DNA from: Serratia marcescens
Lineage (GTDB): Bacteria > Pseudomonadota > Gammaproteobacteria > Enterobacterales > Enterobacteriaceae
Length of the DNA stretch: 64,000 bases
Reading direction: 5' to 3'
Assembly (NCBI RefSeq): GCF_006715005.1
Contig: NZ_VFMJ01000001.1
Span: 1,550,001 to 1,614,000, forward strand
The position numbers and the translations under genes are program-made. Below the pieces are notes generated by a model. It was not told where the DNA came from. It saw only the letters and a program-made list of their open reading frames with translations, and did not search any database. Shown here piece after piece: positions 1 through 64,000 of this stretch (its first letter is position 1; every line of letters starts with the position of its first letter).

Positions 1-519
1 AGCCAGGAACTGATGGCAGCGTTGCAGATAGTCGAGCAGGGGCACGTCGGCGATGCGCCGCTGAAAGGGTCCTGGGCCGGCGCGATGGGGCAATGCCAGT
101 TTATGCCGAGCTCCTTCTTGCGCTATGCGGCGGACGGCGACGGTGACGGGCGCATCGATATCTGGAACAACATTGATGATGTCTTCGCGTCTACGGCCAG
201 TTATTTGTCCAAAGAGGGCTGGCAGCCCGGCATCGGCTGGGGGCGCGAGGTCAAATTGCCCGCCGGTTTCAATCGGGCCGAGCTGGGGCTGAAAGACGCG
301 CAGGCGCGCAGCGTCAACGCCTGGCAACAACGCGGGGTGCGTCGTGCGGATGGCAGCGCGTTGCCGCAGGCCGTTCAGCGCGGTTGGATCATCGCGCCGG
401 ATGATCTGCAGGGGCGGACGTTCCTGGTCTATGATAATTTTCGCACCCTCATGCACTGGAATCGCTCTTACTATTTCGCCCTCACCGTGGGTATGATGGC
501 GGACGCGATCGGGCATTGA
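1..519 (+). CDS. Lytic murein transglycosylase, MltB-like (3' part only)
   Basis: The 5' end lies outside the window; the frame is already open at base 1, so the ATG at 13 is internal. The visible part matches the SLT_2/MltB-type fold: the motif GAMGQCQFMPSS is followed by a DGDGDGRIDIW stretch and the conserved YL..EGW....GWGREV segment. Enzymes of this family cleave the MurNAc-GlcNAc bond in peptidoglycan, leaving 1,6-anhydromuropeptides, in the periplasm or at the outer membrane. The catalytic glutamate of the family sits upstream of GAMG and is not visible here. The C-terminus ends in an FALTVGMMADAI helix, usual for the family. The exact paralogue cannot be named from this fragment. Confidence 0.85.
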   Translation, partial: SQELMAALQIVEQGHVGDAPLKGSWAGAMGQCQFMPSSFLRYAADGDGDGRIDIWNNIDDVFASTASYLSKEGWQPGIGWGREVKLPAGFNRAELGLKDAQARSVNAWQQRGVRRADGSALPQAVQRGWIIAPDDLQGRTFLVYDNFRTLMHWNRSYYFALTVGMMADAIGH

Positions 520-577
520 TCCGGCACACCAATAATCGGCTTGGCGCGCCAAGCCTCTACAGTTTGGGAGAAGCGGT

Positions 578-1234
578 ATGTATCAACATAGAGACTGGCA
601 GGGTTCGCTGCTCGATTTCCCGGTGAACAAGGTGGTTTGCGTCGGCAGCAACTACGCCGATCACATCAAGGAAATGGGCAGCGCGGTTTCCGTCGAGCCG
701 GTGGTGTTCATCAAACCGGAAACGGCGCTGTGCGATATCCGCCAGCCGGTGGCCATCCCTAAAGAATTCGGTTCAGTACACCATGAGGTAGAGCTGGCGG
801 TGCTGATCGGTACGCCGTTGAAACAGGCCAACGAAGACCGCGTTGCGCGGGCTATCGCCGGCTACGGTGTGGCGCTCGATCTGACGCTGCGCGATCTGCA
901 GGCGGGCTTTAAAAAAGCCGGTCAGCCGTGGGAAAAGGCCAAGGCCTTCGACGGTTCCTGCCCGATGTCGGGGTTTATCCCGGTGGCGGAATTCGGCGAT
1001 CCGCAAAATGCCGAGCTGTCGTTGACCGTCAACGAACAACTGCGCCAGCAGGGCAATACGCGTGACATGATCACGCCGATCCTGCCGCTTATCAGCTACA
1101 TGAGCCGTTTCTTCACGCTGCGCGCTGGCGATATCATCCTGACCGGCACGCCGCAGGGCGTGGGCCCGATGGCCTCCGGCGACATGCTGAAAATCAGCCT
1201 GAACGGCAAAATGCTCAGCACCCGCGTGATCTGA
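578..1234 (+). CDS. ycgM: Fumarylacetoacetate hydrolase family protein YcgM
   Basis: 218 residues, close to the E. coli YcgM length. The fumarylacetoacetate hydrolase fold is recognisable from VVCVGSNYADH near the start, the metal-binding acids E70 and E72 in HHEVELAV and D101 in VALDLTLRD, and the C-terminal ILTGTPQGVGP loop. Family members are Mg/Mn-dependent hydrolases or decarboxylases of small beta-keto acids (FAHD1-type acylpyruvase or oxaloacetate decarboxylase activity); the substrate is not set by the sequence. The start has a good Shine-Dalgarno, GGGAGAAG. It lies upstream of ycgN, as in E. coli, with a hairpin between the two genes. Confidence 0.92.
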   Translation: MYQHRDWQGSLLDFPVNKVVCVGSNYADHIKEMGSAVSVEPVVFIKPETALCDIRQPVAIPKEFGSVHHEVELAVLIGTPLKQANEDRVARAIAGYGVALDLTLRDLQAGFKKAGQPWEKAKAFDGSCPMSGFIPVAEFGDPQNAELSLTVNEQLRQQGNTRDMITPILPLISYMSRFFTLRAGDIILTGTPQGVGPMASGDMLKISLNGKMLSTRVI

Positions 1235-1241
1235 TTTCTCC

Positions 1242-1266
1242 TTGCCGCCGGCGCCGTCGGCGGCAA
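1242..1266 (+). terminator. Hairpin after ycgM
   Basis: An 8-bp stem (ttgccgcc / ggcggcaa) directly follows the ycgM stop. There is no T-run, so it may stabilise the 3' end or act as a weak attenuator rather than a full terminator. Confidence 0.4.
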
Positions 1267-1356
1267 AGCTTGCATCTTGTGGCTAAAATGTCTATATAGT
1301 CCCCCCTCGAACCTGTGCGCAGGTGACTTATCCATTTACCGAAACCGGACGCTAAC

Positions 1357-1803
1357 ATGTCACAACTCGCTTTTTGGCAACAGAAAACGCTGGCGGAAAT
1401 GTCAGAACAAGAGTGGGAATCGCTGTGCGACGGGTGCGGGCAATGCTGTTTGAATAAGCTGATCGACGAAGATACCGACGAGATTTATTTTACCAACGTA
1501 GCCTGCAACCAGCTCAACATCAAATCCTGCCAATGCCGTAACTATGAGCGGCGCTTTGAGCTGGAAGAAGACTGCATCAAACTGACGCGCGAGAACCTCA
1601 CTACCTTTGAGTGGTTGCCACCGACCTGCGCCTATCGCCTGATCGGTGAAGGCAAGCCGCTGTTCCCCTGGCACCCGCTGCTGAGCGGCTCCAAGGCGGC
1701 GATGCACGGCGAGCGCATCACGGTGCGGCACATTGCGGTGCGCGAGAGTGAGGTGGTGGACTGGCAGGACCATATCCTCAACAAGCCGGACTGGGCCAGA
1801 TAA
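1357..1803 (+). CDS. ycgN: YcgN-family cysteine cluster protein
   Basis: 148 residues. It has the YcgN/YkgJ-type zinc- or iron-chelating cysteine cluster: C24, C27, C30 and C31 in CDGCGQCC, then further cysteines in [17 protein letters not shown], in EEDC and in PPTCAYR. The clustered cysteines suggest a bound metal or Fe-S centre; the physiological role is unknown. It follows ycgM as in E. coli and may be co-transcribed with it. A TATATAGT-like box upstream (about 1293) could also give it its own promoter. Confidence 0.9.
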
Positions 1804-1839
1804 AGGCAGGCGCTTGCAGGGTAAGACGGGCTTCATGCA

Positions 1840-1871
1840 AGAGGGCTGCGTGTTCAGACACGCCGCCCTCT
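1840..1871. terminator. Long inverted repeat between ycgN and the beta-hydroxylase gene
   Basis: Arms agagggc + gcgtgt and acacgc + gccctct with a TCAG loop give a stem of about 13 bp with one mismatch. It sits between convergent genes, so it can serve both strands. There is no U-tract. Confidence 0.5.
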
Positions 1872-1925
1872 GTGCTATCCAGAGCGTTACCCACGGGCGC
1901 TGGTTTTATGGCATAAGCCGGCACT

Positions 1926-2687
1926 TCACGCTTTTTTATCGCGGCGATGCCAGTTAGCCAGGTTTTTCAGCGGCTGCTTCACATACGGGCTGGCTTTGAT
2001 CAGGCTGAACAGCAGTTTATTCACCGCCGTACCCACCTTGTCCATCGGCCGGTCGATATCGAGAAACAACACCGCACGCAGCTCGTCGGTGTCGTTGCGG
2101 ACCTCGTGCTCGTAAGAGTCATCAAATAGAATCACCTTGCCTTCATCCCAGTGGAGGATCTGATCGTCCACGCGGATCCAAAGCTTTTCTCGATCTTTTG
2201 GCACGATCAATCCCAGGTGCGCACGCACCACGGCACGGGTCGGGCCCTTGTGGGGCACGATGTGATAGTGCGGTTTAAGGATTGAAAACATGGCGGTGCG
2301 CATGCCGGGGATCTCGCTGACCGCTTGTGCGGTGCGCGGGCAAATGGCGCAGTTTTCATCAACCCGCTGCCCGTAGACAAACAGCCCGAAGGTTTTCCAG
2401 TTATCCCCTTTAGAGATGCGTTTCTGATCCGGAGATATTTGGTGGAAAGCGGGGATATCTTCCGGATGCTCCAGCAGCCGATCCAATTCCTCTCGAATTG
2501 TCGGCCAATGGGCTTCCAGCGTCGCCACCCAGTTAAATTCATGATTACCGATCTGCGGCGTAGTCGAGATTAGCGAATGGCGGGTCTGAAACTCACCGTT
2601 CCAGCGCAGGAATCTTTTCCCGGCTTTAAGCAGCAGGCGGCGCAGAAAGGGGGGCTGAGATGCAGGGGGCAAGATGGTATCCGGCAT
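1926..2687 (-). CDS. Aspartyl/asparaginyl beta-hydroxylase domain protein (LpxO-like)
   Basis: 253 residues. It has the 2-oxoglutarate/Fe(II)-dependent Asp/Asn beta-hydroxylase domain: a histidine-rich HYHIVPHKGPTR segment, RAHLGLIVP, a WDEGKVILFDDSYEHEVRN block carrying the second metal histidine, and RAVLFLDIDRPM, which is typical of this family. LpxO proteins hydroxylate the 3'-secondary myristate of lipid A. This protein lacks the N-terminal transmembrane anchor of Salmonella LpxO and is shorter, so the lipid A role is only inferred; another hydroxylation substrate is possible. It is transcribed alone, convergent with ycgN, with the candidate sRNA of 2881-2949 upstream on the same strand. 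Confidence 0.75.
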   Translation of the reverse strand: MPDTILPPASQPPFLRRLLLKAGKRFLRWNGEFQTRHSLISTTPQIGNHEFNWVATLEAHWPTIREELDRLLEHPEDIPAFHQISPDQKRISKGDNWKTFGLFVYGQRVDENCAICPRTAQAVSEIPGMRTAMFSILKPHYHIVPHKGPTRAVVRAHLGLIVPKDREKLWIRVDDQILHWDEGKVILFDDSYEHEVRNDTDELRAVLFLDIDRPMDKVGTAVNKLLFSLIKASPYVKQPLKNLANWHRRDKKA

Positions 2688-2800
2688 AGAATCGTGTCCT
2701 TGATAGCATTGACGTGCTGTAGTCAGCCAGAGACAGGGCCTGACTCACTGAAAGAAAGGGTGAAAATCACAACGTCATTTAGCATAAGGAAAGCATCGCG

Positions 2801-2816
2801 AATGATTTTAATCATT
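2801..2816. promoter_or_regulatory. Inverted repeat upstream of the beta-hydroxylase gene
   Basis: AATGATT and AATCATT face each other across 2 bp, about 115 bp upstream of the hydroxylase start. The look is Fur-like, but the arm spacing does not fit the 19-bp Fur box. It may be an operator for an unnamed regulator. Confidence 0.3.
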
Positions 2817-2880
2817 AGTGCGCGAACGGTGAGTGGAGGCTTGGGCTAAAGGGAATATGCGCAAATCAGATGGGGGGAGG

Positions 2881-2949
2881 AAAAAAGCCCCTGCAAAGAT
2901 GAGGGGCAAGACACACAACAACACCAGGGAAATCGGTAATACTCACTTT
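2881..2949 (-). ncRNA. Candidate Hfq-type sRNA with an ArcZ-like core
   Basis: On the minus strand a TATAGT box (2956-2961 on +) is followed by about 69 nt that end in a strong intrinsic terminator: a 6-bp GCCCCT/AGGGGC stem at 2887-2907 and then six T residues. No reading frame explains this terminator, and the nearest minus-strand gene (hydroxylase) starts about 190 bp further on. The RNA contains GATTTCCCTGGTGTTG (2919-2934), which is identical, as I remember it, to the start of processed E. coli ArcZ. The tail GTTGTTGTGTGTCTTGCCC also recalls the 3' part of RprA. The -35 is weak. It is not at the usual arcB locus, so it may be a second ArcZ-type RNA or an unrelated sRNA sharing the seed. 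Confidence 0.55.
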
Positions 2950-3212
2950 GCCGATACTATAAGGATTTTATGGGTAAACTTCACCAAAATATTGTGCTCT
3001 GAATGTGACAAAAACGCAGTCGTTCATAAGTAACGGTAATTTATTGCTGCCCGAAGGCCGAACACCAAGCGTTGGCATAGCCCGTTTTTGCCTGCCGTCA
3101 TCGCAGAAGTTTAATGTTATGTAAATTACGCGCTTGACCGAGCCGGAATGCTTCTTTTTAAACGATAAGTTGGGTAATTTGGCCGCTCTCCCGCATGTTC
3201 GAGAGTATAACA

Positions 3213-3284
3213 ATGAAAATGATCCGTCTGTTTGCCGTGGCTGGAGTGCTGATTGTGCTCGTTTATTACCTTACACATACCTGA
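3213..3284 (+). CDS. Possible 23-residue membrane peptide
   Basis: ATG-AAA-ATG followed by 20 further codons, encoding a basic start (MKMIR) and one hydrophobic segment (LFAVAGVLIVLVYYL). A GAGAG stretch lies about 10 nt upstream. An intrinsic terminator begins 36 nt after the stop, so a complete small transcription unit is plausible. I do not recognise the peptide. It is upstream of and convergent with dsbB. Peptides of this size are common in enterobacterial stress regulons, but this one could be chance. Confidence 0.45.
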   Translation: MKMIRLFAVAGVLIVLVYYLTHT

Positions 3285-3320
3285 AATGGGGTTATCTCTG
3301 AATTTGACCGCAATCCCCTA

Positions 3321-3350
3321 AAAAAATGGCGCCTTTCGGCGCCATTTTTT
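3321..3350. terminator. Bidirectional intrinsic terminator (dsbB 3' side)
   Basis: A perfect 13-bp stem, aaaaaatggcgcc / ggcgccatttttt, with a TTTC loop. A-rich and T-rich flanks on either side make it work for dsbB on the minus strand and for the small ORF on the plus strand. Confidence 0.85.
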
Positions 3351-3363
3351 GTTTGTCTGCCGA

Positions 3364-3894
3364 TTAGCGGCCGAACAGATCGCGCCGACGTGGGCGAACA
3401 AACTGTGCGAGCAGCACAATCAGCGCCACCAGCAGATAGGCACCGAAGATGCCGACCAGCCACTGTGGCATTTCCAGCGTCAGGAACTGCCATTGGCGCA
3501 CGGAGCAGTCGCCGGAAGCGTGGAACACCGCCGGTAGCCATTTGTCCAGCGGCAGCCACGAAGGGAAGCTCACGAAGAAATCGCAGGTATTGAACGGCGA
3601 AGGGTGCAACTGGATCATGGTGTGCTTCCACGCCAGCTGTAGGCCTTCCCAGGCGCTGTAGATCCACAGCAAGATCGCCACATAGCGCAGCGGGGTTTTC
3701 GGCGCGATGGCCCCCACCAGCGAAGCGCCGAGGATGCCGAACAGCGCACAACGCTCGTAAATGCACATGACGCACGGCTGCAGCAGCATAACGTGCTGGA
3801 AATAGAGTGCGACCAGTTCCAACACCAACGCTGTCAGGGCCATCAGCAGCCAGGCGCCGCGTCCTTGTGAACAGCGGTTAAAGAATTGCAACAT
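3364..3894 (-). CDS. dsbB: Disulfide bond formation protein B
   Basis: Inner-membrane quinone reductase that re-oxidises periplasmic DsbA and passes electrons to ubiquinone. The start chosen gives 176 residues, equal to E. coli DsbB, rather than the start nine codons further upstream. It has four membrane helices and both redox pairs: C41/C44 in QPCVMC of the first periplasmic loop and the second pair in the long loop (FNTCDFF and SGDCSVR). The C-terminus RRRDLFGR matches E. coli. It lies beside nhaB in the same orientation, 120 bp downstream, as in E. coli. Confidence 0.97.
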
Positions 3895-4014
3895 ATCTAG
3901 ATTCTTCCATGCAGTAAGCAATTGAACCGGCAGTGTAAACCAATTCCTCCTCGCTGCCAGCCACCTGGGCCGGATTCAGCGTAAAAATAGTCGGTTCACC
4001 CTGCCGGCGCCGCC

Positions 4015-5580
4015 TTAGTGGCCGACGGCGTCAATGGGCGGCAGCGCCAGCCAATGCCACTGTGTCAACAGCTCGGTCGCCGGCTCCAGCGTGAACTGGA
4101 CGCACAGCAGACCGACCACCGTCAGTACTACCGTATAAGGCAGGGCCATCCAGACCATGCGGCCATACGACAGACGCACCAACGGCGCCAATGCCGACGT
4201 CAACAGGAACAGGAACGCGGCCTGGCCGTTAGGGGTGGCGACCGAAGGCAGGTTGGTGCCGGTATTGATGGCGACCGCCAGCAGCTCAAACTGCTTCAGC
4301 GCGATGGTGCCGTTCTCCAGCGCGGTGCGGGCCTCGTTGATGTATACCGTGCCGACGAACACGTTGTCGGAAACCGAAGACAGCAGGCCGTTGAACAGGT
4401 AGAACAGCGAAAGCTGAGAGGCGGGATCGGCGCGCAGCACAAACTGGATCACCGGGCTGAACAGGTGCTGCTCGATGATCACCGCGACCACGGTGAAAAA
4501 CACCGTCAGCAGGGCGGTGAACGGCAGCGCTTCCTGGAACGCTTTGCCGATGGCGTGTTCGTCGTTCACGCCGCACAGGGAAGTGGCGAGGATGATCACC
4601 GACAGGCCGATCAACCCCACTTCCGCCAGATGAAAGGCCAGCGCCAGCACCAGCCAAACGCCGATCAGCGCCTGCGTCACCAGCTTGAGGCGTTCTTGCT
4701 TGCTGCGGCCGGCGGTGGCCTTGCGATCATATTCTTTCAGCACGTCACGCACGGCCTCCGGCAACTGCGCGCCGTAGCCAAACAGGCGAAAACGCTCTAC
4801 CAGCCAACAAACCAGCAGGCCGCACACCAACACCGGCAGCGTGACCGGCGCCATACGCAGGAAAAAATCGATAAAGCCCCAGCCCGCGCTTTTGGCGATG
4901 ATCAGGTTCTGCGGCTCGCCCACCATGGTCATGACCCCGCCGAGCGCGGTGCCGACGCCGGCGTGCATCAGCAGGCTGCGCAGAAAGGCGCGGAATTGCT
5001 CCAGCGTCTGCTTGCGCTCTTCACCGGTGAAATCGCTGTCATCGCCGATGTCGCCATCGGGGCGATTCGACGTCACGTTGTGATAGATGGAATAAAAACC
5101 GGTGGCCACGCTAATCACTACCGCCACGACCGTCAGCGCGTCGAGGAAGGCGGAAAGGAAAGCGGCGGCCAGGCAGAACGCCAGTGACAGCAGCGTTTTC
5201 GAACGGATGTTGAGCAACAGCTTGGTGAATACGAACAGCAGCAGCTGCTTCATAAAGTAGATGCCGGCCACCATAAAGACCAGCAGCAACAAGACTTCCA
5301 GGTTATGTTCGATTTCCTGCGAGACCTGCGCCGGGCTGGTCATGCCGATGGCCACCGCCTCCAGCGCCAGCAGGCCACCCGGCAGCAGCGGGTAGCATTT
5401 CAACGCCATTGCCAGGGTAAAGATGAACTCGACCACCAGCAGCCAACCCGCGATAAACGGGCTGGCGAAAAAGAACACCAAAGGGTTGATCGCCAGGAAA
5501 ATGAGAATAGTCAGTTTGTACCAGTCGGGAGATTGCCCCAGAAAATTTTTGAGCAGGGCGCTGCGCAGGGTTGTTTCCAT
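4015..5580 (-). CDS. nhaB: Na+/H+ antiporter NhaB
   Basis: 521 residues, against about 513 in E. coli. A polytopic inner-membrane protein of the NhaB/ArsB-CitT superfamily that exports Na+ in exchange for protons, contributing to sodium and alkaline pH tolerance. It starts [22 protein letters not shown] as expected, with repeated hydrophobic segments and conserved [20 protein letters not shown] and [20 protein letters not shown] loops that form the ion-binding region. It is divergent from fadR, sharing a roughly 240 bp intergenic region. Confidence 0.97.
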
Positions 5581-5823
5581 TGTCCTTTATGCATCCTTAA
5601 ATCAGTCGTAGCACGTACCCTAACAATGCGGCAGGGGCGGGCGCAACCGGAGCTTGTTTTACGGCGGCAAATTTCTTCCGACCGGTGTTTTTGCGCGTTT
5701 TTTGCCACTTTATGCACACTTTCGTTTATTGTTTTTCGCTCACGCTATGTCATGTCTATGTGATCTGGTATGATGAGCTGATTACTTTTACTGATTTTAT
5801 CGTCGCAACGGAACGTCAAACAC

Positions 5824-6543
5824 ATGGTCATAAAGGCGCAGAGTCCTGCCGGTTTCGCGGAAGAGTACATTATTGAGAGTATTTGGAATAATCGCTTCCC
5901 CCCTGGCTCTATTTTGCCCGCGGAGCGTGAGCTTTCGGAGTTGATTGGCGTCACGCGCACCACGTTACGTGAAGTGTTGCAACGTCTTGCCCGCGATGGC
6001 TGGTTGACCATTCAGCATGGCAAACCGACCAAAGTGAACAATTTCTGGGAAACGTCCGGCCTCAATATTCTTGAGACCTTGGCTCGTCTCGATCACAAAA
6101 GCGTCCCGCAACTGATCGATAACCTGCTGTCTGTGCGTACCAATATCGCGTCGATCTTTATTCGCGCTGCGGTGCGCAATCATCCTGAGCAGGCGCAGGA
6201 AGTGCTGGCGAAAGCCGCCGAGGTGGAAGATCAGGCGGATGCCTTCAATGTCCTGGACTATGAGATCTTCCGTGGTCTGGCGTTCGCTTCCGGCAATCCG
6301 ATCTATGGCCTGATTTTCAACGGCCTGAAAGGGCTGTATACCCGCGTGGGCCGTTACTACTTCTCCAACCCGGAAGCGCGCAAGCTGGCGCTGACCTTCT
6401 ACAGCAAGCTGTCCACGCTGTGCCATGAGAAGCTGTACGACCAGGTGATGGACACCGTGCGCAACTACGGTAAAGACAGCGGGGCGATTTGGCAGAGCAT
6501 GCAGGGCACCATGCCGAGCGATCTGACTGAAGCGCGTCGCTAA
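5824..6543 (+). CDS. fadR: Fatty acid metabolism regulator FadR
   Basis: GntR-family regulator that represses fad beta-oxidation genes and activates fabA/fabB; long-chain acyl-CoA releases it from DNA. 239 residues, the same as E. coli. The N-terminal winged helix (about residues 6-75) has [35 protein letters not shown], and the C-terminal helical domain binds acyl-CoA. The GTP-free start [16 protein letters not shown] is identical to E. coli at most positions. It ends 21 bp before a strong terminator shared with convergent ycgB. Confidence 0.97.
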
Positions 6544-6563
6544 TCGCGTATTCATGAAATAAG

Positions 6564-6587
6564 AAAGGGCGCCCTGCGGCGCCCTTT
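6564..6587. terminator. Intrinsic terminator between fadR and ycgB
   Basis: A perfect 10-bp stem, aaagggcgcc / ggcgcccttt, with a short CTGC loop, between two convergent genes. Usable from both strands. Confidence 0.75.
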
Positions 6588-6600
6588 GTCGTTGTGGCGG

Positions 6601-8136
6601 TTACAGCGGCGTCGGCCGCGGCGGGCAACGGTCGAGCAACTCTACGCTGCCATCTTCGTTTTGCTGCTCGAGAATCACGTCGAAGCCCCACAGGCGATGC
6701 AGGTGCTTCAACACGTCGCGGCGGCTCTTATCCAGCGGCGCGCGCTCCTGCGGGATATAGCGCAACGTCAGCGAGCGGTCGCCGCGCAGGTCCACGTTCC
6801 AGATCTGAATGTTCGGCTCATGGTTGCTCAGGTTGTATTGCGCCGACAGCTCCTGGCGGATCGCCCGGTAACCGGCTTCGTTATGGATCGCGGCAATCTC
6901 CAGGTAGTTGTTGCGATCGTCGTCCAGCACGGTGAACAACCGGAAATCGCGCATCACTTTGGGCGACAGGAACTGGCTGATAAAGCTTTCGTCCTTGAAG
7001 TCGCGCATGGCGAAGTGCAATGTGTCCAGCCAGTCTTTGCCGGCGATGTCCGGGAACCAGTAGCGATCTTCTTCGGTCGGCGATTGGCAGATGCGCTTGA
7101 TGTCCTGGAACATGGCGAAGCCCAGCGCATAAGGGTTGATGCCGTTATAGTACGGGCTGTTATACGGCGGCTGATAGACCACATTCGTGTGGCTGTGCAA
7201 AAACTCCAGCATAAACCGCTCGGTCACCCGACCCTCGTCGTACAGATGGTTGAGGATGGTGTAGTGCCAGAAAGTGGCCCAGCCTTCGTTCATCACCTGA
7301 GTCTGCTTTTGCGGGTAAAAATACTGGCTGACTTTGCGCACGATGCGCAGCACCTCACGCTGCCAGGGTTCCAGCAATGGCGCATTCTTCTCGATGAAAT
7401 AGAGGATATTTTCCTGCGGCTCGCTCGGATAGCGGCGCGCCTGCTCCGGAGACTCTTCGCGCTCGACGCGCGGCAGGGTTTTCCATAGCGTATTCACCTG
7501 GCTTTGCAGATACTCTTCGCGGCTTTTCTGACGCGCCTTCTCTTCGACCAACGAGATTTTCTGCGGACGTTTGTACCTGTCGACGCCGTAGTTCATCAGC
7601 GCGTGGCAGGAATCCAGCAGCCGCTCCACTTCTTCGACGCCGTAGCGTTCTTCACACTGGCTGATGTAGTGGCGAGCAAACAGCAGATAATCGACGATGG
7701 AGCTGGCGTCGGTCCAGCTGCGGAACAGATAGTTATTCTTGAAGAACGAGTTGTGGCCATAACAAGCGTGCGCCATCACCAGCGCCTGCATGGTGATGGT
7801 GTTCTCCTCCATCAGGTAGGCGATGCAGGGATTGGAGTTGATGACGATTTCATACGCCAGCCCTTGCTGGCCTTGTTTGTAGCGCTGCTCGGTTTCGATG
7901 AATTTCTTGCCGAAGGACCAATGGGTATAGTTGATCGGCATACCGACGCTCGAATAGGCGTCCATCATCTGTTCGGAGGTGATTACCTCGATCTGATGGG
8001 GGTAGGTGTCGAGCCGGTAATGTTTGGCGACGCGGTCGACCTGCTCCAAATACACCTGCAGCAGTTCGAACGTCCAGTCCGGTCCATCGCTCAGACGTTT
8101 ATCATCCTTAACCTTTTCACGTGTTGAAGTAGTCAT
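6601..8136 (-). CDS. ycgB: SpoVR family protein YcgB
   Basis: 511 residues, in line with E. coli YcgB (510). The family is named for Bacillus SpoVR, needed for spore cortex; its enterobacterial role is unknown, though it commonly travels with yeaG and yeaH, which lie 12 kb away in this window. Conserved blocks include GPDWTFELLQVYL near the N-terminus, YGHNSFFKNNYLFRSWT, MNEGWATFWHYTILNHLYD and HTNVVYQPPYNSPYYNG. The ATG at 8136 is preferred over the GTG at 8157 because of the GAGGG Shine-Dalgarno and the length. Confidence 0.95.
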   Translation of the reverse strand: MTTSTREKVKDDKRLSDGPDWTFELLQVYLEQVDRVAKHYRLDTYPHQIEVITSEQMMDAYSSVGMPINYTHWSFGKKFIETEQRYKQGQQGLAYEIVINSNPCIAYLMEENTITMQALVMAHACYGHNSFFKNNYLFRSWTDASSIVDYLLFARHYISQCEERYGVEEVERLLDSCHALMNYGVDRYKRPQKISLVEEKARQKSREEYLQSQVNTLWKTLPRVEREESPEQARRYPSEPQENILYFIEKNAPLLEPWQREVLRIVRKVSQYFYPQKQTQVMNEGWATFWHYTILNHLYDEGRVTERFMLEFLHSHTNVVYQPPYNSPYYNGINPYALGFAMFQDIKRICQSPTEEDRYWFPDIAGKDWLDTLHFAMRDFKDESFISQFLSPKVMRDFRLFTVLDDDRNNYLEIAAIHNEAGYRAIRQELSAQYNLSNHEPNIQIWNVDLRGDRSLTLRYIPQERAPLDKSRRDVLKHLHRLWGFDVILEQQNEDGSVELLDRCPPRPTPL

Positions 8137-8395
8137 CAGCGCACCCTCATTATTCACGGGCCTCGCTCAAACGGCAGGCCCTGTAACAAGCATAGTTCAA
8201 GTCATAATTAACCGTTGCAAATCAGTGAAATAAAAATGTCGGTACGCAGGGGTGCGAACGGCAGTCAATCCAGCGCCCGCCGGTGCCGCGTCCGTCCCGG
8301 CAGAAGGCGGCACAGCACCATGCTTCCTTTTCGAGTATAACCCTGCGGCAGAGGGGCGCAATAGCAACTCTGCAGCGCGGCAGGGATTGAAATTT
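8137..8395. other. Intergenic stretch between ycgB and zinT
   Basis: Divergent promoter region. Apart from the Zur box at its right end I see no gene or RNA signal. Confidence 0.5.
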
Positions 8396-8418
8396 GTTAT
8401 GTTATATTGTAACTTTTC
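8396..8418. promoter_or_regulatory. Zur box upstream of zinT
   Basis: Core ATGTTATATTGTAACTT (8399-8415) matches the enterobacterial Zur consensus TGTTATAnTATAACA at all but one or two positions and is a near-perfect palindrome. It sits about 35 bp upstream of the zinT start, so zinc-loaded Zur would block the promoter. Confidence 0.8.
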
Positions 8419-8448
8419 ATTTTCTCAATGATGGACAAGGAGCATCTT

Positions 8449-9099
8449 TTGGCGAGGCATTTTGGCAAACTGGCGGTGGCGCTGGCAGCGCTGTTTATCA
8501 GCGGGCAGGCGCTTGCCCACGGGCATCATTCACATGGCAAACCGCTGACGGAAGTGGAAAAAAAGGCGGAAGCGGGCGTGTTCGACGATAAAGACGTCAA
8601 AGATCGCGACCTGGCGGATTGGGAGGGCGTGTGGCAATCCGTGTATCCTTATCTGCTCAATGGGGATCTCGATCCGGTGTTCAAGAAGAAGGCGGCGCAG
8701 GATAAGAGCAAGACCTTCGCAGAAGTGAAGGCGTATTACCGCAAAGGGTATGCCACCGATGTGGATACTATCGGCATTGAGAACGGCGTCATGGAGTTTC
8801 ATCGTGGCGACCAATCCAGCGCCTGTCAGTATAAGTACGCCGGGCATAAGATCCTGACGTATGTCTCCGGTAAAAAGGGCGTGCGTTATCTGTTCGAATG
8901 CCAGGATGCCGGCAGCCTGGCGCCGAAATTCGTGCAGTTCAGCGATCACATTATCGGTCCGCGCAAATCAGCGCATTTCCATATCTTTATGGGCAACACG
9001 TCGCAGGAGGCGTTGCTGAAAGAGATGGACAACTGGCCGACCTATTATCCCTTCCAGCTGCAGACCAAAGAAGTCGTGGACGAGATGCTGCATCATTGA
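8449..9099 (+). CDS. zinT: Periplasmic zinc/cadmium-binding protein ZinT
   Basis: Periplasmic metal-binding protein that works with ZnuA in zinc scavenging and is induced by zinc shortage. The chosen start is TTG, with AAGGAG six bases upstream; it gives 216 residues, exactly the E. coli ZinT length, whereas the in-frame ATG at 8428 has no ribosome site. A signal peptide ([23 protein letters not shown]) is followed by the His-rich HGHHSHG metal site; the lipocalin-like core includes [20 protein letters not shown] and SAHFHIFMG with metal-ligand histidines. A Zur box overlaps the promoter. Confidence 0.95.
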
Positions 9100-9117
9100 T
9101 GCCGCTTTCCCCGCAAC

Positions 9118-9143
9118 CACAAGCCCGCTTGCGTGGGCTTGTG
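9118..9143. terminator. Hairpin between zinT and the ABM-domain gene
   Basis: A 9-bp perfect stem, cacaagccc / gggcttgtg, between convergent genes. No clear T-run on either strand. Confidence 0.5.
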
Positions 9144-9144
9144 C

Positions 9145-9462
9145 TCAATCAAACGGTCTGATTTGCAGGTAATCGTCCGTCACTGCCATTTCAAATAACG
9201 TTTCATCCGCCAATAACGTCGCGCGCATTCGTTCCCGGGCTTGCCGATAGCGTTCATCCAGCTGAATATCACCGGCGCTTTCCCATGCGGCGCGGCTTGG
9301 CCACTGCGCATAGCCAATAAACTGCCCGCCTACATCACGATGCAGGCGGGAGCCGAGGCTGCCGCGTTGCAGATAGATGCCTTGGGTCAACTCAAGCCAA
9401 GCCTGGCGAAAGGCTTGTTCGTGTCCGGTTTTGACTGAGAACCGGTAGATGGCGATGAACAT
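9145..9462 (-). CDS. Antibiotic biosynthesis monooxygenase (ABM) domain protein
   Basis: 105 residues, single ABM/ferredoxin-like dimeric alpha-beta barrel: MFIAIYRFSVKTGHEQAFRQAWLE, then GSLGSRLHRDVGGQFIGYAQWPSRAAWE, typical of small cofactor-free monooxygenases or heme-degrading-like proteins. The substrate is unknown. A GGAGA Shine-Dalgarno sits 7 nt before the ATG. It is a single-gene unit convergent with zinT. Confidence 0.75.
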   Translation of the reverse strand: MFIAIYRFSVKTGHEQAFRQAWLELTQGIYLQRGSLGSRLHRDVGGQFIGYAQWPSRAAWESAGDIQLDERYRQARERMRATLLADETLFEMAVTDDYLQIRPFD

Positions 9463-9894
9463 AAGGGATTCTCCGGAAGAGCGACAGTGTGAATTTTAGG
9501 GCTTGCTTCCGGCTTTAACGTTCATATCGTGCTGCAGTACTCAACACAAACGAGCGGGGCCAAGATAATCGGCCGTTTTATTCCATCATTAAAAGAAGGG
9601 TTAATGTTGCGCTGAAATTTTACGCGATTTTTCTGCTGTGGGGAGAGACACCTCGCTTTGTTTGTTATGTTGGTGTTTTTTATTTTATTGGTTTTTTATT
9701 CTGTTTATGTATTGGGTGATATTTTTATATTCTGTTAAATCATTGTTGCTTATCACGCCTTTTTTCCTTGCTATCATTGATAGCATTGATGTCGATTCAG
9801 CGGCGACACGACGCCATATTCCCCCATAAACCGCATCTTATCGCTATTTTCAGGTGGCTATTGCAAATGCTGAGCCCATCGACGATAAATTAAT
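9463..9894. other. AT-rich intergenic stretch upstream of dadA
   Basis: About 430 bp, T-rich on the plus strand. An open frame at 9638-9829 translates to a hydrophobic string without ribosome site or recognisable motif and is not called. The low GC and position suggest binding ground for Lrp or H-NS in front of dadA (inference from E. coli dad control). Confidence 0.4.
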
Positions 9895-9910
9895 TGTGAA
9901 TATTGTCACG
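9895..9910. promoter_or_regulatory. CRP site upstream of dadA
   Basis: TGTGA-ATATTG-TCACG, nine of ten consensus positions. A weak promoter (TTGGAC at 9927, TTAATT at 9949) would place the site near -59, a class I position. E. coli dadAX is activated by CRP and controlled by Lrp, so this fits. Confidence 0.75.
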
Positions 9911-10004
9911 TTTGATGACGAAGTTGTTGGACGGATTTTTTCACTGAGTTAATTTCCTGTGAGCAGAAGATTATGCTTTGTGAAGCCTTGGGCTGGAGTC
10001 AGCG

Positions 10005-11309
10005 ATGCGAGTGGTAATTTTAGGTAGTGGAGTGGTGGGCGTAGCCAGTGCCTGGTATTTGGCGAAGGCGGGGCATGAGGTGACGGTGATCGATCGCCAG
10101 CCTGGCCCGGCATTGGAAACCAGCGCGGCGAACGCCGGACAGATTTCACCGGGCTATGCCGCTCCCTGGGCGGCGCCGGGCGTGCCGCTGAAGGCCATTA
10201 AGTGGATGTTCCAACGCCATACGCCGTTGGCGATCCGCCTCGACGGCAGCAGCTTCCAGCTCAACTGGATGTGGCAGATGCTGAAAAACTGCAACACCGA
10301 ACACTACATGACTAACAAAGGCCGCATGGTGCGCCTGGCGGAATACAGCCGCGACTGCATCAAGGCGCTGCGGCAGGAAACCGGGATCCAATACGAAGGC
10401 CGCCAGGGCGGCACGCTGCAGCTGTTCCGCACCCAGCAACAGTTCGAAAACGCAGCGAAAGACATTGCGGTATTGGAAGATGCCGGGGTGCCTTACAAAC
10501 TGCTGGAGGCCAGCCAGCTCGCCAGTGTTGAGCCGGCGCTGGCCCAGGTGGCGCACAAGCTGACCGGCGGCCTGCAGTTGCCGAACGACGAGACCGGCGA
10601 TTGCCAGCTGTTTACGCAACAGCTGGCGAAGATGGCAGAGCAGGCGGGCGTGACTTTTCTGTTCAACCGCAGCGTCGATCGCCTGCTGGTGGAGGGCGAC
10701 AAGATTGCCGGCGTGCAGTGTGGTGAGGAAGTGTTCAAGGCCGATAGCTACGTGGTGGCGTTCGGTTCGTACTCCACGGCGCTGTTGCGCGGCCTGGTGT
10801 CGATACCGGTTTACCCGCTGAAGGGCTATTCGTTGACCATTCCTATCACCGACGAAGCGGCGGCGCCGTTCTCTACGGTATTGGATGAGACGTATAAAAT
10901 CGCCATCACGCGCTTCGACCAGCGTATTCGCGTTGGCGGCATGGCGGAGATCGTCGGTTTCAACACGCAGCTGGAGCAAAAACGGCGCGAAACGCTGGAG
11001 ATGGTGGTACGCGATCTCTACCCCAACGGCGGCAGAGTGGAAGACGCGACGTTCTGGACCGGCCTGCGGCCGATGACGCCGGACGGCACGCCAATTGTCG
11101 GCCGCACTTCGCTGAAGAACCTGTATCTCAATACCGGGCATGGCACGTTGGGCTGGACGATGGCCTGCGGTTCCGGGCAGTTGTTGTCCGACCTGATGTC
11201 CGGCATTACGCCGGCGATCCCTTCCGACGATCTGGCGGTGGCGCGTTACAGCGCCGGGTTTCGCCAGCAACACGCGGTTCCGCTGAACGACGTGCATCCC
11301 GCACGTTAG
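10005..11309 (+). CDS. dadA: D-amino acid dehydrogenase DadA
   Basis: Membrane-associated FAD enzyme that oxidises D-alanine and other D-amino acids to 2-oxo acids, feeding electrons to the respiratory chain. 434 residues (E. coli 432). The N-terminal Rossmann motif is GSGVVG (residues 7-12), followed by [19 protein letters not shown], which is conserved in DadA. The C-terminal FAD block [14 protein letters not shown] and [14 protein letters not shown] is present. It is followed 76 bp on by dadX; together they take L-alanine through D-alanine to pyruvate. Confidence 0.97.
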
Positions 11310-11385
11310 TCGTCGACGCTGTCATAGACTTTCCCGGCCACGCGCAGGCGCGCGTGGCCGCTGTATGCTGCCCCAAGGAGAACTG

Positions 11386-12459
11386 ATGCCCCGTCCCATA
11401 ACCGCCACGATGCATCTCGGCGCGATTGAAAATAACCTGCAGGTGGTACGCCGTTTCGCCCCCGGCGCCAAAGTGTGGGCGGTGGTCAAAGCCAACGCCT
11501 ATGGCCACGGCATCAAACACGTTTGGCGCAGCATGGCGCAAACCGACGGCTTCGCCATGCTGGATCTGGCCGAAGCGGTGCTGCTGCGCGAATCGGGTTG
11601 GCAAGGGCCTATCCTGCTGCTGGAAGGTTTCTTCCAGCAGCAGGATCTGGCGTTGCTCGATCGTTATCGTCTGACGACGGCGGTGCACAGTGACTGGCAG
11701 CTGGCGGCGATCGCCGACGCCACGCTGAGCGCGCCGCTCAATGTCTATCTGAAAGTGAACAGCGGCATGAATCGGTTGGGGTTCGCACCCGAGCGGCTGC
11801 GTGAGGTGTGGCAAAGGGCGCAGGCGGTTGCCAACATCGCCGAGCTGACGCTGATGAGCCATTTCGCTACCGCCGACGGCCCGGAAGGCGTAACCCAGCA
11901 GATGGCCACTATCGAGGCGGCGGCTACCGATATACCGCTGCCGCGCTGCCTCGCCAATTCGGCCGCCACGCTGTGGCATCCTTCGACCCATGGCAGCTGG
12001 ATTCGCCCTGGGATCGTTCTGTATGGCGCTTCGCCGAGCGGTAGCTGGAATGATGTTGCGTCGACGGGACTGCAGCCGGCGATGACGCTGAGCAGCGAGA
12101 TTATCGGCATTCAGCAGCTGAAGTCTGGCGATCGCGTGGGGTACGGCGGCCGTTATAGCGCCGCCGGCGCACAGCGTATCGGCGTGGTGGCCTGCGGCTA
12201 TGCCGACGGCTATCCGCGCCATGCGCCGACCGGTACGCCGGTATGGGTTGATGGTGTGCTGACGCGCACACTGGGAACGGTATCGATGGACATGCTGGCG
12301 GTGGATCTGACGCCCTGTCCGCAAGTCGAACTGGGCGCCGAAGTGGAGCTGTGGGGGAAACGCCTGCCGGTGGACGAGGTGGCCACGGCGGCAGGGACGT
12401 TAGGCTATGAGCTGCTGTCGGCGTTAGCGGCGCGGGTGCCGGTCGTCACCGAAGCCTGA
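11386..12459 (+). CDS. dadX: Catabolic alanine racemase DadX
   Basis: PLP enzyme interconverting L- and D-alanine to supply DadA. 357 residues from the ATG at 11386, which has AAGGAG seven bases upstream; the ATG 21 bp earlier lies ahead of that site. The PLP lysine is K35 in [10 protein letters not shown], and the second catalytic base is Y253 in GYGGRY. Conserved [19 protein letters not shown] and [13 protein letters not shown] are present. Linkage to dadA points to DadX rather than biosynthetic Alr. Confidence 0.95.
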
Positions 12460-12467
12460 GCCGCGGC

Positions 12468-13661
12468 TCAGGCGACTTTTCTAATCTGCCCTTTAATCTG
12501 CTTGCTGAGCCGCCGTGCGTGCAGCGCCAGCAGGCAGCCCGCCAGCATGACCAACGCCAGCGAGAGCTTAGGTTGCAGCGGCAACGCCATCGCCACCAAA
12601 CCCAGCGCGGCACCGCCCGCCATCTGCACGAAACCGACCAGCGCGGACGCGACGCCGGCCTCATTGGAATACGGCTCCAGCGCGTAGCTGGTGGCCGGAC
12701 CCATCACGAACGCCAACCCGGCGCAGGCGCTGGCGACCGGCAGCATATACGCCAGCCAGTGTGCTTGCGCCATCGCAGGCAACAGCAGGACGCCCAGCAG
12801 CAGACCCAGACAGCCCAGCCCCATCAAAATGCCGCCGGTCGCCAGGCAAACCGGGCGGCCAACCTTGTGGATGATGCGGTTGGCGAAGAAGCTGACCAGC
12901 ATGATCCAGAAACCGTTGGCGCCGAACACCAGCGAGAATTGCAGCGGGGTCAGGCCGGCGGTACCCATCAGCACGTTCGGTGCCAGGGAAACGTAAGTCA
13001 GCGCCATGCCCATCGCCCCGGAGTTCACCACCGCAAAGGCGAGGAAGCGGCGTTCGCTGAGGATGCGCGCATATTGGCGTACCGGCAGCCCTTTGACCGG
13101 CACGGTGTCGGCGGGGCGGGTTTCCGGCAGGCGCAGCGCGATGAGCACCAACACCAGCAGCGCATAGCCGACCAGGAACCAGAAAGGGGCACGCCAGCCG
13201 AAGGCTTCGGCGAGCAGGCCGCCGAGTAGCGGTGCCAGCGCCGGGATGATGTTCAGCGTGCCGTTGAGAAAGCCGAAAGCGCGGGCGGCATCGTCACCAT
13301 TCAGGCGATCGCGCACGCCGCTGAAGGCGACGACGGCGGTGCAGCAAACTGCCACCCCTTGCAGCAGACGCGAAGCGATGAAAACCGTCGGGCTGGTGGC
13401 CAGCGCCGCCATCGCGGCGCCGATCATGTAGAGGATAATGCCGGCCAGCGCCACCGGCTTGCGTCCATAGTTATCGACCAGCGGGCCGGCGATGACCTGG
13501 CCGAGGCCGAGCACCAGTATAAACAGCGATATGGTGGATTGGATCAGCGCTTCACTGCTGCCCAGGCCGACAGCAATGGCGGGAATGGTTGGCAGGTAAA
13601 GATCGATGCCTAATGGGCCGAGCAGCACCAGGCTGAGAAGCATAAACAGAAACTTTTGCAT
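12468..13661 (-). CDS. MFS drug efflux transporter, Bcr/CflA-MdtL type (DHA1)
   Basis: 397 residues, twelve predicted membrane helices. Family signs: GIDLYLPTIPAIA in helix 1, GPLVDNYGRKPVALAG (motif A) after helix 2, SRLLQGVAVCC in helix 4 and the antiporter motif C region FLNGTLNIIPALAPLLGGLL in helix 5. These place it with proton-driven multidrug exporters such as Bcr, MdtL and CmlA; the substrate cannot be read. Neither candidate start (ATG 13661, TTG 13688) has a clear Shine-Dalgarno. It is convergent with dadX, with only 8 bp between stops. Confidence 0.8.
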   Translation of the reverse strand: MQKFLFMLLSLVLLGPLGIDLYLPTIPAIAVGLGSSEALIQSTISLFILVLGLGQVIAGPLVDNYGRKPVALAGIILYMIGAAMAALATSPTVFIASRLLQGVAVCCTAVVAFSGVRDRLNGDDAARAFGFLNGTLNIIPALAPLLGGLLAEAFGWRAPFWFLVGYALLVLVLIALRLPETRPADTVPVKGLPVRQYARILSERRFLAFAVVNSGAMGMALTYVSLAPNVLMGTAGLTPLQFSLVFGANGFWIMLVSFFANRIIHKVGRPVCLATGGILMGLGCLGLLLGVLLLPAMAQAHWLAYMLPVASACAGLAFVMGPATSYALEPYSNEAGVASALVGFVQMAGGAALGLVAMALPLQPKLSLALVMLAGCLLALHARRLSKQIKGQIRKVA

Positions 13662-13738
13662 AACAGGAAAGGCACGTCCGAGTGACAAAGAGGGCTAGAG
13701 TAGAGACTCTGGCGGCAAATGAAAAGGGGCAAAGCGGG

Positions 13739-14299
13739 TCAGCGCTGCGCCCCCTGGCGGTAATAGAGCGCCGAGACGGTATCGGCCACATAGCGGGCCT
13801 GGTGGCGAGCATCATCCAGCGCGCGATGCGGCATGCCTTCGAACGGGCGGGTCTTTTTCGGGTTAAAGCCGTGCAGTTCCGCCAGCGTGATCACCGTGCG
13901 CACGTCCTGAGTATCCCAGAATTTCCACGGGCAGGGCATTTCCAACTGCTGGAAGGCATGCTCGAGGATCGCGCAGTCGAACTCTTTGCCGTTGCCCCAG
14001 ACTTTCACCGTATCGGTGCTGTTCATATGGATGAAGCGGCTAAGGCTGCTCAGCACGCGCTTCAGGCTCTCGGTGCCGCCGAAGGCCTGCTTGCGCGCTT
14101 CATCGGACTGCTTCGCCCACCAGGCGACCGTATCCAGGCTGATGGTACGGCCCGGTTGGTCTTTCTGGCTGCTGACGGCGGCTTCGAATTCGGCGCCCAG
14201 CTCCCCGGTTCGGGGATCAAAAAACACCGCCGCAATCACCAGAATGACGGCGCTGGGTTTTATATCCAGGGTTTCAATATCTAACATCAGATGGTGCAT
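13739..14299 (-). CDS. DnaQ-like 3'-5' exonuclease (Rv2179c/RNase AS type)
   Basis: 186 residues, a single DEDDh exonuclease domain. Visible catalytic residues: D7 and E9 in LDIETL, D108 in GNGKEFD, and H158 with D163 in HRALDDARHQ. The N-terminus LMLDIETLDIKPSAVIL matches the phage/enterobacterial exonuclease VIII-like group and mycobacterial Rv2179c, which degrade RNA or DNA ends. The nucleic acid substrate here is not known. The gene is isolated between the MFS gene and an accessory stretch. Confidence 0.8.
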   Translation of the reverse strand: MHHLMLDIETLDIKPSAVILVIAAVFFDPRTGELGAEFEAAVSSQKDQPGRTISLDTVAWWAKQSDEARKQAFGGTESLKRVLSSLSRFIHMNSTDTVKVWGNGKEFDCAILEHAFQQLEMPCPWKFWDTQDVRTVITLAELHGFNPKKTRPFEGMPHRALDDARHQARYVADTVSALYYRQGAQR

Positions 14300-14402
14300 C
14301 GGCGTTTCCGGTGGTTGGTGGGGTAGCTTAATGTTACTACAGAACGTGCGCCGATGCGGCCGGTGCGCACATGAAATCCTTTTAAAGCGCCGCGTTCAGG
14401 TT

Positions 14403-14597
14403 ATGATGTTTGGGATACTCTTGTCTGGTTGGTCGCTATCGGTGAGAACGCTTATCTTTATTCTGTGCATGGTTGGCTACTTGCTGCTGCTGGGCTACCT
14501 TAGCGTGTTTGTCACGGACAAGATCTGTGAGAAGGCGGGCAACTACACCAAAATATGCCGCATCGTAGATATTTCCGAACCCCATATCCCCAAATAG
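14403..14597 (+). CDS. Small membrane protein of unknown function
   Basis: 64 residues from the first of two adjacent ATGs. One or two hydrophobic segments (TLIFILCMVGYLLLLGYLSVFV) are followed by a short polar tail with two cysteines, DKICEKAGNYTKICRIVD. An AGG is the only Shine-Dalgarno-like sequence. I do not recognise the protein. It converges with the next gene, only 8 bp apart. Confidence 0.5.
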   Translation: MMFGILLSGWSLSVRTLIFILCMVGYLLLLGYLSVFVTDKICEKAGNYTKICRIVDISEPHIPK

Positions 14598-14605
14598 CGT
14601 CGGGT

Positions 14606-15088
14606 TTACCCAAGGTAGTCAGTGGTAATCAACGGGGTCAGGATGGCCGCCAGCGCCGTGAGCGCTCCCCATTGCCGCCAGCCCAGCCGCGCCAGCCAAT
14701 CATGCCGCTGCGGGGGCGTGGCCAGTTGCCCGACGGCCACGGCGCCGGTAAGCAGCAGCGTCAGAATCAGCAGTACCAGGCCACGGCTCACCAGCGTGAA
14801 CTCCACATGCAGCACATTGGCGTAATACAGGCGCATCAGGATAAAATAGCTCAGCAAGATCCAGGCGAAAACGACGTTCTTCTTGAGCACCTGCTGCAGC
14901 ATCAACGCGAGGAACAGGCTGTGAAACAGCGACAGCAGGGGCGCTTCAAGCGGGTGCCGAACGCAGACGTTGTAGACCGCCATGTAAATGTTGAAAACCA
15001 GCAGGATATAGATCACGTATATATACCAGCCGTAGATCACTTTGAGTTTTTTCGGGCTCGGCGGCAGGGAGAGTGCGTCCGGTTTCAT
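14606..15088 (-). CDS. Four-helix membrane protein, unknown
   Basis: 160 residues with a strong AGGAGG site 6 nt before the ATG, so it is very likely translated. A polar N-terminus (MKPDALSLPPSPKKLKVIYG) precedes four hydrophobic segments at roughly residues 18-40, 48-68, 72-90 and 100-120, plus a weaker one near the C-terminus. No domain is recognised. It is rich in Tyr and Leu and a little lower in GC than the flanking backbone. Confidence 0.65.
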   Translation of the reverse strand: MKPDALSLPPSPKKLKVIYGWYIYVIYILLVFNIYMAVYNVCVRHPLEAPLLSLFHSLFLALMLQQVLKKNVVFAWILLSYFILMRLYYANVLHVEFTLVSRGLVLLILTLLLTGAVAVGQLATPPQRHDWLARLGWRQWGALTALAAILTPLITTDYLG

Positions 15089-15313
15089 TAATGCCTCCTG
15101 ATGACGCCAGGCAAACGCGACGGTTGAAGACGGCGCGGCGGCATCGTAATTTAAAATTCACAGGGTATATATCACCCGGGCGCTAAATGACGATTAAACA
15201 CAGGATCGGCTTTATTTCCGCGCTGGCCTGGAACTCTTTTTCTCTCTCGAGGTCGGCTGGTGTGTGAGTGTTTGGCAGTTTTCGCACCCTGATGAAAGAC
15301 GTAATATATTGAT

Positions 15314-15607
15314 ATGAAAGATTATAAAAACACTTCGGGTACTAAGGTTCTGCTGCTGTTCAGCCTGGCTTTTTACACGCTGTTGCCGCCGCTGCTGACG
15401 GCGGCCGTGTTCAACCGTTTTAATCTTAACCCCTTCGCGATCGTCAAATTTTTGCACTTTAACCCGTTTTTGGCCGATCGGGGCATACCCGGTTATCAAA
15501 CTTTCTTCTACTTGCTGATGCTATGGTTGGGGGTGAATATTTTGCTGTGGCTGCTGGTGTGGGGCGCCGGGCGGTTGTATCGGTGCTGGCGAGCGGCGCG
15601 CGGCTGA
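15314..15607 (+). CDS. Small two-helix membrane protein, unknown
   Basis: 97 residues: MKDYKNTSGTK, a first hydrophobic segment (VLLLFSLAFYTLLPPLLTAAVF), a short loop with NPFAIVKFLHFNPF, and a second segment (FFYLLMLWLGVNILLWLLVWGA) ending in arginines. No strong Shine-Dalgarno. The family is not recognised. RyhB follows about 75 bp downstream on the same strand. Confidence 0.55.
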   Translation: MKDYKNTSGTKVLLLFSLAFYTLLPPLLTAAVFNRFNLNPFAIVKFLHFNPFLADRGIPGYQTFFYLLMLWLGVNILLWLLVWGAGRLYRCWRAARG

Positions 15608-15654
15608 TATTTTACCAAAGGGAAAAAGTCGCGCAGGGAAATGACTTTACAATC

Positions 15655-15673
15655 AATAATGAGACGTATTATC
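15655..15673 (+). promoter_or_regulatory. Fur box over the ryhB promoter
   Basis: AATAATGAGACGTATTATC keeps the ATAATGA and ATTATC arms of the 19-bp Fur consensus. It lies between a TTTACA element (15646) and a TATCAT -10 (15671), so Fe-Fur would occlude the promoter. Confidence 0.75.
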
Positions 15674-15680
15674 ATCTTTT

Positions 15681-15786
15681 GGCCGGTGAGGGGAAAGGGT
15701 TGTCTCCTTCTGTGCCCCCCGAACCGGCACGACATTGCTCACATTGCTTCCAGTTTTCATGCCAGCCTTGCGCTGGCGTTTTTTTT
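15681..15786 (+). ncRNA. ryhB: RyhB small regulatory RNA
   Basis: Hfq-dependent sRNA made under iron starvation that represses iron-using proteins. The 28 bases at 15727-15754, including GACATTGCTCACATTGCTTC, are as I recall identical to the core of E. coli RyhB that pairs with sodB and sdhCDAB. The RNA ends in an intrinsic terminator (gccagc / gctggc at 15761-15777, then eight T). A 5' stem forms from CCGGT..GGGG (15683) with CCCC..ACCGG. The 5' end is estimated from the -10 box. At about 106 nt it is a little longer than the 90-nt E. coli RNA because of the 5' stem. Its neighbours differ from the E. coli yhhX-yhhY site. Confidence 0.9.
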
Positions 15787-15881
15787 ATCCCACGCCAAAA
15801 AACCGCGACGCCGGCGGCCTTCCCTTTTTCATTAGCATGGCTGTTTAAAAAACCAAGCCCGCCGCGAGGTCTATTGGGGGA

Positions 15882-16058
15882 TTAGAACAGCGAAAACAGC
15901 AACACGACCGGCAGACTCAACGGCCAGGTTAACCCGATGGTCAGCGCGCTGATACAGCGAATTTTGACGGTGTCCCGGCTAACCAGATAGGTGAAAACCA
16001 TAGAAACTAACAGACCAATAAAATAACAGTATTGCGTTGCAACCCACAGCGACGACAT
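15882..16058 (-). CDS. GhoT/OrtT-family membrane toxin
   Basis: 58 residues. The C-terminal signature GLTWPLSLPVVLLFSLF matches E. coli GhoT (GITWPMSLPVALLFSLF) and OrtT, both 57-residue inner-membrane proteins that collapse the proton motive force. The layout is the same: one N-terminal helix (YCYFIGLLVSMVFTYLV), a short basic SRDTVKIR loop, and the second helix. GhoT is controlled by the GhoS endoribonuclease, but no GhoS-like gene is visible here, so OrtT, the orphan form induced in the stringent response, is the better analogue. It converges with ryhB, the stops being about 95 bp apart. The ribosome site is weak (GGGATCGGG). Confidence 0.85.
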   Translation of the reverse strand: MSSLWVATQYCYFIGLLVSMVFTYLVSRDTVKIRCISALTIGLTWPLSLPVVLLFSLF

Positions 16059-16427
16059 GAAACCCGATCCCAGTTGTATTTTTACGCGCGAATTCTAGGA
16101 GCTTGGCGGGCGATAATCAATGACCCACGGCCGTTAATTCCAACCTTTATCCATAAGATTGCATAATTTATTTCTATAAAGAACACAGGGTTATTAACAG
16201 CTTTACGTTTATTACGAAAAGAAATCAACAACATAGTTACCGGTAACATTTTGCGTCGGCAAGCCCTCACTTTGGCGGGGCTGCGCCAGGTAAGAAAAAA
16301 GTTGGCGCGGGATGCCGAAAGGGGATAGGACTGTTATCTGTAAATATTATTGATGTATCTGTGGGCGGAAAGGTTAAGGCAAGATAGCGTCAGGTTTTGC
16401 TTTCGTGGGCGCTTTGGGGGCGGTTTT

Positions 16428-16448
16428 AGCGCATCGTCCCGATGCGCT
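16428..16448. terminator. Hairpin in the 16.3-16.5 kb gap
   Basis: A 9-bp perfect stem, agcgcatcg / cgatgcgct, with a 3-nt loop, followed by TGTTTG on the plus strand. It lies about 40 bp downstream of the 29-residue minus-strand ORF. No neighbouring gene on the plus strand explains it. Confidence 0.4.
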
Positions 16449-16489
16449 TGTTTGCCAGTTGGGGAGGGGTATTTATTGCCGCCGCAGGT

Positions 16490-16579
16490 TTAATGAATGT
16501 TAAGACCGTAGACGAACAGCCACGAAAACAGCAGCGCCAGCAGGCACGTCATCAAAACGATGGAGATCATTTCCTTCAC
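16490..16579 (-). CDS. Possible 29-residue membrane peptide
   Basis: GTG start with AAAAGGAA eight bases upstream. The peptide is MKEMISIVLMTCLLALLFSW followed by LFVYGLNIH: a short charged start and one long hydrophobic helix. Size and composition resemble enterobacterial single-helix stress peptides, but I cannot name it. A hairpin sits downstream. Confidence 0.45.
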   Translation of the reverse strand: MKEMISIVLMTCLLALLFSWLFVYGLNIH

Positions 16580-16886
16580 AACTACATTCCTTTTCCCGGC
16601 AGATAGGATTTACTTGTCTTTGTTTTTGCGTGAGATTTTAGATCGACATGGGTAAAAATCCTAGTTTTAATCCTATTTTTCGCGCTGTCACCACGGCTTA
16701 TGCCGCCTCGCAAGGTCATGACGGCGTCTGAAAATCGACCCCTTAACCCGTCGTAGCTATTGCCGAATGCCGCGAGGCTAACTATATAAAATGGGGATCG
16801 CGCGACGTCGCCGGCAGTAAGGCGCGTCCCGAAGGGCGGCTGTTGACCTGTCTACAGTGCCTCCATATGAGATGAAGGAGTCGTCA
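16580..16886. other. Intergenic stretch before the hydrolase gene
   Basis: About 300 bp between the 29-residue ORF and the alpha/beta hydrolase. I see no gene or RNA element. A TATAAAAT box at about 16784 could be the -10 of the hydrolase promoter. Confidence 0.4.
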
Positions 16887-17576
16887 ATGAGCACAAAACC
16901 AACCATCGTGCTGGTCCACGGATTCTGGGGCGGCGCCGCGCACTGGAGTAAGGTCATCCTCGAGTTGTCGCGTAAGGGATATTCGGCGATGCATGCGGTG
17001 GAAATGCCGCTGACCTCGTTGGCCGAGGATGCGGAACGCACGCGCAAGATGGTCGCGCAGCAAGCGGGACCGGTATTGCTGGTGGGGCACTCTTACGGTG
17101 GTGCCGTGATCACGGTAATGGGCAACCAGCCTAACGTGGTCGGCCTGGTCTACATTGCCGCCTTTGCGCCGGACGCTGGAGAAAGCCCCGGCGGTATTAC
17201 GCAAGCGCATCCCCCTGCGGCGGTCGCGAATCTGGCCCCGGACAGCGACGGCTATCTGTGGATCAAAGCCGACAAGTTTCATGAGAGCTTTTGCCAGGAT
17301 CTGACCGCTGATGAGGCGCTGGTGATGGCGGTGGCGCAGAAGGCTCCGCTGGCCGATACCTTCGGTAACACTATCAATGAACCAGCCTGGAAACATAAAC
17401 CGTCATGGTATCAACTCTCCAGTGACGATCGCATGATAGCGCCGGAGAATCAGCGGCATATGGCGCAGCGGCTGCAGGCAAAGAAAGTCATGGTGCTGAA
17501 TGCCAGCCATGCTTCGCTGGTTTCCCATGCCGCAGAGGTGGCGGGATTGATTGACGAAGCGGCCGGTTCTGTATAA
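16887..17576 (+). CDS. Alpha/beta hydrolase
   Basis: 229 residues from the ATG at 16887, which is preceded by GAAGGAG; an in-frame ATG 30 bp upstream has no such site. The oxyanion motif HGFWGGAAHW is at residues 11-20, the nucleophile is S69 in GHSYGG, and the C-terminal histidine lies in NASHASLVSH. The compact lid and overall length fit the esterase/hydroxynitrile-lyase-like AB_hydrolase_6 group. The substrate is unknown. It stands alone, with no signal peptide, so it is cytoplasmic. Confidence 0.85.
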   Translation: MSTKPTIVLVHGFWGGAAHWSKVILELSRKGYSAMHAVEMPLTSLAEDAERTRKMVAQQAGPVLLVGHSYGGAVITVMGNQPNVVGLVYIAAFAPDAGESPGGITQAHPPAAVANLAPDSDGYLWIKADKFHESFCQDLTADEALVMAVAQKAPLADTFGNTINEPAWKHKPSWYQLSSDDRMIAPENQRHMAQRLQAKKVMVLNASHASLVSHAAEVAGLIDEAAGSV

Positions 17577-17640
17577 AGCAAGGCAGGAAGGTCATCTGGC
17601 TAAAAGGTGACAGCCTATAACCGAGTATGCCTTCGCTGCC

Positions 17641-17671
17641 TATTACGCCGGGCTAAAGAGCCGGCGTAATA
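17641..17671. terminator. Long hairpin between hydrolase and small-protein genes
   Basis: A perfect 11-bp stem, tattacgccgg / ccggcgtaata, with a 9-nt loop, between convergent units. No T-run. Confidence 0.55.
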
Positions 17672-17679
17672 GGCGCTTA

Positions 17680-17778
17680 TTAGGGATAAGGGTTGATATC
17701 GCTATCGAGGTTAATGATGAACATCATCATTAACACCACGAGGGTGGCAATAATGGCGTAGATTTCCGCCTTGCGCAT
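17680..17778 (-). CDS. 32-residue membrane peptide downstream of the AriR-like gene
   Basis: Starts 7 bp after the AriR-like stop, and its Shine-Dalgarno (AAGG) overlaps that stop codon, a sign of coupled translation. The sequence is MRKAEIYAIIATLVVLMMMF then IINLDSDINPYP: one hydrophobic helix with a short acidic tail. The family is unknown. E. coli ymgA-ymgB-ymgC also groups small proteins around AriR. Confidence 0.6.
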   Translation of the reverse strand: MRKAEIYAIIATLVVLMMMFIINLDSDINPYP

Positions 17779-17784
17779 ATCGCC

Positions 17785-18015
17785 TTAACGTCCGTTGACG
17801 CCGATCATTTCTATTGCTGCACGATGCAGTCTCTGAAAATAATCATCGGGCTGTTTTTCCACCTCCTGGATAAGGCAGGCGAGCAGGTTCTGTTTGGTTA
17901 TCGGCTTGTTGGCGGTCAGCACCAGTAGCACGCTTTTGCCGAGCAGGCAGCAAATTTGCTTATGGTATTCATCAACATCTTGTTTGTTGAGGCCAAAGAG
18001 AGTGTAGTCGATCAT
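17785..18015 (-). CDS. AriR/YmgB-like biofilm and acid-resistance regulator
   Basis: 76 residues from the ATG at 18015. The stretch LLGKSVLLVLTANKPITKQN followed by LLACLIQEVEKQ lines up with the helical dimer domain of E. coli AriR/YmgB (LGQAVTNLMLSGDNVNNKN...LSLIHSLE). AriR influences biofilm and acid resistance and binds DNA non-specifically. E. coli ymgABC is under Rcs control, and two RcsB-type boxes lie upstream here. The ORF extends in frame to 18165, but that part is non-family sequence. Confidence 0.7.
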   Translation of the reverse strand: MIDYTLFGLNKQDVDEYHKQICCLLGKSVLLVLTANKPITKQNLLACLIQEVEKQPDDYFQRLHRAAIEMIGVNGR

Positions 18016-18134
18016 GATGTCTAACCTGCTGACAGGTAAATGCCCACCGTGGCGGGCTGAGAAGCCATGGAAAAATAAAATGAGGCAAATTTCGCTTAGG
18101 AAAGGACTTAAGCGATAAAGTAACGATAACTGAA

Positions 18135-18148
18135 TGGGAATATTCCTA
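18135..18148. promoter_or_regulatory. RcsAB-type box
   Basis: TGGGAATATTCCTA matches the RcsAB consensus TAAGAATATTCCTA at 12 of 14 positions. It lies about 120 bp upstream of the AriR-like gene and 220 bp upstream of the fasciclin gene, in their shared divergent region. Confidence 0.5.
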
Positions 18149-18178
18149 TCAAGCCGCGCAGGCATGGAGGCGAATGTT

Positions 18179-18192
18179 TAGGAATAACCTCA
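18179..18192. promoter_or_regulatory. Second RcsB-type box
   Basis: TAGGAATAACCTCA fits the degenerate RcsB homodimer pattern KMRGAWTMWYCTGM at 13 of 14 positions. It is 31 bp from the first box, about three helical turns. Confidence 0.45.
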
Positions 18193-18291
18193 GAAGAAAG
18201 AATGGAAAGTGGCTGTCAGCACCGGAGCATGTATTTGTTAGGGATCTTTGTAAAGGTGCTCGTTCCTTTTGCGTTATTTTTTGCCATCCGT

Positions 18292-18320
18292 GCATCCACT
18301 TGGCGCCCCTCATGCGTATA
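18292..18320 (+). promoter_or_regulatory. ECF-type promoter, SigK-like, for the fasciclin gene
   Basis: GCATCC, 17 bp, CGTATA. The Mycobacterium tuberculosis SigK promoter is, from memory, CCATCC-N16/17-CGAATA, so each hexamer matches at five of six. Transcription would begin about 40 bp before the fasciclin ATG. The cognate sigma gene is the next gene but one signal, so autoregulation of the module is likely. Confidence 0.5.
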
Positions 18321-18367
18321 TCAGTAATGAGCGACACTTCCGCTCCGCTTACGTTGAGGACTTAATC

Positions 18368-18931
18368 ATGAAAACGCTTATCTCCACTATCTTCACCGGC
18401 TCATTATTGTTCAGCGCCGCAACCCTGGCCGTTGCCGCTGATTCGGCATCCGTGATGGTTGGGGGGGCTGCGATGTACCCCTCAAAAAACATTGTGCAAA
18501 ATGCGCTGAATTCAAAAGATCATACGACGCTGGTTGCGGCGGTTAAAGCTGCCGGCTTGGTCGATACCTTGCAAGGCAAAGGACCTTATACGGTCTTTGC
18601 GCCAACGAATGCCGCATTCGCCAAATTGCCTGCCGGTACGGTGGATAATCTACTAAAACCGGAGAACAAAACTCTGTTGACCAGCGTGTTGACCTATCAC
18701 GTCGTGGCGGGGAACTATGACATGAAAGCTCTGGAGAGAAAAATTGAGCAAGGCGGAGGACGGGCGGAACTCAAAACCGTCAATGGCCAGTCGCTATGGT
18801 TTATGAATAACGGTCCGCATAATATTCAGATCAAAGATGCCAAAGGCGACGTCGCCAACATCAGCACCTATGATGTGCGACAGCAAAACGGTGTAATTGA
18901 GGTTATTGATACCGTGCTAATGCCAAAGTAA
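18368..18931 (+). CDS. Secreted fasciclin-domain protein
   Basis: 187 residues from the ATG at 18368 (GAGGA site upstream). Signal peptide MKTLISTIFTGSLLFSAATL..AVAA, then one FAS1 domain with its H1 motif (YTVFAPTNAAFAKLP) and H2 motif (LTYHVVAGNY) and the C-terminal GVIEVIDTVLMP strand. FAS1 domains act in adhesion or unknown surface roles. In mycobacteria the FAS1 proteins Mpt70 and Mpt83 are the main targets of SigK-RskA, and here the sigma/anti-sigma pair follows immediately, so the same regulatory logic is inferred. Confidence 0.9.
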   Translation: MKTLISTIFTGSLLFSAATLAVAADSASVMVGGAAMYPSKNIVQNALNSKDHTTLVAAVKAAGLVDTLQGKGPYTVFAPTNAAFAKLPAGTVDNLLKPENKTLLTSVLTYHVVAGNYDMKALERKIEQGGGRAELKTVNGQSLWFMNNGPHNIQIKDAKGDVANISTYDVRQQNGVIEVIDTVLMPK

Positions 18932-18976
18932 TGCCTATACTCGAAATGGGCAAAGCTTAACCGCTTTAGGAATGGC

Positions 18977-19525
18977 ATGGATCACTCGTTGAAAGAAAAC
19001 CAGATAATGTGCTTAAAGGCGATCGCTAATGGCGATCGCCGAGCATTTGAACGCCTGTACAGTTCGACATCCGCATGTTTATTCGCCGTTGCGCTACGCA
19101 TGTTGCGTAATCGTCAGTGGGCAGAAGAGGTTCTGATCGACGGCTTTCTTACCATATGGCAACGTGCTGGAGATTATGACCCTACCATGAGTTCGCCTAT
19201 GACATGGCTTACTCATATTATAAGGAATCGATGTATTGATGGATTGCGTAGCCGGCACGGGCGCCATGTGGAACTGGAAGAAGAATATAGCGATCAAATC
19301 CCTCAGTCGGAAAATGAAAGCCAGGGTGATGAGGAGGAGCTGGCTAAAAAGTTAAATGACTGTTTGAAGCATCTGACTTCTGAACAACGGCAAAGTATTG
19401 CTTTGGCATATTATCAAGGGATGTCGCACGCGGATATCGCTGATTGGTTGCAGCAACCGCTGGGTACGGTAAAAAGCTGGGTCCGCAGGGCGCTAGCACA
19501 TCTAAAGGATTGCCTGGGCCTATGA
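18977..19525 (+). CDS. ECF RNA polymerase sigma factor (SigK-like)
   Basis: 182 residues. Sigma region 2 (about residues 25-95) has AFERLYSSTSACLFAVALRML, EEVLIDGFLTIWQRA and SSPMTWLTHIIRNRCIDGLR; region 4 (about 125-178) has LTSEQRQSIALAYYQGMSHADIA and PLGTVKSWVRRALAHLKDCL. The arrangement fasciclin - sigma - RskA-type anti-sigma points to the SigK/ECF19-like group. It overlaps the anti-sigma start by ATGA. It is AT-richer than the flanking genes. Confidence 0.92.
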   Translation: MDHSLKENQIMCLKAIANGDRRAFERLYSSTSACLFAVALRMLRNRQWAEEVLIDGFLTIWQRAGDYDPTMSSPMTWLTHIIRNRCIDGLRSRHGRHVELEEEYSDQIPQSENESQGDEEELAKKLNDCLKHLTSEQRQSIALAYYQGMSHADIADWLQQPLGTVKSWVRRALAHLKDCLGL

Positions 19526-20172
19526 ACAGACGCGAAAGTGATGACATGTTGGCTGCAGAATATGCTCTTGGCACGCTCAGAGGGAATGCTCGGCTGCATT
19601 TTGAGCGCCGTCTGAAAACGGATAGCGTTTTAGCTAACCAGGTTGGAAAATGGCAAAGTATTTGGTCAGGGCTGGATATCGATATCACGCCAATATCGCC
19701 CCCTGAAAGCGTTTGGAAAAGAATCGAATTAAATCTGCCTCGATACGCTTCGCCCCGACGGCGCGTGCGAAACTATATTGCATGGGGGCTTGCTGCGGGA
19801 TTGGGCGCATTGAGCCTGAGTTCGTGGTTTTATTGGCGTACGCCAGAGCTGAAACCGCTAGTTGTGCTGAATGGAACGAATCAAGGGACGTGGGTCGTTA
19901 GTTCAGACGGTCAAAGAAAAATTGTTCGTATAACCCCCTTAGGGCTCGCCGCTATTCCGGACGGGAAAAGTCTTGAACTATGGCTGATTCCTGTAGGACA
20001 TAAACCCGTTTCAATTGGGCTCGTGAACGTGAAAGGCGTGAGTCAGTTTTATTTGGCAGATGCTGATTTAGTTAAAGGAGCAACGATTGCCATCAGCCTG
20101 GAGCCGTTAGGTGGCTCACCGAGCCAGCAACCGACCGGCCCCGTGTTGTATTCAGGTGAGTTGACTCTATGA
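19522..20172 (+). CDS. RskA-type anti-sigma factor
   Basis: 216 residues from the ATG overlapping the sigma stop. The N-terminal cytosolic part has the AAEYALGTLRGNARLHFERRL motif typical of RskA, followed by WQSIWSGLDIDITPISPPESVW; one transmembrane helix spans about residues 85-104 (YIAWGLAAGLGALSLSSWFY). The extracytoplasmic domain (WVVSSDGQRKIVRITPLGLA, SLELWLIPVGHKPVSIGLV) matches the RskA C-terminal domain. It would hold the sigma factor at the membrane until regulated proteolysis. No N-terminal zinc HxxxCxxC motif is present, as usual for RskA. Confidence 0.9.
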   Translation: MNRRESDDMLAAEYALGTLRGNARLHFERRLKTDSVLANQVGKWQSIWSGLDIDITPISPPESVWKRIELNLPRYASPRRRVRNYIAWGLAAGLGALSLSSWFYWRTPELKPLVVLNGTNQGTWVVSSDGQRKIVRITPLGLAAIPDGKSLELWLIPVGHKPVSIGLVNVKGVSQFYLADADLVKGATIAISLEPLGGSPSQQPTGPVLYSGELTL

Positions 20173-20228
20173 TTGACGCCGGATGCGGATGCACCCCGCA
20201 GAAATAGCATTTGAATTCGTTGATAAAT

Positions 20229-20262
20229 AAAACGGCCGGGCATACATTCTCCGGCCGTTTTT
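20229..20262. terminator. Bidirectional terminator between anti-sigma gene and yeaH
   Basis: A perfect 11-bp stem, aaaacggccgg / ccggccgtttt, with an 11-nt loop and A/T flanks on both sides. Confidence 0.85.
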
Positions 20263-20266
20263 ATGA

Positions 20267-21535
20267 TTACACGGTCTGCTTGCGAAACAGTTCGCGGAAT
20301 ACCGGATAAATATCGTCCGGCTCGCGGATATGCTGCATGGCGAAGTTGTCGAATTTCGCCTGCAGATCCTCATATTCGCGCCACAGCGTCTGGTGAGCGC
20401 GACGAGTGATTTCTATATAGCTGTAGTAACGCACCATCGGCAGGATCTTCTTCGCCAACAGCTCATGGCACAGCGGTGAGTCATCGGCCCAGTTGTCACC
20501 GTCCGACGCTTGCGCGGCGTAGATATTCCATTGCGCCGGGTCGTAGCGCTCTTCGACGACGTCGTTCATCAATTTCAGCGCGCTGGAGACGATGGTGCCG
20601 CCGGTTTCTTGCGAATAGAAGAACTCCTGTTCGTCCACCTCTTTCGCCTGGGTGTGGTGGCGAATATAGACCACCTCGACGTTTTTATAGGTACGGCTCA
20701 GGAACAGATAAAGCAGGATGTAAAAACGTTTGGCCATGTCTTTGGTCGCCTGATCCATCGAGCCGGACACGTCCATCAGGCAGAACATCACCGCCTGGCT
20801 GGAGGGTTCCGGCCGGCGCTCATAGTTTTTGTAGCGTAGGTCGAAGGTGTCGATAAACGGCACGCTTTCGATTTTCTTGCGCAGTTCGGCAATCTCCTTG
20901 CGTAACCGCTCCTCTTCCAGCAACTGCACCGGTTCGGTGTTTTCCAGCTGGTTCAACTCGTCTTCCAGTTCGTGCAACGCGCGCCTTTTCCCAGCGGTCA
21001 TGGCGGTACGCCGCGCCAACGAGTTTTGCAGCGATCGTACGACGCTGATGTTGGCCGGCACACCGTTGGCGGTATAGCCGGCGCGGTGGGTTTTGAACTC
21101 GGTCAACTGCTTGTACTGGTTCTTTTTAAGGTTGGGCAGGGCAAGATCTTCGAACAACAGATCGAGATATTCGTCTTTAGAAATCTGGAAGACGAATTCA
21201 TCCTGGCCTTCACCATCCTGGCTGGCGTTGCCCTGGCCGCCGCCACCGCCTGAACCGCCCTGAGGCCGCTCAACGCGATCGTTCTGCACGAAGTGGTCGT
21301 TGCCCGGATGCACCCGATGGCGCGTGCCGCCGCGCCCCTGATGAAACATCGGTTCGTTGATATCGTCAGTGGGGATGGAGACCGACTCCCCGCTGTCTAC
21401 GTCGGTGACCGAACGCTTGTTGATGGCTTCGGCAATCGACTGTTTGATTTGCGACTTGTAACGACGCAAGAAGCGCTGGCGGTTCACCATGCTCTTGTTT
21501 TTGCCGTTCAGCCGTCGGTCAATGAAATAGGCCAT
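20267..21535 (-). CDS. yeaH: YeaH/YhbH family protein (DUF444)
   Basis: 422 residues (E. coli YeaH 427), starting [15 protein letters not shown] with a GGGGA site before the ATG; the frame upstream to 21559 is not conserved. The central Gly-rich [11 protein letters not shown] linker is typical, and a von Willebrand A-like part follows with the MIDAS-type motif DVSGSMD and ASDGDNW. The function is unknown. It is co-expressed with the kinase YeaG in E. coli under RpoS and nitrogen stress, and it lies directly downstream of yeaG here. Confidence 0.95.
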
Positions 21536-21559
21536 ACTTCCCCCAAACGACGTTGCCAA

Positions 21560-21666
21560 CTCTTCATGTCCCGGCCGCTACAGCGCAATGTGCAGCCCCT
21601 CCGTGGGCTGCGCTGCAACGTCCATGACTGTGGACATGGCCCTGATAATGCCGCTTACCTGAGGCG
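21560..21666. other. yeaG-yeaH spacer with hairpins
   Basis: The 107-bp spacer contains two hairpins: gcagccc / gggctgc (21591-21611) and gtccatg..tggac (about 21620-21636). They could modulate yeaH expression relative to yeaG or stabilise the yeaG transcript. Confidence 0.45.
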
Positions 21667-23601
21667 TTATGAGGATTTTCTGACCCGCAGATACCATTCA
21701 CACAGCAGGCGCACCTGCTTACGGGTATAGCCTTTCTCCATCATGCGGTCGACGAAGTCGTCGTGTTTTTTCTGCTCGTCCGTCGAGGTTTTGGCGTTGA
21801 ATGAAATCACCGGCAACAGCTCTTCGGTATTGGAGAACATTTTCTTCTCGATCACGGTACGCAGCTTCTCGTAGCTGGTCCAGTTCGGGTTGCGGCCGTT
21901 GTTGTTGGCGCGGGCGCGCAGCACGAAGTTCACGATTTCGTTGCGGAAATCTTTCGGGTTGCTGATGCCGGCCGGTTTTTCAATTTTTTCCAGTTCGGCG
22001 TTCAAGGACTCGCGGTCGAACAGCTGACCGGTATCGGGATCGCGATACTCCTGATCCTGGATCCAAAAGTCCGCGTAGGTCACGTAGCGATCAAAAATGT
22101 TCTGTCCGTATTCCGAGTAGGATTCCAGATAGGCGGTCTGAATCTCTTTGCCAATAAACTCGGCGTATTTTGGGATCAGGTAGCCTTTCAGGTGTTCCAG
22201 GTATTTCTCGGACAAATCCTGCGGGAACTGTTCGCGCTCGATCTGCTGTTCCAGCACATAGAACAGGTGCACCGGGTTAGCCGCCACCTCGGCGTGATCG
22301 AAGTTAAATACCCGCGAAAGGATTTTAAAGGCGAAACGGGTGGAGAGGCCGTTCATGCCTTCGTCAACCCCGGCGTAGTCGCGGTACTCTTGATAGGACT
22401 TGGCTTTCGGATCGGTATCCTTGAGGCTTTCGCCGTCATACACGCGCATTTTCGAGTAAATGCTCGAGTTTTCCGGCTCTTTCAGCCGCGACAGCACGCT
22501 AAACCGCGCCAGCGTCTCCAGGGTGCCCGGCGCGCAGGGCGCGTGGGTCAGCTCGCTGTGGTCCAGCAGTTTGTCGTAAATCTTGATCTCTTCCGACACG
22601 CGCAGGCAGTAAGGCACCTTGACGATGTACACGCGGTCGAGGAACGCTTCGTTGTTCTTGTTGTTACGGAAGGTCACCCATTCGGATTCGTTGGAGTGCG
22701 CCAGAATAATGCCGCTGAACGGCAGGGCGGAGATGCCTTCGGTGCCGTTGTAGTTGCCTTCCTGGGTCGCGGTCAGCAGCGGATGCAGCACCTTGATCGG
22801 CGCTTTGAACATCTCGACGAATTCCATTATCCCCTGGTTGGCGCGGCACAGGGCGCCAGAGTAGCCGTAGGCGTCCGGATCGTTCTGCGCGTGGTTCTCC
22901 AGTTTACGGATATCCACTTTACCGACCAGCGCAGAGATGTCCTGGTTGTTCTCGTCGCCCGGTTCGGTTTTGGCGATGGCGATCTGTTCCAGAATGGAAG
23001 GGCGCACTTTCACGACTTTAAACTTGGTGATATCACCGCCGAACTCATGCAGGCGCTTGGCCGCCCACGGCGACATGATGGTGCCGAGATAGCGACTGGG
23101 GATATTGAACTCTTTTTCCAGGATCGAGGCATCTTCCTGTGGATTGAACAGGCACAGAGGATGATCGTTGACCGGGCTGCGCTCGCCGTTGGCGCTGAGG
23201 GTGTAGATGGGCACGCGCTGCATCAGCGCCTTCAGGCGTTCTGCCAGCGAGGACTTACCGCCGCCCACCGGGCCCAGCAGATACAGGATCTGTTTCTTCT
23301 CTTCCAGGCCCTGCGCGGCGTGTTTCAGGTAAGAGACGATCTGTTCGATGGCCTCTTCCATGCCGTAGAACTCTTCGAAGGCCGGATAACGTGCGATCAC
23401 GCGGTTGGAGAACAGGCGTGACAGGCGTGATTCTAGCGCAGTGTCGACCATCACAGGTTCACCGATAGCCATCAGCAGACGTTCGGCCGCGTTGGCATAG
23501 GCACTGCGATCTTGCCGGCAAATGGTAAGAAATTCCTGCAGTGTGAACTCTTCGTCCTTGGCAGCTTCGTAGCGCTGGCGATAGTGGTCAAATATGTTCA
23601 T
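21667..23601 (-). CDS. yeaG: Serine protein kinase PrkA / YeaG
   Basis: 644 residues, equal to the E. coli length within a few. An AAA+-type N-terminal half has the P-loop LLGPVGGGKSSLAERLK (about residues 107-123), followed by the PrkA C-terminal domain related to eukaryotic protein kinases. YeaG is a serine kinase active under nitrogen starvation and stationary phase. The start MNIFDHYRQRYEAAKDEEF is conserved. First gene of yeaG-yeaH and divergent from mipA; ycgB, the third member of the usual co-occurring set, lies at 6.6-8.1 kb. Confidence 0.96.
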   Translation of the reverse strand: MNIFDHYRQRYEAAKDEEFTLQEFLTICRQDRSAYANAAERLLMAIGEPVMVDTALESRLSRLFSNRVIARYPAFEEFYGMEEAIEQIVSYLKHAAQGLEEKKQILYLLGPVGGGKSSLAERLKALMQRVPIYTLSANGERSPVNDHPLCLFNPQEDASILEKEFNIPSRYLGTIMSPWAAKRLHEFGGDITKFKVVKVRPSILEQIAIAKTEPGDENNQDISALVGKVDIRKLENHAQNDPDAYGYSGALCRANQGIMEFVEMFKAPIKVLHPLLTATQEGNYNGTEGISALPFSGIILAHSNESEWVTFRNNKNNEAFLDRVYIVKVPYCLRVSEEIKIYDKLLDHSELTHAPCAPGTLETLARFSVLSRLKEPENSSIYSKMRVYDGESLKDTDPKAKSYQEYRDYAGVDEGMNGLSTRFAFKILSRVFNFDHAEVAANPVHLFYVLEQQIEREQFPQDLSEKYLEHLKGYLIPKYAEFIGKEIQTAYLESYSEYGQNIFDRYVTYADFWIQDQEYRDPDTGQLFDRESLNAELEKIEKPAGISNPKDFRNEIVNFVLRARANNNGRNPNWTSYEKLRTVIEKKMFSNTEELLPVISFNAKTSTDEQKKHDDFVDRMMEKGYTRKQVRLLCEWYLRVRKSS

Positions 23602-24042
23602 GATGCCCGTCCTTTCGTTATTAGCACAGGTTAAAGAGAGCGTGTGATAGTGTTCTGGCTCCCGAAAGATGAGAATACGCCTGAGTACAGCAACCCGTAT
23701 GCCAACTTGGTGCGCTTATTATCGCGAGTTGCGCTGTATGCCACTGGGCCCAGGATAAATTCACCTTCTGATTTAAGCTTAGTTTGCTTGCCGGAAAATT
23801 TCCTGCCGCAGAAAAAGCTTTTTTTAAGTCATATCAATGACTCAGTTATTACCGTGTGAGCCAAATGCCTTGTCTGGCGCGGCCTGCGGGATGAAACGTC
23901 ATCGTTCCGCCATGATTAATTCATAATTCCGCTATAAGTTATTCGATCTTGGTCGTTTTCTATTGTAAAGATTAGGCGCGTAACTAAATTTTCACATAAA
24001 CTGTTGCAGCTATTAACCCTGTAATTTATGGAAAAAGAACCA
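23602..24042. other. Divergent promoter region between yeaG and mipA
   Basis: About 440 bp, AT-rich toward mipA. No gene seen. I looked for a sigma-54 promoter for yeaG; a TGGCAT-like element near 23745 has the wrong -24/-12 spacing. Confidence 0.4.
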
Positions 24043-24792
24043 GTGAAGATTTCAAAACTCAAAACGCTAGCAATTATCGCTTCCGCAATGGTTTGTGCGC
24101 AAAGTGCTCAGGCGGGAACCTGGTCACTCGGCGCTGCCGCGCTGGTTAGCCCGGACGCGTATCGTGGTTATCAGGACCGCGTGTATCCGGTGCCCGTTAT
24201 CGACTACGAAGGTGACGACTTCTACTTCCGTACTCTGACCGCCGGTTACTACCTGTGGAAGGATCAAGAAAACCAGCTGAGCATCATGGGTTACTACACG
24301 CCATGGGGCTACCGTCCGGGCGACAGCGACGACGATCGCATGAAGCGTCTCGACAAGCGCCGCGGCACGCTGATGGCCGGCCTGGCCTATTCGCACAACG
24401 CCGAGTGGGGCACTATCCGTACCACTTTCACCGGCGACACGCTGAACAACAGCAACGGGCTGGTGGGCGATGTGGCTTACCTGTACAAGTTTGATCTGGA
24501 CGCGCTGACGCTGGTCCCGGGCGTGGGCGTAATGTGGAACAGCAAGAACCAGAACAAATACTACTATGGCGTCAGCGCCAATGAGTCGCGCCGCAGCGGC
24601 CTGGACAGCTACACCCCAGGCGATAGCTGGGCGCCGTATCTCGAACTGAGCGCCAATTACCAGATCAACAAAAGCTGGAATGCCTTCTTCGTCGGCCGCT
24701 ATGTGAAGTTGTCTGATGAAGTGAAAGACAGTCCGATGGTGGATAAATCCTACACCGGTTTGTTGATGACGGGTGTGAGCTACACCTTCTAA
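24043..24792 (+). CDS. mipA: MipA/OmpV family outer-membrane scaffold
   Basis: Outer-membrane beta-barrel that in E. coli bridges MltA and PBP1B. The GTG at 24043 gives 249 residues, one off E. coli MipA (248), with the signal peptide KISKLKTLAIIASAMVCAQS..AQA; the ATG at 24028 has no ribosome site. Conserved stretches include YPVPVIDYEGDDFYFR, YYLWKDQENQLSIMGYY, GDTLNNSNG, VMWNSKNQNKYYYGVS and the terminal aromatic SYTF of outer-membrane barrels. Terminator follows. Confidence 0.92.
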   Translation: MKISKLKTLAIIASAMVCAQSAQAGTWSLGAAALVSPDAYRGYQDRVYPVPVIDYEGDDFYFRTLTAGYYLWKDQENQLSIMGYYTPWGYRPGDSDDDRMKRLDKRRGTLMAGLAYSHNAEWGTIRTTFTGDTLNNSNGLVGDVAYLYKFDLDALTLVPGVGVMWNSKNQNKYYYGVSANESRRSGLDSYTPGDSWAPYLELSANYQINKSWNAFFVGRYVKLSDEVKDSPMVDKSYTGLLMTGVSYTF

Positions 24793-24828
24793 TCACGCAT
24801 TGCACGATAATCGTGCATGACGTGCATC

Positions 24829-24853
24829 AAAAAGGGGCGCCAGCGCCCCTTTT
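24829..24853. terminator. Terminator between mipA and yeaD
   Basis: Stem aaaaggggcg / cgcccctttt with a short CCAG loop, between convergent genes. Confidence 0.8.
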
Positions 24854-24886
24854 GCACATCGGTAGTGCGCTGCCGCGCACGGCTTT

Positions 24887-25762
24887 TCAGGCCTTCTTAC
24901 GGCTGCGGAAGGTCACACCCAAACGGGCCGGTTGTTCGCCGGCGGCGACCAGCGGTTTACTGACGCGCCCGGTCTCTACGCAGACCATGGTCTTGTAACC
25001 GTCGTTCGGCATATCCCCCATGCTGCAGGAGAGCTCTACGCCCGGGTTCCAGGCGATAACGTCACTCATATGGTGGTGGTGAACCTCGATGGTGCGTGCG
25101 AGCGCCGGATCGCGGATCTGGCTGAAGGCCTCCGGGCGAGTGTAGACGCGGTCGGTTTGGCCGACGAAGGTCACTTCGCCCGCCTGGCGCGCCTCTGCGC
25201 CGCCCGCCACCTTGTCGATATAAGGCTCGCCCAGGCCCGCTACGCTGACCCGATCGATGTCGCCGACCTGGAAGTAGCTGTGCAGCGCCGCCGTGGCCTG
25301 ATAGTCGCCGTGCGATTCCAGTTCGATCTCGCACTCTGCTCCCAGCTTGAAGCGGGCAATCAGCGTGAAGGCATGCGGCCACAGTTTTCGGGTCTGCTCA
25401 TTGTCTTTCAACGTGAAGGTCAGGATGACGCCGTTGTCATCTTCATCGTGCGCCGTCAGACTCCAGGGTTGATTGCGGGCAAAACCGTGGGAGGGTTGCG
25501 CCACCGGGCCGAACCACGGCCAGCAGATCGGCACGCCGCCGCGGATGGACTTGCCTTTGGCAAAAGGCGTATTGTTGCTGAGCCAAATGACCGGCTGTTC
25601 ACCGCTGGGCTGCCAGGCCAGCAAATGGGCGCCCTGCAGTGCGACGGCCGCGCGCACTTTAGGGTGCGAGACCACCACTACGCCCAACTCATCGAGTTGA
25701 CGCTGGCTGATGTAAGGCGAAATCTGTTCGGAAACGGGCAGGGTGAAAATTTTCTCGTTCAT
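24887..25762 (-). CDS. yeaD: D-hexose-6-phosphate mutarotase YeaD
   Basis: 291 residues from MNEKIFTLPVSEQ; an AAGG lies upstream and the frame before it is not conserved. Aldose-1-epimerase fold: HLLAWQPSGEQPVIWLS, KSIRGGVPICWPWFGP, catalytic histidine in SHGFARNQPW and the base in CEIELESHGDY..ALHSYFQVGD. It speeds interconversion of glucose-6-phosphate anomers. It lies downstream of gapA on the same strand, as in E. coli, but a terminator intervenes. Confidence 0.94.
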   Translation of the reverse strand: MNEKIFTLPVSEQISPYISQRQLDELGVVVVSHPKVRAAVALQGAHLLAWQPSGEQPVIWLSNNTPFAKGKSIRGGVPICWPWFGPVAQPSHGFARNQPWSLTAHDEDDNGVILTFTLKDNEQTRKLWPHAFTLIARFKLGAECEIELESHGDYQATAALHSYFQVGDIDRVSVAGLGEPYIDKVAGGAEARQAGEVTFVGQTDRVYTRPEAFSQIRDPALARTIEVHHHHMSDVIAWNPGVELSCSMGDMPNDGYKTMVCVETGRVSKPLVAAGEQPARLGVTFRSRKKA

Positions 25763-25794
25763 TCCATAACCTTCTTGTTTGCCGGAGAGACAAA

Positions 25795-25822
25795 TAAAAA
25801 AGGGCGACAAAAATGTCGCCCT
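25795..25822 (-). terminator. gapA terminator
   Basis: On the minus strand the stem agggcgac / gtcgccct is followed by TTTTTTATTT. It lies 25 bp after the gapA stop. Confidence 0.9.
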
Positions 25823-25846
25823 CATTATCAGCTTAACATCATGCCA

Positions 25847-27050
<1,204 letters not shown>

Positions 27051-27066
27051 TGTGATCGCTATCACA
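27051..27066. promoter_or_regulatory. CRP site between gapA and msrB
   Basis: TGTGA-TCGCTA-TCACA, a perfect palindromic CRP half-site pair. It is about 210 bp upstream of the gapA start and 125 bp upstream of msrB. Confidence 0.8.
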
Positions 27067-27190
27067 TATCATCGTGACGTGGCCTTTATGGGCTACAGTT
27101 TAGGCCAAAAACCCCTGCAGCGGTGTTAATTTTTTGTTATTATTAATCATTGTTTTCGTTGACATTATCCATATTCAGAGATAAGCACAA

Positions 27191-27604
27191 ATGGCTAAAG
27201 AGACAACCCCCGGTCATCCGGTCACGGAACTGAATGAAATCCAACGTTATGTGACGCAACAGCGCGGCACCGAAGCGCCGTTCAGCGGCAAATTGCTGCA
27301 CAACAAGCGCGAGGGCGTGTACCATTGTCTGTGCTGTAACCAGCCGCTGTTCTATTCCGAAACCAAATACGATTCCGGCTGCGGCTGGCCGAGCTTTTAT
27401 GAGCCGGTTTCCGTCGATGCAATCCGTTATCTTGATGATAATTCACATAATATGCATCGTATTGAAATCCGCTGCGGCCACTGTGACGCGCACCTGGGGC
27501 ACGTTTTCCCCGATGGCCCGCAGCCGACTGGCGACCGCTACTGCGTCAACTCCGCCTCGTTGAGTTTCACCGATGGAGAAAATGGCGACCAAACGGCCGG
27601 CTAA
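27191..27604 (+). CDS. msrB: Peptide methionine-R-sulfoxide reductase MsrB
   Basis: Repairs R-methionine sulfoxide in oxidised proteins. 137 residues, the same as E. coli. Two zinc CxxC pairs are visible, CLCC (in [12 protein letters not shown]) and CGHC (in [15 protein letters not shown]). The catalytic cysteine lies in RYCVNSASL near the C-terminus, and [13 protein letters not shown] is the signature. It is followed by yeaC, 63 bp on. Confidence 0.97.
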
Positions 27605-27667
27605 GTGGTAATTTAACCAACAAAATCGATTCAGCTAATTATTCATCCGTAAGCGAGAAGGGCTCTG

Positions 27668-27940
27668 ATGGACGTGAAAGATCTGATTGCGGCGATGACG
27701 CCCGAGATATACCAGCGCCTGGTACAGGCGGTTGAGCTGGGCAAATGGCCGGACGGCGTGGCGCTGACGCCGGAGCAAAAAGAAAACAGCCTGCAGGCGG
27801 TGATGCTGTGGCAGTCGATGAACAACGTCGATCCGCAGCACATGAGCATCGGTACCGACGGGCAGATCGTGATGAAGAGCAAGCAAGAGCTGAAACAGCA
27901 GTTCGTTGCCGAGCCGCTGGCCAAACTCAAGCCGCAGTAA
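27668..27940 (+). CDS. yeaC: YeaC family protein (DUF1315)
   Basis: 90 residues, a small acidic cytosolic protein of unknown function. MDVKDLIAAMTPEIYQRLVQAVELGKWPDGVALTPEQKENSL is the conserved DUF1315 segment. It follows msrB as in E. coli. Confidence 0.92.
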   Translation: MDVKDLIAAMTPEIYQRLVQAVELGKWPDGVALTPEQKENSLQAVMLWQSMNNVDPQHMSIGTDGQIVMKSKQELKQQFVAEPLAKLKPQ

Positions 27941-27953
27941 GGCTGCCCTAAAG

Positions 27954-27977
27954 CGGGGCGATGCCGCCATCGCCCCG
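27954..27977. terminator. Hairpin between yeaC and chiD
   Basis: A 9-bp perfect stem, cggggcgat / atcgccccg, with a 6-nt loop, between convergent genes. Its minus-strand stop for chiD is at 27983. Confidence 0.65.
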
Positions 27978-27982
27978 TCGAT

Positions 27983-29260
27983 TCACCGTTTTTCGCCCTT
28001 TATGCCCAGCGATTCCGCCAGCTGCTGCGCCAGCCGGTTGTTGTCGTCCGCGCCGTACTCCCAGAACATCGCTCCTCCCAATCCCTGGCTTTTGATGTAC
28101 TCGGCCTTGATGGCCACCGAACGCGGGTTCTCGTAGGAGATGGCGAACAAGGGTTTGCCTGCGGCGGATTGCAGCGTCAGGTAAGGTACCTTGGCGTCCT
28201 CATCCCAGTGTTCGCGAAAACGATGCTGCGGATCGTTGAGCAATTTGCTGACGATATCGTGGTATTTAAAGTAAGTATCTTTGCTGAGATCCAGCCCCAG
28301 CGCGTTGAACAGGGCGGTTTCGCGCGTGCTGAAGTATGGCTGCGTCACCGGATGCTTGGCGGCCTCCGGCTTGTCCCAGTCGATGCCGGCCTCGGTCGCC
28401 CGTTTCGGCACCCGGCCGTAGAAACCGATGCCCAGGTTCATCTGTGCCGGTTTCAGCCCGGCGGCCAGATAATTCTTTACCACGAAATCGGCGCTGTAGT
28501 GGTCGGCGGCGGCCACGGTTGGCCAACGCTTTGAATCGTACAGGTTGGCATTGAAGTACTGCGTGCCGTAAGCCATGTCGTAGGTCATCAGATTGATGTA
28601 GTCGAGGTAAGGGACAATACTTTTCACATCGACCCATTCCTGCGGGCTTTTGACGTTGGCCCCGACGGCGATGGTTAACAGCTTGCCTTTCCCCAGCGCC
28701 TGATGAAGCTCTTTCAGCAGCTGGGTGAAGTTGTCGCGATCTGCCGGTTGGCTTTCCACCAGTCCCCAGGCGCCGTTGACCGGATATTCCCAGTCCAGAT
28801 CGATACCATCCAGCTGATACTGTGCGATCGCCTGCAGCGCGGAGCGGATGAATATCGCCCGGTTTTCCGCAGTAGCGGCGGCGCCGGAGAAACCCCGTGC
28901 GCCCCAGCCGCCGACCGACAACAGCACTTTCAGCTCGGGGTTCTGTTTACGCAGCACCGGCAGCCGTTGCAGATCGGCCGTTACCTTCGGCGACAGATAG
29001 ATCTGGTGGCGGCGAGCGGGGTCTTTCAGCGCCGCATTGGCTTCGTCTTTCTCACCGTTGTAGATCAGGCCGAAGGAATAGTTGAGATGGGTAATTTGCG
29101 TGACGTCCAGCTTGTCGATGTCGCCACCGGGGCCGGCGGTGACGTCGCCGCCGCCGTTGAAGTAGCCGACGGAAAGATAAGCCGCCTGGGCCGTGCTTAC
29201 GCCGGCCATAGCCAACTGCACCGCTGCCAGCAAAGGCAGCAGTTTTCGGGTTATTTTCAT
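27983..29260 (-). CDS. chiD: Family 18 chitinase, ChiD type
   Basis: 425 residues with a signal peptide ending about STAQA (residues 21-26). GH18 catalytic motif DGIDLDWEYP with D151, D154, D156 and catalytic acid E158; also SVGGWGARGFS and the MTYDMAYG substrate strand. No chitin-binding domain is visible. Serratia ChiD is a known chitobiase-like and transglycosylating enzyme that completes chitin breakdown with ChiA, ChiB and ChiC. It replaces the E. coli gene content between yeaC and pncA and stands alone. Confidence 0.93.
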   Translation of the reverse strand: MKITRKLLPLLAAVQLAMAGVSTAQAAYLSVGYFNGGGDVTAGPGGDIDKLDVTQITHLNYSFGLIYNGEKDEANAALKDPARRHQIYLSPKVTADLQRLPVLRKQNPELKVLLSVGGWGARGFSGAAATAENRAIFIRSALQAIAQYQLDGIDLDWEYPVNGAWGLVESQPADRDNFTQLLKELHQALGKGKLLTIAVGANVKSPQEWVDVKSIVPYLDYINLMTYDMAYGTQYFNANLYDSKRWPTVAAADHYSADFVVKNYLAAGLKPAQMNLGIGFYGRVPKRATEAGIDWDKPEAAKHPVTQPYFSTRETALFNALGLDLSKDTYFKYHDIVSKLLNDPQHRFREHWDEDAKVPYLTLQSAAGKPLFAISYENPRSVAIKAEYIKSQGLGGAMFWEYGADDNNRLAQQLAESLGIKGEKR

Positions 29261-29492
29261 GTCTGTCTCCTTGGATCGGCAAGGCCGACCGTACCGCCAG
29301 AGGCGGTCACAATAAAGCCGGGCTCAGCGGGCCCCGGATGCGTATAACCGATTGACGCCAAAAGCGTCGCAGCCATAACAGCAAAAGCGCCTGCCGGTCA
29401 CAAGCCGTTGGGGAAGAAGAAGGGCGGTATTGTGAGCGGCGTCGATATTTTCGCCGCCGCGCAGAGAGGGCACCGGTGGCGCCCGAGAGGAT

Positions 29493-30125
29493 TTAGTGGG
29501 CGAGAAACTGTGACAGGGTAACCAGTTGTGCGCCGGCGCGCGCCATGTCCTGCAGCGCCCGTTCGCTGTCGTCCGGCTGCAGATTCACGCCGCGGCAGCC
29601 GTCGACGATCACCTGCGTTGGATAACCGGCAGCCAGCGCATCCAGCACGCTGAATTTCACGCAGTAATCGGTCGCCAGGCCCATGACAGCCAGTCGCCGG
29701 ACGCCCTGCGATTGCAGCCAGCCGTGCAGTTCGGTCTGCGCTCGGTGGCCGTTATCGAAAAACGCGCTGTAGCTGTCGATATCCGTATCCTGGCCCTTGC
29801 GAAAAACGGCATTGATGTGCTGCCGCTGCAACTGAGGGTGAAAATCGGCACCGTGGCTCCCTTGCACGCAGTGCACTGGCCACCACACCTGCGGCAGACC
29901 TTCCAGCTCGCCGAGGGTACCGACCTGCGCATGGGAGTTCACCGCAAAGCTGCGGTGATTGGCCGGGTGCCAGTCCTGGCTGGCTACCACCGGCTCGCCA
30001 CGCGCCAGACAGGCGGCGATCGCCTGATTGGCAACCGGGATGACGGCGTCGCCCTCCGTGACCGCCAGCGCGCCGCCGGGGCAGAAATCGTTTTGCAGAT
30101 CGATCAACAACAGGGCCGTTTTCAT
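29493..30125 (-). CDS. pncA: Nicotinamidase PncA
   Basis: 210 residues. Deamidates nicotinamide to nicotinate in NAD salvage and activates pyrazinamide. Cysteine-hydrolase family: catalytic D9 in LLIDLQNDFCPGG, the metal site DWHPANH..H, and the catalytic cysteine in GLATDYCVKFSVLDA. ATG 22 bp upstream of the ansA stop region suggests transcription with ansA (ansA-pncA, as in E. coli). Confidence 0.95.
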   Translation of the reverse strand: MKTALLLIDLQNDFCPGGALAVTEGDAVIPVANQAIAACLARGEPVVASQDWHPANHRSFAVNSHAQVGTLGELEGLPQVWWPVHCVQGSHGADFHPQLQRQHINAVFRKGQDTDIDSYSAFFDNGHRAQTELHGWLQSQGVRRLAVMGLATDYCVKFSVLDALAAGYPTQVIVDGCRGVNLQPDDSERALQDMARAGAQLVTLSQFLAH

Positions 30126-30147
30126 CGCCGCTCCAAAGATCAGTAGG

Positions 30148-31164
30148 TTAACCGTTGATGCTCAGTTCGCCGCGCAGGTCTTGCTGCATCAGGGCGCGGA
30201 TTTGTTCCGGCGTCAGCGGCTGGCTCAGCAGGTAGTGCAGCTTGGTCAGGGCGGCTTCCACCGTCATGTCGAAACCGCTGATCACCCCGGCGTGCGCCAG
30301 CGCGTTACCGGTAGCGTAGCCTTCCATATTGACGCGCCCGGAGATGCACTGCGTCAGGTTGACCACCACGATGCCGCGTTCGGAGGCCGCACGCAACTCG
30401 TCGATCAGCTCGGCCTTCTGCGGCGCATTACCGACGCCGTAGGAGCGCAGGATCAGTGCCTTGACCGGCTGCAGCAGGAAATTGCGCACCACCGCGCCGG
30501 AAATGCCCGGATAGATAGTGACCACGCCGATCGGCTGCGGTGTGATGTCGTGCACCCGCAGCGCGCCGTTGCAAGCCGGGCTGTCGATGCCGTGCTGGCG
30601 ACGAATGTGAATGCCGGCTTCCAGCAGCGGCGGCAGATTCGGGGAGGCGAAGGCGTCGAAGCCGTCGGCGTGCGCTTTGGTGGTGCGGTTGCCGCGGAAC
30701 AGCTTGTTGTTGAAGAACAGGCTGACTTCGTTCACCGGATGGTTGGCCGCCAGATACAGCGCGTTGAGCAGGTTGGTCTGGCCATCGGAACGCAGCTCCG
30801 CCAGCGGAATCTGCGAACCGGTGACGATCACCGGTTTATCCAGGTTTTCCAGCATGAAGGAGAGCGCCGATGCGGTGAACGCCATGGTATCGGTGCCGTG
30901 CAGGATCACGAAGCCGTCGTAGCGATCGTAGTTCTGCTTGATGTCGTCGGCGATGTGCTGCCAGTCTTCCGGCGTCATGTCCGAAGAGTCAATCAATGGC
31001 GCATATTCATGAATGGTGAAATCCGGCATTTCCGGGCGATGGAATTCGGGCATCAGCGCCAGCTGGCGCTGCAGGTGGCCGGAAACCGGGATATAGCCGT
31101 GATCGGAGCGCTGCATGCCGATGGTGCCGCCGGTGTAGGCGACGTAAATGGATTTCTTTTGCAT
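30148..31164 (-). CDS. ansA: L-asparaginase I (cytosolic)
   Basis: 338 residues from MQKKSIYVAYTGGTIGMQR, as in E. coli; the ORF allows two more codons. Catalytic threonines lie in GGTIG and in the HGTDTMAFTASALSFM block. Low-affinity housekeeping asparaginase, without signal peptide. It is followed by pncA, and the two stop/start regions are 22 bp apart. Confidence 0.95.
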   Translation of the reverse strand: MQKKSIYVAYTGGTIGMQRSDHGYIPVSGHLQRQLALMPEFHRPEMPDFTIHEYAPLIDSSDMTPEDWQHIADDIKQNYDRYDGFVILHGTDTMAFTASALSFMLENLDKPVIVTGSQIPLAELRSDGQTNLLNALYLAANHPVNEVSLFFNNKLFRGNRTTKAHADGFDAFASPNLPPLLEAGIHIRRQHGIDSPACNGALRVHDITPQPIGVVTIYPGISGAVVRNFLLQPVKALILRSYGVGNAPQKAELIDELRAASERGIVVVNLTQCISGRVNMEGYATGNALAHAGVISGFDMTVEAALTKLHYLLSQPLTPEQIRALMQQDLRGELSING

Positions 31165-31218
31165 GGTCATGATTTTAACAAAGATAAGATGGGCTGAATT
31201 ATAGGGGCATGGCGGCAG

Positions 31219-31244
31219 AAAAAAAGCCCGGCGATGGCCGGGCT
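31219..31244 (-). terminator. sppA-side terminator
   Basis: On the minus strand the stem agcccggc / gccgggct is followed by eight T. It closes the sppA transcript just before ansA. Confidence 0.85.
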
Positions 31245-31257
31245 GCAGAATTATTTG

Positions 31258-33114
31258 TTAGCGGACTTCTCCGCAGGTTAGACAGATCGCATAACGGTTT
31301 TGCGGATCGTTCAGGTTATTGAACAAGCCCGGCTGCTCTTTCACCGCGTTGGCGACCGAGGCCAGCGGGGCAGGCAACATGGCCTGAATCGCCGCAGGCA
31401 GCATGGCGTGAATGGAAACGCCGAACTGGCTGAGCACCATATCGCTGAGGCTCGGGGTGTCGACGAACCAGTCGAGCTGCCACTGCTGCAGCTTCGCCAG
31501 CTCGGCGGCTTTCTTCACCGCGTCGTCGAAATCGCCCAACTGATCGACCAGGCCGTTGGCCTTGGCGTCGCTGCCGAGCCAGACGTGGCCCTGGGCGATT
31601 TGATCAACCTGCTGCGGGGTCATTTTGCGCGATTTGGCAACCAGATCGAGGAAGTTCTTGTAACCGTTTTCGATATTCAGCTGCATCATCTGCGAGAACT
31701 CCTGCGGCAGCGCCTTGGTGACCGCGATGTCGGCCAGCGGTGAGGTCGCCACGCCGTCGGTGTGCACGCCCAGCGTATCCAGGGTTTTCTCGTAGGTGTT
31801 GATGATGCCGAAAATGCCGATGGAGCCGGTCAGGGTGCTCGGGCTGGCGATGATGTAGTCGGCTGGCGTCGAGACCCAGTAGCCGCCCGACGCAGCCATG
31901 CCGCCCATCGACACCACCACCGGTTTGCCGGCGGCGCGCACGGCGGCCAGCTCGGAACGGATCACTTCGGACGCGCTGACGCTGCCGCCCGGGCTGTTGA
32001 CGCGGAACACCACGGCTTTAATGGCCGGATCCAGACGCGCCTGACGCAGTTCGGCGGCGGTGGTATCACCCCCGACATTGCCCGGCGTTTGCGGGCCATC
32101 CATGATGGCGCCGTTGGCGAATACCACGGCGATCTTGCCGCCCTGGTTCGCGTCCGGTTTCGGCTGATAGTCGTAGATGCTGATGGCGTTGAAATCGTTC
32201 GCCTGTTTGTCCCAGCCGAAGGTTTTGACCAGCTGATTTTCGATCGCGGTGCGCGACGCCAGCTCGTCCACCAGCTTATTGTCCAGCGCATAGCGGGCGG
32301 TGTCGCCACCGGCCGCCTGCAGGCCGCTCAGTACGCCGGCGGCGCCCGGGAACAGCTGCTGCGGCGTCAGCTGGCGGTTGGCCGCGACGGTCTCGAGATA
32401 GTTTTGCCACAGACCGCCAATCCAGCGGCTGTCCGCTTCGCGCGCCGCCGGGGACATGTCGTCGCGGATCAGCGGTTCGACCGCCGATTTATAGGTGCCG
32501 ACGCGGAAGATATTGGTGGTGACCTTGAGCATGTCCAGCAACGACTTGTAATACAGGTTGTTGGTGGCGAAACCGTGCAGATCGACCGCGCCCTGCGGCG
32601 ACAGGTAGACCTTGTTGGCGTAGCTGGCCAGATAGTATTGCGTCTGGTTGTAGCTGTCGCCGATGGCGAAGATCGGTTTGCCGCTGTCGCGGAACTCGCG
32701 CAGCGCTTTGCCGATATAGCGCAGCGACGGCTGATCGGCGCCGGCGAAGTCATTCAGCTGCAACACCATGCCGGTAATGTTTTTGTCGTCTTTGGCCTTG
32801 CGGATGCTGTCTACCACGTCGAACAGCGAGTTTTCCTGCAGGCGGCTGCTGGAGGCGCCCAACAGCTCGCGGCCCCACTGCCGTACCCGGTTGTTTACCG
32901 AAGGTTGATCGACCACCACGCCGCTTAAGTCGACCAGCAGTGCGCCGCGCGCAGGAGCCGTCGAGGTGGAGGAGCTTTGGAAGGACAGATAGATACCGAC
33001 CCCAACCAGGATCAGCAAGACCAGGAACAGGTTAAGGATCAGTTCCCTGATAAAATTCAGCAGACGCCATGTCCACCGGAAAATGCCGGCAATAATTTGC
33101 CACAATGTGCGCAT
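31258..33114 (-). CDS. sppA: Signal peptide peptidase SppA (protease IV)
   Basis: Inner-membrane serine protease that digests released signal peptides. 618 residues, equal to E. coli. An N-terminal hydrophobic anchor ([18 protein letters not shown]) precedes two tandem SppA domains; the catalytic lysine lies in the first half and the nucleophile serine in [15 protein letters not shown] of the second. [17 protein letters not shown] is conserved. It is divergent from ydjA. Confidence 0.95.
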
Positions 33115-33274
33115 GTGCTCTCCAACAAGAGTCGAGAATGTTCCGCTATCCTAATGAGCGGCCGGGTAAATGTCAGCTTTAAATCGTGGCACACAGACGC
33201 TATCGCCGAGGCTGTAACTCGTCGTTTAGCTATGTTAACGTGGCCGGAATGAAAATTGTTATCAGGAGTTTACG

Positions 33275-33826
33275 ATGGATGCTCTGGATCTTTTATTGAA
33301 TCGTCGCTCGGCTTCGCGCCTGGCGGAACCGGCGCCGGCGGGGGAAGTGCGCCAAAATATCATCAACGCGGGCCTGCGTGCGCCCGATCACGGCGCGCTG
33401 CAGCCGTGGCGTTTCGTGATGATCGAAAATCAGGGGCTGGAGCGTTTCAGCCAGCTGCTGCAGGCGGCGGCGAAGCAGGATCGGCTGGATGAGGCGGCGA
33501 TTGAAAAGGCCACCAAGGCGCCGTTCCGCGCACCGCTGATCATCACCGTCATTGCACATTGTACTGAAGAGACCAAGGTGCCGCGCTGGGAGCAGGTGGT
33601 TTCCGCCGGTTGCGCGGTGCAGGCGATGCAGATGGCGGCGTTGGCGCAGGGCTTTAACGGCATCTGGCGCACTGGCGCCTGGACCGAGCATGCGCTGGTG
33701 CGCGAAGCCTTCGGCTGCCGCGAGCAGGACGAGATCGTCGGCTTCCTCTATCTGGGCACGCCACAGCTGAAGGCCGCTACCAAGGTGACGCCGCCGGACA
33801 GCACGCCTTTCGTCAGCTATTTCTGA
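33275..33826 (+). CDS. ydjA: Nitroreductase YdjA
   Basis: 183 residues, the minimal nitroreductase family member: [24 protein letters not shown]-binding arginines in NRRSASR and [19 protein letters not shown], and the C-terminal [16 protein letters not shown] Shine-Dalgarno 7 nt before the ATG. Substrate uncertain; E. coli YdjA is a homodimeric FMN flavoprotein. Upstream of selD, as in E. coli. Confidence 0.94.
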
Positions 33827-33983
33827 GTTTTCTCCGGCGGGGCGCGGCTAAAATGCGTCAAACCCCGCAAAATCGCATGGTTTCTGAGCAGGCCGCTCGC
33901 TTATCGGCGGCACGCTCTTATCAATCCCCTCGGCAAGCGCTACCCTATGTTATCTTGAGTGCCGTTACCGAAGGGAGTGGACT

Positions 33984-35027
33984 ATGACATCGCCAGCGAT
34001 CCGTTTAACCCAGTACAGCCATGGCGCTGGCTGCGGCTGCAAAATCTCACCGAAGGTTCTCGAAACCATCCTGCACAGCGAGCGGGAAAAATTTGTCGAT
34101 CCGCGTCTGTTGGTCGGCAATGAAACCCGCGACGATGCGGCGGTATACGACATTGGCAACGGCGTCGGCATCATCAGCACCACCGACTTCTTCATGCCGA
34201 TCGTCGACGATCCGTTCGATTTCGGCCGTATCGCCGCCGCCAACGCCATCAGCGACGTGTACGCCATGGGCGGCAAACCGATCATGGCGATCGCCATTCT
34301 CGGCTGGCCGATCGCCAAGCTGCCGCCGGAGGTGGCGCAGCAGGTGATCGACGGCGGCCGTTTCGCCTGCCAGCAGGCGGGGATCGCGCTGGCCGGCGGC
34401 CACTCCATCGATGCTCCGGAACCTATTTTCGGCCTGGCGGTGACCGGCGTGGTCAATACCGAGCGGGTGAAGAAAAACAGCGCGGCACAGGCCGGATCAA
34501 AACTTTATCTGACCAAGCCGCTGGGCATCGGTGTGCTGACGACCGCCGAGAAGCAAAGCAAGCTGCGCCCTGAGCATCAGGGCCTGGCGACCGAAGTGAT
34601 GTGCCGCCTGAACAAGCCGGGCGCTGACTTTGCCGAAGTCGCGGGCGTCACGGCGATGACCGACATCACCGGCTTTGGCCTGCTGGGCCACCTGAGCGAG
34701 GTATGCCAGGGCTCCGGTCTGCAGGCGACGGTCTGGTTTGATCGGGTGCCGAAACTGCCGGACGTCGAGGCGTATATCGCCGAGGGCTGTGTGCCGGGCG
34801 GCACCGGGCGCAACTTCGACAGCTATGGCCATCTGGTGGGCGAGATGAGCGATTTGCAGCGCCAGCTGCTGTGCGATCCGCAAACCTCCGGTGGCTTGCT
34901 GTTGGCGGTATTGCCTGAGTCGGAGGCGCAGGTGCTGGCGATTGCCGAGCAGCACGGTATCACGCTCAACGCTATCGGTGAATTGCATGCCGCACAGACC
35001 GGGCAGCCGCTGATCGAGGTCGCGTAG
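33984..35027 (+). CDS. selD: Selenophosphate synthase SelD
   Basis: Makes selenophosphate from selenide and ATP, the selenium donor for selenocysteine and 2-selenouridine. 347 residues. The active-site motif GAGCGCK gives C17, C19 and K20 (both cysteines encoded by TGC, not the UGA Sec form). ATP-binding aspartates lie in [14 protein letters not shown]. The stop overlaps the GTG of mnmH by one base, so translation is coupled. Confidence 0.97.
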
Positions 35028-36145
35028 TGTCCAACATGCAAGGAAGGCCGGACAGCGACGATTACCCACGCATTTTCCTGCAGGACGTGCCGCTGATTGA
35101 CGTGCGCGCGCCGATCGAGTTTCAGCAGGGCGCTTTCGCCCAGGCGGTGAATTTACCGCTGATGATCGACAGCGAACGCCAGGCGGTCGGTACCTGCTAT
35201 AAGCAGCAGGGGCAACAAGCGGCGATCGCGCTCGGCCACAGCCTGGTGAACGGCAAACTGCGCGAACAGCGCACCGCCGCCTGGCTGGCGGCCTGCGCAG
35301 AGCGGCCGGAAGGCTATATTTACTGCTTCCGCGGCGGGCTGCGCTCGCAGCTGGTGCAGCAATGGCTGCATGAGGCCGGCGTGAATTATCCGCGTATCAC
35401 TGGCGGTTATAAGGCACTGCGCAATTATCTGCTCGGTGTACTGACGCAAAGCGCGGCATTGCCGATGGCCCTGGTGGGCGGCAATACCGGCAGCGGCAAG
35501 ACGCTGCTGGTCAACGAACTGGCCGACGGCGTCGATCTGGAAGGCGTGGCGCGCCACCGCGGTTCATCTTTTGGCCGAACGCTGGCGGGACAGAGCTCGC
35601 AGATAGATTTTGAGAATCGTCTGGCTGTGTTATTGCTGAAAAAACAGCATGGTGGCAGCCGCCGTTGGGTGCTGGAAGACGAAGGGCGGATCATCGGCAG
35701 CAACAATCTGCCGTTGCCGTTGTTCAACGGCATGCAGCAGGCGCCGGTGGCGGTGATCGACGATCCGTTCGACATTCGCCTGGCGCGCCTGCAGGCGGAA
35801 TATATCGACGGCATGCGCGAACAGTTCGAACAGGCTTATGGCATGGAAGAAGGCTGGCGACAGTACGACGACTATTTGCACCACGGTCTGTTCGCCATCC
35901 GCCGCCGTTTGGGCCTGGAGCGCTTCCAGCAGCTGACGCAGCGGTTGGAGGCGGCGCTGCGGGCGCAGCGCCTCAGCGGCCAGGGCGACGCGCACCGTGA
36001 ATGGTTGGCGCCTCTGTTGCAGCAGTACTACGATCCGATGTATTGCTATCAGTTGGAAAAGAAAGCCCAGCGGATTGTCTTCCGTGGGGACTATGCAGAA
36101 GTAAGAGAATTCTTGATGACGTTCAGCCAGAAAAACGGTGATTAA
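35027..36145 (+). CDS. mnmH: tRNA 2-selenouridine synthase MnmH
   Basis: 372 residues. Exchanges the 2-thio group of wobble uridine in Lys, Glu and Gln tRNAs for selenium (also geranylation), using selenophosphate from SelD. An N-terminal rhodanese domain has its active-site Cys in [12 protein letters not shown], and the C-terminal P-loop is [14 protein letters not shown] start overlapping the selD stop; stop overlaps the topB ATG (TAATG). In E. coli mnmH is elsewhere (ybbB), so this selD-mnmH adjacency is a functional pairing. Confidence 0.95.
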
Positions 36146-38070
36146 TGCGACTGTTCATAGCCGAGAAACCGAGTTTGGCGCGCGCCATTGCCGACGTCTT
36201 GCCCAAGCCGCATCGCCGTGGCGACGGCTATATCGCCTGTGGCAACAACGACGTGGTGACCTGGTGCGTCGGCCACCTGTTGGAGCAGGCTCAGCCTGAC
36301 GCCTATGACAGCCGCTATGCGCGCTGGTCGTTGGCGGATCTGCCGATCATCCCCGAAAAATGGCGCTTGCAGCCGCGGCCGTCGGTCAGTAAACAGCTCA
36401 ACGCCATCAAAAAGTTGCTGCTCGAAGCCGATGAGGTGGTTCACGCCGGTGACCCGGATCGCGAAGGGCAACTGTTGGTGGATGAGGTGCTGGACTACCT
36501 GGATTTGACGGCGGAAAAGCGCCAGAACGTGCGCCGCTGTCTGATCAACGATCTCAACCCTCAGGCGGTGGAGCGCGCGGTCGAGCGGCTGCGCGACAAC
36601 CGAGACTTTATCCCGCTGTGCGTGTCTGCGCTGGCGCGCTCGCGCGCAGACTGGCTGTACGGCATCAATATGACCCGCGCTTATACGCTGCTGGGCCGCA
36701 ACGCCGGCTACGACGGCGTGCTGTCGGTGGGCAGGGTGCAGACGCCGGTGCTGGGATTGGTGGTGCGGCGCGATGAAGAGATCGAAAACTTCGTGCCGAA
36801 AGACTTCTTTGAGGTCAAAGCGCACATCGTTACGCCGAAAGAAGAACGCTTTGTGGCGCTGTGGCAACCCAGCGACTCCTGCGAACCTTATCAGGATGAA
36901 GAGGGGCGTTTGCTGCACCGGCCGTTGGCGGAGCACGTGGTCAAGCGCATCGAAGGCCAGCCGGCCCTGGTCACGTCTTATAACGATAAACGGGAATCAG
37001 ATACCGCGCCGCTGCCGTTTTCGCTCTCCACGCTGCAAATCGAAGCGGCCCGGCGTTATAACCTCAGCGCGCAACAGGTGCTGGACGTTTGCCAGCGGCT
37101 GTACGAAACCCACAAATTGATCACCTATCCGCGTTCAGACTGTCGCTATCTGCCGGAAGAGCATTTCGCCGGCCGCCACGCGGTGCTGAACGCCATCAGC
37201 GTGCACCAGCCTGAACTGTACCCGCAGCCGGTGATCGACAGCGATCGCCGCAACCGCTGCTGGGACGATAAAAAGGTCGATGCGCACCATGCCATCATTC
37301 CCACCGCCCGCGCCGGCAAGATTAATCTGACGCAGGATGAACGGAACGTGTATGGACTGGTGGCGCGCCAGTACCTGATGCAGTTTTGTCCGGATGCGGT
37401 GTTCCGCAAATGCGTGATCGAGCTCGATATCGCCGGCGGCAAATTCATCGCCAAGGCGCGTTTCCTGGCGGAAGCCGGCTGGCGCACGCTGCTGGGCAGC
37501 AAGGAGCGCGACGAGGAAAACGAAGGTGCACCGCTGCCGGTGGTGGCCAAGGACGATGAGCTGCTGTGCGAGCGCGGTGAAGTGGTGGAGCGCCAGACGC
37601 AGCCGCCGCGGCCGTTTACCGACGCCAGCCTGCTGTCGGCTATGACCGGCATCGCGCGATTCGTACAAGATAAAGCGTTAAAGAAAATCCTGCGGGCGAC
37701 CGATGGTTTAGGAACGGAAGCGACGCGAGCGGGGATCATCGAATTGCTGTTCAAGCGGGCGTTTCTGTACAAGAAGGGACGCTATATTCACTCCAGCGAA
37801 ACCGGGCGCGCGTTGATTCATTCGCTGCCGGATCTTGCTGCGCGCCCTGATATGACGGCCAACTGGGAAGCCACGCTGACGCAAATCAGCGAGAAATCCT
37901 GCCGCTATCAGGACTTTATGCAGCCGTTGGTCGGCACGCTGCAAGAGCTGATTTATCAGGCTAAGCAGAGCCGGGCGAGCATGGCGTTTCGTGGATTGCC
38001 GCCGCCGCCCTCCAGCGGAGGCAAAAAACGTAGGAAAAGCGCCGGCAAGGCGCAGGAGAAGAGTGAATGA
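36145..38070 (+). CDS. topB: DNA topoisomerase III
   Basis: 641 residues. Type IA topoisomerase that decatenates and resolves recombination intermediates. N-terminal [26 protein letters not shown], with [17 protein letters not shown] (DxD metal site). The catalytic tyrosine is in [11 protein letters not shown]. The C-terminus is short and basic ([17 protein letters not shown]). It overlaps the next gene start by 4 bp (ATGA). Confidence 0.96.
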
Positions 38071-38363
38071 AGCATGGACTCAGTGGGGTATTGGCTGCCG
38101 CTGCCCTGATGTTTTCCGGCCTGGCGGCCGCCAATCGCGGCGATGTGGACGTGGTATTGCCGGTTTCGCCGGAGATCTGGGGCACGGCCAAAAGCGGCGT
38201 CAACCCGCCGCCGGCGCAGCCCTGCAACCGCTGTTGCGTCTACCAGAATCAGAACTATTCCGAGGGCGCGGTGCTTAAAGTGGAAGGGGAAGTGCTGCAG
38301 TGCGTGCGTGAGCCTAACACCATCGGCACCAACCCCTTGATTTGGGTGCGATTGAAGAAGTGA
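38067..38363 (+). CDS. ynjH: YnjH family protein (DUF1496)
   Basis: 98 residues with a signal peptide ([20 protein letters not shown]). The mature part has the DUF1496 core [30 protein letters not shown], closely like E. coli YnjH. Periplasmic, unknown function. The gene overlaps topB. Confidence 0.9.
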
Positions 38364-38384
38364 CGATGTAACCTGTCGCCGCGT

Positions 38385-38786
38385 TCAGCGTGAATCGGCT
38401 TGCGCGGCGATATAGTCTGCCAGCAGTGGAACGTCAGCGGGTGCCAGAGCGTATTCCTGCGCCTGTTGCGGCGTGACCCAGACCAGCGCCGAGTGGCAGC
38501 GCTGCTGCAGTTCACCGGAGAACTCCGCGACTCGCCAGGCGTGCAGCCGGATGATGCGTTCGCCTTGCCGCCATTGATTGCTGCCCACATAGTTGCCGAT
38601 ACGGGCGCAAATCCCCAACTCCTCATCCAGCTCGCGCGCCAGCGCTTCTGGCTGGCTTTCGCCGGCTTCAACCTTGCCGCCGGGAAACTCCCATAGACCG
38701 GCCTGATCGCTGCCTGCGCCGCGCTGGGCCAGCAAAATGCGGCCGTTCTGTTCCAGAATGGCGGCTACCACATCGATAATTTTCAT
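38385..38786 (-). CDS. nudG: (d)CTP / pyrimidine pyrophosphohydrolase NudG
   Basis: 133 residues (E. coli 135). Complete Nudix box: GGKVEAGESQPEALARELDE, then ELGI. NudG removes 5-hydroxy-CTP, 8-oxo-dGTP and other damaged nucleotides. The ATG at 38786 gives the family length; the frame runs further upstream but that part overlaps xthA-side sequence. Confidence 0.93.
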   Translation of the reverse strand: MKIIDVVAAILEQNGRILLAQRGAGSDQAGLWEFPGGKVEAGESQPEALARELDEELGICARIGNYVGSNQWRQGERIIRLHAWRVAEFSGELQQRCHSALVWVTPQQAQEYALAPADVPLLADYIAAQADSR

Positions 38787-38800
38787 TGGCTTCACAGAGT

Positions 38801-38822
38801 AAAACCCCGGCGAGCGCCGGGG
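38801..38822 (-). terminator. xthA terminator
   Basis: On the minus strand, stem ccccggc / gccgggg is followed by TTTTAC. It sits 9 bp past the xthA stop. Confidence 0.75.
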
Positions 38823-38830
38823 TGATGGGG

Positions 38831-39637
38831 TTACAGCGTAAATTCCGCCCACACCGGTGCATGGTCGGAAGGTTTCTCCATACCACGGGTTTGGTAATCG
38901 ATGCCGGTGGCGATGCAGCGCGAAGCCAGCGGGGTGCTGGCCAGCAGCAGATCGATGCGCAGGCCGCGGTTGTCGTCGAACCCTTTGGAGCGGTAGTCGA
39001 ACCACGAGAATTCGTCGTTGCGCCCCGGGTTGGCGTGGCGGTAGGTATCCACCAGGCCCCAGTTCAGCAGGCGGTCCATCCATTCGCGCTCTTCCGGCAG
39101 GAAGGAACACTTGCCGGTGCGCAGCCAGCGTTTACGGCTGTCTTCGCCGATGCCGATGTCATAATCGCTGGGGCTGATGTTCATATCCCCCATGATCAAC
39201 ACCGGGGATTCCGCCGACAGCTGCTGCTCCAGGTAGTTTTGCAGATCCTGATAAAAGCGTGTTTTAGCCGGGAATTTGATCGGATGGTCGCGGCTTTCAC
39301 CTTGCGGGAAGTAGCCGTTGATCACTGTCAGCGTACCCTGTGGCGTAGCCAGATCGGCCATGATGATGCGACGTTGCGCGTCTTCTTCATCGGTCGGGAA
39401 ACCGCGGCGCACGGCCAGAGGCTCCGCTTTGGTCAGCAGCGCAACGCCGTAATGGCCTTTTTGCCCGTGATAGAACACGTGATAGCCGTGCTGGCTGACT
39501 TCTTCCAGCGGGAACATGTCGTCGTGAACTTTAGTTTCCTGCAGACCGATCACGTCGGGCTGGTGCTGTTCGATAATTGCCGCCAGCTGATGCGGACGCG
39601 CGCGCAGTCCATTGATATTAAAAGAGACAAACTTCAT
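38831..39637 (-). CDS. xthA: Exonuclease III
   Basis: 268 residues from [18 protein letters not shown], as in E. coli; six codons of the frame upstream are dropped. AP endonuclease/3'-5' exonuclease of base excision repair. Conserved motifs: [56 protein letters not shown], containing the catalytic Asn, Glu, Asp and His. Confidence 0.97.
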
Positions 39638-39738
39638 GAGCGGTGCCGTTTTCACGAGAAAAATGTGCTGTGATAGTAGCAGAGTTTGGCGGGAAATGTA
39701 ACGCAGACAGCGGCGGGGCCGCTGACTGCGCAGCGGGT

Positions 39739-40311
39739 TTATTTCGCCCAGCGGTCGTAATTTTTAGGCTGATAGTCGTCAAACTGTTGCAGCAGCGTTT
39801 GTGCCGATTCACTGATGTGCAGGGTGCCGAGATAGTCGTGGCGCATAAAGCCCTGATCGGCGACGTGCTCGAGGAACTGGCTCAGCGGGCGGTAGAATCC
39901 GTTGACGTTCAGCAGGCCGACCGGTTTGTTGTGATAGCCGATTTGCCCCCAAGTCCAGATTTCAAACAGCTCTTCCAGCGTGCCGATGCCGCCGGGCAGG
40001 GCGATAAAACTGTCCGCCAGCGCCGCCATACGGGCTTTGCGCGTATGCATATCGGGCACCACTTCCAGTTCGGTCAGGCCGCGATGCGCCGTTTCCGCTT
40101 CAACCAGGCGTTCGGGGATAATGCCGACAGCTTCACCGCCCGCTGCCAACACGGCGTCCGCCACGATCCCCATCAATCCTTTTTTGCCGCCGCCGTAGAT
40201 TAAACGGCGCCCCTGTGCGGCCAGCAGCTGCCCCAGTTGACGAGCCTGCTCGGCATAAGCGGGATTGACGCCTTCGCTGGCGCCACAAAAAACGCAAATA
40301 TTGTTTCGCAT
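39739..40311 (-). CDS. LOG-family nucleotide phosphoribohydrolase
   Basis: 190 residues, with [16 protein letters not shown] and GGGKKGLMG, which mark LOG (cytokinin riboside 5'-monophosphate phosphoribohydrolase) proteins, often mislabelled lysine decarboxylase. A role in purine nucleotide turnover (AMP nucleosidase-like, YgdH/PpnN relation) is plausible. Single-gene unit upstream of the tRNA-repeat region. Confidence 0.85.
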
Positions 40312-40505
40312 CCACCTGTTCCTTACTGCACTAAAGAAGCCAGTGGTATAGCGAATTGTCGGCCGGAGTTCAAGTTACTGCTGGGAGTGAGGAAATAAAA
40401 CATCGAGGTGAGAGCGGGGAATAAGGGGAGATAAATTGAGTTTATTGATACGAGGGCATTGGGTGCGATGTGCTTTAAGTCGATTTGGGAATGTTCTTCA
40501 AAGGA

Positions 40506-40680
40506 GGGGGGTGAGGGAAGGATGATTCGTCGCTGTGCGACTCACCCTGCGGGCCGCGCTGACGCGCGTTGTCTCACTGCGTGAGACTCGAACCTTAGTC
40601 GAAGCTTCTCATCCTTCCCCGGTGCGGAGCAATATGGATGCGATGTGTTTTAACTTGGTTCAGGGATTTTTTGCAAGGGA
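40506..40680 (-). repeat. rtT-like repeat unit 1 downstream of tyrosine tRNAs
   Basis: 175-bp unit homologous to the next one: both start, in transcription order on the minus strand, after a copy of the tRNA 3' end and carry the segment ggaaggatgattcgtcgctg. A TCG-rich hairpin region (tctcactgcgtgagactcgaacct) lies in the middle. Its tRNA 3'-end copy is degenerate (gggggtgagggaagg). Confidence 0.75.
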
Positions 40681-40855
40681 TGGTGGTGGGGGAAGGATGA
40701 TTCGTCGCTGTGCGACTCACCCTGCGGGCCGCGCTAAAGCGCGTTGTCTCACTGCGTGAGACTCGAACCTTGGTCGAAGCTTCTCATCCTTCCCCAATAC
40801 GGAGCGTTATGGAGGCGATGAAATTTTAATTCGGTTTGGGGATTTCTGCAAGGGA
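40681..40855 (-). repeat. rtT-like repeat unit 2
   Basis: Adjacent 175-bp copy. It begins with tggtggtgggggaagg, an exact copy of the tRNA-Tyr 3' end (CCA and acceptor arm, read on +). E. coli tyrT is followed by 178-bp rtT repeats that likewise each begin with 19 bp of tRNA 3' end, so the structure is the same. Confidence 0.85.
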
Positions 40856-40940
<85 letters not shown>

Positions 40941-41010
40941 ATGGTATTCATGGGTTTACTGATTTTTTAAGGAATGGGCTAAATTCCTATTGTGTGCTTC
41001 TAAGGATTAC

Positions 41011-41075
41011 CGCGCTAAAGCGCGTTGTCTCGCTACGCTCGGCTCGAACCTTGTCGAAGCTTCTCATCCTCCCCC
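41011..41075 (-). repeat. Partial rtT-like unit in the tRNA spacer
   Basis: 65 bp similar to part of the repeats (cgcgctaaagcgcgttgtctcg... tcgaagcttctcatcct). It sits between the two tRNA genes, so the repeats appear to have spread through the operon. Confidence 0.65.
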
Positions 41076-41129
41076 TCGGCGTTTAATGAGATTTCAGCTT
41101 TCGCTTCAAGTTCATCAACAAAGAGAAGA

Positions 41130-41214
<85 letters not shown>

Positions 41215-41275
41215 ATATTACATGGCTATTTAACTGGCCTTGCTTGCGAGAGCGCTGTCTCGGTAAGCGGGGCGC

Positions 41276-41303
41276 ATCATATCAAATGAAGCGGATGTGT
41301 AAA
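41276..41303 (-). promoter_or_regulatory. Promoter of the tyrosine tRNA operon
   Basis: On the minus strand TTTACA (-35), 16 bp, TATGAT (-10), then the GC-rich discriminator GCGCCCCGC, as in E. coli tyrT. That discriminator is the mark of stringent (ppGpp) control. Confidence 0.85.
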
Positions 41304-41390
41304 GCATTGAAATGCAGAAAATGAATCGTTTGCCGTTTTTTTATTCTTGGCGGTGCATCCCTGAACGAAATGCACCGATTTATTGAGCGA

Positions 41391-42239
41391 TTACAGAATA
41401 ACGGTGCGGTTGCCGTAAACGAAGACGCGCTGCGCCAGCACCTGATACAGCGCGCGGCTAAGCACATTTTTCTCTACGTCGCGCCCGGCGCGCATCATAT
41501 CCTCGGCGGAATAGGTGTGATCGACGTGGATCACGTCCTGCATGATGATCGGGCCTTCGTCGAGATTGTCGTTAACGTAGTGGGCGGTGGCGCCGATGAT
41601 TTTTACCCCGCGCTCATAGGCCTGGTGATAAGGGCGCGCGCCGATAAATGCCGGCAGGAACGAATGGTGAATGTTGATCACCTGATTCGGATAATGCTGC
41701 ACGAAGGCCGGGGTCAGCACGCGCATATATTTGGCCAGCACCACGTAATCCGGCTGATATTGATCGATCTGGGCCGTCATTTCGCGGTCGTGTTGCTCAC
41801 GCGTCAAGCCTTCGTGGCTCACCAAATGGAAAGGAATATCGAAACGTTCCACCAGCGTTTGCAGCGTGTCGTGGTTGCCGATCACGGCGGCGATTTCAAC
41901 GTCGAGGCCGCCATAGGCGCTTTTCATCAACAAGTCGCCCAGGCAGTGAGCCTCTTTGGTGACCAGCACCACGATGCGACGGCGCCCGGTGCTGTGCAGC
42001 TCGCGCAGCGAACCTTCCGGCAGCGCGCTGTCCAAATCGGCCAGCAGCGTGTTGTCGTTGAAAATGCCTTCCAGCTCGGTACGCATGAAGAAACGCCCGG
42101 TGCGGTGATCGACGAACTCATTATTCTGGACGATATTGAGTTCGTGCTTGTAACAGATGTTGGTGATCTTGGCGATCAGCCCTTTGGCGTCCGGGCAGAT
42201 GGTGCGTAACACTTTCCGTTGTACATTTTGGTGTGGCAT
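41391..42239 (-). CDS. purU: Formyltetrahydrofolate deformylase
   Basis: 282 residues from MPHQNVQRKVLRTICPD (E. coli 280). Hydrolyses 10-formyl-THF, balancing one-carbon units with glycine. N-terminal ACT domain (residues 1-80), C-terminal formyltransferase fold with INIHHSFLPAFIGA and a Gln/Asp pair. The frame upstream to 42404 is non-conserved. It is convergent to nothing close and lies downstream of ychJ, as in E. coli. Confidence 0.96.
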   Translation of the reverse strand: MPHQNVQRKVLRTICPDAKGLIAKITNICYKHELNIVQNNEFVDHRTGRFFMRTELEGIFNDNTLLADLDSALPEGSLRELHSTGRRRIVVLVTKEAHCLGDLLMKSAYGGLDVEIAAVIGNHDTLQTLVERFDIPFHLVSHEGLTREQHDREMTAQIDQYQPDYVVLAKYMRVLTPAFVQHYPNQVINIHHSFLPAFIGARPYHQAYERGVKIIGATAHYVNDNLDEGPIIMQDVIHVDHTYSAEDMMRAGRDVEKNVLSRALYQVLAQRVFVYGNRTVIL

Positions 42240-42307
42240 GGGTTTGAGGATCCTGTCTGATACTGAACAGCCTGTCTGCGCAGGCGTAAACGTGAAGCGC
42301 CGGCCGG

Positions 42308-42772
42308 CTAGCGCCCGCAGCACTTCTTGTATTTTTTCCCTGAGCCACAGGGACAAATCGCATTTCTGCCGGGCTGGGGCTTGGTGCCGTCGATATAATA
42401 CCAACGTTGATCGCGACGAAGGAAGCGCGAGCGCTCATGCATCGCCTGCGGTTCGCCGCTTTCGCCATCGGTAAAACGGGCGATGAATTCGACGAAGCCT
42501 TCGTCCGGCTCATGACCGGCTTTTTCTTCCACGATCGTCAGGCCCAGCCATTCGGTATTTTTAAAGCTGTCGACGATCGCATTGCGCCAGGCTTCAGCGC
42601 CGCAGTCGGGATGCCAGGTGGCGATCAGGTAATCGACGTTATGATTCACATAGGCGGTGAAGCGTGAACGCATCAGCTGGCCGGGCGTCGGCGCCGGCTG
42701 GTTGCCGCTGATAAAAGGGGCACAGCATGCGTTATACGCCAGTCCGCTGCCGCATGGGCATGATTCGGGCAA
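42308..42772 (-). CDS. ychJ: YchJ family protein with SEC-C motifs
   Basis: 154 residues from a TTG start with AGGAG five bases upstream; E. coli YchJ is 152. Two SEC-C-type zinc motifs: CPCGSGLAYNACC at the N-terminus and CPCGSGKKYKKCCG at the C-terminus, flanking an NTF2-like middle (RFLRRDQRWYYIDGTKPQPG). Unknown function. The ATG further upstream (42829) gives a hydrophobic extension absent from the family. Confidence 0.9.
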   Translation of the reverse strand: MPESCPCGSGLAYNACCAPFISGNQPAPTPGQLMRSRFTAYVNHNVDYLIATWHPDCGAEAWRNAIVDSFKNTEWLGLTIVEEKAGHEPDEGFVEFIARFTDGESGEPQAMHERSRFLRRDQRWYYIDGTKPQPGRNAICPCGSGKKYKKCCGR

Positions 42773-42889
42773 AATAACTCCTGAGAAGACGAGGCAGAAA
42801 ATGAATTTAGCGCATATGTTACCTAACAATATTCGTCAGTGACAATCTACCCTGAAAGCAGATACCCCTGTTATCGAGAGGATGGCGCT

Positions 42890-43792
42890 ATGCGGCAAAT
42901 CAAGATCGGACTGGCGTTGGGAGCTGGCTCGGCCAAAGGCTGGGCGCACATCGGCGTGATCAATGCGTTAAAGAAACTGGGAATTGAGGTCGATATCGTT
43001 GCCGGCTGCTCTGTCGGTGCGTTAGTGGGCGCGGCGTTCGCCAGCCATCGCCTGCCGGCGATGGAGCAGTGGGTGCGGTCGTTCAGCTATTGGGACGTGA
43101 TTCGTCTGATGGATTTTTCCTGGCAGCGTGGTGGCTTGTTGCGCGGCGATCGCGTGTTTAATGCCGTCGGACAGCTGTTGAAGATCAACGATATTGCCGA
43201 ATGCGCGCTCAAGTTCGGCGCCGTGACGACCAATCTCAGCACCGGCCGCGAACTGTGGCTGACCGAAGGCGATATTCATCAGGCGGTGCGTGCGTCTTGC
43301 AGCATGCCCGGCCTGTTGGCGCCGGTGTGGGCCGACGGCTATTGGCTGGTGGACGGCGCGGTGGTCAATCCGGTTCCGGTGTCGCTTTGCCGGGCGCTGG
43401 GCGCCGATATCGTCATTGCGGTCGATCTGCAGCATGACGCGCACCTGATGCAGCAGGATTTGTTCTCGGTACGCATTGAGGACGAAAGTTCGGACGATGC
43501 GCCTGCCGATACCTGGCGCGGGCGTCTGAGAGAGCGCGTCGGCAGAATGCGACAGCGTAAATCGACGACGGCGCCGACGGCGATGGAGATTATGGGCACC
43601 TCGATTCAAATGCTGGAAAATCGCCTGAAGCGCAACCGGATGGCGAGCGATCCGCCGGACGTGTTGATCCAACCTTTTTGCCCGCAAATCTCGACGCTGG
43701 ATTTCCACCGCGCCGATGAAGCGATCGAGGCAGGGTTACTGGCGGTGGAAAAACAACTGGATCGGTTGTTGCCGTTGATAAAAAATAGATAA
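42890..43792 (+). CDS. rssA: Patatin-like phospholipase RssA
   Basis: 300 residues (E. coli RssA 301). Patatin fold: LALGAGSAKGWAHIGV oxyanion loop, nucleophile serine in GCSVGALVG, and aspartate in DGAVVNPVPVSL. It sits upstream of rssB, as in E. coli, in a unit linked to RpoS turnover; the lipase role itself is untested. The frame upstream of the chosen ATG is not conserved. Confidence 0.93.
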   Translation: MRQIKIGLALGAGSAKGWAHIGVINALKKLGIEVDIVAGCSVGALVGAAFASHRLPAMEQWVRSFSYWDVIRLMDFSWQRGGLLRGDRVFNAVGQLLKINDIAECALKFGAVTTNLSTGRELWLTEGDIHQAVRASCSMPGLLAPVWADGYWLVDGAVVNPVPVSLCRALGADIVIAVDLQHDAHLMQQDLFSVRIEDESSDDAPADTWRGRLRERVGRMRQRKSTTAPTAMEIMGTSIQMLENRLKRNRMASDPPDVLIQPFCPQISTLDFHRADEAIEAGLLAVEKQLDRLLPLIKNR

Positions 43793-43895
43793 TTCTCGGT
43801 TCTCGGTTGGCAATGCGCGGTCGGTCTGATTCAGACGAGCATAAGTGACCTTTTTGAGCCACTATTACACTATGGAAAGGGACGAGGCTCGGCTG

Positions 43896-44909
43896 ATGGC
43901 ATTACCACTCACTCACAAACGCATCTTGATCGTTGAGGACGAACAGGTTTTTCGTTCCGTGCTGGTCGGTTATTTGACCTCGCTGGGCGCTGAAACCGGC
44001 GAGGCGACCAACGGTTTGCAGGCGCTGAGTGCCGTCGAGGACTTCAAGCCCGATCTGATTCTGTGCGATCTCGCGATGCCGGAAATGGGTGGTATCGAAT
44101 TCGTTGAGCACCTGCGTTTGCAGGGAGGGCAGATCCCGGTGCTGGTGATCTCGGCCACCGACAAGATGGCCGACATTGCCAAGGTGTTGCGCTTGGGCGT
44201 ACAGGATGTCCTGCTGAAGCCCCTGACCGATCTCAATCGCCTGCGTGAAGCGGTGCTGGCGTGTTTATACCCCAATATGTTCACCTCCCAGGCGATGGAA
44301 GAGGTTGAGCTTTTTCAGGATTGGGATGCGCTGAGCAAAAATCCTTCCGAAGCCGTCAAACTGCTTAAACAACTGCAACCGCCGGTACAGCAGACCATTG
44401 CACATTGCCGGATCAACTATCGGCAGTTAACCACGGGCGAAAATCCCGGCCTGGTGCTGGATATTGCCGCGTTGTCAGAAAAAGACCTGGCATTCTATTG
44501 CCTGGACGTCACGCGCGCCGGTGATAATGGCGTATTGGCGGCATTGCTGTTACGCGCATTATTTAATGGGTTGCTGCAAGACCATCTGGCTAATCAGCAA
44601 CATCGCCTGCCGCAAATGTCAGCATTGTTAAAGCAGGTTAATCAATTATTGCGGCAGGGGAAATTAGACGGACAATTCCCACTGTTGCTGGGATATTATC
44701 ACGCCGAAAATAAGAACCTGATTTTGGTGTCCGCCGGGCTGCATGCCAACGTCAATACCGGTGATAATCAAATTCAGCTGAGCAACGGCGTACCGCTGGG
44801 GACGCTGGGGGCGACCTACATGAACCAGATCAGTCAACGTTGCACCGCCTGGCAATGTCAGGTGTGGGGCAGCGGGGGCCGATTGCGGCTGATGCTGAGC
44901 GCTGAATAA
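43896..44909 (+). CDS. rssB: Response regulator RssB (RpoS adaptor)
   Basis: 337 residues, identical to the E. coli length. Delivers RpoS to ClpXP for degradation. Receiver domain with phosphorylation site D58 (LILCDLAMP) and E15/D16 in IVEDEQVFRSVL, and K108-region ISATDKM..LLKP. The C-terminal PP2C-like domain has PPVQQTIAHCRINYRQL and GGRLRLMLSAE. Two upstream in-frame ATGs exist (43845, 43872), but the family length supports 43896. Confidence 0.96.
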   Translation: MALPLTHKRILIVEDEQVFRSVLVGYLTSLGAETGEATNGLQALSAVEDFKPDLILCDLAMPEMGGIEFVEHLRLQGGQIPVLVISATDKMADIAKVLRLGVQDVLLKPLTDLNRLREAVLACLYPNMFTSQAMEEVELFQDWDALSKNPSEAVKLLKQLQPPVQQTIAHCRINYRQLTTGENPGLVLDIAALSEKDLAFYCLDVTRAGDNGVLAALLLRALFNGLLQDHLANQQHRLPQMSALLKQVNQLLRQGKLDGQFPLLLGYYHAENKNLILVSAGLHANVNTGDNQIQLSNGVPLGTLGATYMNQISQRCTAWQCQVWGSGGRLRLMLSAE

Positions 44910-45047
44910 CGGGCGCCGAGCGGCGAGATCTTAAGCTATTCACTTATCGGTAATTAAACCGTTTATTTATTCTCCCGATTATCAGAACGGGTAATAGTCC
45001 TAAATGTTTTCTATTTGTGTTCTGGCTAATGCTCGGCGCGCATAAGC

Positions 45048-45056
45048 TGGTATACT
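45048..45056 (+). promoter_or_regulatory. Probable extended -10 promoter of galU
   Basis: TGGTATACT, an extended -10 element, about 65 bp upstream of the galU start in the roughly 210 bp gap after rssB. No matching strong -35 is seen. Confidence 0.5.
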
Positions 45057-45122
45057 CCGAAGGTTTTTTTATATCGAGCCCAAGCTCATAAAATGAGCGC
45101 TTTAGCTTTAAGAGAGGAAATA

Positions 45123-46040
45123 ATGCCTGCTGTAAATCGCAAAGTCAGAAAAGCCGTGATCCCGGTTGCAGGCTTGGGTACGCGGATGTTACCAGCCACC
45201 AAAGCCATTCCAAAAGAAATGCTGCCGCTGGTTGATAAACCGCTGATCCAATACGTCGTCAATGAGTGCATTGCGGCAGGGATTAACGAGATTGTGCTGG
45301 TCACTCACTCCTCCAAAAACTCGATCGAAAACCATTTTGATACCAGTTTCGAACTGGAAGCGATGCTGGAAAAACGCGTCAAGCGCCAATTGCTGGATGA
45401 AGTACAGTCGATCTGCCCGAAAGGCGTTACCGTGATGCAAGTCCGTCAGGGGAATGCCAAAGGCCTGGGGCACGCTATCATGTGCGCCTACCCGATCGTG
45501 GGCGATGAGCCGGTCGCCGTGGTATTGCCGGACGTGATCCTCGATGAATACAGCGCCGATCCGAAAAAAGACAACCTGCACGACATGCTGCAGCGCTTCG
45601 AAGCCACCGGCGTCAGCCAGATCATGGTTGAACCCGTGCCGCATAAGGATGTCGGAAACTACGGCGTAGCAGACTGCAAGGGCGTCGAGCTGCAGCCCGG
45701 CGAAAGCGCGCCGATGGTCAGCGTGGTCGAGAAGCCGTCGCCGGATAAAGCGCCTTCCAACCTGGCGATCGTGGGTCGTTACGTGCTGTCCGCCGATATT
45801 TGGCCGCTGTTGGCGAGAACGCCTCCCGGCGCCGGCGACGAAATTCAGCTGACTGACAGTATCGAAATGCTGATGCAGCAGGAAACGGTGGAAGCGTATC
45901 ACCTGAAAGGCGTGAGCCATGATTGTGGTAACAAACTGGGTTACATGCAGGCCTTTGTGGAATATGGCATGCGCCATGCCAGCCTGGGCAAAGAATTTTC
46001 TCAGTGGCTGCAACAGGTTGTTGCCGCTGACAAGAAGTAA
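45123..46040 (+). CDS. galU: UTP-glucose-1-phosphate uridylyltransferase GalU
   Basis: 305 residues from [28 protein letters not shown] site upstream (the ORF's earlier ATG at 45093 is outside the family). Nucleotidyltransferase motif [38 protein letters not shown] and the lysine in GNKLGYM. Makes UDP-glucose for LPS, capsule and ugd, which follows 43 bp on. Confidence 0.96.
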
Positions 46041-46083
46041 TTGAGCGATCCTTCGTCTTAATTTGAAAAACTAGGATTTTCAC

Positions 46084-47427
46084 ATGAAAGTAACAGTTTT
46101 TGGTATTGGTTATGTGGGGCTGGTGCAGGCCGCCGTACTGGCTGAAGTTGGCCATGACGTTATGTGTATTGACGTCGATGAGCGAAAAGTCGAAAACCTG
46201 AAAAAGGGGAATATCCCGATTTTCGAACCGGGTCTGACGCCGCTGGTGCAGAAAAACTATGAAGCTGGGCGCCTGCATTTCACCACCGATGCCAAAGCGG
46301 GCGTGGCGCACGGGAATATCCAGTTTATCGCCGTCGGCACGCCGCCGGATGAGGACGGTTCCGCTGACCTGAAATATGTCACTGCGGTTGCGCGCACCAT
46401 CGCCGAGCACATGACCGATCGTAAAGTGGTGATCGACAAATCCACCGTTCCGGTCGGCACGGCGGACAAAGTGCGTCAGGTGATGGCGGAAACGCTGGCG
46501 AAACGCGGCAGCAGCGTGCCGTTCGACGTAGTGTCTAACCCGGAATTCCTGAAGGAAGGCGCGGCGGTAGCTGACTGTATGCGCCCTGAGCGCATCGTGA
46601 TCGGTACCGATAATAAAGATGTGATCGAACCTATTCGCGAGCTGTACGAGCCGTTTAACCGCAATCACGATCGTATGATCATGATGGATATCCGTAGCGC
46701 GGAGCTGACCAAGTATGCCGCCAACTGCATGCTGGCGACCAAAATCAGCTTCATGAACGAAATGTCCAACCTGGCGGAAATGCTGGGGGCGGACATTGAG
46801 AAAGTGCGTCAGGGTATCGGCTCCGACTCACGCATCGGTTATCACTTTATCTACCCTGGCTGCGGCTACGGTGGTTCTTGCTTCCCGAAAGATGTCCAGG
46901 CGTTGATCCGCACGGCGGAGCAGATCGGTTATCAACCGAAGCTGCTGCAGGCGGTAGAGCAGGTCAACTACCAACAGAAAGACAAGCTGAACAGCTTTAT
47001 CAAAGACTACTTCGGCGGCGATCTGAAGGGTAAAACCTTCGCGCTGTGGGGCCTGGCGTTCAAGCCGAATACCGATGACATGCGTGAAGCGTCCAGCCGT
47101 GTGTTGATAGAGCAGCTGTGGGCCGCCGGCGCCACCGTTCAAGCCTACGATCCGGAAGCGATGAACGAAGTTCAACGCATCTATGGGCAGCGTGACGACT
47201 TGAAGCTGATGGGAACCAAAGAGGCTGCGCTGCACGGCGCCGATGCTCTGGTGATCTGCACCGAATGGCAGAATTTCCGCGCACCGGACTTCGACGTGAT
47301 TAAAAGTGAACTGAAGCAGCCGGTGATCTTCGATGGACGTAACCTGTACGATCCGGAGCGTCTGGAGAATCGCGGTTTTACCTACTACGCGATTGGCCGC
47401 GGCGCCTCGATTAAACCGGTTATTTAA
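46084..47427 (+). CDS. ugd: UDP-glucose 6-dehydrogenase
   Basis: 447 residues. Oxidises UDP-glucose twice to UDP-glucuronate, the precursor of capsule, colanic acid and L-Ara4N lipid A modification. NAD motif [13 protein letters not shown], catalytic cysteine in [14 protein letters not shown], and [16 protein letters not shown]. Codon use normal. It lies between galU and an epimerase. Confidence 0.95.
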
Positions 47428-47436
47428 GGAGTGGGC

Positions 47437-48447
47437 ATGAAATTCCTGGTTACAGGCGCCGCAGGATTTATTGGCTATCACGTTGCAGAGCGTTTGTTGA
47501 CCGCCGGTCATCAGGTTGTCGGCATTGATAACCTGAACGACTATTATGACGTGGGCCTGAAAACGGCCCGTCTGGACAGACTGGCGGATAAGCCGGGATT
47601 CCGCTTTATCAAGCTGGATTTGGCCGATCGTGAAGGGATGGCGGCATTGTTCGCCGAGCATCAGTTCCAACGAGTCATTCATTTGGGGGCTCAAGCCGGC
47701 GTACGTTATTCGCTGGTCAATCCGTTGGCTTATGCGGATGCTAACCTGATCGGCCATTTAAACGTTCTGGAAGGTTGCCGTCATAATAAAGTTGAGCATT
47801 TGCTCTACGCCTCTTCCAGTTCGGTATATGGCCTGAATCGCAAGCTGCCGTTTGCGACCGAAGATTCGGTTGATCATCCGGTATCATTGTATGCGGCAAC
47901 GAAAAAGGCCAATGAGCTGATGGCACACAGCTACTCCCATTTATACGGTCTCCCAACGACGGGGCTGCGCTTCTTTACCGTATATGGCCCTTGGGGGCGT
48001 CCGGATATGGCGCTGTTCAAATTCACCAAGGCCATATTGGCGGGAGAGAGCATCGATGTATATAACCACGGTGAAATGCACCGTGACTTTACTTACATCG
48101 ATGATATCGCTGAGGCGATTGTGCGGCTGCAGGCGGTTATTCCGCAGGCAGACCCGTCATGGACCGTTGAACAAGGATCGCCGGCGACCAGCTCCGCACC
48201 GTATCATGTTTATAATATCGGCAATAACACGCCTGTTAAACTGATGGAATATATCCGTGCGTTGGAGCAGGCATTGGGGGTGACCGCCCGTAAGAATATG
48301 CTGCCGATGCAGCCTGGCGACGTGATGGATACCAGCGCAGACACGGAAGAGCTTTATCGTGACATTGGTTTTAAACCGGAAACCAGCGTTGAAGAGGGGG
48401 TGAAGCGCTTCGTTGACTGGTATAAGGCATTCTACCAGGTTCAATAA
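47437..48447 (+). CDS. NAD-dependent UDP-glucuronate 4-epimerase-like protein
   Basis: 336 residues from the ATG at 47437 (AAGGAG 5 bp upstream). Extended SDR fold: GAAGFIGYHVAERL, YASSSSVYGLNRKLPF, the catalytic Tyr/Lys in SLYAATKKANE, RFFTVYGPWGRPDMALFKF, and the substrate-binding YIDDIAEA. Closest in make-up to UDP-GlcA C4-epimerases that yield UDP-GalA for capsule. It ends in a strong terminator before hns. Confidence 0.88.
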   Translation: MKFLVTGAAGFIGYHVAERLLTAGHQVVGIDNLNDYYDVGLKTARLDRLADKPGFRFIKLDLADREGMAALFAEHQFQRVIHLGAQAGVRYSLVNPLAYADANLIGHLNVLEGCRHNKVEHLLYASSSSVYGLNRKLPFATEDSVDHPVSLYAATKKANELMAHSYSHLYGLPTTGLRFFTVYGPWGRPDMALFKFTKAILAGESIDVYNHGEMHRDFTYIDDIAEAIVRLQAVIPQADPSWTVEQGSPATSSAPYHVYNIGNNTPVKLMEYIRALEQALGVTARKNMLPMQPGDVMDTSADTEELYRDIGFKPETSVEEGVKRFVDWYKAFYQVQ

Positions 48448-48467
48448 TTGAACGTGGGTAATGCGAT

Positions 48468-48496
48468 AAAGGGGGCCTTAGGGGCCCTTTTTTTTT
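48468..48496 (+). terminator. galU-ugd-epimerase terminator
   Basis: Stem AAAGGG / CCCTTT closed by a GC-rich loop and followed by a run of nine T. Confidence 0.85.
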
Positions 48497-48586
48497 CACA
48501 GAAATTTCATGCTCGAAGGAAAAGCGAATTAGGATATTTACTAAAAGGATAGGGCGGCGGGAACAGAACGATAAGCTTTAAAATGA

Positions 48587-48610
48587 AAAGGCCCCCCGCA
48601 GGGAGCCTTT
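48587..48610 (-). terminator. hns terminator
   Basis: On the minus strand the stem AAAGGC / GCCTTT with inner GGG/CCC pairs is followed by TTTTCATTTT. Confidence 0.75.
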
Positions 48611-48631
48611 CAGATACGGACTGAATCGCTA

Positions 48632-49039
48632 TTACAGCAGGAAATCGTCCAGAGATTTACCTTGCTCTTCGATAGCTTTCTTAATCACCGCAGGCGTACG
48701 GCCTTGGCCGGTCCAGGTTTTCAGCTCGCCGTTTTCGTCTTTATATTGGTATTTAGCAGGACGTGCTGCACGTTTTGCTTTACCGGCAGCCTTGTTAGCA
48801 GCCATGGTTTGCAGCAGTTCATTCGGGTCGATGCCGTCAGCAATCAGCATTTCGCGGTATTGCTGCAGCTTACGAGTGCGTTCTTCGATTTCTGCTTGAG
48901 CCTGGCTGTCTTCTTCGCGACGTTCGTTCACAACAACTTCCAGTTTCTCGAGCATTTCTTCCAGCGTTTCCAGAGTGCATTCTCTTGCCTGGGCGCGCAG
49001 GGTGCGGATGTTGTTCAAAATCTTTAATGCTTCGCTCAT
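48632..49039 (-). CDS. hns: Histone-like nucleoid-structuring protein H-NS
   Basis: 135 residues. Global silencer of AT-rich and horizontally acquired DNA. N-terminal coiled-coil dimerisation (residues 1-65, [21 protein letters not shown]), linker, and C-terminal DNA-binding with [16 protein letters not shown] (QGR AT-hook). It is divergent from tdk across about 700 bp of AT-rich control DNA. Confidence 0.97.
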
Positions 49040-49740
49040 TGTCCTAGTCTCAAATTATATTGGTGGGGGGCGTCTCGATAATAATAGAGTGCTCTTTTCT
49101 TTTCTGCAATAGCCAAATTGACTTGAATACTCAAATTTACCTTTAAAAAAACCATTAATCGGATCAGTCCGACAAATAATAGGAAGGCCTGTTAACTATT
49201 ACCTTCATCGTGCTTAAGTCAAAATTTCAGCAGATATGCTTTAAAGGGCACGTGGCGCAAGGCTTTCATCGATAAGTTATCGCCGTAATTTATATCAATA
49301 TTACAATGGGTTCTGTGGGCTTAATCACGCCATGGCAAGGCAGACATTGTAAACAATAGGGGTATATAGGTAAAGATTGCGTCAGGTAACGTCGGGGCGT
49401 CGGCGGAGGCGATTAAATGCCCGTTATTGGCCTAACGTATAATAGACAGGCGTTCCAGCGCGGCTACAGCGCCTGTGGAGGGGAAAGGGTGGCTATGCAT
49501 AATGGGCAAATGACCGAGCCTAACCATTAGCAAGAATTAATAGTGATGACAGGCATACATTATCCTGTAAATAGCTGTTAAAAGAACATGCCGACAGAAC
49601 GATATGTTTCGCTTGAAAGCGCATTATTACGGCGAACGCAATATTCGTACGCTTTGGGCTGAGCCGGGGGGCGGGTTATGGTACACTCACCGTCCTAATC
49701 AACATTTGAATATTTCTTATACCATCGGAGTGGCGGGGCC
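49040..49740. other. AT-rich hns-tdk intergenic region
   Basis: About 700 bp with no supported gene. AT-rich on the hns side, as expected for the autoregulated hns promoter. TATAAT at 49438-49443 could be a promoter in the direction of tdk. Several short frames (10-12 codons) lack ribosome sites worth calling. Confidence 0.5.
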
Positions 49741-50325
49741 ATGGCTCAACTTTATTTTTATTACTCTGCGATGAATGCCGGCAAGTCTACCGCGCTGCTA
49801 CAGTCTTCATATAACTATCAAGAGCGTGGGATGCGCACGCTGGTGTTCACCGCGGAGATCGATCACCGCTATGGCGTAGGCAAAGTCAGCTCACGCATCG
49901 GATTATCTTCGCAGGCCCAGCTTTATAACAACGACTCAATGCTCTTCGCCATGATTCAGCAAGAGTATCAACAGCAGCAGGTGCATTGTGTGCTGCTCGA
50001 TGAAAGCCAGTTCCTGACCAAAGCGCAGGTTGAGCAATTGTGCGATGTGGTGGACCAACTGGACATTCCGGTATTGTGTTACGGCTTGCGCACCGATTTT
50101 CTCGGTGAATTGTTTACCGGCAGCCAATATTTGCTGGCCTGGGCCGATAAGCTAGTGGAATTGAAAACCATCTGTCACTGCGGGCGCAAAGCCAATATGG
50201 TGTTGCGACTGGACGAGAATGGCAAAGCGATGCATGCCGGTGAACAGGTGGTGATTGGCGGTAACGAGAGCTATGTCTCCGTCTGCCGCAAGCATTATAA
50301 AGAGGCGATTCACTCCCTGGATTAG
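49741..50325 (+). CDS. tdk: Thymidine kinase
   Basis: 194 residues. Salvages thymidine to dTMP. P-loop SAMNAGKST near the N-terminus, LLDESQFL (Walker B), and the zinc-binding CHCGRKA...C lasso with VCRKHY. Start ATG preceded by GGAGTGGCGG. Divergent from hns, followed by a strong terminator that also ends adhE. Confidence 0.95.
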
Positions 50326-50399
50326 GGGTGAAAACGCCGCCAGAGCCCGCTGAAGGGTTTTGGCGGCGTGCGCCGAAAGGCAGCGCCTCGGGCGCAATA

Positions 50400-50427
50400 A
50401 AAAACCCGCCGTTTGGCGGGTTTTTTT
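50400..50427. terminator. Bidirectional terminator between tdk and adhE
   Basis: A 10-bp stem, aaaacccgcc / ggcgggtttt, with a GTTT loop and T-runs on both strands. A weaker GC-rich inverted repeat precedes it. Confidence 0.9.
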
Positions 50428-50444
50428 ATCGGTTCACGGAACCG

Positions 50445-53117
50445 TTATTTCTTGGGCTTCTTTACCGCGGCTTTGGCTGCAGCCGGGGCCGCTGCTTCCT
50501 CTTCTACCGCTTCGCTGAATTCGCGGCCGTAGAAGGTATCCAGCATGATTTGCTTCAGTTCGGCAATCAGCGGATAGCGAGGGTTGGCGCCGGTGCATTG
50601 GTCGTCGAATGCGTCTTCCGACAGCTTGTCGACTTTCGCCAGGAAGTCCGCCTCCTGCACACCCGCCTCACGGATGGAGGTGGGGATGCCCAACTCGGTT
50701 TTCAGCTCGTCCAGCCAGGCCAGCAGTTTCTCAATCTTCTGCGCAGTGCGGTCGCCCGGTGCGCTCAGGCCGAGGTGGTCGGCGATTTCAGCGTAGCGGC
50801 GGCGCGCCTGAGGGCGGTCGTACTGGCTGAAGGCCGTCTGCTTGGTCGGGTTGTCGTTCGCGTTGTAGCGAATGACGTTGGAAATCAGCATCGCGTTGGC
50901 CAGGCCGTGCGGAATGTGGAACTCCGAACCCAGCTTGTGCGCCATGGAGTGACAGACCCCGAGGAAGGCGTTGGCGAAGGCGATACCGGCGATGGTGGCG
51001 GCGTTGTGCACGCGTTCACGGGCAACCGGATTTTTCGCGCCTTCTTTATAGCTGGCCGGCAGATACTCTTTCAACAGTTTCAGCGCTTGCAACGCCTGGC
51101 CGTCGGAGTATTCGTTCGCCAGCACCGAAACGTAGGCTTCCAGCGCGTGGGTGACCGCATCCAGACCGCCAAAGGCGCACAGGGATTTCGGCATGTTCAT
51201 CACCAGGTTGGCATCGACAATTGCCATGTCCGGGGTCAGCGCATAGTCAGCCAGCGGGTATTTCTGTCCGGTGGTGTCGTCGGTTACGACGGCAAACGGC
51301 GTGACTTCCGAACCGGTGCCTGACGTGGTGGTGATGGCGATCATCTTCGCTTTCACGCCCATTTTCGGGAACTTGTAGATACGCTTACGGATGTCCATGA
51401 AGCGCAGCGCCAGATCCTCGAAGTGCGTTTCAGGATGTTCGTACAGCACCCACATGATTTTCGCGGCGTCCATCGGCGAACCGCCGCCCAGCGCGATGAT
51501 GACGTCCGGTTTGAAGGAGTTCATCTGCTCGGCGCCCTTGCGCACGATGCTCAGCGTCGGGTCGGCTTCCACTTCGAAGAACACTTCGGTTTCGATGCCG
51601 TGAGACTTCAGAACCTTGGTGATCTGGTCGGCATAGCCGTTGTTGAACAGGAAACGGTCGGTCACGATGAAGGCGCGTTTTGCCCCGTCGGTCGCCACTT
51701 CTTCCAGCGCGATAGGCAGCGAGCCCCGGCGGAAGTAGATCGATTTCGGAAGTTTATGCCACAACATGTTTTCTGCTCGCTTCGCTACAGTTTTCTTGTT
51801 GATCAGGTGTTTAGGTCCGACGTTTTCAGAGATGGAGTTACCACCCCAGGAGCCGCAACCCAGCGTCAGCGAAGGCGCGAGTTTGAAGTTATACAGGTCG
51901 CCGATACCACCCTGAGAAGCCGGGGTGTTGATCAGGATGCGAGCCGTTTTCATTTTATCGCCGAAGTAGGCGATGCGAGCCGTTTGGTTATCCTGGTCGG
52001 TATACAGGCAGGAGGTGTGGCCAATACCGCCCATGGCGACCAGTTTTTCAGCTTTGGCGACGGCGTCTTCGAAGTCTTTGGCACGGTACATCGCCAGGGT
52101 AGGCGACAGCTTTTCATGGGCGAAAGGTTCGGACTCGTCGACCAGCTTCACTTCACCGATCAGCACTTTGGTGTTGGCCGGCACCTTGATACCTGCCATC
52201 TCGGCGATTTTCGGTGCGGATTGCCCGACGATAGCCGCGTTCAGACCGCCGTTTTTCAGGATGATGTCCTGAACCGCTTTCAGTTCTTTACCCTGCAGCA
52301 GATAGCCGCCGTGGGAAGCGAAGCGTTCGCGTACCGCATCATAAATAGCGTCAACGACGATGACCGACTGTTCGGAAGCGCAGATAACGCCGCTGTCGAA
52401 GGTTTTGGACATCAGGATAGAGGCGACCACGCGTTTGATGTCTGCGGTTTCGTCTACCACGACCGGTGTATTACCGGCACCGACGCCGATGGCCGGCTTG
52501 CCGGAGCTGTAGGCGGCTTTCACCATGCCCGGGCCACCGGTGGCCAGGATCAGGTTAATGTCAGGGTGGTGCATCAGCTGGTTGGACAGCTCGACGGTCG
52601 GTTGGTCGATCCAACCGATGATGTCTTTCGGCGCGCCGGCGGCGATAGCGGCTTGCAGCACGATATCGGCGGCTTTATTGGTGGCATTCTTCGCACGCGG
52701 GTGCGGCGAGAAGATGATGCCGTTACGGGTTTTCAGGCTGATCAGCGCTTTGAAGATCGCGGTAGAAGTTGGGTTGGTGGTAGGAACGATACCGCAAATC
52801 AGGCCGATAGGTTCGGCGATGGTGATGGTACCGAAAGTGTCATCTTCAGACAGGATGCCACAGGTTTTTTCGTCTTTATAGGCGTTGTAGATGTACTCGG
52901 AAGCGAAGTGGTTTTTGATCACTTTGTCTTCGACGATACCCATTCCGGATTCTTCCACGGCCATTTTGGCCAACGGGATACGGGCATCAGCAGCGGCGAG
53001 GGCGGCAGCGCGGAAGATTTTATCCACTTGCTCTTGAGTGAAGTTGGCATATTCGCGCTGGGCTTTTTTGACACGTGCGACAAGCTCGTTCAGTTCAGCG
53101 ACATTCGTTACAGCCAT
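50445..53117 (-). CDS. adhE: Bifunctional acetaldehyde-CoA/alcohol dehydrogenase AdhE
   Basis: 890 residues. Reduces acetyl-CoA to acetaldehyde and then ethanol in fermentation; the protein forms spirosomes. N-terminal CoA-acylating ALDH domain (about 1-440) with the catalytic Cys in SGVICASEQS; the C-terminal iron-dependent alcohol dehydrogenase domain (about 450-870) has GGGSPMDAAKIMWVLYE, metal histidines in GLANAMLIS and GVCHSMAHKLGSEFHIPHG. The start has a preceding Shine-Dalgarno GGAGAGC. The last 20 residues are Ala/Lys rich. Confidence 0.97.
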   Translation of the reverse strand: MAVTNVAELNELVARVKKAQREYANFTQEQVDKIFRAAALAAADARIPLAKMAVEESGMGIVEDKVIKNHFASEYIYNAYKDEKTCGILSEDDTFGTITIAEPIGLICGIVPTTNPTSTAIFKALISLKTRNGIIFSPHPRAKNATNKAADIVLQAAIAAGAPKDIIGWIDQPTVELSNQLMHHPDINLILATGGPGMVKAAYSSGKPAIGVGAGNTPVVVDETADIKRVVASILMSKTFDSGVICASEQSVIVVDAIYDAVRERFASHGGYLLQGKELKAVQDIILKNGGLNAAIVGQSAPKIAEMAGIKVPANTKVLIGEVKLVDESEPFAHEKLSPTLAMYRAKDFEDAVAKAEKLVAMGGIGHTSCLYTDQDNQTARIAYFGDKMKTARILINTPASQGGIGDLYNFKLAPSLTLGCGSWGGNSISENVGPKHLINKKTVAKRAENMLWHKLPKSIYFRRGSLPIALEEVATDGAKRAFIVTDRFLFNNGYADQITKVLKSHGIETEVFFEVEADPTLSIVRKGAEQMNSFKPDVIIALGGGSPMDAAKIMWVLYEHPETHFEDLALRFMDIRKRIYKFPKMGVKAKMIAITTTSGTGSEVTPFAVVTDDTTGQKYPLADYALTPDMAIVDANLVMNMPKSLCAFGGLDAVTHALEAYVSVLANEYSDGQALQALKLLKEYLPASYKEGAKNPVARERVHNAATIAGIAFANAFLGVCHSMAHKLGSEFHIPHGLANAMLISNVIRYNANDNPTKQTAFSQYDRPQARRRYAEIADHLGLSAPGDRTAQKIEKLLAWLDELKTELGIPTSIREAGVQEADFLAKVDKLSEDAFDDQCTGANPRYPLIAELKQIMLDTFYGREFSEAVEEEAAAPAAAKAAVKKPKK

Positions 53118-53357
53118 AATGCTCTCCTGATAATGTTAAACTCTTTCAGTAAATAAGCCGTGCGAGCCACTAGTATAGTCATAACGGGAATAAACGGTGA
53201 TGAGAATACCGGGGCTTTCCCGCGTTATTTCTTCGCATGCTGCTGATTTGCTTAAAGAGCTTTACCCTACGCCAGCCGGAGGGGCAGACCGTGAGGAGAA
53301 CGGAATCGGCGATGTGGCCACCCACTTTGTTCTACTCCCTGCCTACGACTAAGAGCT

Positions 53358-53373
53358 TACCCACTGTTGGGTA
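53358..53373. promoter_or_regulatory. Palindrome upstream of adhE
   Basis: TACCCA and TGGGTA around CTGT, a perfect 6-bp inverted repeat. It does not match any operator I know; its place, about 250 bp upstream of adhE, suggests a regulator site. Confidence 0.35.
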
Positions 53374-53380
53374 GTTGATT

Positions 53381-53396
53381 TGTGATCTAAATCATG
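53381..53396. promoter_or_regulatory. CRP/FNR-like site upstream of adhE
   Basis: TGTGA-TCTAAA-TCATG keeps the left CRP arm; GTGAT-CTAA-ATCAT also resembles an FNR site. Either regulator would fit an anaerobically induced fermentation gene. Confidence 0.4.
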
Positions 53397-53402
53397 AAAA
53401 CA

Positions 53403-53426
53403 GCAAGCTGACACCTTTCAGCTTGC
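53403..53426. other. Perfect 9-bp hairpin in the adhE upstream region
   Basis: gcaagctga / tcagcttgc with a 6-nt loop. No T-run, so more likely a leader structure or operator than a terminator. Confidence 0.4.
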
Positions 53427-53648
53427 GGGTGTTGGGAATCATTCTTGATAACTGTGAGCAATGACTCTTTTTTCAACATAAAAAATCAAAAGGCCATACA
53501 TCACTTTAACAAAGGGCATTTGTTTCGCTGCATAACTTGCTGACAGTCAAAAATGCTGCTCTGGCCGGATGGATTACCCGCGGCAATTCCATTACATTAG
53601 CGCGCATAGGCAGCACACCTTTTTATAGCGATTAATGCGGAGCCATCT

Positions 53649-54293
53649 GTGGGCCAATCTCTGTTGGATCTTTCCGGCTTTATCAAGTTCTTTGTCGGTC
53701 TGTTTGCGCTGGTCAACCCGGTGGGCATTTTGCCGGTGTTCATCAGCATGACCAGCTACCAGGCGGAGGCGGGGCGCAATAAAACCAACCTGACCGCCAA
53801 CCTGTCGGTCGCCATCATTCTGTGGACCTCGCTGTTCCTGGGCGAAGGGATCCTGCGGATGTTCGGCATCTCTATCGATTCGTTCCGCATCGCCGGCGGT
53901 ATTCTGGTGGTGACCATCGCCATGTCGATGATCAGCGGCAAGCTGGGGGAAGACAAACAGAACAAACAGGAGAAGTCGGAGAGCGCGATCCGCGAAAGCA
54001 TCGGCGTGGTGCCGTTAGCGCTGCCGCTGATGGCGGGGCCGGGAGCGATCAGTTCCACCATCGTGTGGAGCTCCCGTTATCACAACTGGCAAAGCCTGCT
54101 CGGCTTTACGGTCGCGATCGCCTTGTTCGCCTTTTGCTGCTGGCTGTTGTTCCGCGCCGCGCCACTGTTGGTGCGTCTGCTGGGGCAGACCGGCATCAAC
54201 GTGATCACCCGTATCATGGGTCTACTGCTGATGGCGCTCGGCATCGAGTTTATCGTTACCGGCATTAAGGCGATATTCCCCGGTCTGTTGTAA
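53649..54293 (+). CDS. ychE: MarC-family integral membrane protein YchE
   Basis: 214 residues from a GTG; E. coli YchE 215. Six predicted helices; FFVGLFALVNPVGILPVFISMTSYQ, NLTANLSVAIILWTSLFLGE and IGVVPLALPLMAGPGAISS are near-identical to E. coli. The role is unknown (UPF0056). It lies upstream of the opp operon as in E. coli. Confidence 0.94.
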   Translation: MGQSLLDLSGFIKFFVGLFALVNPVGILPVFISMTSYQAEAGRNKTNLTANLSVAIILWTSLFLGEGILRMFGISIDSFRIAGGILVVTIAMSMISGKLGEDKQNKQEKSESAIRESIGVVPLALPLMAGPGAISSTIVWSSRYHNWQSLLGFTVAIALFAFCCWLLFRAAPLLVRLLGQTGINVITRIMGLLLMALGIEFIVTGIKAIFPGLL

Positions 54294-54302
54294 TACGCCT
54301 TG

Positions 54303-54337
54303 TTTAGCCGCGCCTCTTTCGCGTTAGCGTGGCTAAA
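54303..54337 (+). terminator. Weak terminator after ychE
   Basis: A 7-bp stem, tttagcc / ggctaaa, enclosing an inner gcgcctctttcgcg loop, then AATTAATTTT. Confidence 0.4.
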
Positions 54338-54989
54338 ATTAATTTTAAAGTTTAAATTATTTATTGGCTCGCATTATTATAGTGCACAGGATGAATAAAA
54401 TTTATGCGGTTGCACTCTTATGTTGCATAAATCTCATGTTGCTGTTCAAAAAAAACGCTAAGCGTTATTTCAATCACTTTTCCTCCCCCATTTCTGCCCC
54501 TTTCGCCCCCGCTCAACGGTCACGTTGTTGTTAAATTAGTCACATCATTCTGTGGGGCTTGTCTCACTTTCATCCAGGTGTTATTAGTGATTAACCGCAC
54601 ATAGGCAGGTGTTTGTTCTTTGAATGGTTAGATTGTTAACTGAATGTTTCTTTTTGCGGCGGTGAGATTGCGCTGTCGGTTTCAAACGAAATGAATTTGG
54701 TTTTTTTATCTTTAAAATCATAATGATGAGATTGATTTTTCCTGCCTTCGATCTTGGGGGCCGGATTGGGCTTCGTGCGATAAAAGAGAATTGCTTAACA
54801 TTTTCGTAAAATTTATTGGCTATGGAATTTGGCTTCTGCTAATTTCCGAGCAACTTTCCCGTGGTCAATTAACTGAAATGCGCCACAAAAACGGGAATGA
54901 TTTTTGCTGGTATCCGTTTATTTAGAATTCTTATAAACACTTCACAAACTTCGATAAGCGATGCTTGTCGGTGAAAAGGAGCCTCGATT
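54338..54989. other. opp upstream region
   Basis: About 650 bp, AT-rich, no gene seen. It would hold the opp promoter and leader, a known target of Lrp and the GcvB sRNA in E. coli; I cannot locate the binding sites by eye. Confidence 0.45.
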
Positions 54990-56627
54990 ATGCAGCAAAC
55001 CCTGAAGCGTACTTCTCTGACCTTGTTGATTAGCGGCGCGTTGGGCGCCGGCGCCGTAAATAGCAGTTTGGCGGCAGAGGTTCCGGCCGGCGTCCAATTG
55101 GCGCAGCAGCAGAATATTGTGATCAACAACGGTAGCGAAGTGGCTTCATTGGATCCGCATAAGGTCGAGGGCGTACCGGAAAGCAATATCATTCTTAACC
55201 TGCTTGAAGGGCTGGTGAGCACCGACGCCAACGGGCATGTGGTGCCGGCGGCGGCGACAAGCTGGGAAAACCAGAATTATCAGCAGTGGACCTTCCACCT
55301 GCGCCCCGGCGCGGTGTGGAGCGACGGCAGCCCGGTGACCGCGCAAGACTTCGTCTACAGCTGGCAGCGTCTGGCCGATCCGAAAATCGCTTCGCCCTAT
55401 GCCAGCTACCTGCAATACACCAAAGTCGAGAATATCGACGACATCCTGACCGGTAAGAAGCCTCCGCAGACCCTCGGCGTTAAGGCGCTGGACGACCAGA
55501 CGCTGCAGGTGACTCTGAGCGAACCGGTGCCGTATTTCATCAGCATGCTGAGCCACACATCGCTCAAACCGGTGAAACGGGCGGTGGTGGAGAAATTCGG
55601 CGATAAATGGACGCTGCCGGCCAACTATGTCGGCAACGGCGCTTACCGCCTGAAAGAGTGGGTGGTGAACGAGCGCATCGTGCTAGAGCGCAGCCCGAGC
55701 TACTGGAACAACAAGCAGACGGTGATCAACCAGGCGACCTTCCTGCCGATTACCTCAGAAGTGAGCGACGTCAACCGCTTCCGCAGCGGCGAGATCGACA
55801 TCACCAACAGCGCCATTCCGCCGTACCTGTACGTCAAGATGAAGCGCGAAATGCCCGAACAGCTGCACGTTAACCCTTATCTGTGCACCTTCTATTACGA
55901 GCTCAATAACAAGCGGGCGCCGTTCACCGATCCGCGCGTGCGTACGGCGGTGAAGATGACGCTGGATCGCGACATTATCGCCAACAAGATCATGGGCCAG
56001 GGGCAGATCCCGGCCTACAGCTTTACGCCAACCTTCACGGAAGGCGCCAGCTTCACTCAGCCTGCGTGGGCCGGCTGGAGTCAGGAGCAACGCAACGCCG
56101 AAGCCAGGAAACTGCTGGCGGAAGCGGGTTACAGCGACGCCAAGCCGCTGAAGTTCTCGTTGCTGTACAACACCTCTGATCAAAACAAACAGCAGGCGAT
56201 CGCCGCCGCGTCGATGTGGAAGAAGAACCTGGGCGCCGAGGTCACGCTGCGCAATCAGGAGTGGAAGACTTCGCTGGAGAGCCGCCATCAGGGGCAATAC
56301 GACGTGGCGCGCGCCACCTGGTGCGGGGATTACAACGAACCCAGCGCGTTCCTGAATCTGGTGCTGTCCAACAGCAGCATCAATACCGTGTTCTACAAGA
56401 GCCCGGCGTTCGACGCTATCATGGCCGCCACGCTGAAGGCGCCGGATGAGGCCGCGCGCGCCGCGCTCTATCAGCAGGCGGAAGCGCAGCTGGACAAAGA
56501 CTCCGCGTTGGTTCCGGTTTATTACCGCGTCAGCGCGCGGTTGATCAAGCCGACGGCGGGTGGGTTCACCGGCAAAGATCCGCTGGACTATACCGACGTT
56601 AAAAATCTCTACATTATCAAGCAGTAA
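54990..56627 (+). CDS. Oligopeptide-binding protein OppA, first copy
   Basis: 545 residues, SBP family 5. A signal peptide (MQQTLKRTSLTLLISGALGAG) ends about SLAAE. VPAGVQLAQQQNIVINNGSEV..LDPHKVEGVPESNI matches E. coli OppA. Ligand-binding stretches PVTAQDFVYSWQRLADPK and WCGDYNEPSAFLNLVLS are present. The two copies share length and layout but diverge throughout, so they probably bind different peptides (or murein tripeptide, as with MppA). AGGAG start site. Confidence 0.9.
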   Translation: MQQTLKRTSLTLLISGALGAGAVNSSLAAEVPAGVQLAQQQNIVINNGSEVASLDPHKVEGVPESNIILNLLEGLVSTDANGHVVPAAATSWENQNYQQWTFHLRPGAVWSDGSPVTAQDFVYSWQRLADPKIASPYASYLQYTKVENIDDILTGKKPPQTLGVKALDDQTLQVTLSEPVPYFISMLSHTSLKPVKRAVVEKFGDKWTLPANYVGNGAYRLKEWVVNERIVLERSPSYWNNKQTVINQATFLPITSEVSDVNRFRSGEIDITNSAIPPYLYVKMKREMPEQLHVNPYLCTFYYELNNKRAPFTDPRVRTAVKMTLDRDIIANKIMGQGQIPAYSFTPTFTEGASFTQPAWAGWSQEQRNAEARKLLAEAGYSDAKPLKFSLLYNTSDQNKQQAIAAASMWKKNLGAEVTLRNQEWKTSLESRHQGQYDVARATWCGDYNEPSAFLNLVLSNSSINTVFYKSPAFDAIMAATLKAPDEAARAALYQQAEAQLDKDSALVPVYYRVSARLIKPTAGGFTGKDPLDYTDVKNLYIIKQ

Positions 56628-56673
56628 AGGGGTATTCCTCACGCCGAGGCGCTGGGGAATATAGGGAAGGCCG

Positions 56674-56698
56674 GCCGCCGCATTCGTTCCGCGGCGGC
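56674..56698. terminator. Hairpin between the two oppA genes
   Basis: An 8-bp GC stem, gccgccgc / gcggcggc, with a 9-nt loop and no T-run. A typical stabilising/attenuating hairpin between a highly expressed binding-protein gene and the genes downstream. Confidence 0.55.
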
Positions 56699-56775
56699 GG
56701 GAAAACAAAGTCCGCTTACGGGCAACGCAGGTTCCACGAAGAACCTGTGATAATAAAAAACTGGAGTCGATAAGT

Positions 56776-58413
56776 ATGACCAACATCACGAAGAAAACGC
56801 TCATTGCCGCCGGCGTCATCGCCGCGCTGGGTATCACAGCAACCACCAGCGCCTTCGCCGCTGACGTCCCGGCGGGCGTGCAGCTGGCCGACAAGCAGGA
56901 AATCGTCAAAAACAACGGTTCCGAAGTGCAGTCGCTGGATCCGCACAAAATCGAGGGCGTGCCGGAAAACAACGTCACGCGCGACCTGATGGAAGGTTTG
57001 GCGAACAACAGCCCGGACGGTTCCATCGTGCCGGGCGTCGCGGAAAGCTGGGATAACAAGGATTTCAAAGTCTGGACCTTCCACCTGCGTAAAGACGCAA
57101 AATGGTCCAACGGCAAGCCGGTGACGGCGCAAGATTTCGTCTACAGCTGGCAGCGCGTGGTGGATCCGAAAACCGCGTCGCCTTACGCCAGCTACCTGCA
57201 GTATGCCCATGTGGAAAACGTCGATGACATCATCGCCGGTAAAAAAGACAAGTCGACGCTGGGCGTGAAGGCCATCGACGACCACACCTTCCAGGTGACC
57301 CTGAGCGAGCCGGTGCCTTATCTGGTTGAAATGACCCCACACTACGCCATGAAGCCGGTTTACAAAGACGCGGTGGAGAAGTTTGGCGAGAAGTGGACGT
57401 TGCCGGCCAACTACGTCAGCAACGGCGCTTACAAACTGAAAGACTGGATTGTCAACGAACGCATCGTACTGGAACGCAACCCGGAATATTGGGATAACGC
57501 CAAAACCATCATCAATAAAGTGACGTTCCTGCCTATTTCGTCGGAAGTGACCGACGTTAACCGCTACCGCACCGGTGAAATCGACATGACCTACAACAAC
57601 ATGCCGATCGAACTGTTCCAAAAACTGAAGAAAGAGATCCCGAAAGAGGTGCATGTCGATCCTTACCTGTGCACCTATTACTACGAAATCAACAACCAGA
57701 AGGCGCCGTTCACCGATGCGCGCGTGCGTGAAGCGCTGAAGCTGGGCATGGATCGCGACATCATCGTCAACAAGGTGAAAAACCAGGGCGACCTGCCGGC
57801 CTACAGCTTTACGCCGCCATACACCGACGGTGCCAAGCTGACCGCACCGGAGTGGTTCGGCTGGACGCAGGAAAAACGCAACGAAGTGGCGAAGAAACTG
57901 CTGGCTGACGCCGGATACGGCCCGGGCAAACCGCTGACCTTCTCCCTGTTGTACAACACTTCCGATCTGCACAAGAAGCTGGCGATCGCCGCCGCCTCCA
58001 TCTGGAAGAAAAACCTGGGCGTGGACGTGAAGCTGGTGAACCAGGAGTGGAAAACCTTCCTGGATACCCGTCATCAGGGTACCTATGACGTGGCGCGTGC
58101 CGGCTGGTGCGCCGACTACAACGAGCCGAGCTCGTTCCTGAACATGATGCTGTCCGACAGCAGCAGTAACACCCCGCACTATAAGAGCGCCGAGTTCGAC
58201 AAGCTGATGGCCAACGTGTTGACCGCGAAGACCAAAGACGAGCGCGCCGAACTGTATCAGAAAGCGGAAGTTCAGCTGGATAAAGATTCCGCCATCGTTC
58301 CGCTGTATTACTATGTGAACGCCCGTTTGGTGAAACCTTACGTCGGTGGCTACACCGGCAAAGACCCGCTTGATAACGTGTACGACAAAAACCTGTACAT
58401 CATCAAGCATTGA
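56776..58413 (+). CDS. oppA: Oligopeptide-binding protein OppA, second copy
   Basis: 545 residues, closest to E. coli OppA. Signal peptide MTNITKKTLIAAGVIAALGI..AFA, mature ADVPAGVQLADKQEIVKNNGSEVQSLDPHKIEGVPENN, then YSWQRVVDPKTASPYASYLQ, RNPEYWDNAKTIINKVTFLP and GWCADYNEPSSFLNMMLSD. Periplasmic receptor for 2-5 residue peptides; adjacent to oppB. Between copies one and two there is a spacer with a GC hairpin. Confidence 0.95.
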   Translation: MTNITKKTLIAAGVIAALGITATTSAFAADVPAGVQLADKQEIVKNNGSEVQSLDPHKIEGVPENNVTRDLMEGLANNSPDGSIVPGVAESWDNKDFKVWTFHLRKDAKWSNGKPVTAQDFVYSWQRVVDPKTASPYASYLQYAHVENVDDIIAGKKDKSTLGVKAIDDHTFQVTLSEPVPYLVEMTPHYAMKPVYKDAVEKFGEKWTLPANYVSNGAYKLKDWIVNERIVLERNPEYWDNAKTIINKVTFLPISSEVTDVNRYRTGEIDMTYNNMPIELFQKLKKEIPKEVHVDPYLCTYYYEINNQKAPFTDARVREALKLGMDRDIIVNKVKNQGDLPAYSFTPPYTDGAKLTAPEWFGWTQEKRNEVAKKLLADAGYGPGKPLTFSLLYNTSDLHKKLAIAAASIWKKNLGVDVKLVNQEWKTFLDTRHQGTYDVARAGWCADYNEPSSFLNMMLSDSSSNTPHYKSAEFDKLMANVLTAKTKDERAELYQKAEVQLDKDSAIVPLYYYVNARLVKPYVGGYTGKDPLDNVYDKNLYIIKH

Positions 58414-58423
58414 TACGGTAAGA

Positions 58424-58445
58424 GCCGGCGGCGCAGGCCGCCGGC
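58424..58445. terminator. Hairpin between oppA and oppB
   Basis: A perfect 9-bp stem, gccggcggc / gccgccggc, 4-nt loop. It likely protects the oppA message and lowers readthrough into oppBCDF. Confidence 0.6.
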
Positions 58446-58496
58446 CCATGTTGAGAATAATAAGCCGTCATCAGGCTGTCGCACAGGGTTAGGGCA

Positions 58497-59417
58497 ATGC
58501 TTAAATTTATACTTCGTCGCTTATTGGAAGCGATCCCGACACTATTTATCCTTATCACCATCTCATTCTTCATGATGCGCCTGGCGCCCGGCAGTCCATT
58601 TACCGGGGAACGCGCATTACCGCCGGAAGTGATGGCAAACATCGAAGCCAAATACCATTTGAACGACCCGATCTGGAAACAGTACGGTCATTATCTGGCG
58701 CAGCTTGCGCAGGGAGACTTCGGCCCGTCCTTTAAATATAAGGACTATTCAGTCAACGATCTGGTCGCCAGCTCTTTCCCGGTTTCCGCCAAACTCGGCC
58801 TGGCCGCGTTTCTGCTGGCGGTGGTGCTGGGCGTGAGCGCCGGCGTGATCGCCGCGTTGAATCAGAACACCAAATGGGACTACACGGTGATGGGGTTCGC
58901 CATGACCGGGGTGGTGATACCCAGTTTCGTGGTGGCGCCGCTGTTGGTGCTGATCTTCGCCATCACGCTGAAATGGCTGCCGGGCGGCGGCTGGAACGGC
59001 GGCGCGCCTAGATTCATCATTCTGCCGATGGTGGCGCTGTCGCTGGCCTATATCGCCAGCATCGCCCGTATCACGCGCGGCTCGATGATTGAAGTGCTGC
59101 ACTCCAACTTCATCCGCACCGCGCGCGCCAAAGGCTTGCCGATGCGTCGCATCATTTTCCGCCACGCGCTGAAACCGGCGCTGCTGCCGGTGCTGTCCTA
59201 CATGGGGCCGGCATTTGTCGGCATCATCACCGGTTCGATGGTGATCGAAACCATCTACGGTCTGCCGGGGATCGGCCAGCTGTTCGTTAACGGTGCGCTG
59301 AACCGTGACTACTCCCTGGTGTTGAGCCTGACCATCCTGGTCGGCGCTTTGACCATTCTGTTCAACGCGATCGTCGATGTGCTGTATGCGGTCATCGATC
59401 CGAAAATCCGTTATTAA
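58497..59417 (+). CDS. oppB: Oligopeptide permease OppB
   Basis: 306 residues, as in E. coli. Inner-membrane subunit with 6 helices; MLKFILRRLLEAIPTLFILI start and the EAA-type loop RTARAKGLPMRRIIFRHAL that docks onto the ATPases. Second gene of oppB-oppC, 14 bp from oppC. Confidence 0.95.
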   Translation: MLKFILRRLLEAIPTLFILITISFFMMRLAPGSPFTGERALPPEVMANIEAKYHLNDPIWKQYGHYLAQLAQGDFGPSFKYKDYSVNDLVASSFPVSAKLGLAAFLLAVVLGVSAGVIAALNQNTKWDYTVMGFAMTGVVIPSFVVAPLLVLIFAITLKWLPGGGWNGGAPRFIILPMVALSLAYIASIARITRGSMIEVLHSNFIRTARAKGLPMRRIIFRHALKPALLPVLSYMGPAFVGIITGSMVIETIYGLPGIGQLFVNGALNRDYSLVLSLTILVGALTILFNAIVDVLYAVIDPKIRY

Positions 59418-59431
59418 TCTGGAGCACGCGA

Positions 59432-60340
59432 ATGATGTTGACTAAAAAGAACAGCGAAGCTCTGGAACACTTCAGCGAGAAGCTGGAAGTGGAAGGGCGC
59501 AGCCTGTGGCAAGACGCGCGCCGGCGCTTTATGCACAACCGCGCGGCGGTCAGCAGCCTGTTCATTCTGGTGCTGATCACGCTGTTTGTGGTGCTGGCAC
59601 CGATGCTGTCGCAATTTGCCTACGATGATACCGACTGGGCGATGATGTCCGCCGTGCCGAGCCTGGAATCGGGGCACTACTTCGGCACCGACTCTTCCGG
59701 GCGCGATCTGCTGGTGCGCGTGGCGATCGGCGGGCGCATCTCGTTGATGGTCGGCGTGGCGGCGGCGCTGGTGGCGGTGGTGGTCGGCACCCTGTACGGC
59801 GCGATGTCCGGTTATCTGGGCGGCAAGGTTGACTCGGTGATGATGCGCCTGCTGGAGATCCTCAACTCCTTCCCGTTCATGTTCTTCGTCATCCTGCTGG
59901 TGACCTTCTTCGGCCAGAACATCCTGTTGATCTTCGTGGCGATCGGCATGGTGTCGTGGTTGGATATGGCGCGTATCGTGCGCGGCCAAACCCTCGGTCT
60001 CAAACGTAAGGAGTTCATCGAAGCGGCGCTGGTGTGCGGCGTTTCCACGCGCAACATCGTGCTGCGGCATATCGTGCCGAACGTGCTCGGTGTGGTGGTG
60101 GTGTATGCGTCGCTGCTGGTGCCGAGCATGATCCTGTTCGAATCCTTCCTCAGCTTCCTGGGGCTGGGCACGCAGGAGCCGCTCAGCAGCTGGGGCGCAT
60201 TGCTCAGCGACGGCGCCAACTCAATGGAAGTTTCACCGTGGTTGCTGCTGTTCCCGGCGGGTTTCCTGGTTGTCACTCTGTTTTGTTTCAACTTTATCGG
60301 CGATGGCCTGCGTGACGCCCTCGACCCGAAAGATCGTTAA
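59432..60340 (+). CDS. oppC: Oligopeptide permease OppC
   Basis: 302 residues, as in E. coli. Second permease half with the cytoplasmic EAA-type loop EAALVCGVSTRNIVLRHIVPN and the DPKDR end. A longer N-terminal cytoplasmic part (residues 1-35) is typical of OppC. Confidence 0.95.
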   Translation: MMLTKKNSEALEHFSEKLEVEGRSLWQDARRRFMHNRAAVSSLFILVLITLFVVLAPMLSQFAYDDTDWAMMSAVPSLESGHYFGTDSSGRDLLVRVAIGGRISLMVGVAAALVAVVVGTLYGAMSGYLGGKVDSVMMRLLEILNSFPFMFFVILLVTFFGQNILLIFVAIGMVSWLDMARIVRGQTLGLKRKEFIEAALVCGVSTRNIVLRHIVPNVLGVVVVYASLLVPSMILFESFLSFLGLGTQEPLSSWGALLSDGANSMEVSPWLLLFPAGFLVVTLFCFNFIGDGLRDALDPKDR

Positions 60341-60351
60341 GGAGTGCAATC

Positions 60352-61364
<1,013 letters not shown>

Positions 61365-61368
<4 letters not shown>

Positions 61369-62366
61369 CAGCGGTAACCGACAAGAAAGTGCTGCTCGAA
61401 GTCGCCGATCTGAAAGTGCACTTCGACATTCATGACGACAAACAGTGGTTCTGGCAGCCGCCGAAAACCCTGAAAGCGGTCGATGGCGTCACGCTGCGGC
61501 TGTTCGAGGGGGAAACCCTGGGCGTGGTCGGCGAATCCGGCTGCGGCAAATCCACCTTCGCGCGCGCCATCATCGGCCTGGTGAAGGCCACCAGCGGGCG
61601 CGTCGCCTGGCTGGGCAAAGATCTGCTGGGCATGAGCGACGCCGACTGGCGTAAAACCCGCAGCGATATCCAGATGATCTTCCAGGATCCGCTGGCTTCG
61701 CTCAACCCGCGCATGACCATCGGCGAGATCATCGCCGAACCGCTGCGCACCTACTACCCGAAAATGCCGCGTCAGGAAGTGAAGGACAAGGTCAAGGCGA
61801 TGATGCTGAAGGTCGGCCTGCTGCCTAACCTGATCAACCGCTACCCGCACGAGTTCTCCGGCGGCCAGTGCCAGCGTATCGGCATCGCACGCGCGCTGAT
61901 CCTCGAACCGAAGCTGGTGATCTGCGACGAGCCGGTCTCTGCGCTGGACGTGTCGATTCAGGCGCAGGTAGTGAACCTGTTGCAGCAACTGCAGCGCGAG
62001 ATGGGACTGTCATTGATCTTTATCGCCCACGATTTGGCGGTGGTGAAGCACATTTCCGATCGCGTGTTGGTGATGTATCTGGGCCATGCGGTGGAGCTGG
62101 GCACCTATGACGAGGTGTACCACAACCCGCAGCATCCTTACACCAAAGCGCTGATGTCGGCGGTGCCGATCCCGGATCCGGACAAGGAGAAGGAGAAGCA
62201 GATCCAGCTGTTGGAAGGGGAGCTGCCTTCGCCGATCAACCCGCCGACCGGCTGCGTGTTCCGCACCCGCTGCCCGATCGCCGGGCCGGAGTGCGCCAAG
62301 ACGCGTCCGCTGCTGGAGGGCAGCTTCCGCCACGCGGTATCCTGCCTGAAGGTCGATCCGCTGTAA
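61365..62366 (+). CDS. oppF: Oligopeptide ABC ATPase OppF
   Basis: 333 residues. Walker A GESGCGKSTFARAI, signature PHEFSGGQCQRIGIARAL, Walker B LVICDEPVSALDVS and the C-terminal GCVFRTRCPIAGPEC cysteine motif. Last gene of the opp operon; a terminator follows within 20 bp. Confidence 0.96.
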
Positions 62367-62385
62367 TGCGCCGCTAGCCGGCAAC

Positions 62386-62417
62386 AAAAAGCCCCGCTGA
62401 ATAAGCGGGGCTTTTTT
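62386..62417. terminator. opp operon terminator
   Basis: Stem aaaaagccccgct / agcggggcttttt with a short loop and T-runs, also serving the convergent yciU. Confidence 0.9.
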
Positions 62418-62439
62418 TATCCGATGCGCTGGCGGCGAA

Positions 62440-62763
62440 TCATTCTTTCCACAGAATGTGGCACAGCTTGTGGTCTTTCTCGCGGCAGATCAGCACGCGG
62501 GCGAACACGTCGTTGATCGGCTCGCCGTCGCTGTCTGCCAGACCGATCACCACTTCGGCGAAGAAGTCCGGGTTCAGGTCGTAATCCACGTGCTCGCTCC
62601 AGTCTTCGGAGGGATCGTACAGTTCGGCGCCGCCGCGCTCTTCAAACTGCAGGTTGAACAGCAGAATATCCGCCGGATCCAGATTGTCGCCGGCCAATTC
62701 GAGAAAGATGTCGTAGGCCTGTTCCAGCGTTTCGTCTTCGGTAAGGCGGTTATTCAAATCCAT
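62440..62763 (-). CDS. yciU: dsDNA-mimic protein YciU (DUF440)
   Basis: 107 residues, strongly acidic: [36 protein letters not shown]. The family includes H. influenzae HI1450, whose surface mimics double-stranded DNA and which binds HU. Conserved [29 protein letters not shown]. Located between opp and cls as in E. coli. Confidence 0.93.
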
Positions 62764-62819
62764 AAAAAAATCCTGATAACAAATGATTTGGCGTTATTAA
62801 AGCACGCTCGTCGCGGCTT

Positions 62820-64000
62820 TTACAGCAGCGGGCTGAAAAAGTAGAACAGGCGCTCGACCAGGCGATGCCAGAATGGCCGCTTCAGCCACTCTTTGGCGTT
62901 CAGCAACTGGGAACGGGCGATGTAATCTTCCTGCACGCAGGCCAGATCGCTGCCGAAGCCGTCATCGTCGATCACCAGCGTGATCTCGAAGTTCAGCCAC
63001 AGGCTGCGCATGTCCAGATTAACGGTGCCGACCAGGCTGAGCTGGCCGTCCACCAGCACGCTCTTGGTATGCAGCAGGCCACCTTCGAACTGATAGATTT
63101 TCACGCCGGCCTCCAGCAGCTCGGAGAAGAATGCGCGGCTGGCCCAGCGCACCATCATCGAATCGTTGTCGCGCGGCACGATGATACTGACCTCAACGCC
63201 GCGTAGGGCGGCGGTGCAAATGGCGTGCAGCAGATCGTCGCTCGGCACGAAGTACGGCGTGGTCATGATCAACTGCTCGCGCGCAGAATAGACCGCTGTC
63301 AGCAGCGCCTGGTGGATCATCTCCTCGGGGAAGCCGGGGCCGGAGGCGATCACCTGAATGGTATGGCCGCTTTCCTGCTCGAACGGCATGATATTGACGT
63401 CCGGCGGCGGCGGCAGAATGCGCTTGCCGGTTTCAATCTCCCAGTCGCAGGCATAGACGATGCCCATGGTCGTGGCCACCGGGCCTTCCATGCGCGCCAT
63501 CAGGTCGATCCATTGGCCGACGCCCGCATCCTGCTTGAAGTAGCGCGGATCGACCATGTTCATGCTGCCGGTATAGGCGATATAGTTGTCGATCAGCACC
63601 ACTTTGCGGTGCTGGCGCAGATCCATGCGGCGTAGAAATACGCGCAGCAGGTTGACCTTCAGCGCTTCGACCACTTCGATGCCGGCATTGCGCATCATCG
63701 CCGGGTAGGGGCTGCGGAAAAATTGCAGGCTGCCGGCGGAGTCCAGCATCAGGCGGCAATGTACGCCGCGCCGGGCGGCGGCCATCAGTGATTCGGCCAC
63801 CTGATCGACCAGGCCGCCGGGCTGCCAGATATAGAACACCATTTCGATGTTGTGGCGTGCCAGCTCGATATCGCGGATCAGCGCTTTCAGCGTGTCGTCG
63901 GTGGTTGTGAGCAGCTGCAGCTGGTTGCCTTTGACGCCGTCGATGCCCTGGCGGCGGTTGCACAGCTGGAACAGCGGTTCGGCGACTTCACTGTACTCGG
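62820..64000 (-). CDS. clsA: Cardiolipin synthase A (5' part missing)
   Basis: The C-terminal about 390 residues; the 5' end runs off the window at 64000 and the frame is open to the edge, so the ATG at 63842 is internal. Two PLD-type HKD motifs are complete: HRKVVLID and HTKSVLVD. Condenses two phosphatidylglycerols into cardiolipin at the inner membrane. The N-terminal membrane anchors lie outside the window. Confidence 0.94.

Follow-up and report, generated by a model that had tools for sequence, protein, structure and literature searches.

Organization of the dsbB locus

The analysed window, a stretch of 64,000 nt of Serratia marcescens DNA, corresponds to C1:1550001-1614000 of a 5.57-Mb genome. 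A small RNA gene, here termed copy A, is predicted on the minus strand between dsbB and a gene for an LpxO-like Asp/Asn beta-hydroxylase (Table 1). Read along the minus strand, the -10 element TATAGT is followed by a leader of about 15 nt, the 16-mer GATTTCCCTGGTGTTG, the segment TTGTGTGTCTT and an intrinsic terminator, with the 5' end predicted by sequence at about position 2949 and a linker rich in U and G between seed and terminator.

Table 1. Positions of copy A, its elements and its neighbours in the window
Feature	Position	Strand	Basis or remark
ArcZ-seed sRNA gene (copy A)	2881..2949	minus	predicted transcript of about 69 nt; own -10 element and terminator
16-mer GATTTCCCTGGTGTTG	2919..2934	minus	equals E. 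coli ArcZ 64-79
23-nt core common to siblings B and C	2910..2932	minus	pattern search, Serratia genomes
Intrinsic terminator GCCCCTC..GCAGGGGC-TTTTTT	2881..2907	minus	stem and T-run matched in 26/26
-10 element TATAGT	2956..2961	minus	conserved TATANT in 26/26 copies
-35 candidate GTGAAG, weak but conserved	2979..2984	minus	26/26 copies
dsbB	3364..3921	minus	Pfam DsbB; constant upstream neighbour of copy A
LpxO-like Asp/Asn beta-hydroxylase gene	1926..2687	minus	Pfam Asp_Arg_Hydrox; variable downstream neighbour
Symmetrical terminator hairpin in the dsbB/copy A gap	3321..3350	listed on plus	palindrome with an A-run and a T-run

Both the promoter and the terminator of copy A are absent from the output of a simple consensus scanner. 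The single-sequence fold is unexceptional (z -1.3; 20 of 200 shuffles equally good) and places part of the seed inside a weak 5-bp stem-loop. A consensus fold built from 10 variants does not retain this stem-loop and leaves the seed unpaired. The terminator displays 7 pairs there, none of them broken; no covariation was found among these variants, the terminator hardly varying between them.

Conservation in Serratia

By DNA search, copy A was detected in 26 of 30 Serratia genomes, a set that coincides with the genomes of 4.9 Mb or more. The remaining four have reduced genomes of 1.5, 1.9, 2.5 and 3.6 Mb; in 30 genomes of other genera, the same search gave no copy A match. The check on recurrence at this site in related species, which the sequence-only reading had proposed, thus yielded a copy in every full-size Serratia genome (26/26), each time with dsbB as its upstream neighbour. 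The same reading had described a complete small RNA unit; its minus-strand coordinates proved correct, and -10 element, seed and intrinsic terminator are kept in 26/26 loci. It had also called the -35 element weak, in agreement with the form [GA]TGAA[GC] observed at a spacing of 17 nt in 26/26 copies.

The 16-mer together with the preceding C (CGATTTCCCTGGTGTTG) is invariant in all 26 loci, and the leader and flanking bases drift between genomes. In each copy, TATANT starts 24-27 nt before the seed (22 TATAGT, 3 TATAAT and 1 TATACT); judged by their sequence, the substitutions stay -10-like.

A copy in what is probably Serratia silvae lies at a locus that lacks dsbB and retains features seen upstream of A. 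Its upstream region resembles that of L013 (0/1000 shuffles as good), and the alignment with the window's own upstream region is not significant (205/1000).

Seed identity with ArcZ

The 16-mer is identical at 16/16 positions to ArcZ of E. coli and Salmonella. Identity with the start of processed ArcZ, which had initially been put forward, is exact: the 16-mer coincides with positions 64-79 of ArcZ from E. coli K-12, whose 121-nt sequence is given in PMC7311995. These positions fit the 5' end of the processed form, for which a length of 55-60 nt is given in the ArcZ review (PMC11331407). In the source genome, a 14-mer within the 16-mer occurs at six places and its reversed pattern at none. Five of these places are terminator-linked, namely copy A, ArcZ and three RNAs termed B, E1 and E2, and one is located in a LacI-type coding frame.

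The ArcZ gene normally lies next to arcB. Copy A had been placed away from the ArcZ locus, and this was confirmed: it adjoins dsbB, and the Rfam ArcZ model matches C1:5197563-5197668 instead (83.3 bits, cut-off 66). Canonical RprA is found at C1:2158426-2158535 (71.6 bits, cut-off 70). The gathering score of the ArcZ model (RF00081, 66 bits) is not reached by copy A, the best listed copy scoring 17.0 bits (G020, E 0.93) and being the only copy A among the matches listed with E up to 1 under stricter filters. Likewise, the gathering score of the RprA model (RF00034, 70 bits) exceeds that of the best listed copy (29.3 bits; G008, E 0.49). For copy A, no Rfam family was obtained at gathering in the window, nor at E <=5 in positions 2700-3360, and siblings B, E1 and E2 are likewise unnamed in Rfam.

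Apart from the identical 16-nt seed, copy A would share with ArcZ (RF00081) the Hfq-dependent pairing in trans with rpoS and other targets. In contrast to ArcZ, it lies at dsbB, carries its own -10 element directly before the seed, and lacks both the long 5' part of ArcZ and its post-seed GGCGC..GCGCC part. ArcZ is cut by RNase E from a longer precursor to 55-60 nt; for copy A, the conserved -10 element, which starts 24-27 nt ahead of the seed, points to a primary transcript that is itself short. Moreover, CAATTTCCC is present in 26 of the 30 ArcZ loci read (28 from Serratia, 2 from other genera), that is, in all full-size Serratia genomes, whereas copy A retains the E. coli form GATTTCCC.

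RprA (RF00034), which according to PMC11331407 activates rpoS as well, shows a partial likeness to the 3' module of sibling B (TGTGT-GTCTTTGCCC versus TGTGTAGTCTTTGCCC in RprA; 0/1000 shuffles as good with the terminator and 4/1000 without). The module of copy A alone is not significant against RprA (107/1000), and RprA itself sits at another place in the source genome. A purely RprA-derived origin has support in the 3' module of copy B and none in copy A alone. RprA-like 3' modules, consisting of a TTGCTGTGTGTAGT-like segment and a terminator without the remaining RprA, were observed at L095, L098, L101, L102 and L103.

In a word search of the ArcZ review (PMC11331407), neither paralogs nor duplication nor a pair of copies came up, and among the open-licence papers listed, read mostly as titles and the starts of abstracts, none pointed to a paralogue of ArcZ or to another RNA with its seed. 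Most likely, copy A is a conserved sRNA gene that is undescribed in this literature, at that level, and in Rfam 15.

Siblings and the wider ArcZ-seed family

With up to 3 mismatches allowed, the 23-nt core TTTCCCTGGTGTTGTTGTGTGTC has 53 matches (50 exact), distributed over 27 of the 30 Serratia genomes; the reversed pattern has none in this set. Every full-size genome harbors exactly two such places, copy A and either sibling B (14 genomes; terminator GCCC..GGGC) or sibling C (12 genomes; terminator CCAGCGTG..CACGCTGG). Both siblings combine the core of A with different upstream sequences and terminators, and no common promoter of A and B was detected (992/1000 and 761/1000 shuffles as good). 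Among the genome contigs of 84,980 species, a collection that may omit records close to the source genome, the 19-mer TTTCCCTGGTGTTGTTGTG occurs in 32 stretches. Of these, 28 are in Serratia-named records, and the remaining four, in non-Serratia records, are all inside open coding frames. At five C-type loci (L082, L092, L267, L268 and L321), the seed follows an MFS transporter gene at a distance of about 27-95 nt from its stop codon; owing to this proximity, copy C may be released from the 3' end of the transporter mRNA. One C copy is carried by an S. proteamaculans plasmid.

A more general family pattern was defined as the 14-mer TTTCCCTGGTGTTG followed by TTTTTT within 12-42 nt. With overlapping rows merged and one G008 row without a hairpin left out, 3-6 seed-then-terminator RNAs per genome, ArcZ included, were counted in the 26 full-size Serratia genomes. 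The source genome contains five: A, B, ArcZ, E1 (3944888) and E2 (4544620). The reduced Serratia genomes contain six (G021, two of them identical), two (G018), one (G006) and none (G009), and the reversed pattern gave no place in any of the 30 genomes. A 13-mer version matched in 114 of 198 genomes of the taxonomic family, with a control of 0.

RNAs of the E type, for example GGCCAA..TTGGC-ACCTGACC..GGTCAGG, were recognized by eye in at least 15 genomes outside Serratia. A LuxR-/LuxI-family gene is close by, according to Pfam, in five of the seven E-type neighbourhoods read, including that of E1 in the source genome. A sixth neighbourhood (L278) has a LuxR-like gene by eye, and E2 of the source genome adjoins a GDSL autotransporter gene. 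GGCCAA-type RNAs near LuxR-/LuxI-family genes were seen in several genera (L270, at G000 C1:3942000-3947500, L272, L273, L274 and L276), and in G292 a GGCCAA-type ArcZ-seed RNA is found near an Rfam YenS match. An extra 14-mer in genomes of the E. coli group (L171, L174, L177, L183 and L185) was rejected as an sRNA; it lies opposite a coding frame that is presumably rbsD-like.

Predicted targets

Published base tests on E. coli ArcZ (PMC7311995) paired C70 with b2741, C69 with b3546 and positions 73-78 with b1892. All of these bases fall within the 16-mer shared with copy A. The three genes are, as we assume, rpoS, eptB and flhD, respectively. According to the review (PMC11331407), this seed is used in 330 of the 335 ArcZ pairings that have been mapped.

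In the source genome, GGGGAAATC is located at -97 of rpoS. For copy A and a 40-nt stretch of the rpoS leader that includes the ArcZ site, a duplex of -24.0 kcal/mol was calculated (shuffles -15.3 +/- 3.3; 3/300 as good); ArcZ of the source genome gave -16.9 at the same site (43/300), all duplex energies taking no account of accessibility. When all 13 variants of copy A, which represent 26 loci, were paired against this single rpoS site of the source genome, the 9-bp pairing GATTTCCCT/GGGGAAATC was part of the predicted duplex in 13/13. Total energies range from -24.0 to -15.8, and the pairing past these 9 bp differs between species. The siblings are unremarkable at the 40-nt site (B 97/300, E1 101/300 and E2 108/300 shuffles as good), and E2 gave 12/300 over the longer rpoS leader.

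The initial proposal of targets shared with ArcZ was only partly sustained by these models. For rpoS, the calculation is favourable at the 40-nt ArcZ site and unfavourable over a longer region: against the final 200 leader nucleotides together with 30 nt of the coding region, copy A behaves like shuffled sequence (128/300 as good). Shared targeting of flhD found no support in a simple duplex test, the duplex of copy A with flhD being worse than those of shuffles (284/300 as good). By prediction, and with mixed test results, rpoS is the best-supported target of copy A. A search of the source genome for the complement of the 14-mer with at most one mismatch yielded 12 non-seed places and, by reading, no convincing start-region target.

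Proposed mode of action

A promoter of its own, a conserved seed and an intrinsic terminator with a U-tail, traits of Hfq-dependent trans-acting sRNAs, all appear to be present in copy A. It is therefore regarded, with good though not full confidence, as a genuine sRNA gene which is a sibling of ArcZ by its seed, not an orthologue, and which acts like processed ArcZ. Since the -35 element is weak yet conserved, an activator probably aids the promoter. Together with the good -10 element, this arrangement would give rise to an RNA of about 69 nt, in which about 15 nt precede the seed, and the U/G-rich linker and the terminator with its U-tail follow it. The RNA would be made directly in an active short form like that of processed ArcZ, with no RNase E cleavage needed. 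It would be bound by Hfq and base-pair in trans with targets of ArcZ, most favourably at the upstream activating site of the rpoS leader. In this way, part of the regulon could receive input from a further signal, distinct from the one that ArcZ conveys. What the analysis demonstrates is the sequence, its conservation, the family and the loci; that the gene is transcribed, that its RNA binds Hfq and pairs with rpoS, and that it answers to a separate signal are inferred.

Prophage relatives

The family pattern was also found in viral contigs, at 36 places in 35 contigs (reversed control 4). In a strict stem test, 16/36 places have a perfect stem of at least 5, and many others show, by eye, stems with longer loops or mismatches; L282, L285, L287 and L304 were discarded as chance-like. 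Within the scanned subset, the neighbouring genes encode phage lysozyme (L290, L296, L301 and L302), an Rz1-like protein (L291) and terminase subunits (L290 and L296). It is conceivable, with odds somewhat below even, that copy A belongs to a phage sRNA lineage residing near lysis and terminase genes and was domesticated at dsbB, or that the transfer took place in the reverse direction. Copy A may still respond to phage-like signals. Such an origin would be compatible with the ArcZ-like function proposed above.

Consistent with a prophage link, L291 of IMG/VR (ACCGATTTCCCTGGTGTTGTTGTGTCTTGCCCC..GGGGC-T7) is nearly the same RNA as copy A, and copy D of Serratia G029 lies inside a prophage with lysozyme and terminase genes. 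In addition, the palindrome ATGCAWWATTGCATCARYATT is common to the upstream regions of one copy A clade and of prophage copies, at a similarity above that of nearly all shuffles. In the liquefaciens-type clade, ATGCATTATTGCATCRATATT precedes A in 12/26 copies, and it is found with 1-4 changes upstream of the prophage copies L275, L291, L296 and L302. The upstream alignment of L013 with L291 scored 39, the best among 1000 shuffles being 30; L013 with copy D scored 32 (1/1000 shuffles as good) and L023 with copy D scored 31 (0/1000). A palindrome scan of the viral contigs returned four places, of which three belong to these prophage copies and the fourth (L320) has no ArcZ-seed RNA in the following 140 nt. 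However, the restriction of the palindrome to 12/26 A copies, with the window's own copy lacking it, argues against this origin, as do the genes read around the window's copy A, which are non-phage by Pfam. Moreover, GenBank phage records contain no convincing relative: copy A gave partial matches to 27 records at E 2-7, none reaching 80% coverage, L291 a single 19-nt match (E 4) and D no match.

By description, copy A can be set beside StxS, a phage-derived sRNA that activates rpoS by pairing with its 5' UTR (review PMC12197685). The prophage PasA variants of E. coli and the Ysr224 copies of Yersinia ruckeri, as described in excerpt, likewise occur as several RNAs per genome; unlike copy A, the seed of a core-genome sRNA is absent from these descriptions.

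In G021, two stretches (C1:782684-795992 and 1975350-1987659) both contain the ArcZ-seed RNA of viral contig L301 without any change and, at a distance of 12-13 kb, an RprA-model match of 47 bits; apparently they are two copies of one prophage with both kinds of RNA. The IMG genomes 2836755666 and 2848317263 each have four viral contigs with an ArcZ-seed RNA (L279-L281, L286, L300, L305, L311 and L312), mostly with a GCCAGC..GCTGG-type hairpin and in one contig with two RNAs.

Alternative functions and implications

Instead of regulating mRNAs, copy A could mainly sponge ArcZ-binding RNAs or compete with ArcZ on Hfq, as might be expected of a seed identical to that of ArcZ in genomes with several such RNAs. 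This is improbable, since conservation spans the mRNA-pairing segment and the promoter, and no sequence feature specially suggests a sponge. Still less probable is that the RNA serves the lpxO-like gene downstream as its leader or attenuator, or forms the 3' end of the dsbB transcript: both neighbours are on the same strand and dsbB adjoins in 26/26 loci, but an lpxO-like gene was seen in the examined flank of just 9/26, the RNA stops at its terminator some 190 nt short of that gene, copy A has its own conserved -10 element, and a hairpin with A- and T-runs lies between it and dsbB. This palindrome, at 3321..3350, can also be read as a minus-strand terminator of dsbB. Duplexes of copy A with the starts of lpxO (271/300 shuffles as good) and dsbB (25/300) are not significant, and lpxO was ruled out as a partner by synteny (9/26 loci).

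Beyond the preferred interpretation of copy A as a trans-acting sibling of ArcZ, the ArcZ seed could represent a reusable module present in the dsbB RNA, in B and C, in the luxR/luxI class and in prophage copies, resulting in an rpoS-centred network shared by oxygen, quorum sensing, a further signal and phages. This wider view is tentative and is held at close to, yet below, an even chance. If Serratia does possess 3-6 ArcZ-seed RNAs, ArcZ included, deletion of arcZ alone would understate the regulon, and the seed alone would be insufficient to assign targets to ArcZ. The copies in phages would clearly exemplify how a mobile element can adopt the address of a host sRNA.

Further features of the window

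A short open reading frame on the plus strand (window positions 3212-3283; MKMIRLFAVAGVLIVLVYYLTHT, then a stop codon) has a strong terminator behind it and is present in 26/26 Serratia copy A loci with 70.8-100% identity. It has no match in Pfam and is a possible small membrane protein. Elsewhere in the window, a RyhB match is located at 15723-15785 (plus strand), and two tRNA matches together with three RtT RNA matches are found at 40506-41214 (minus strand).
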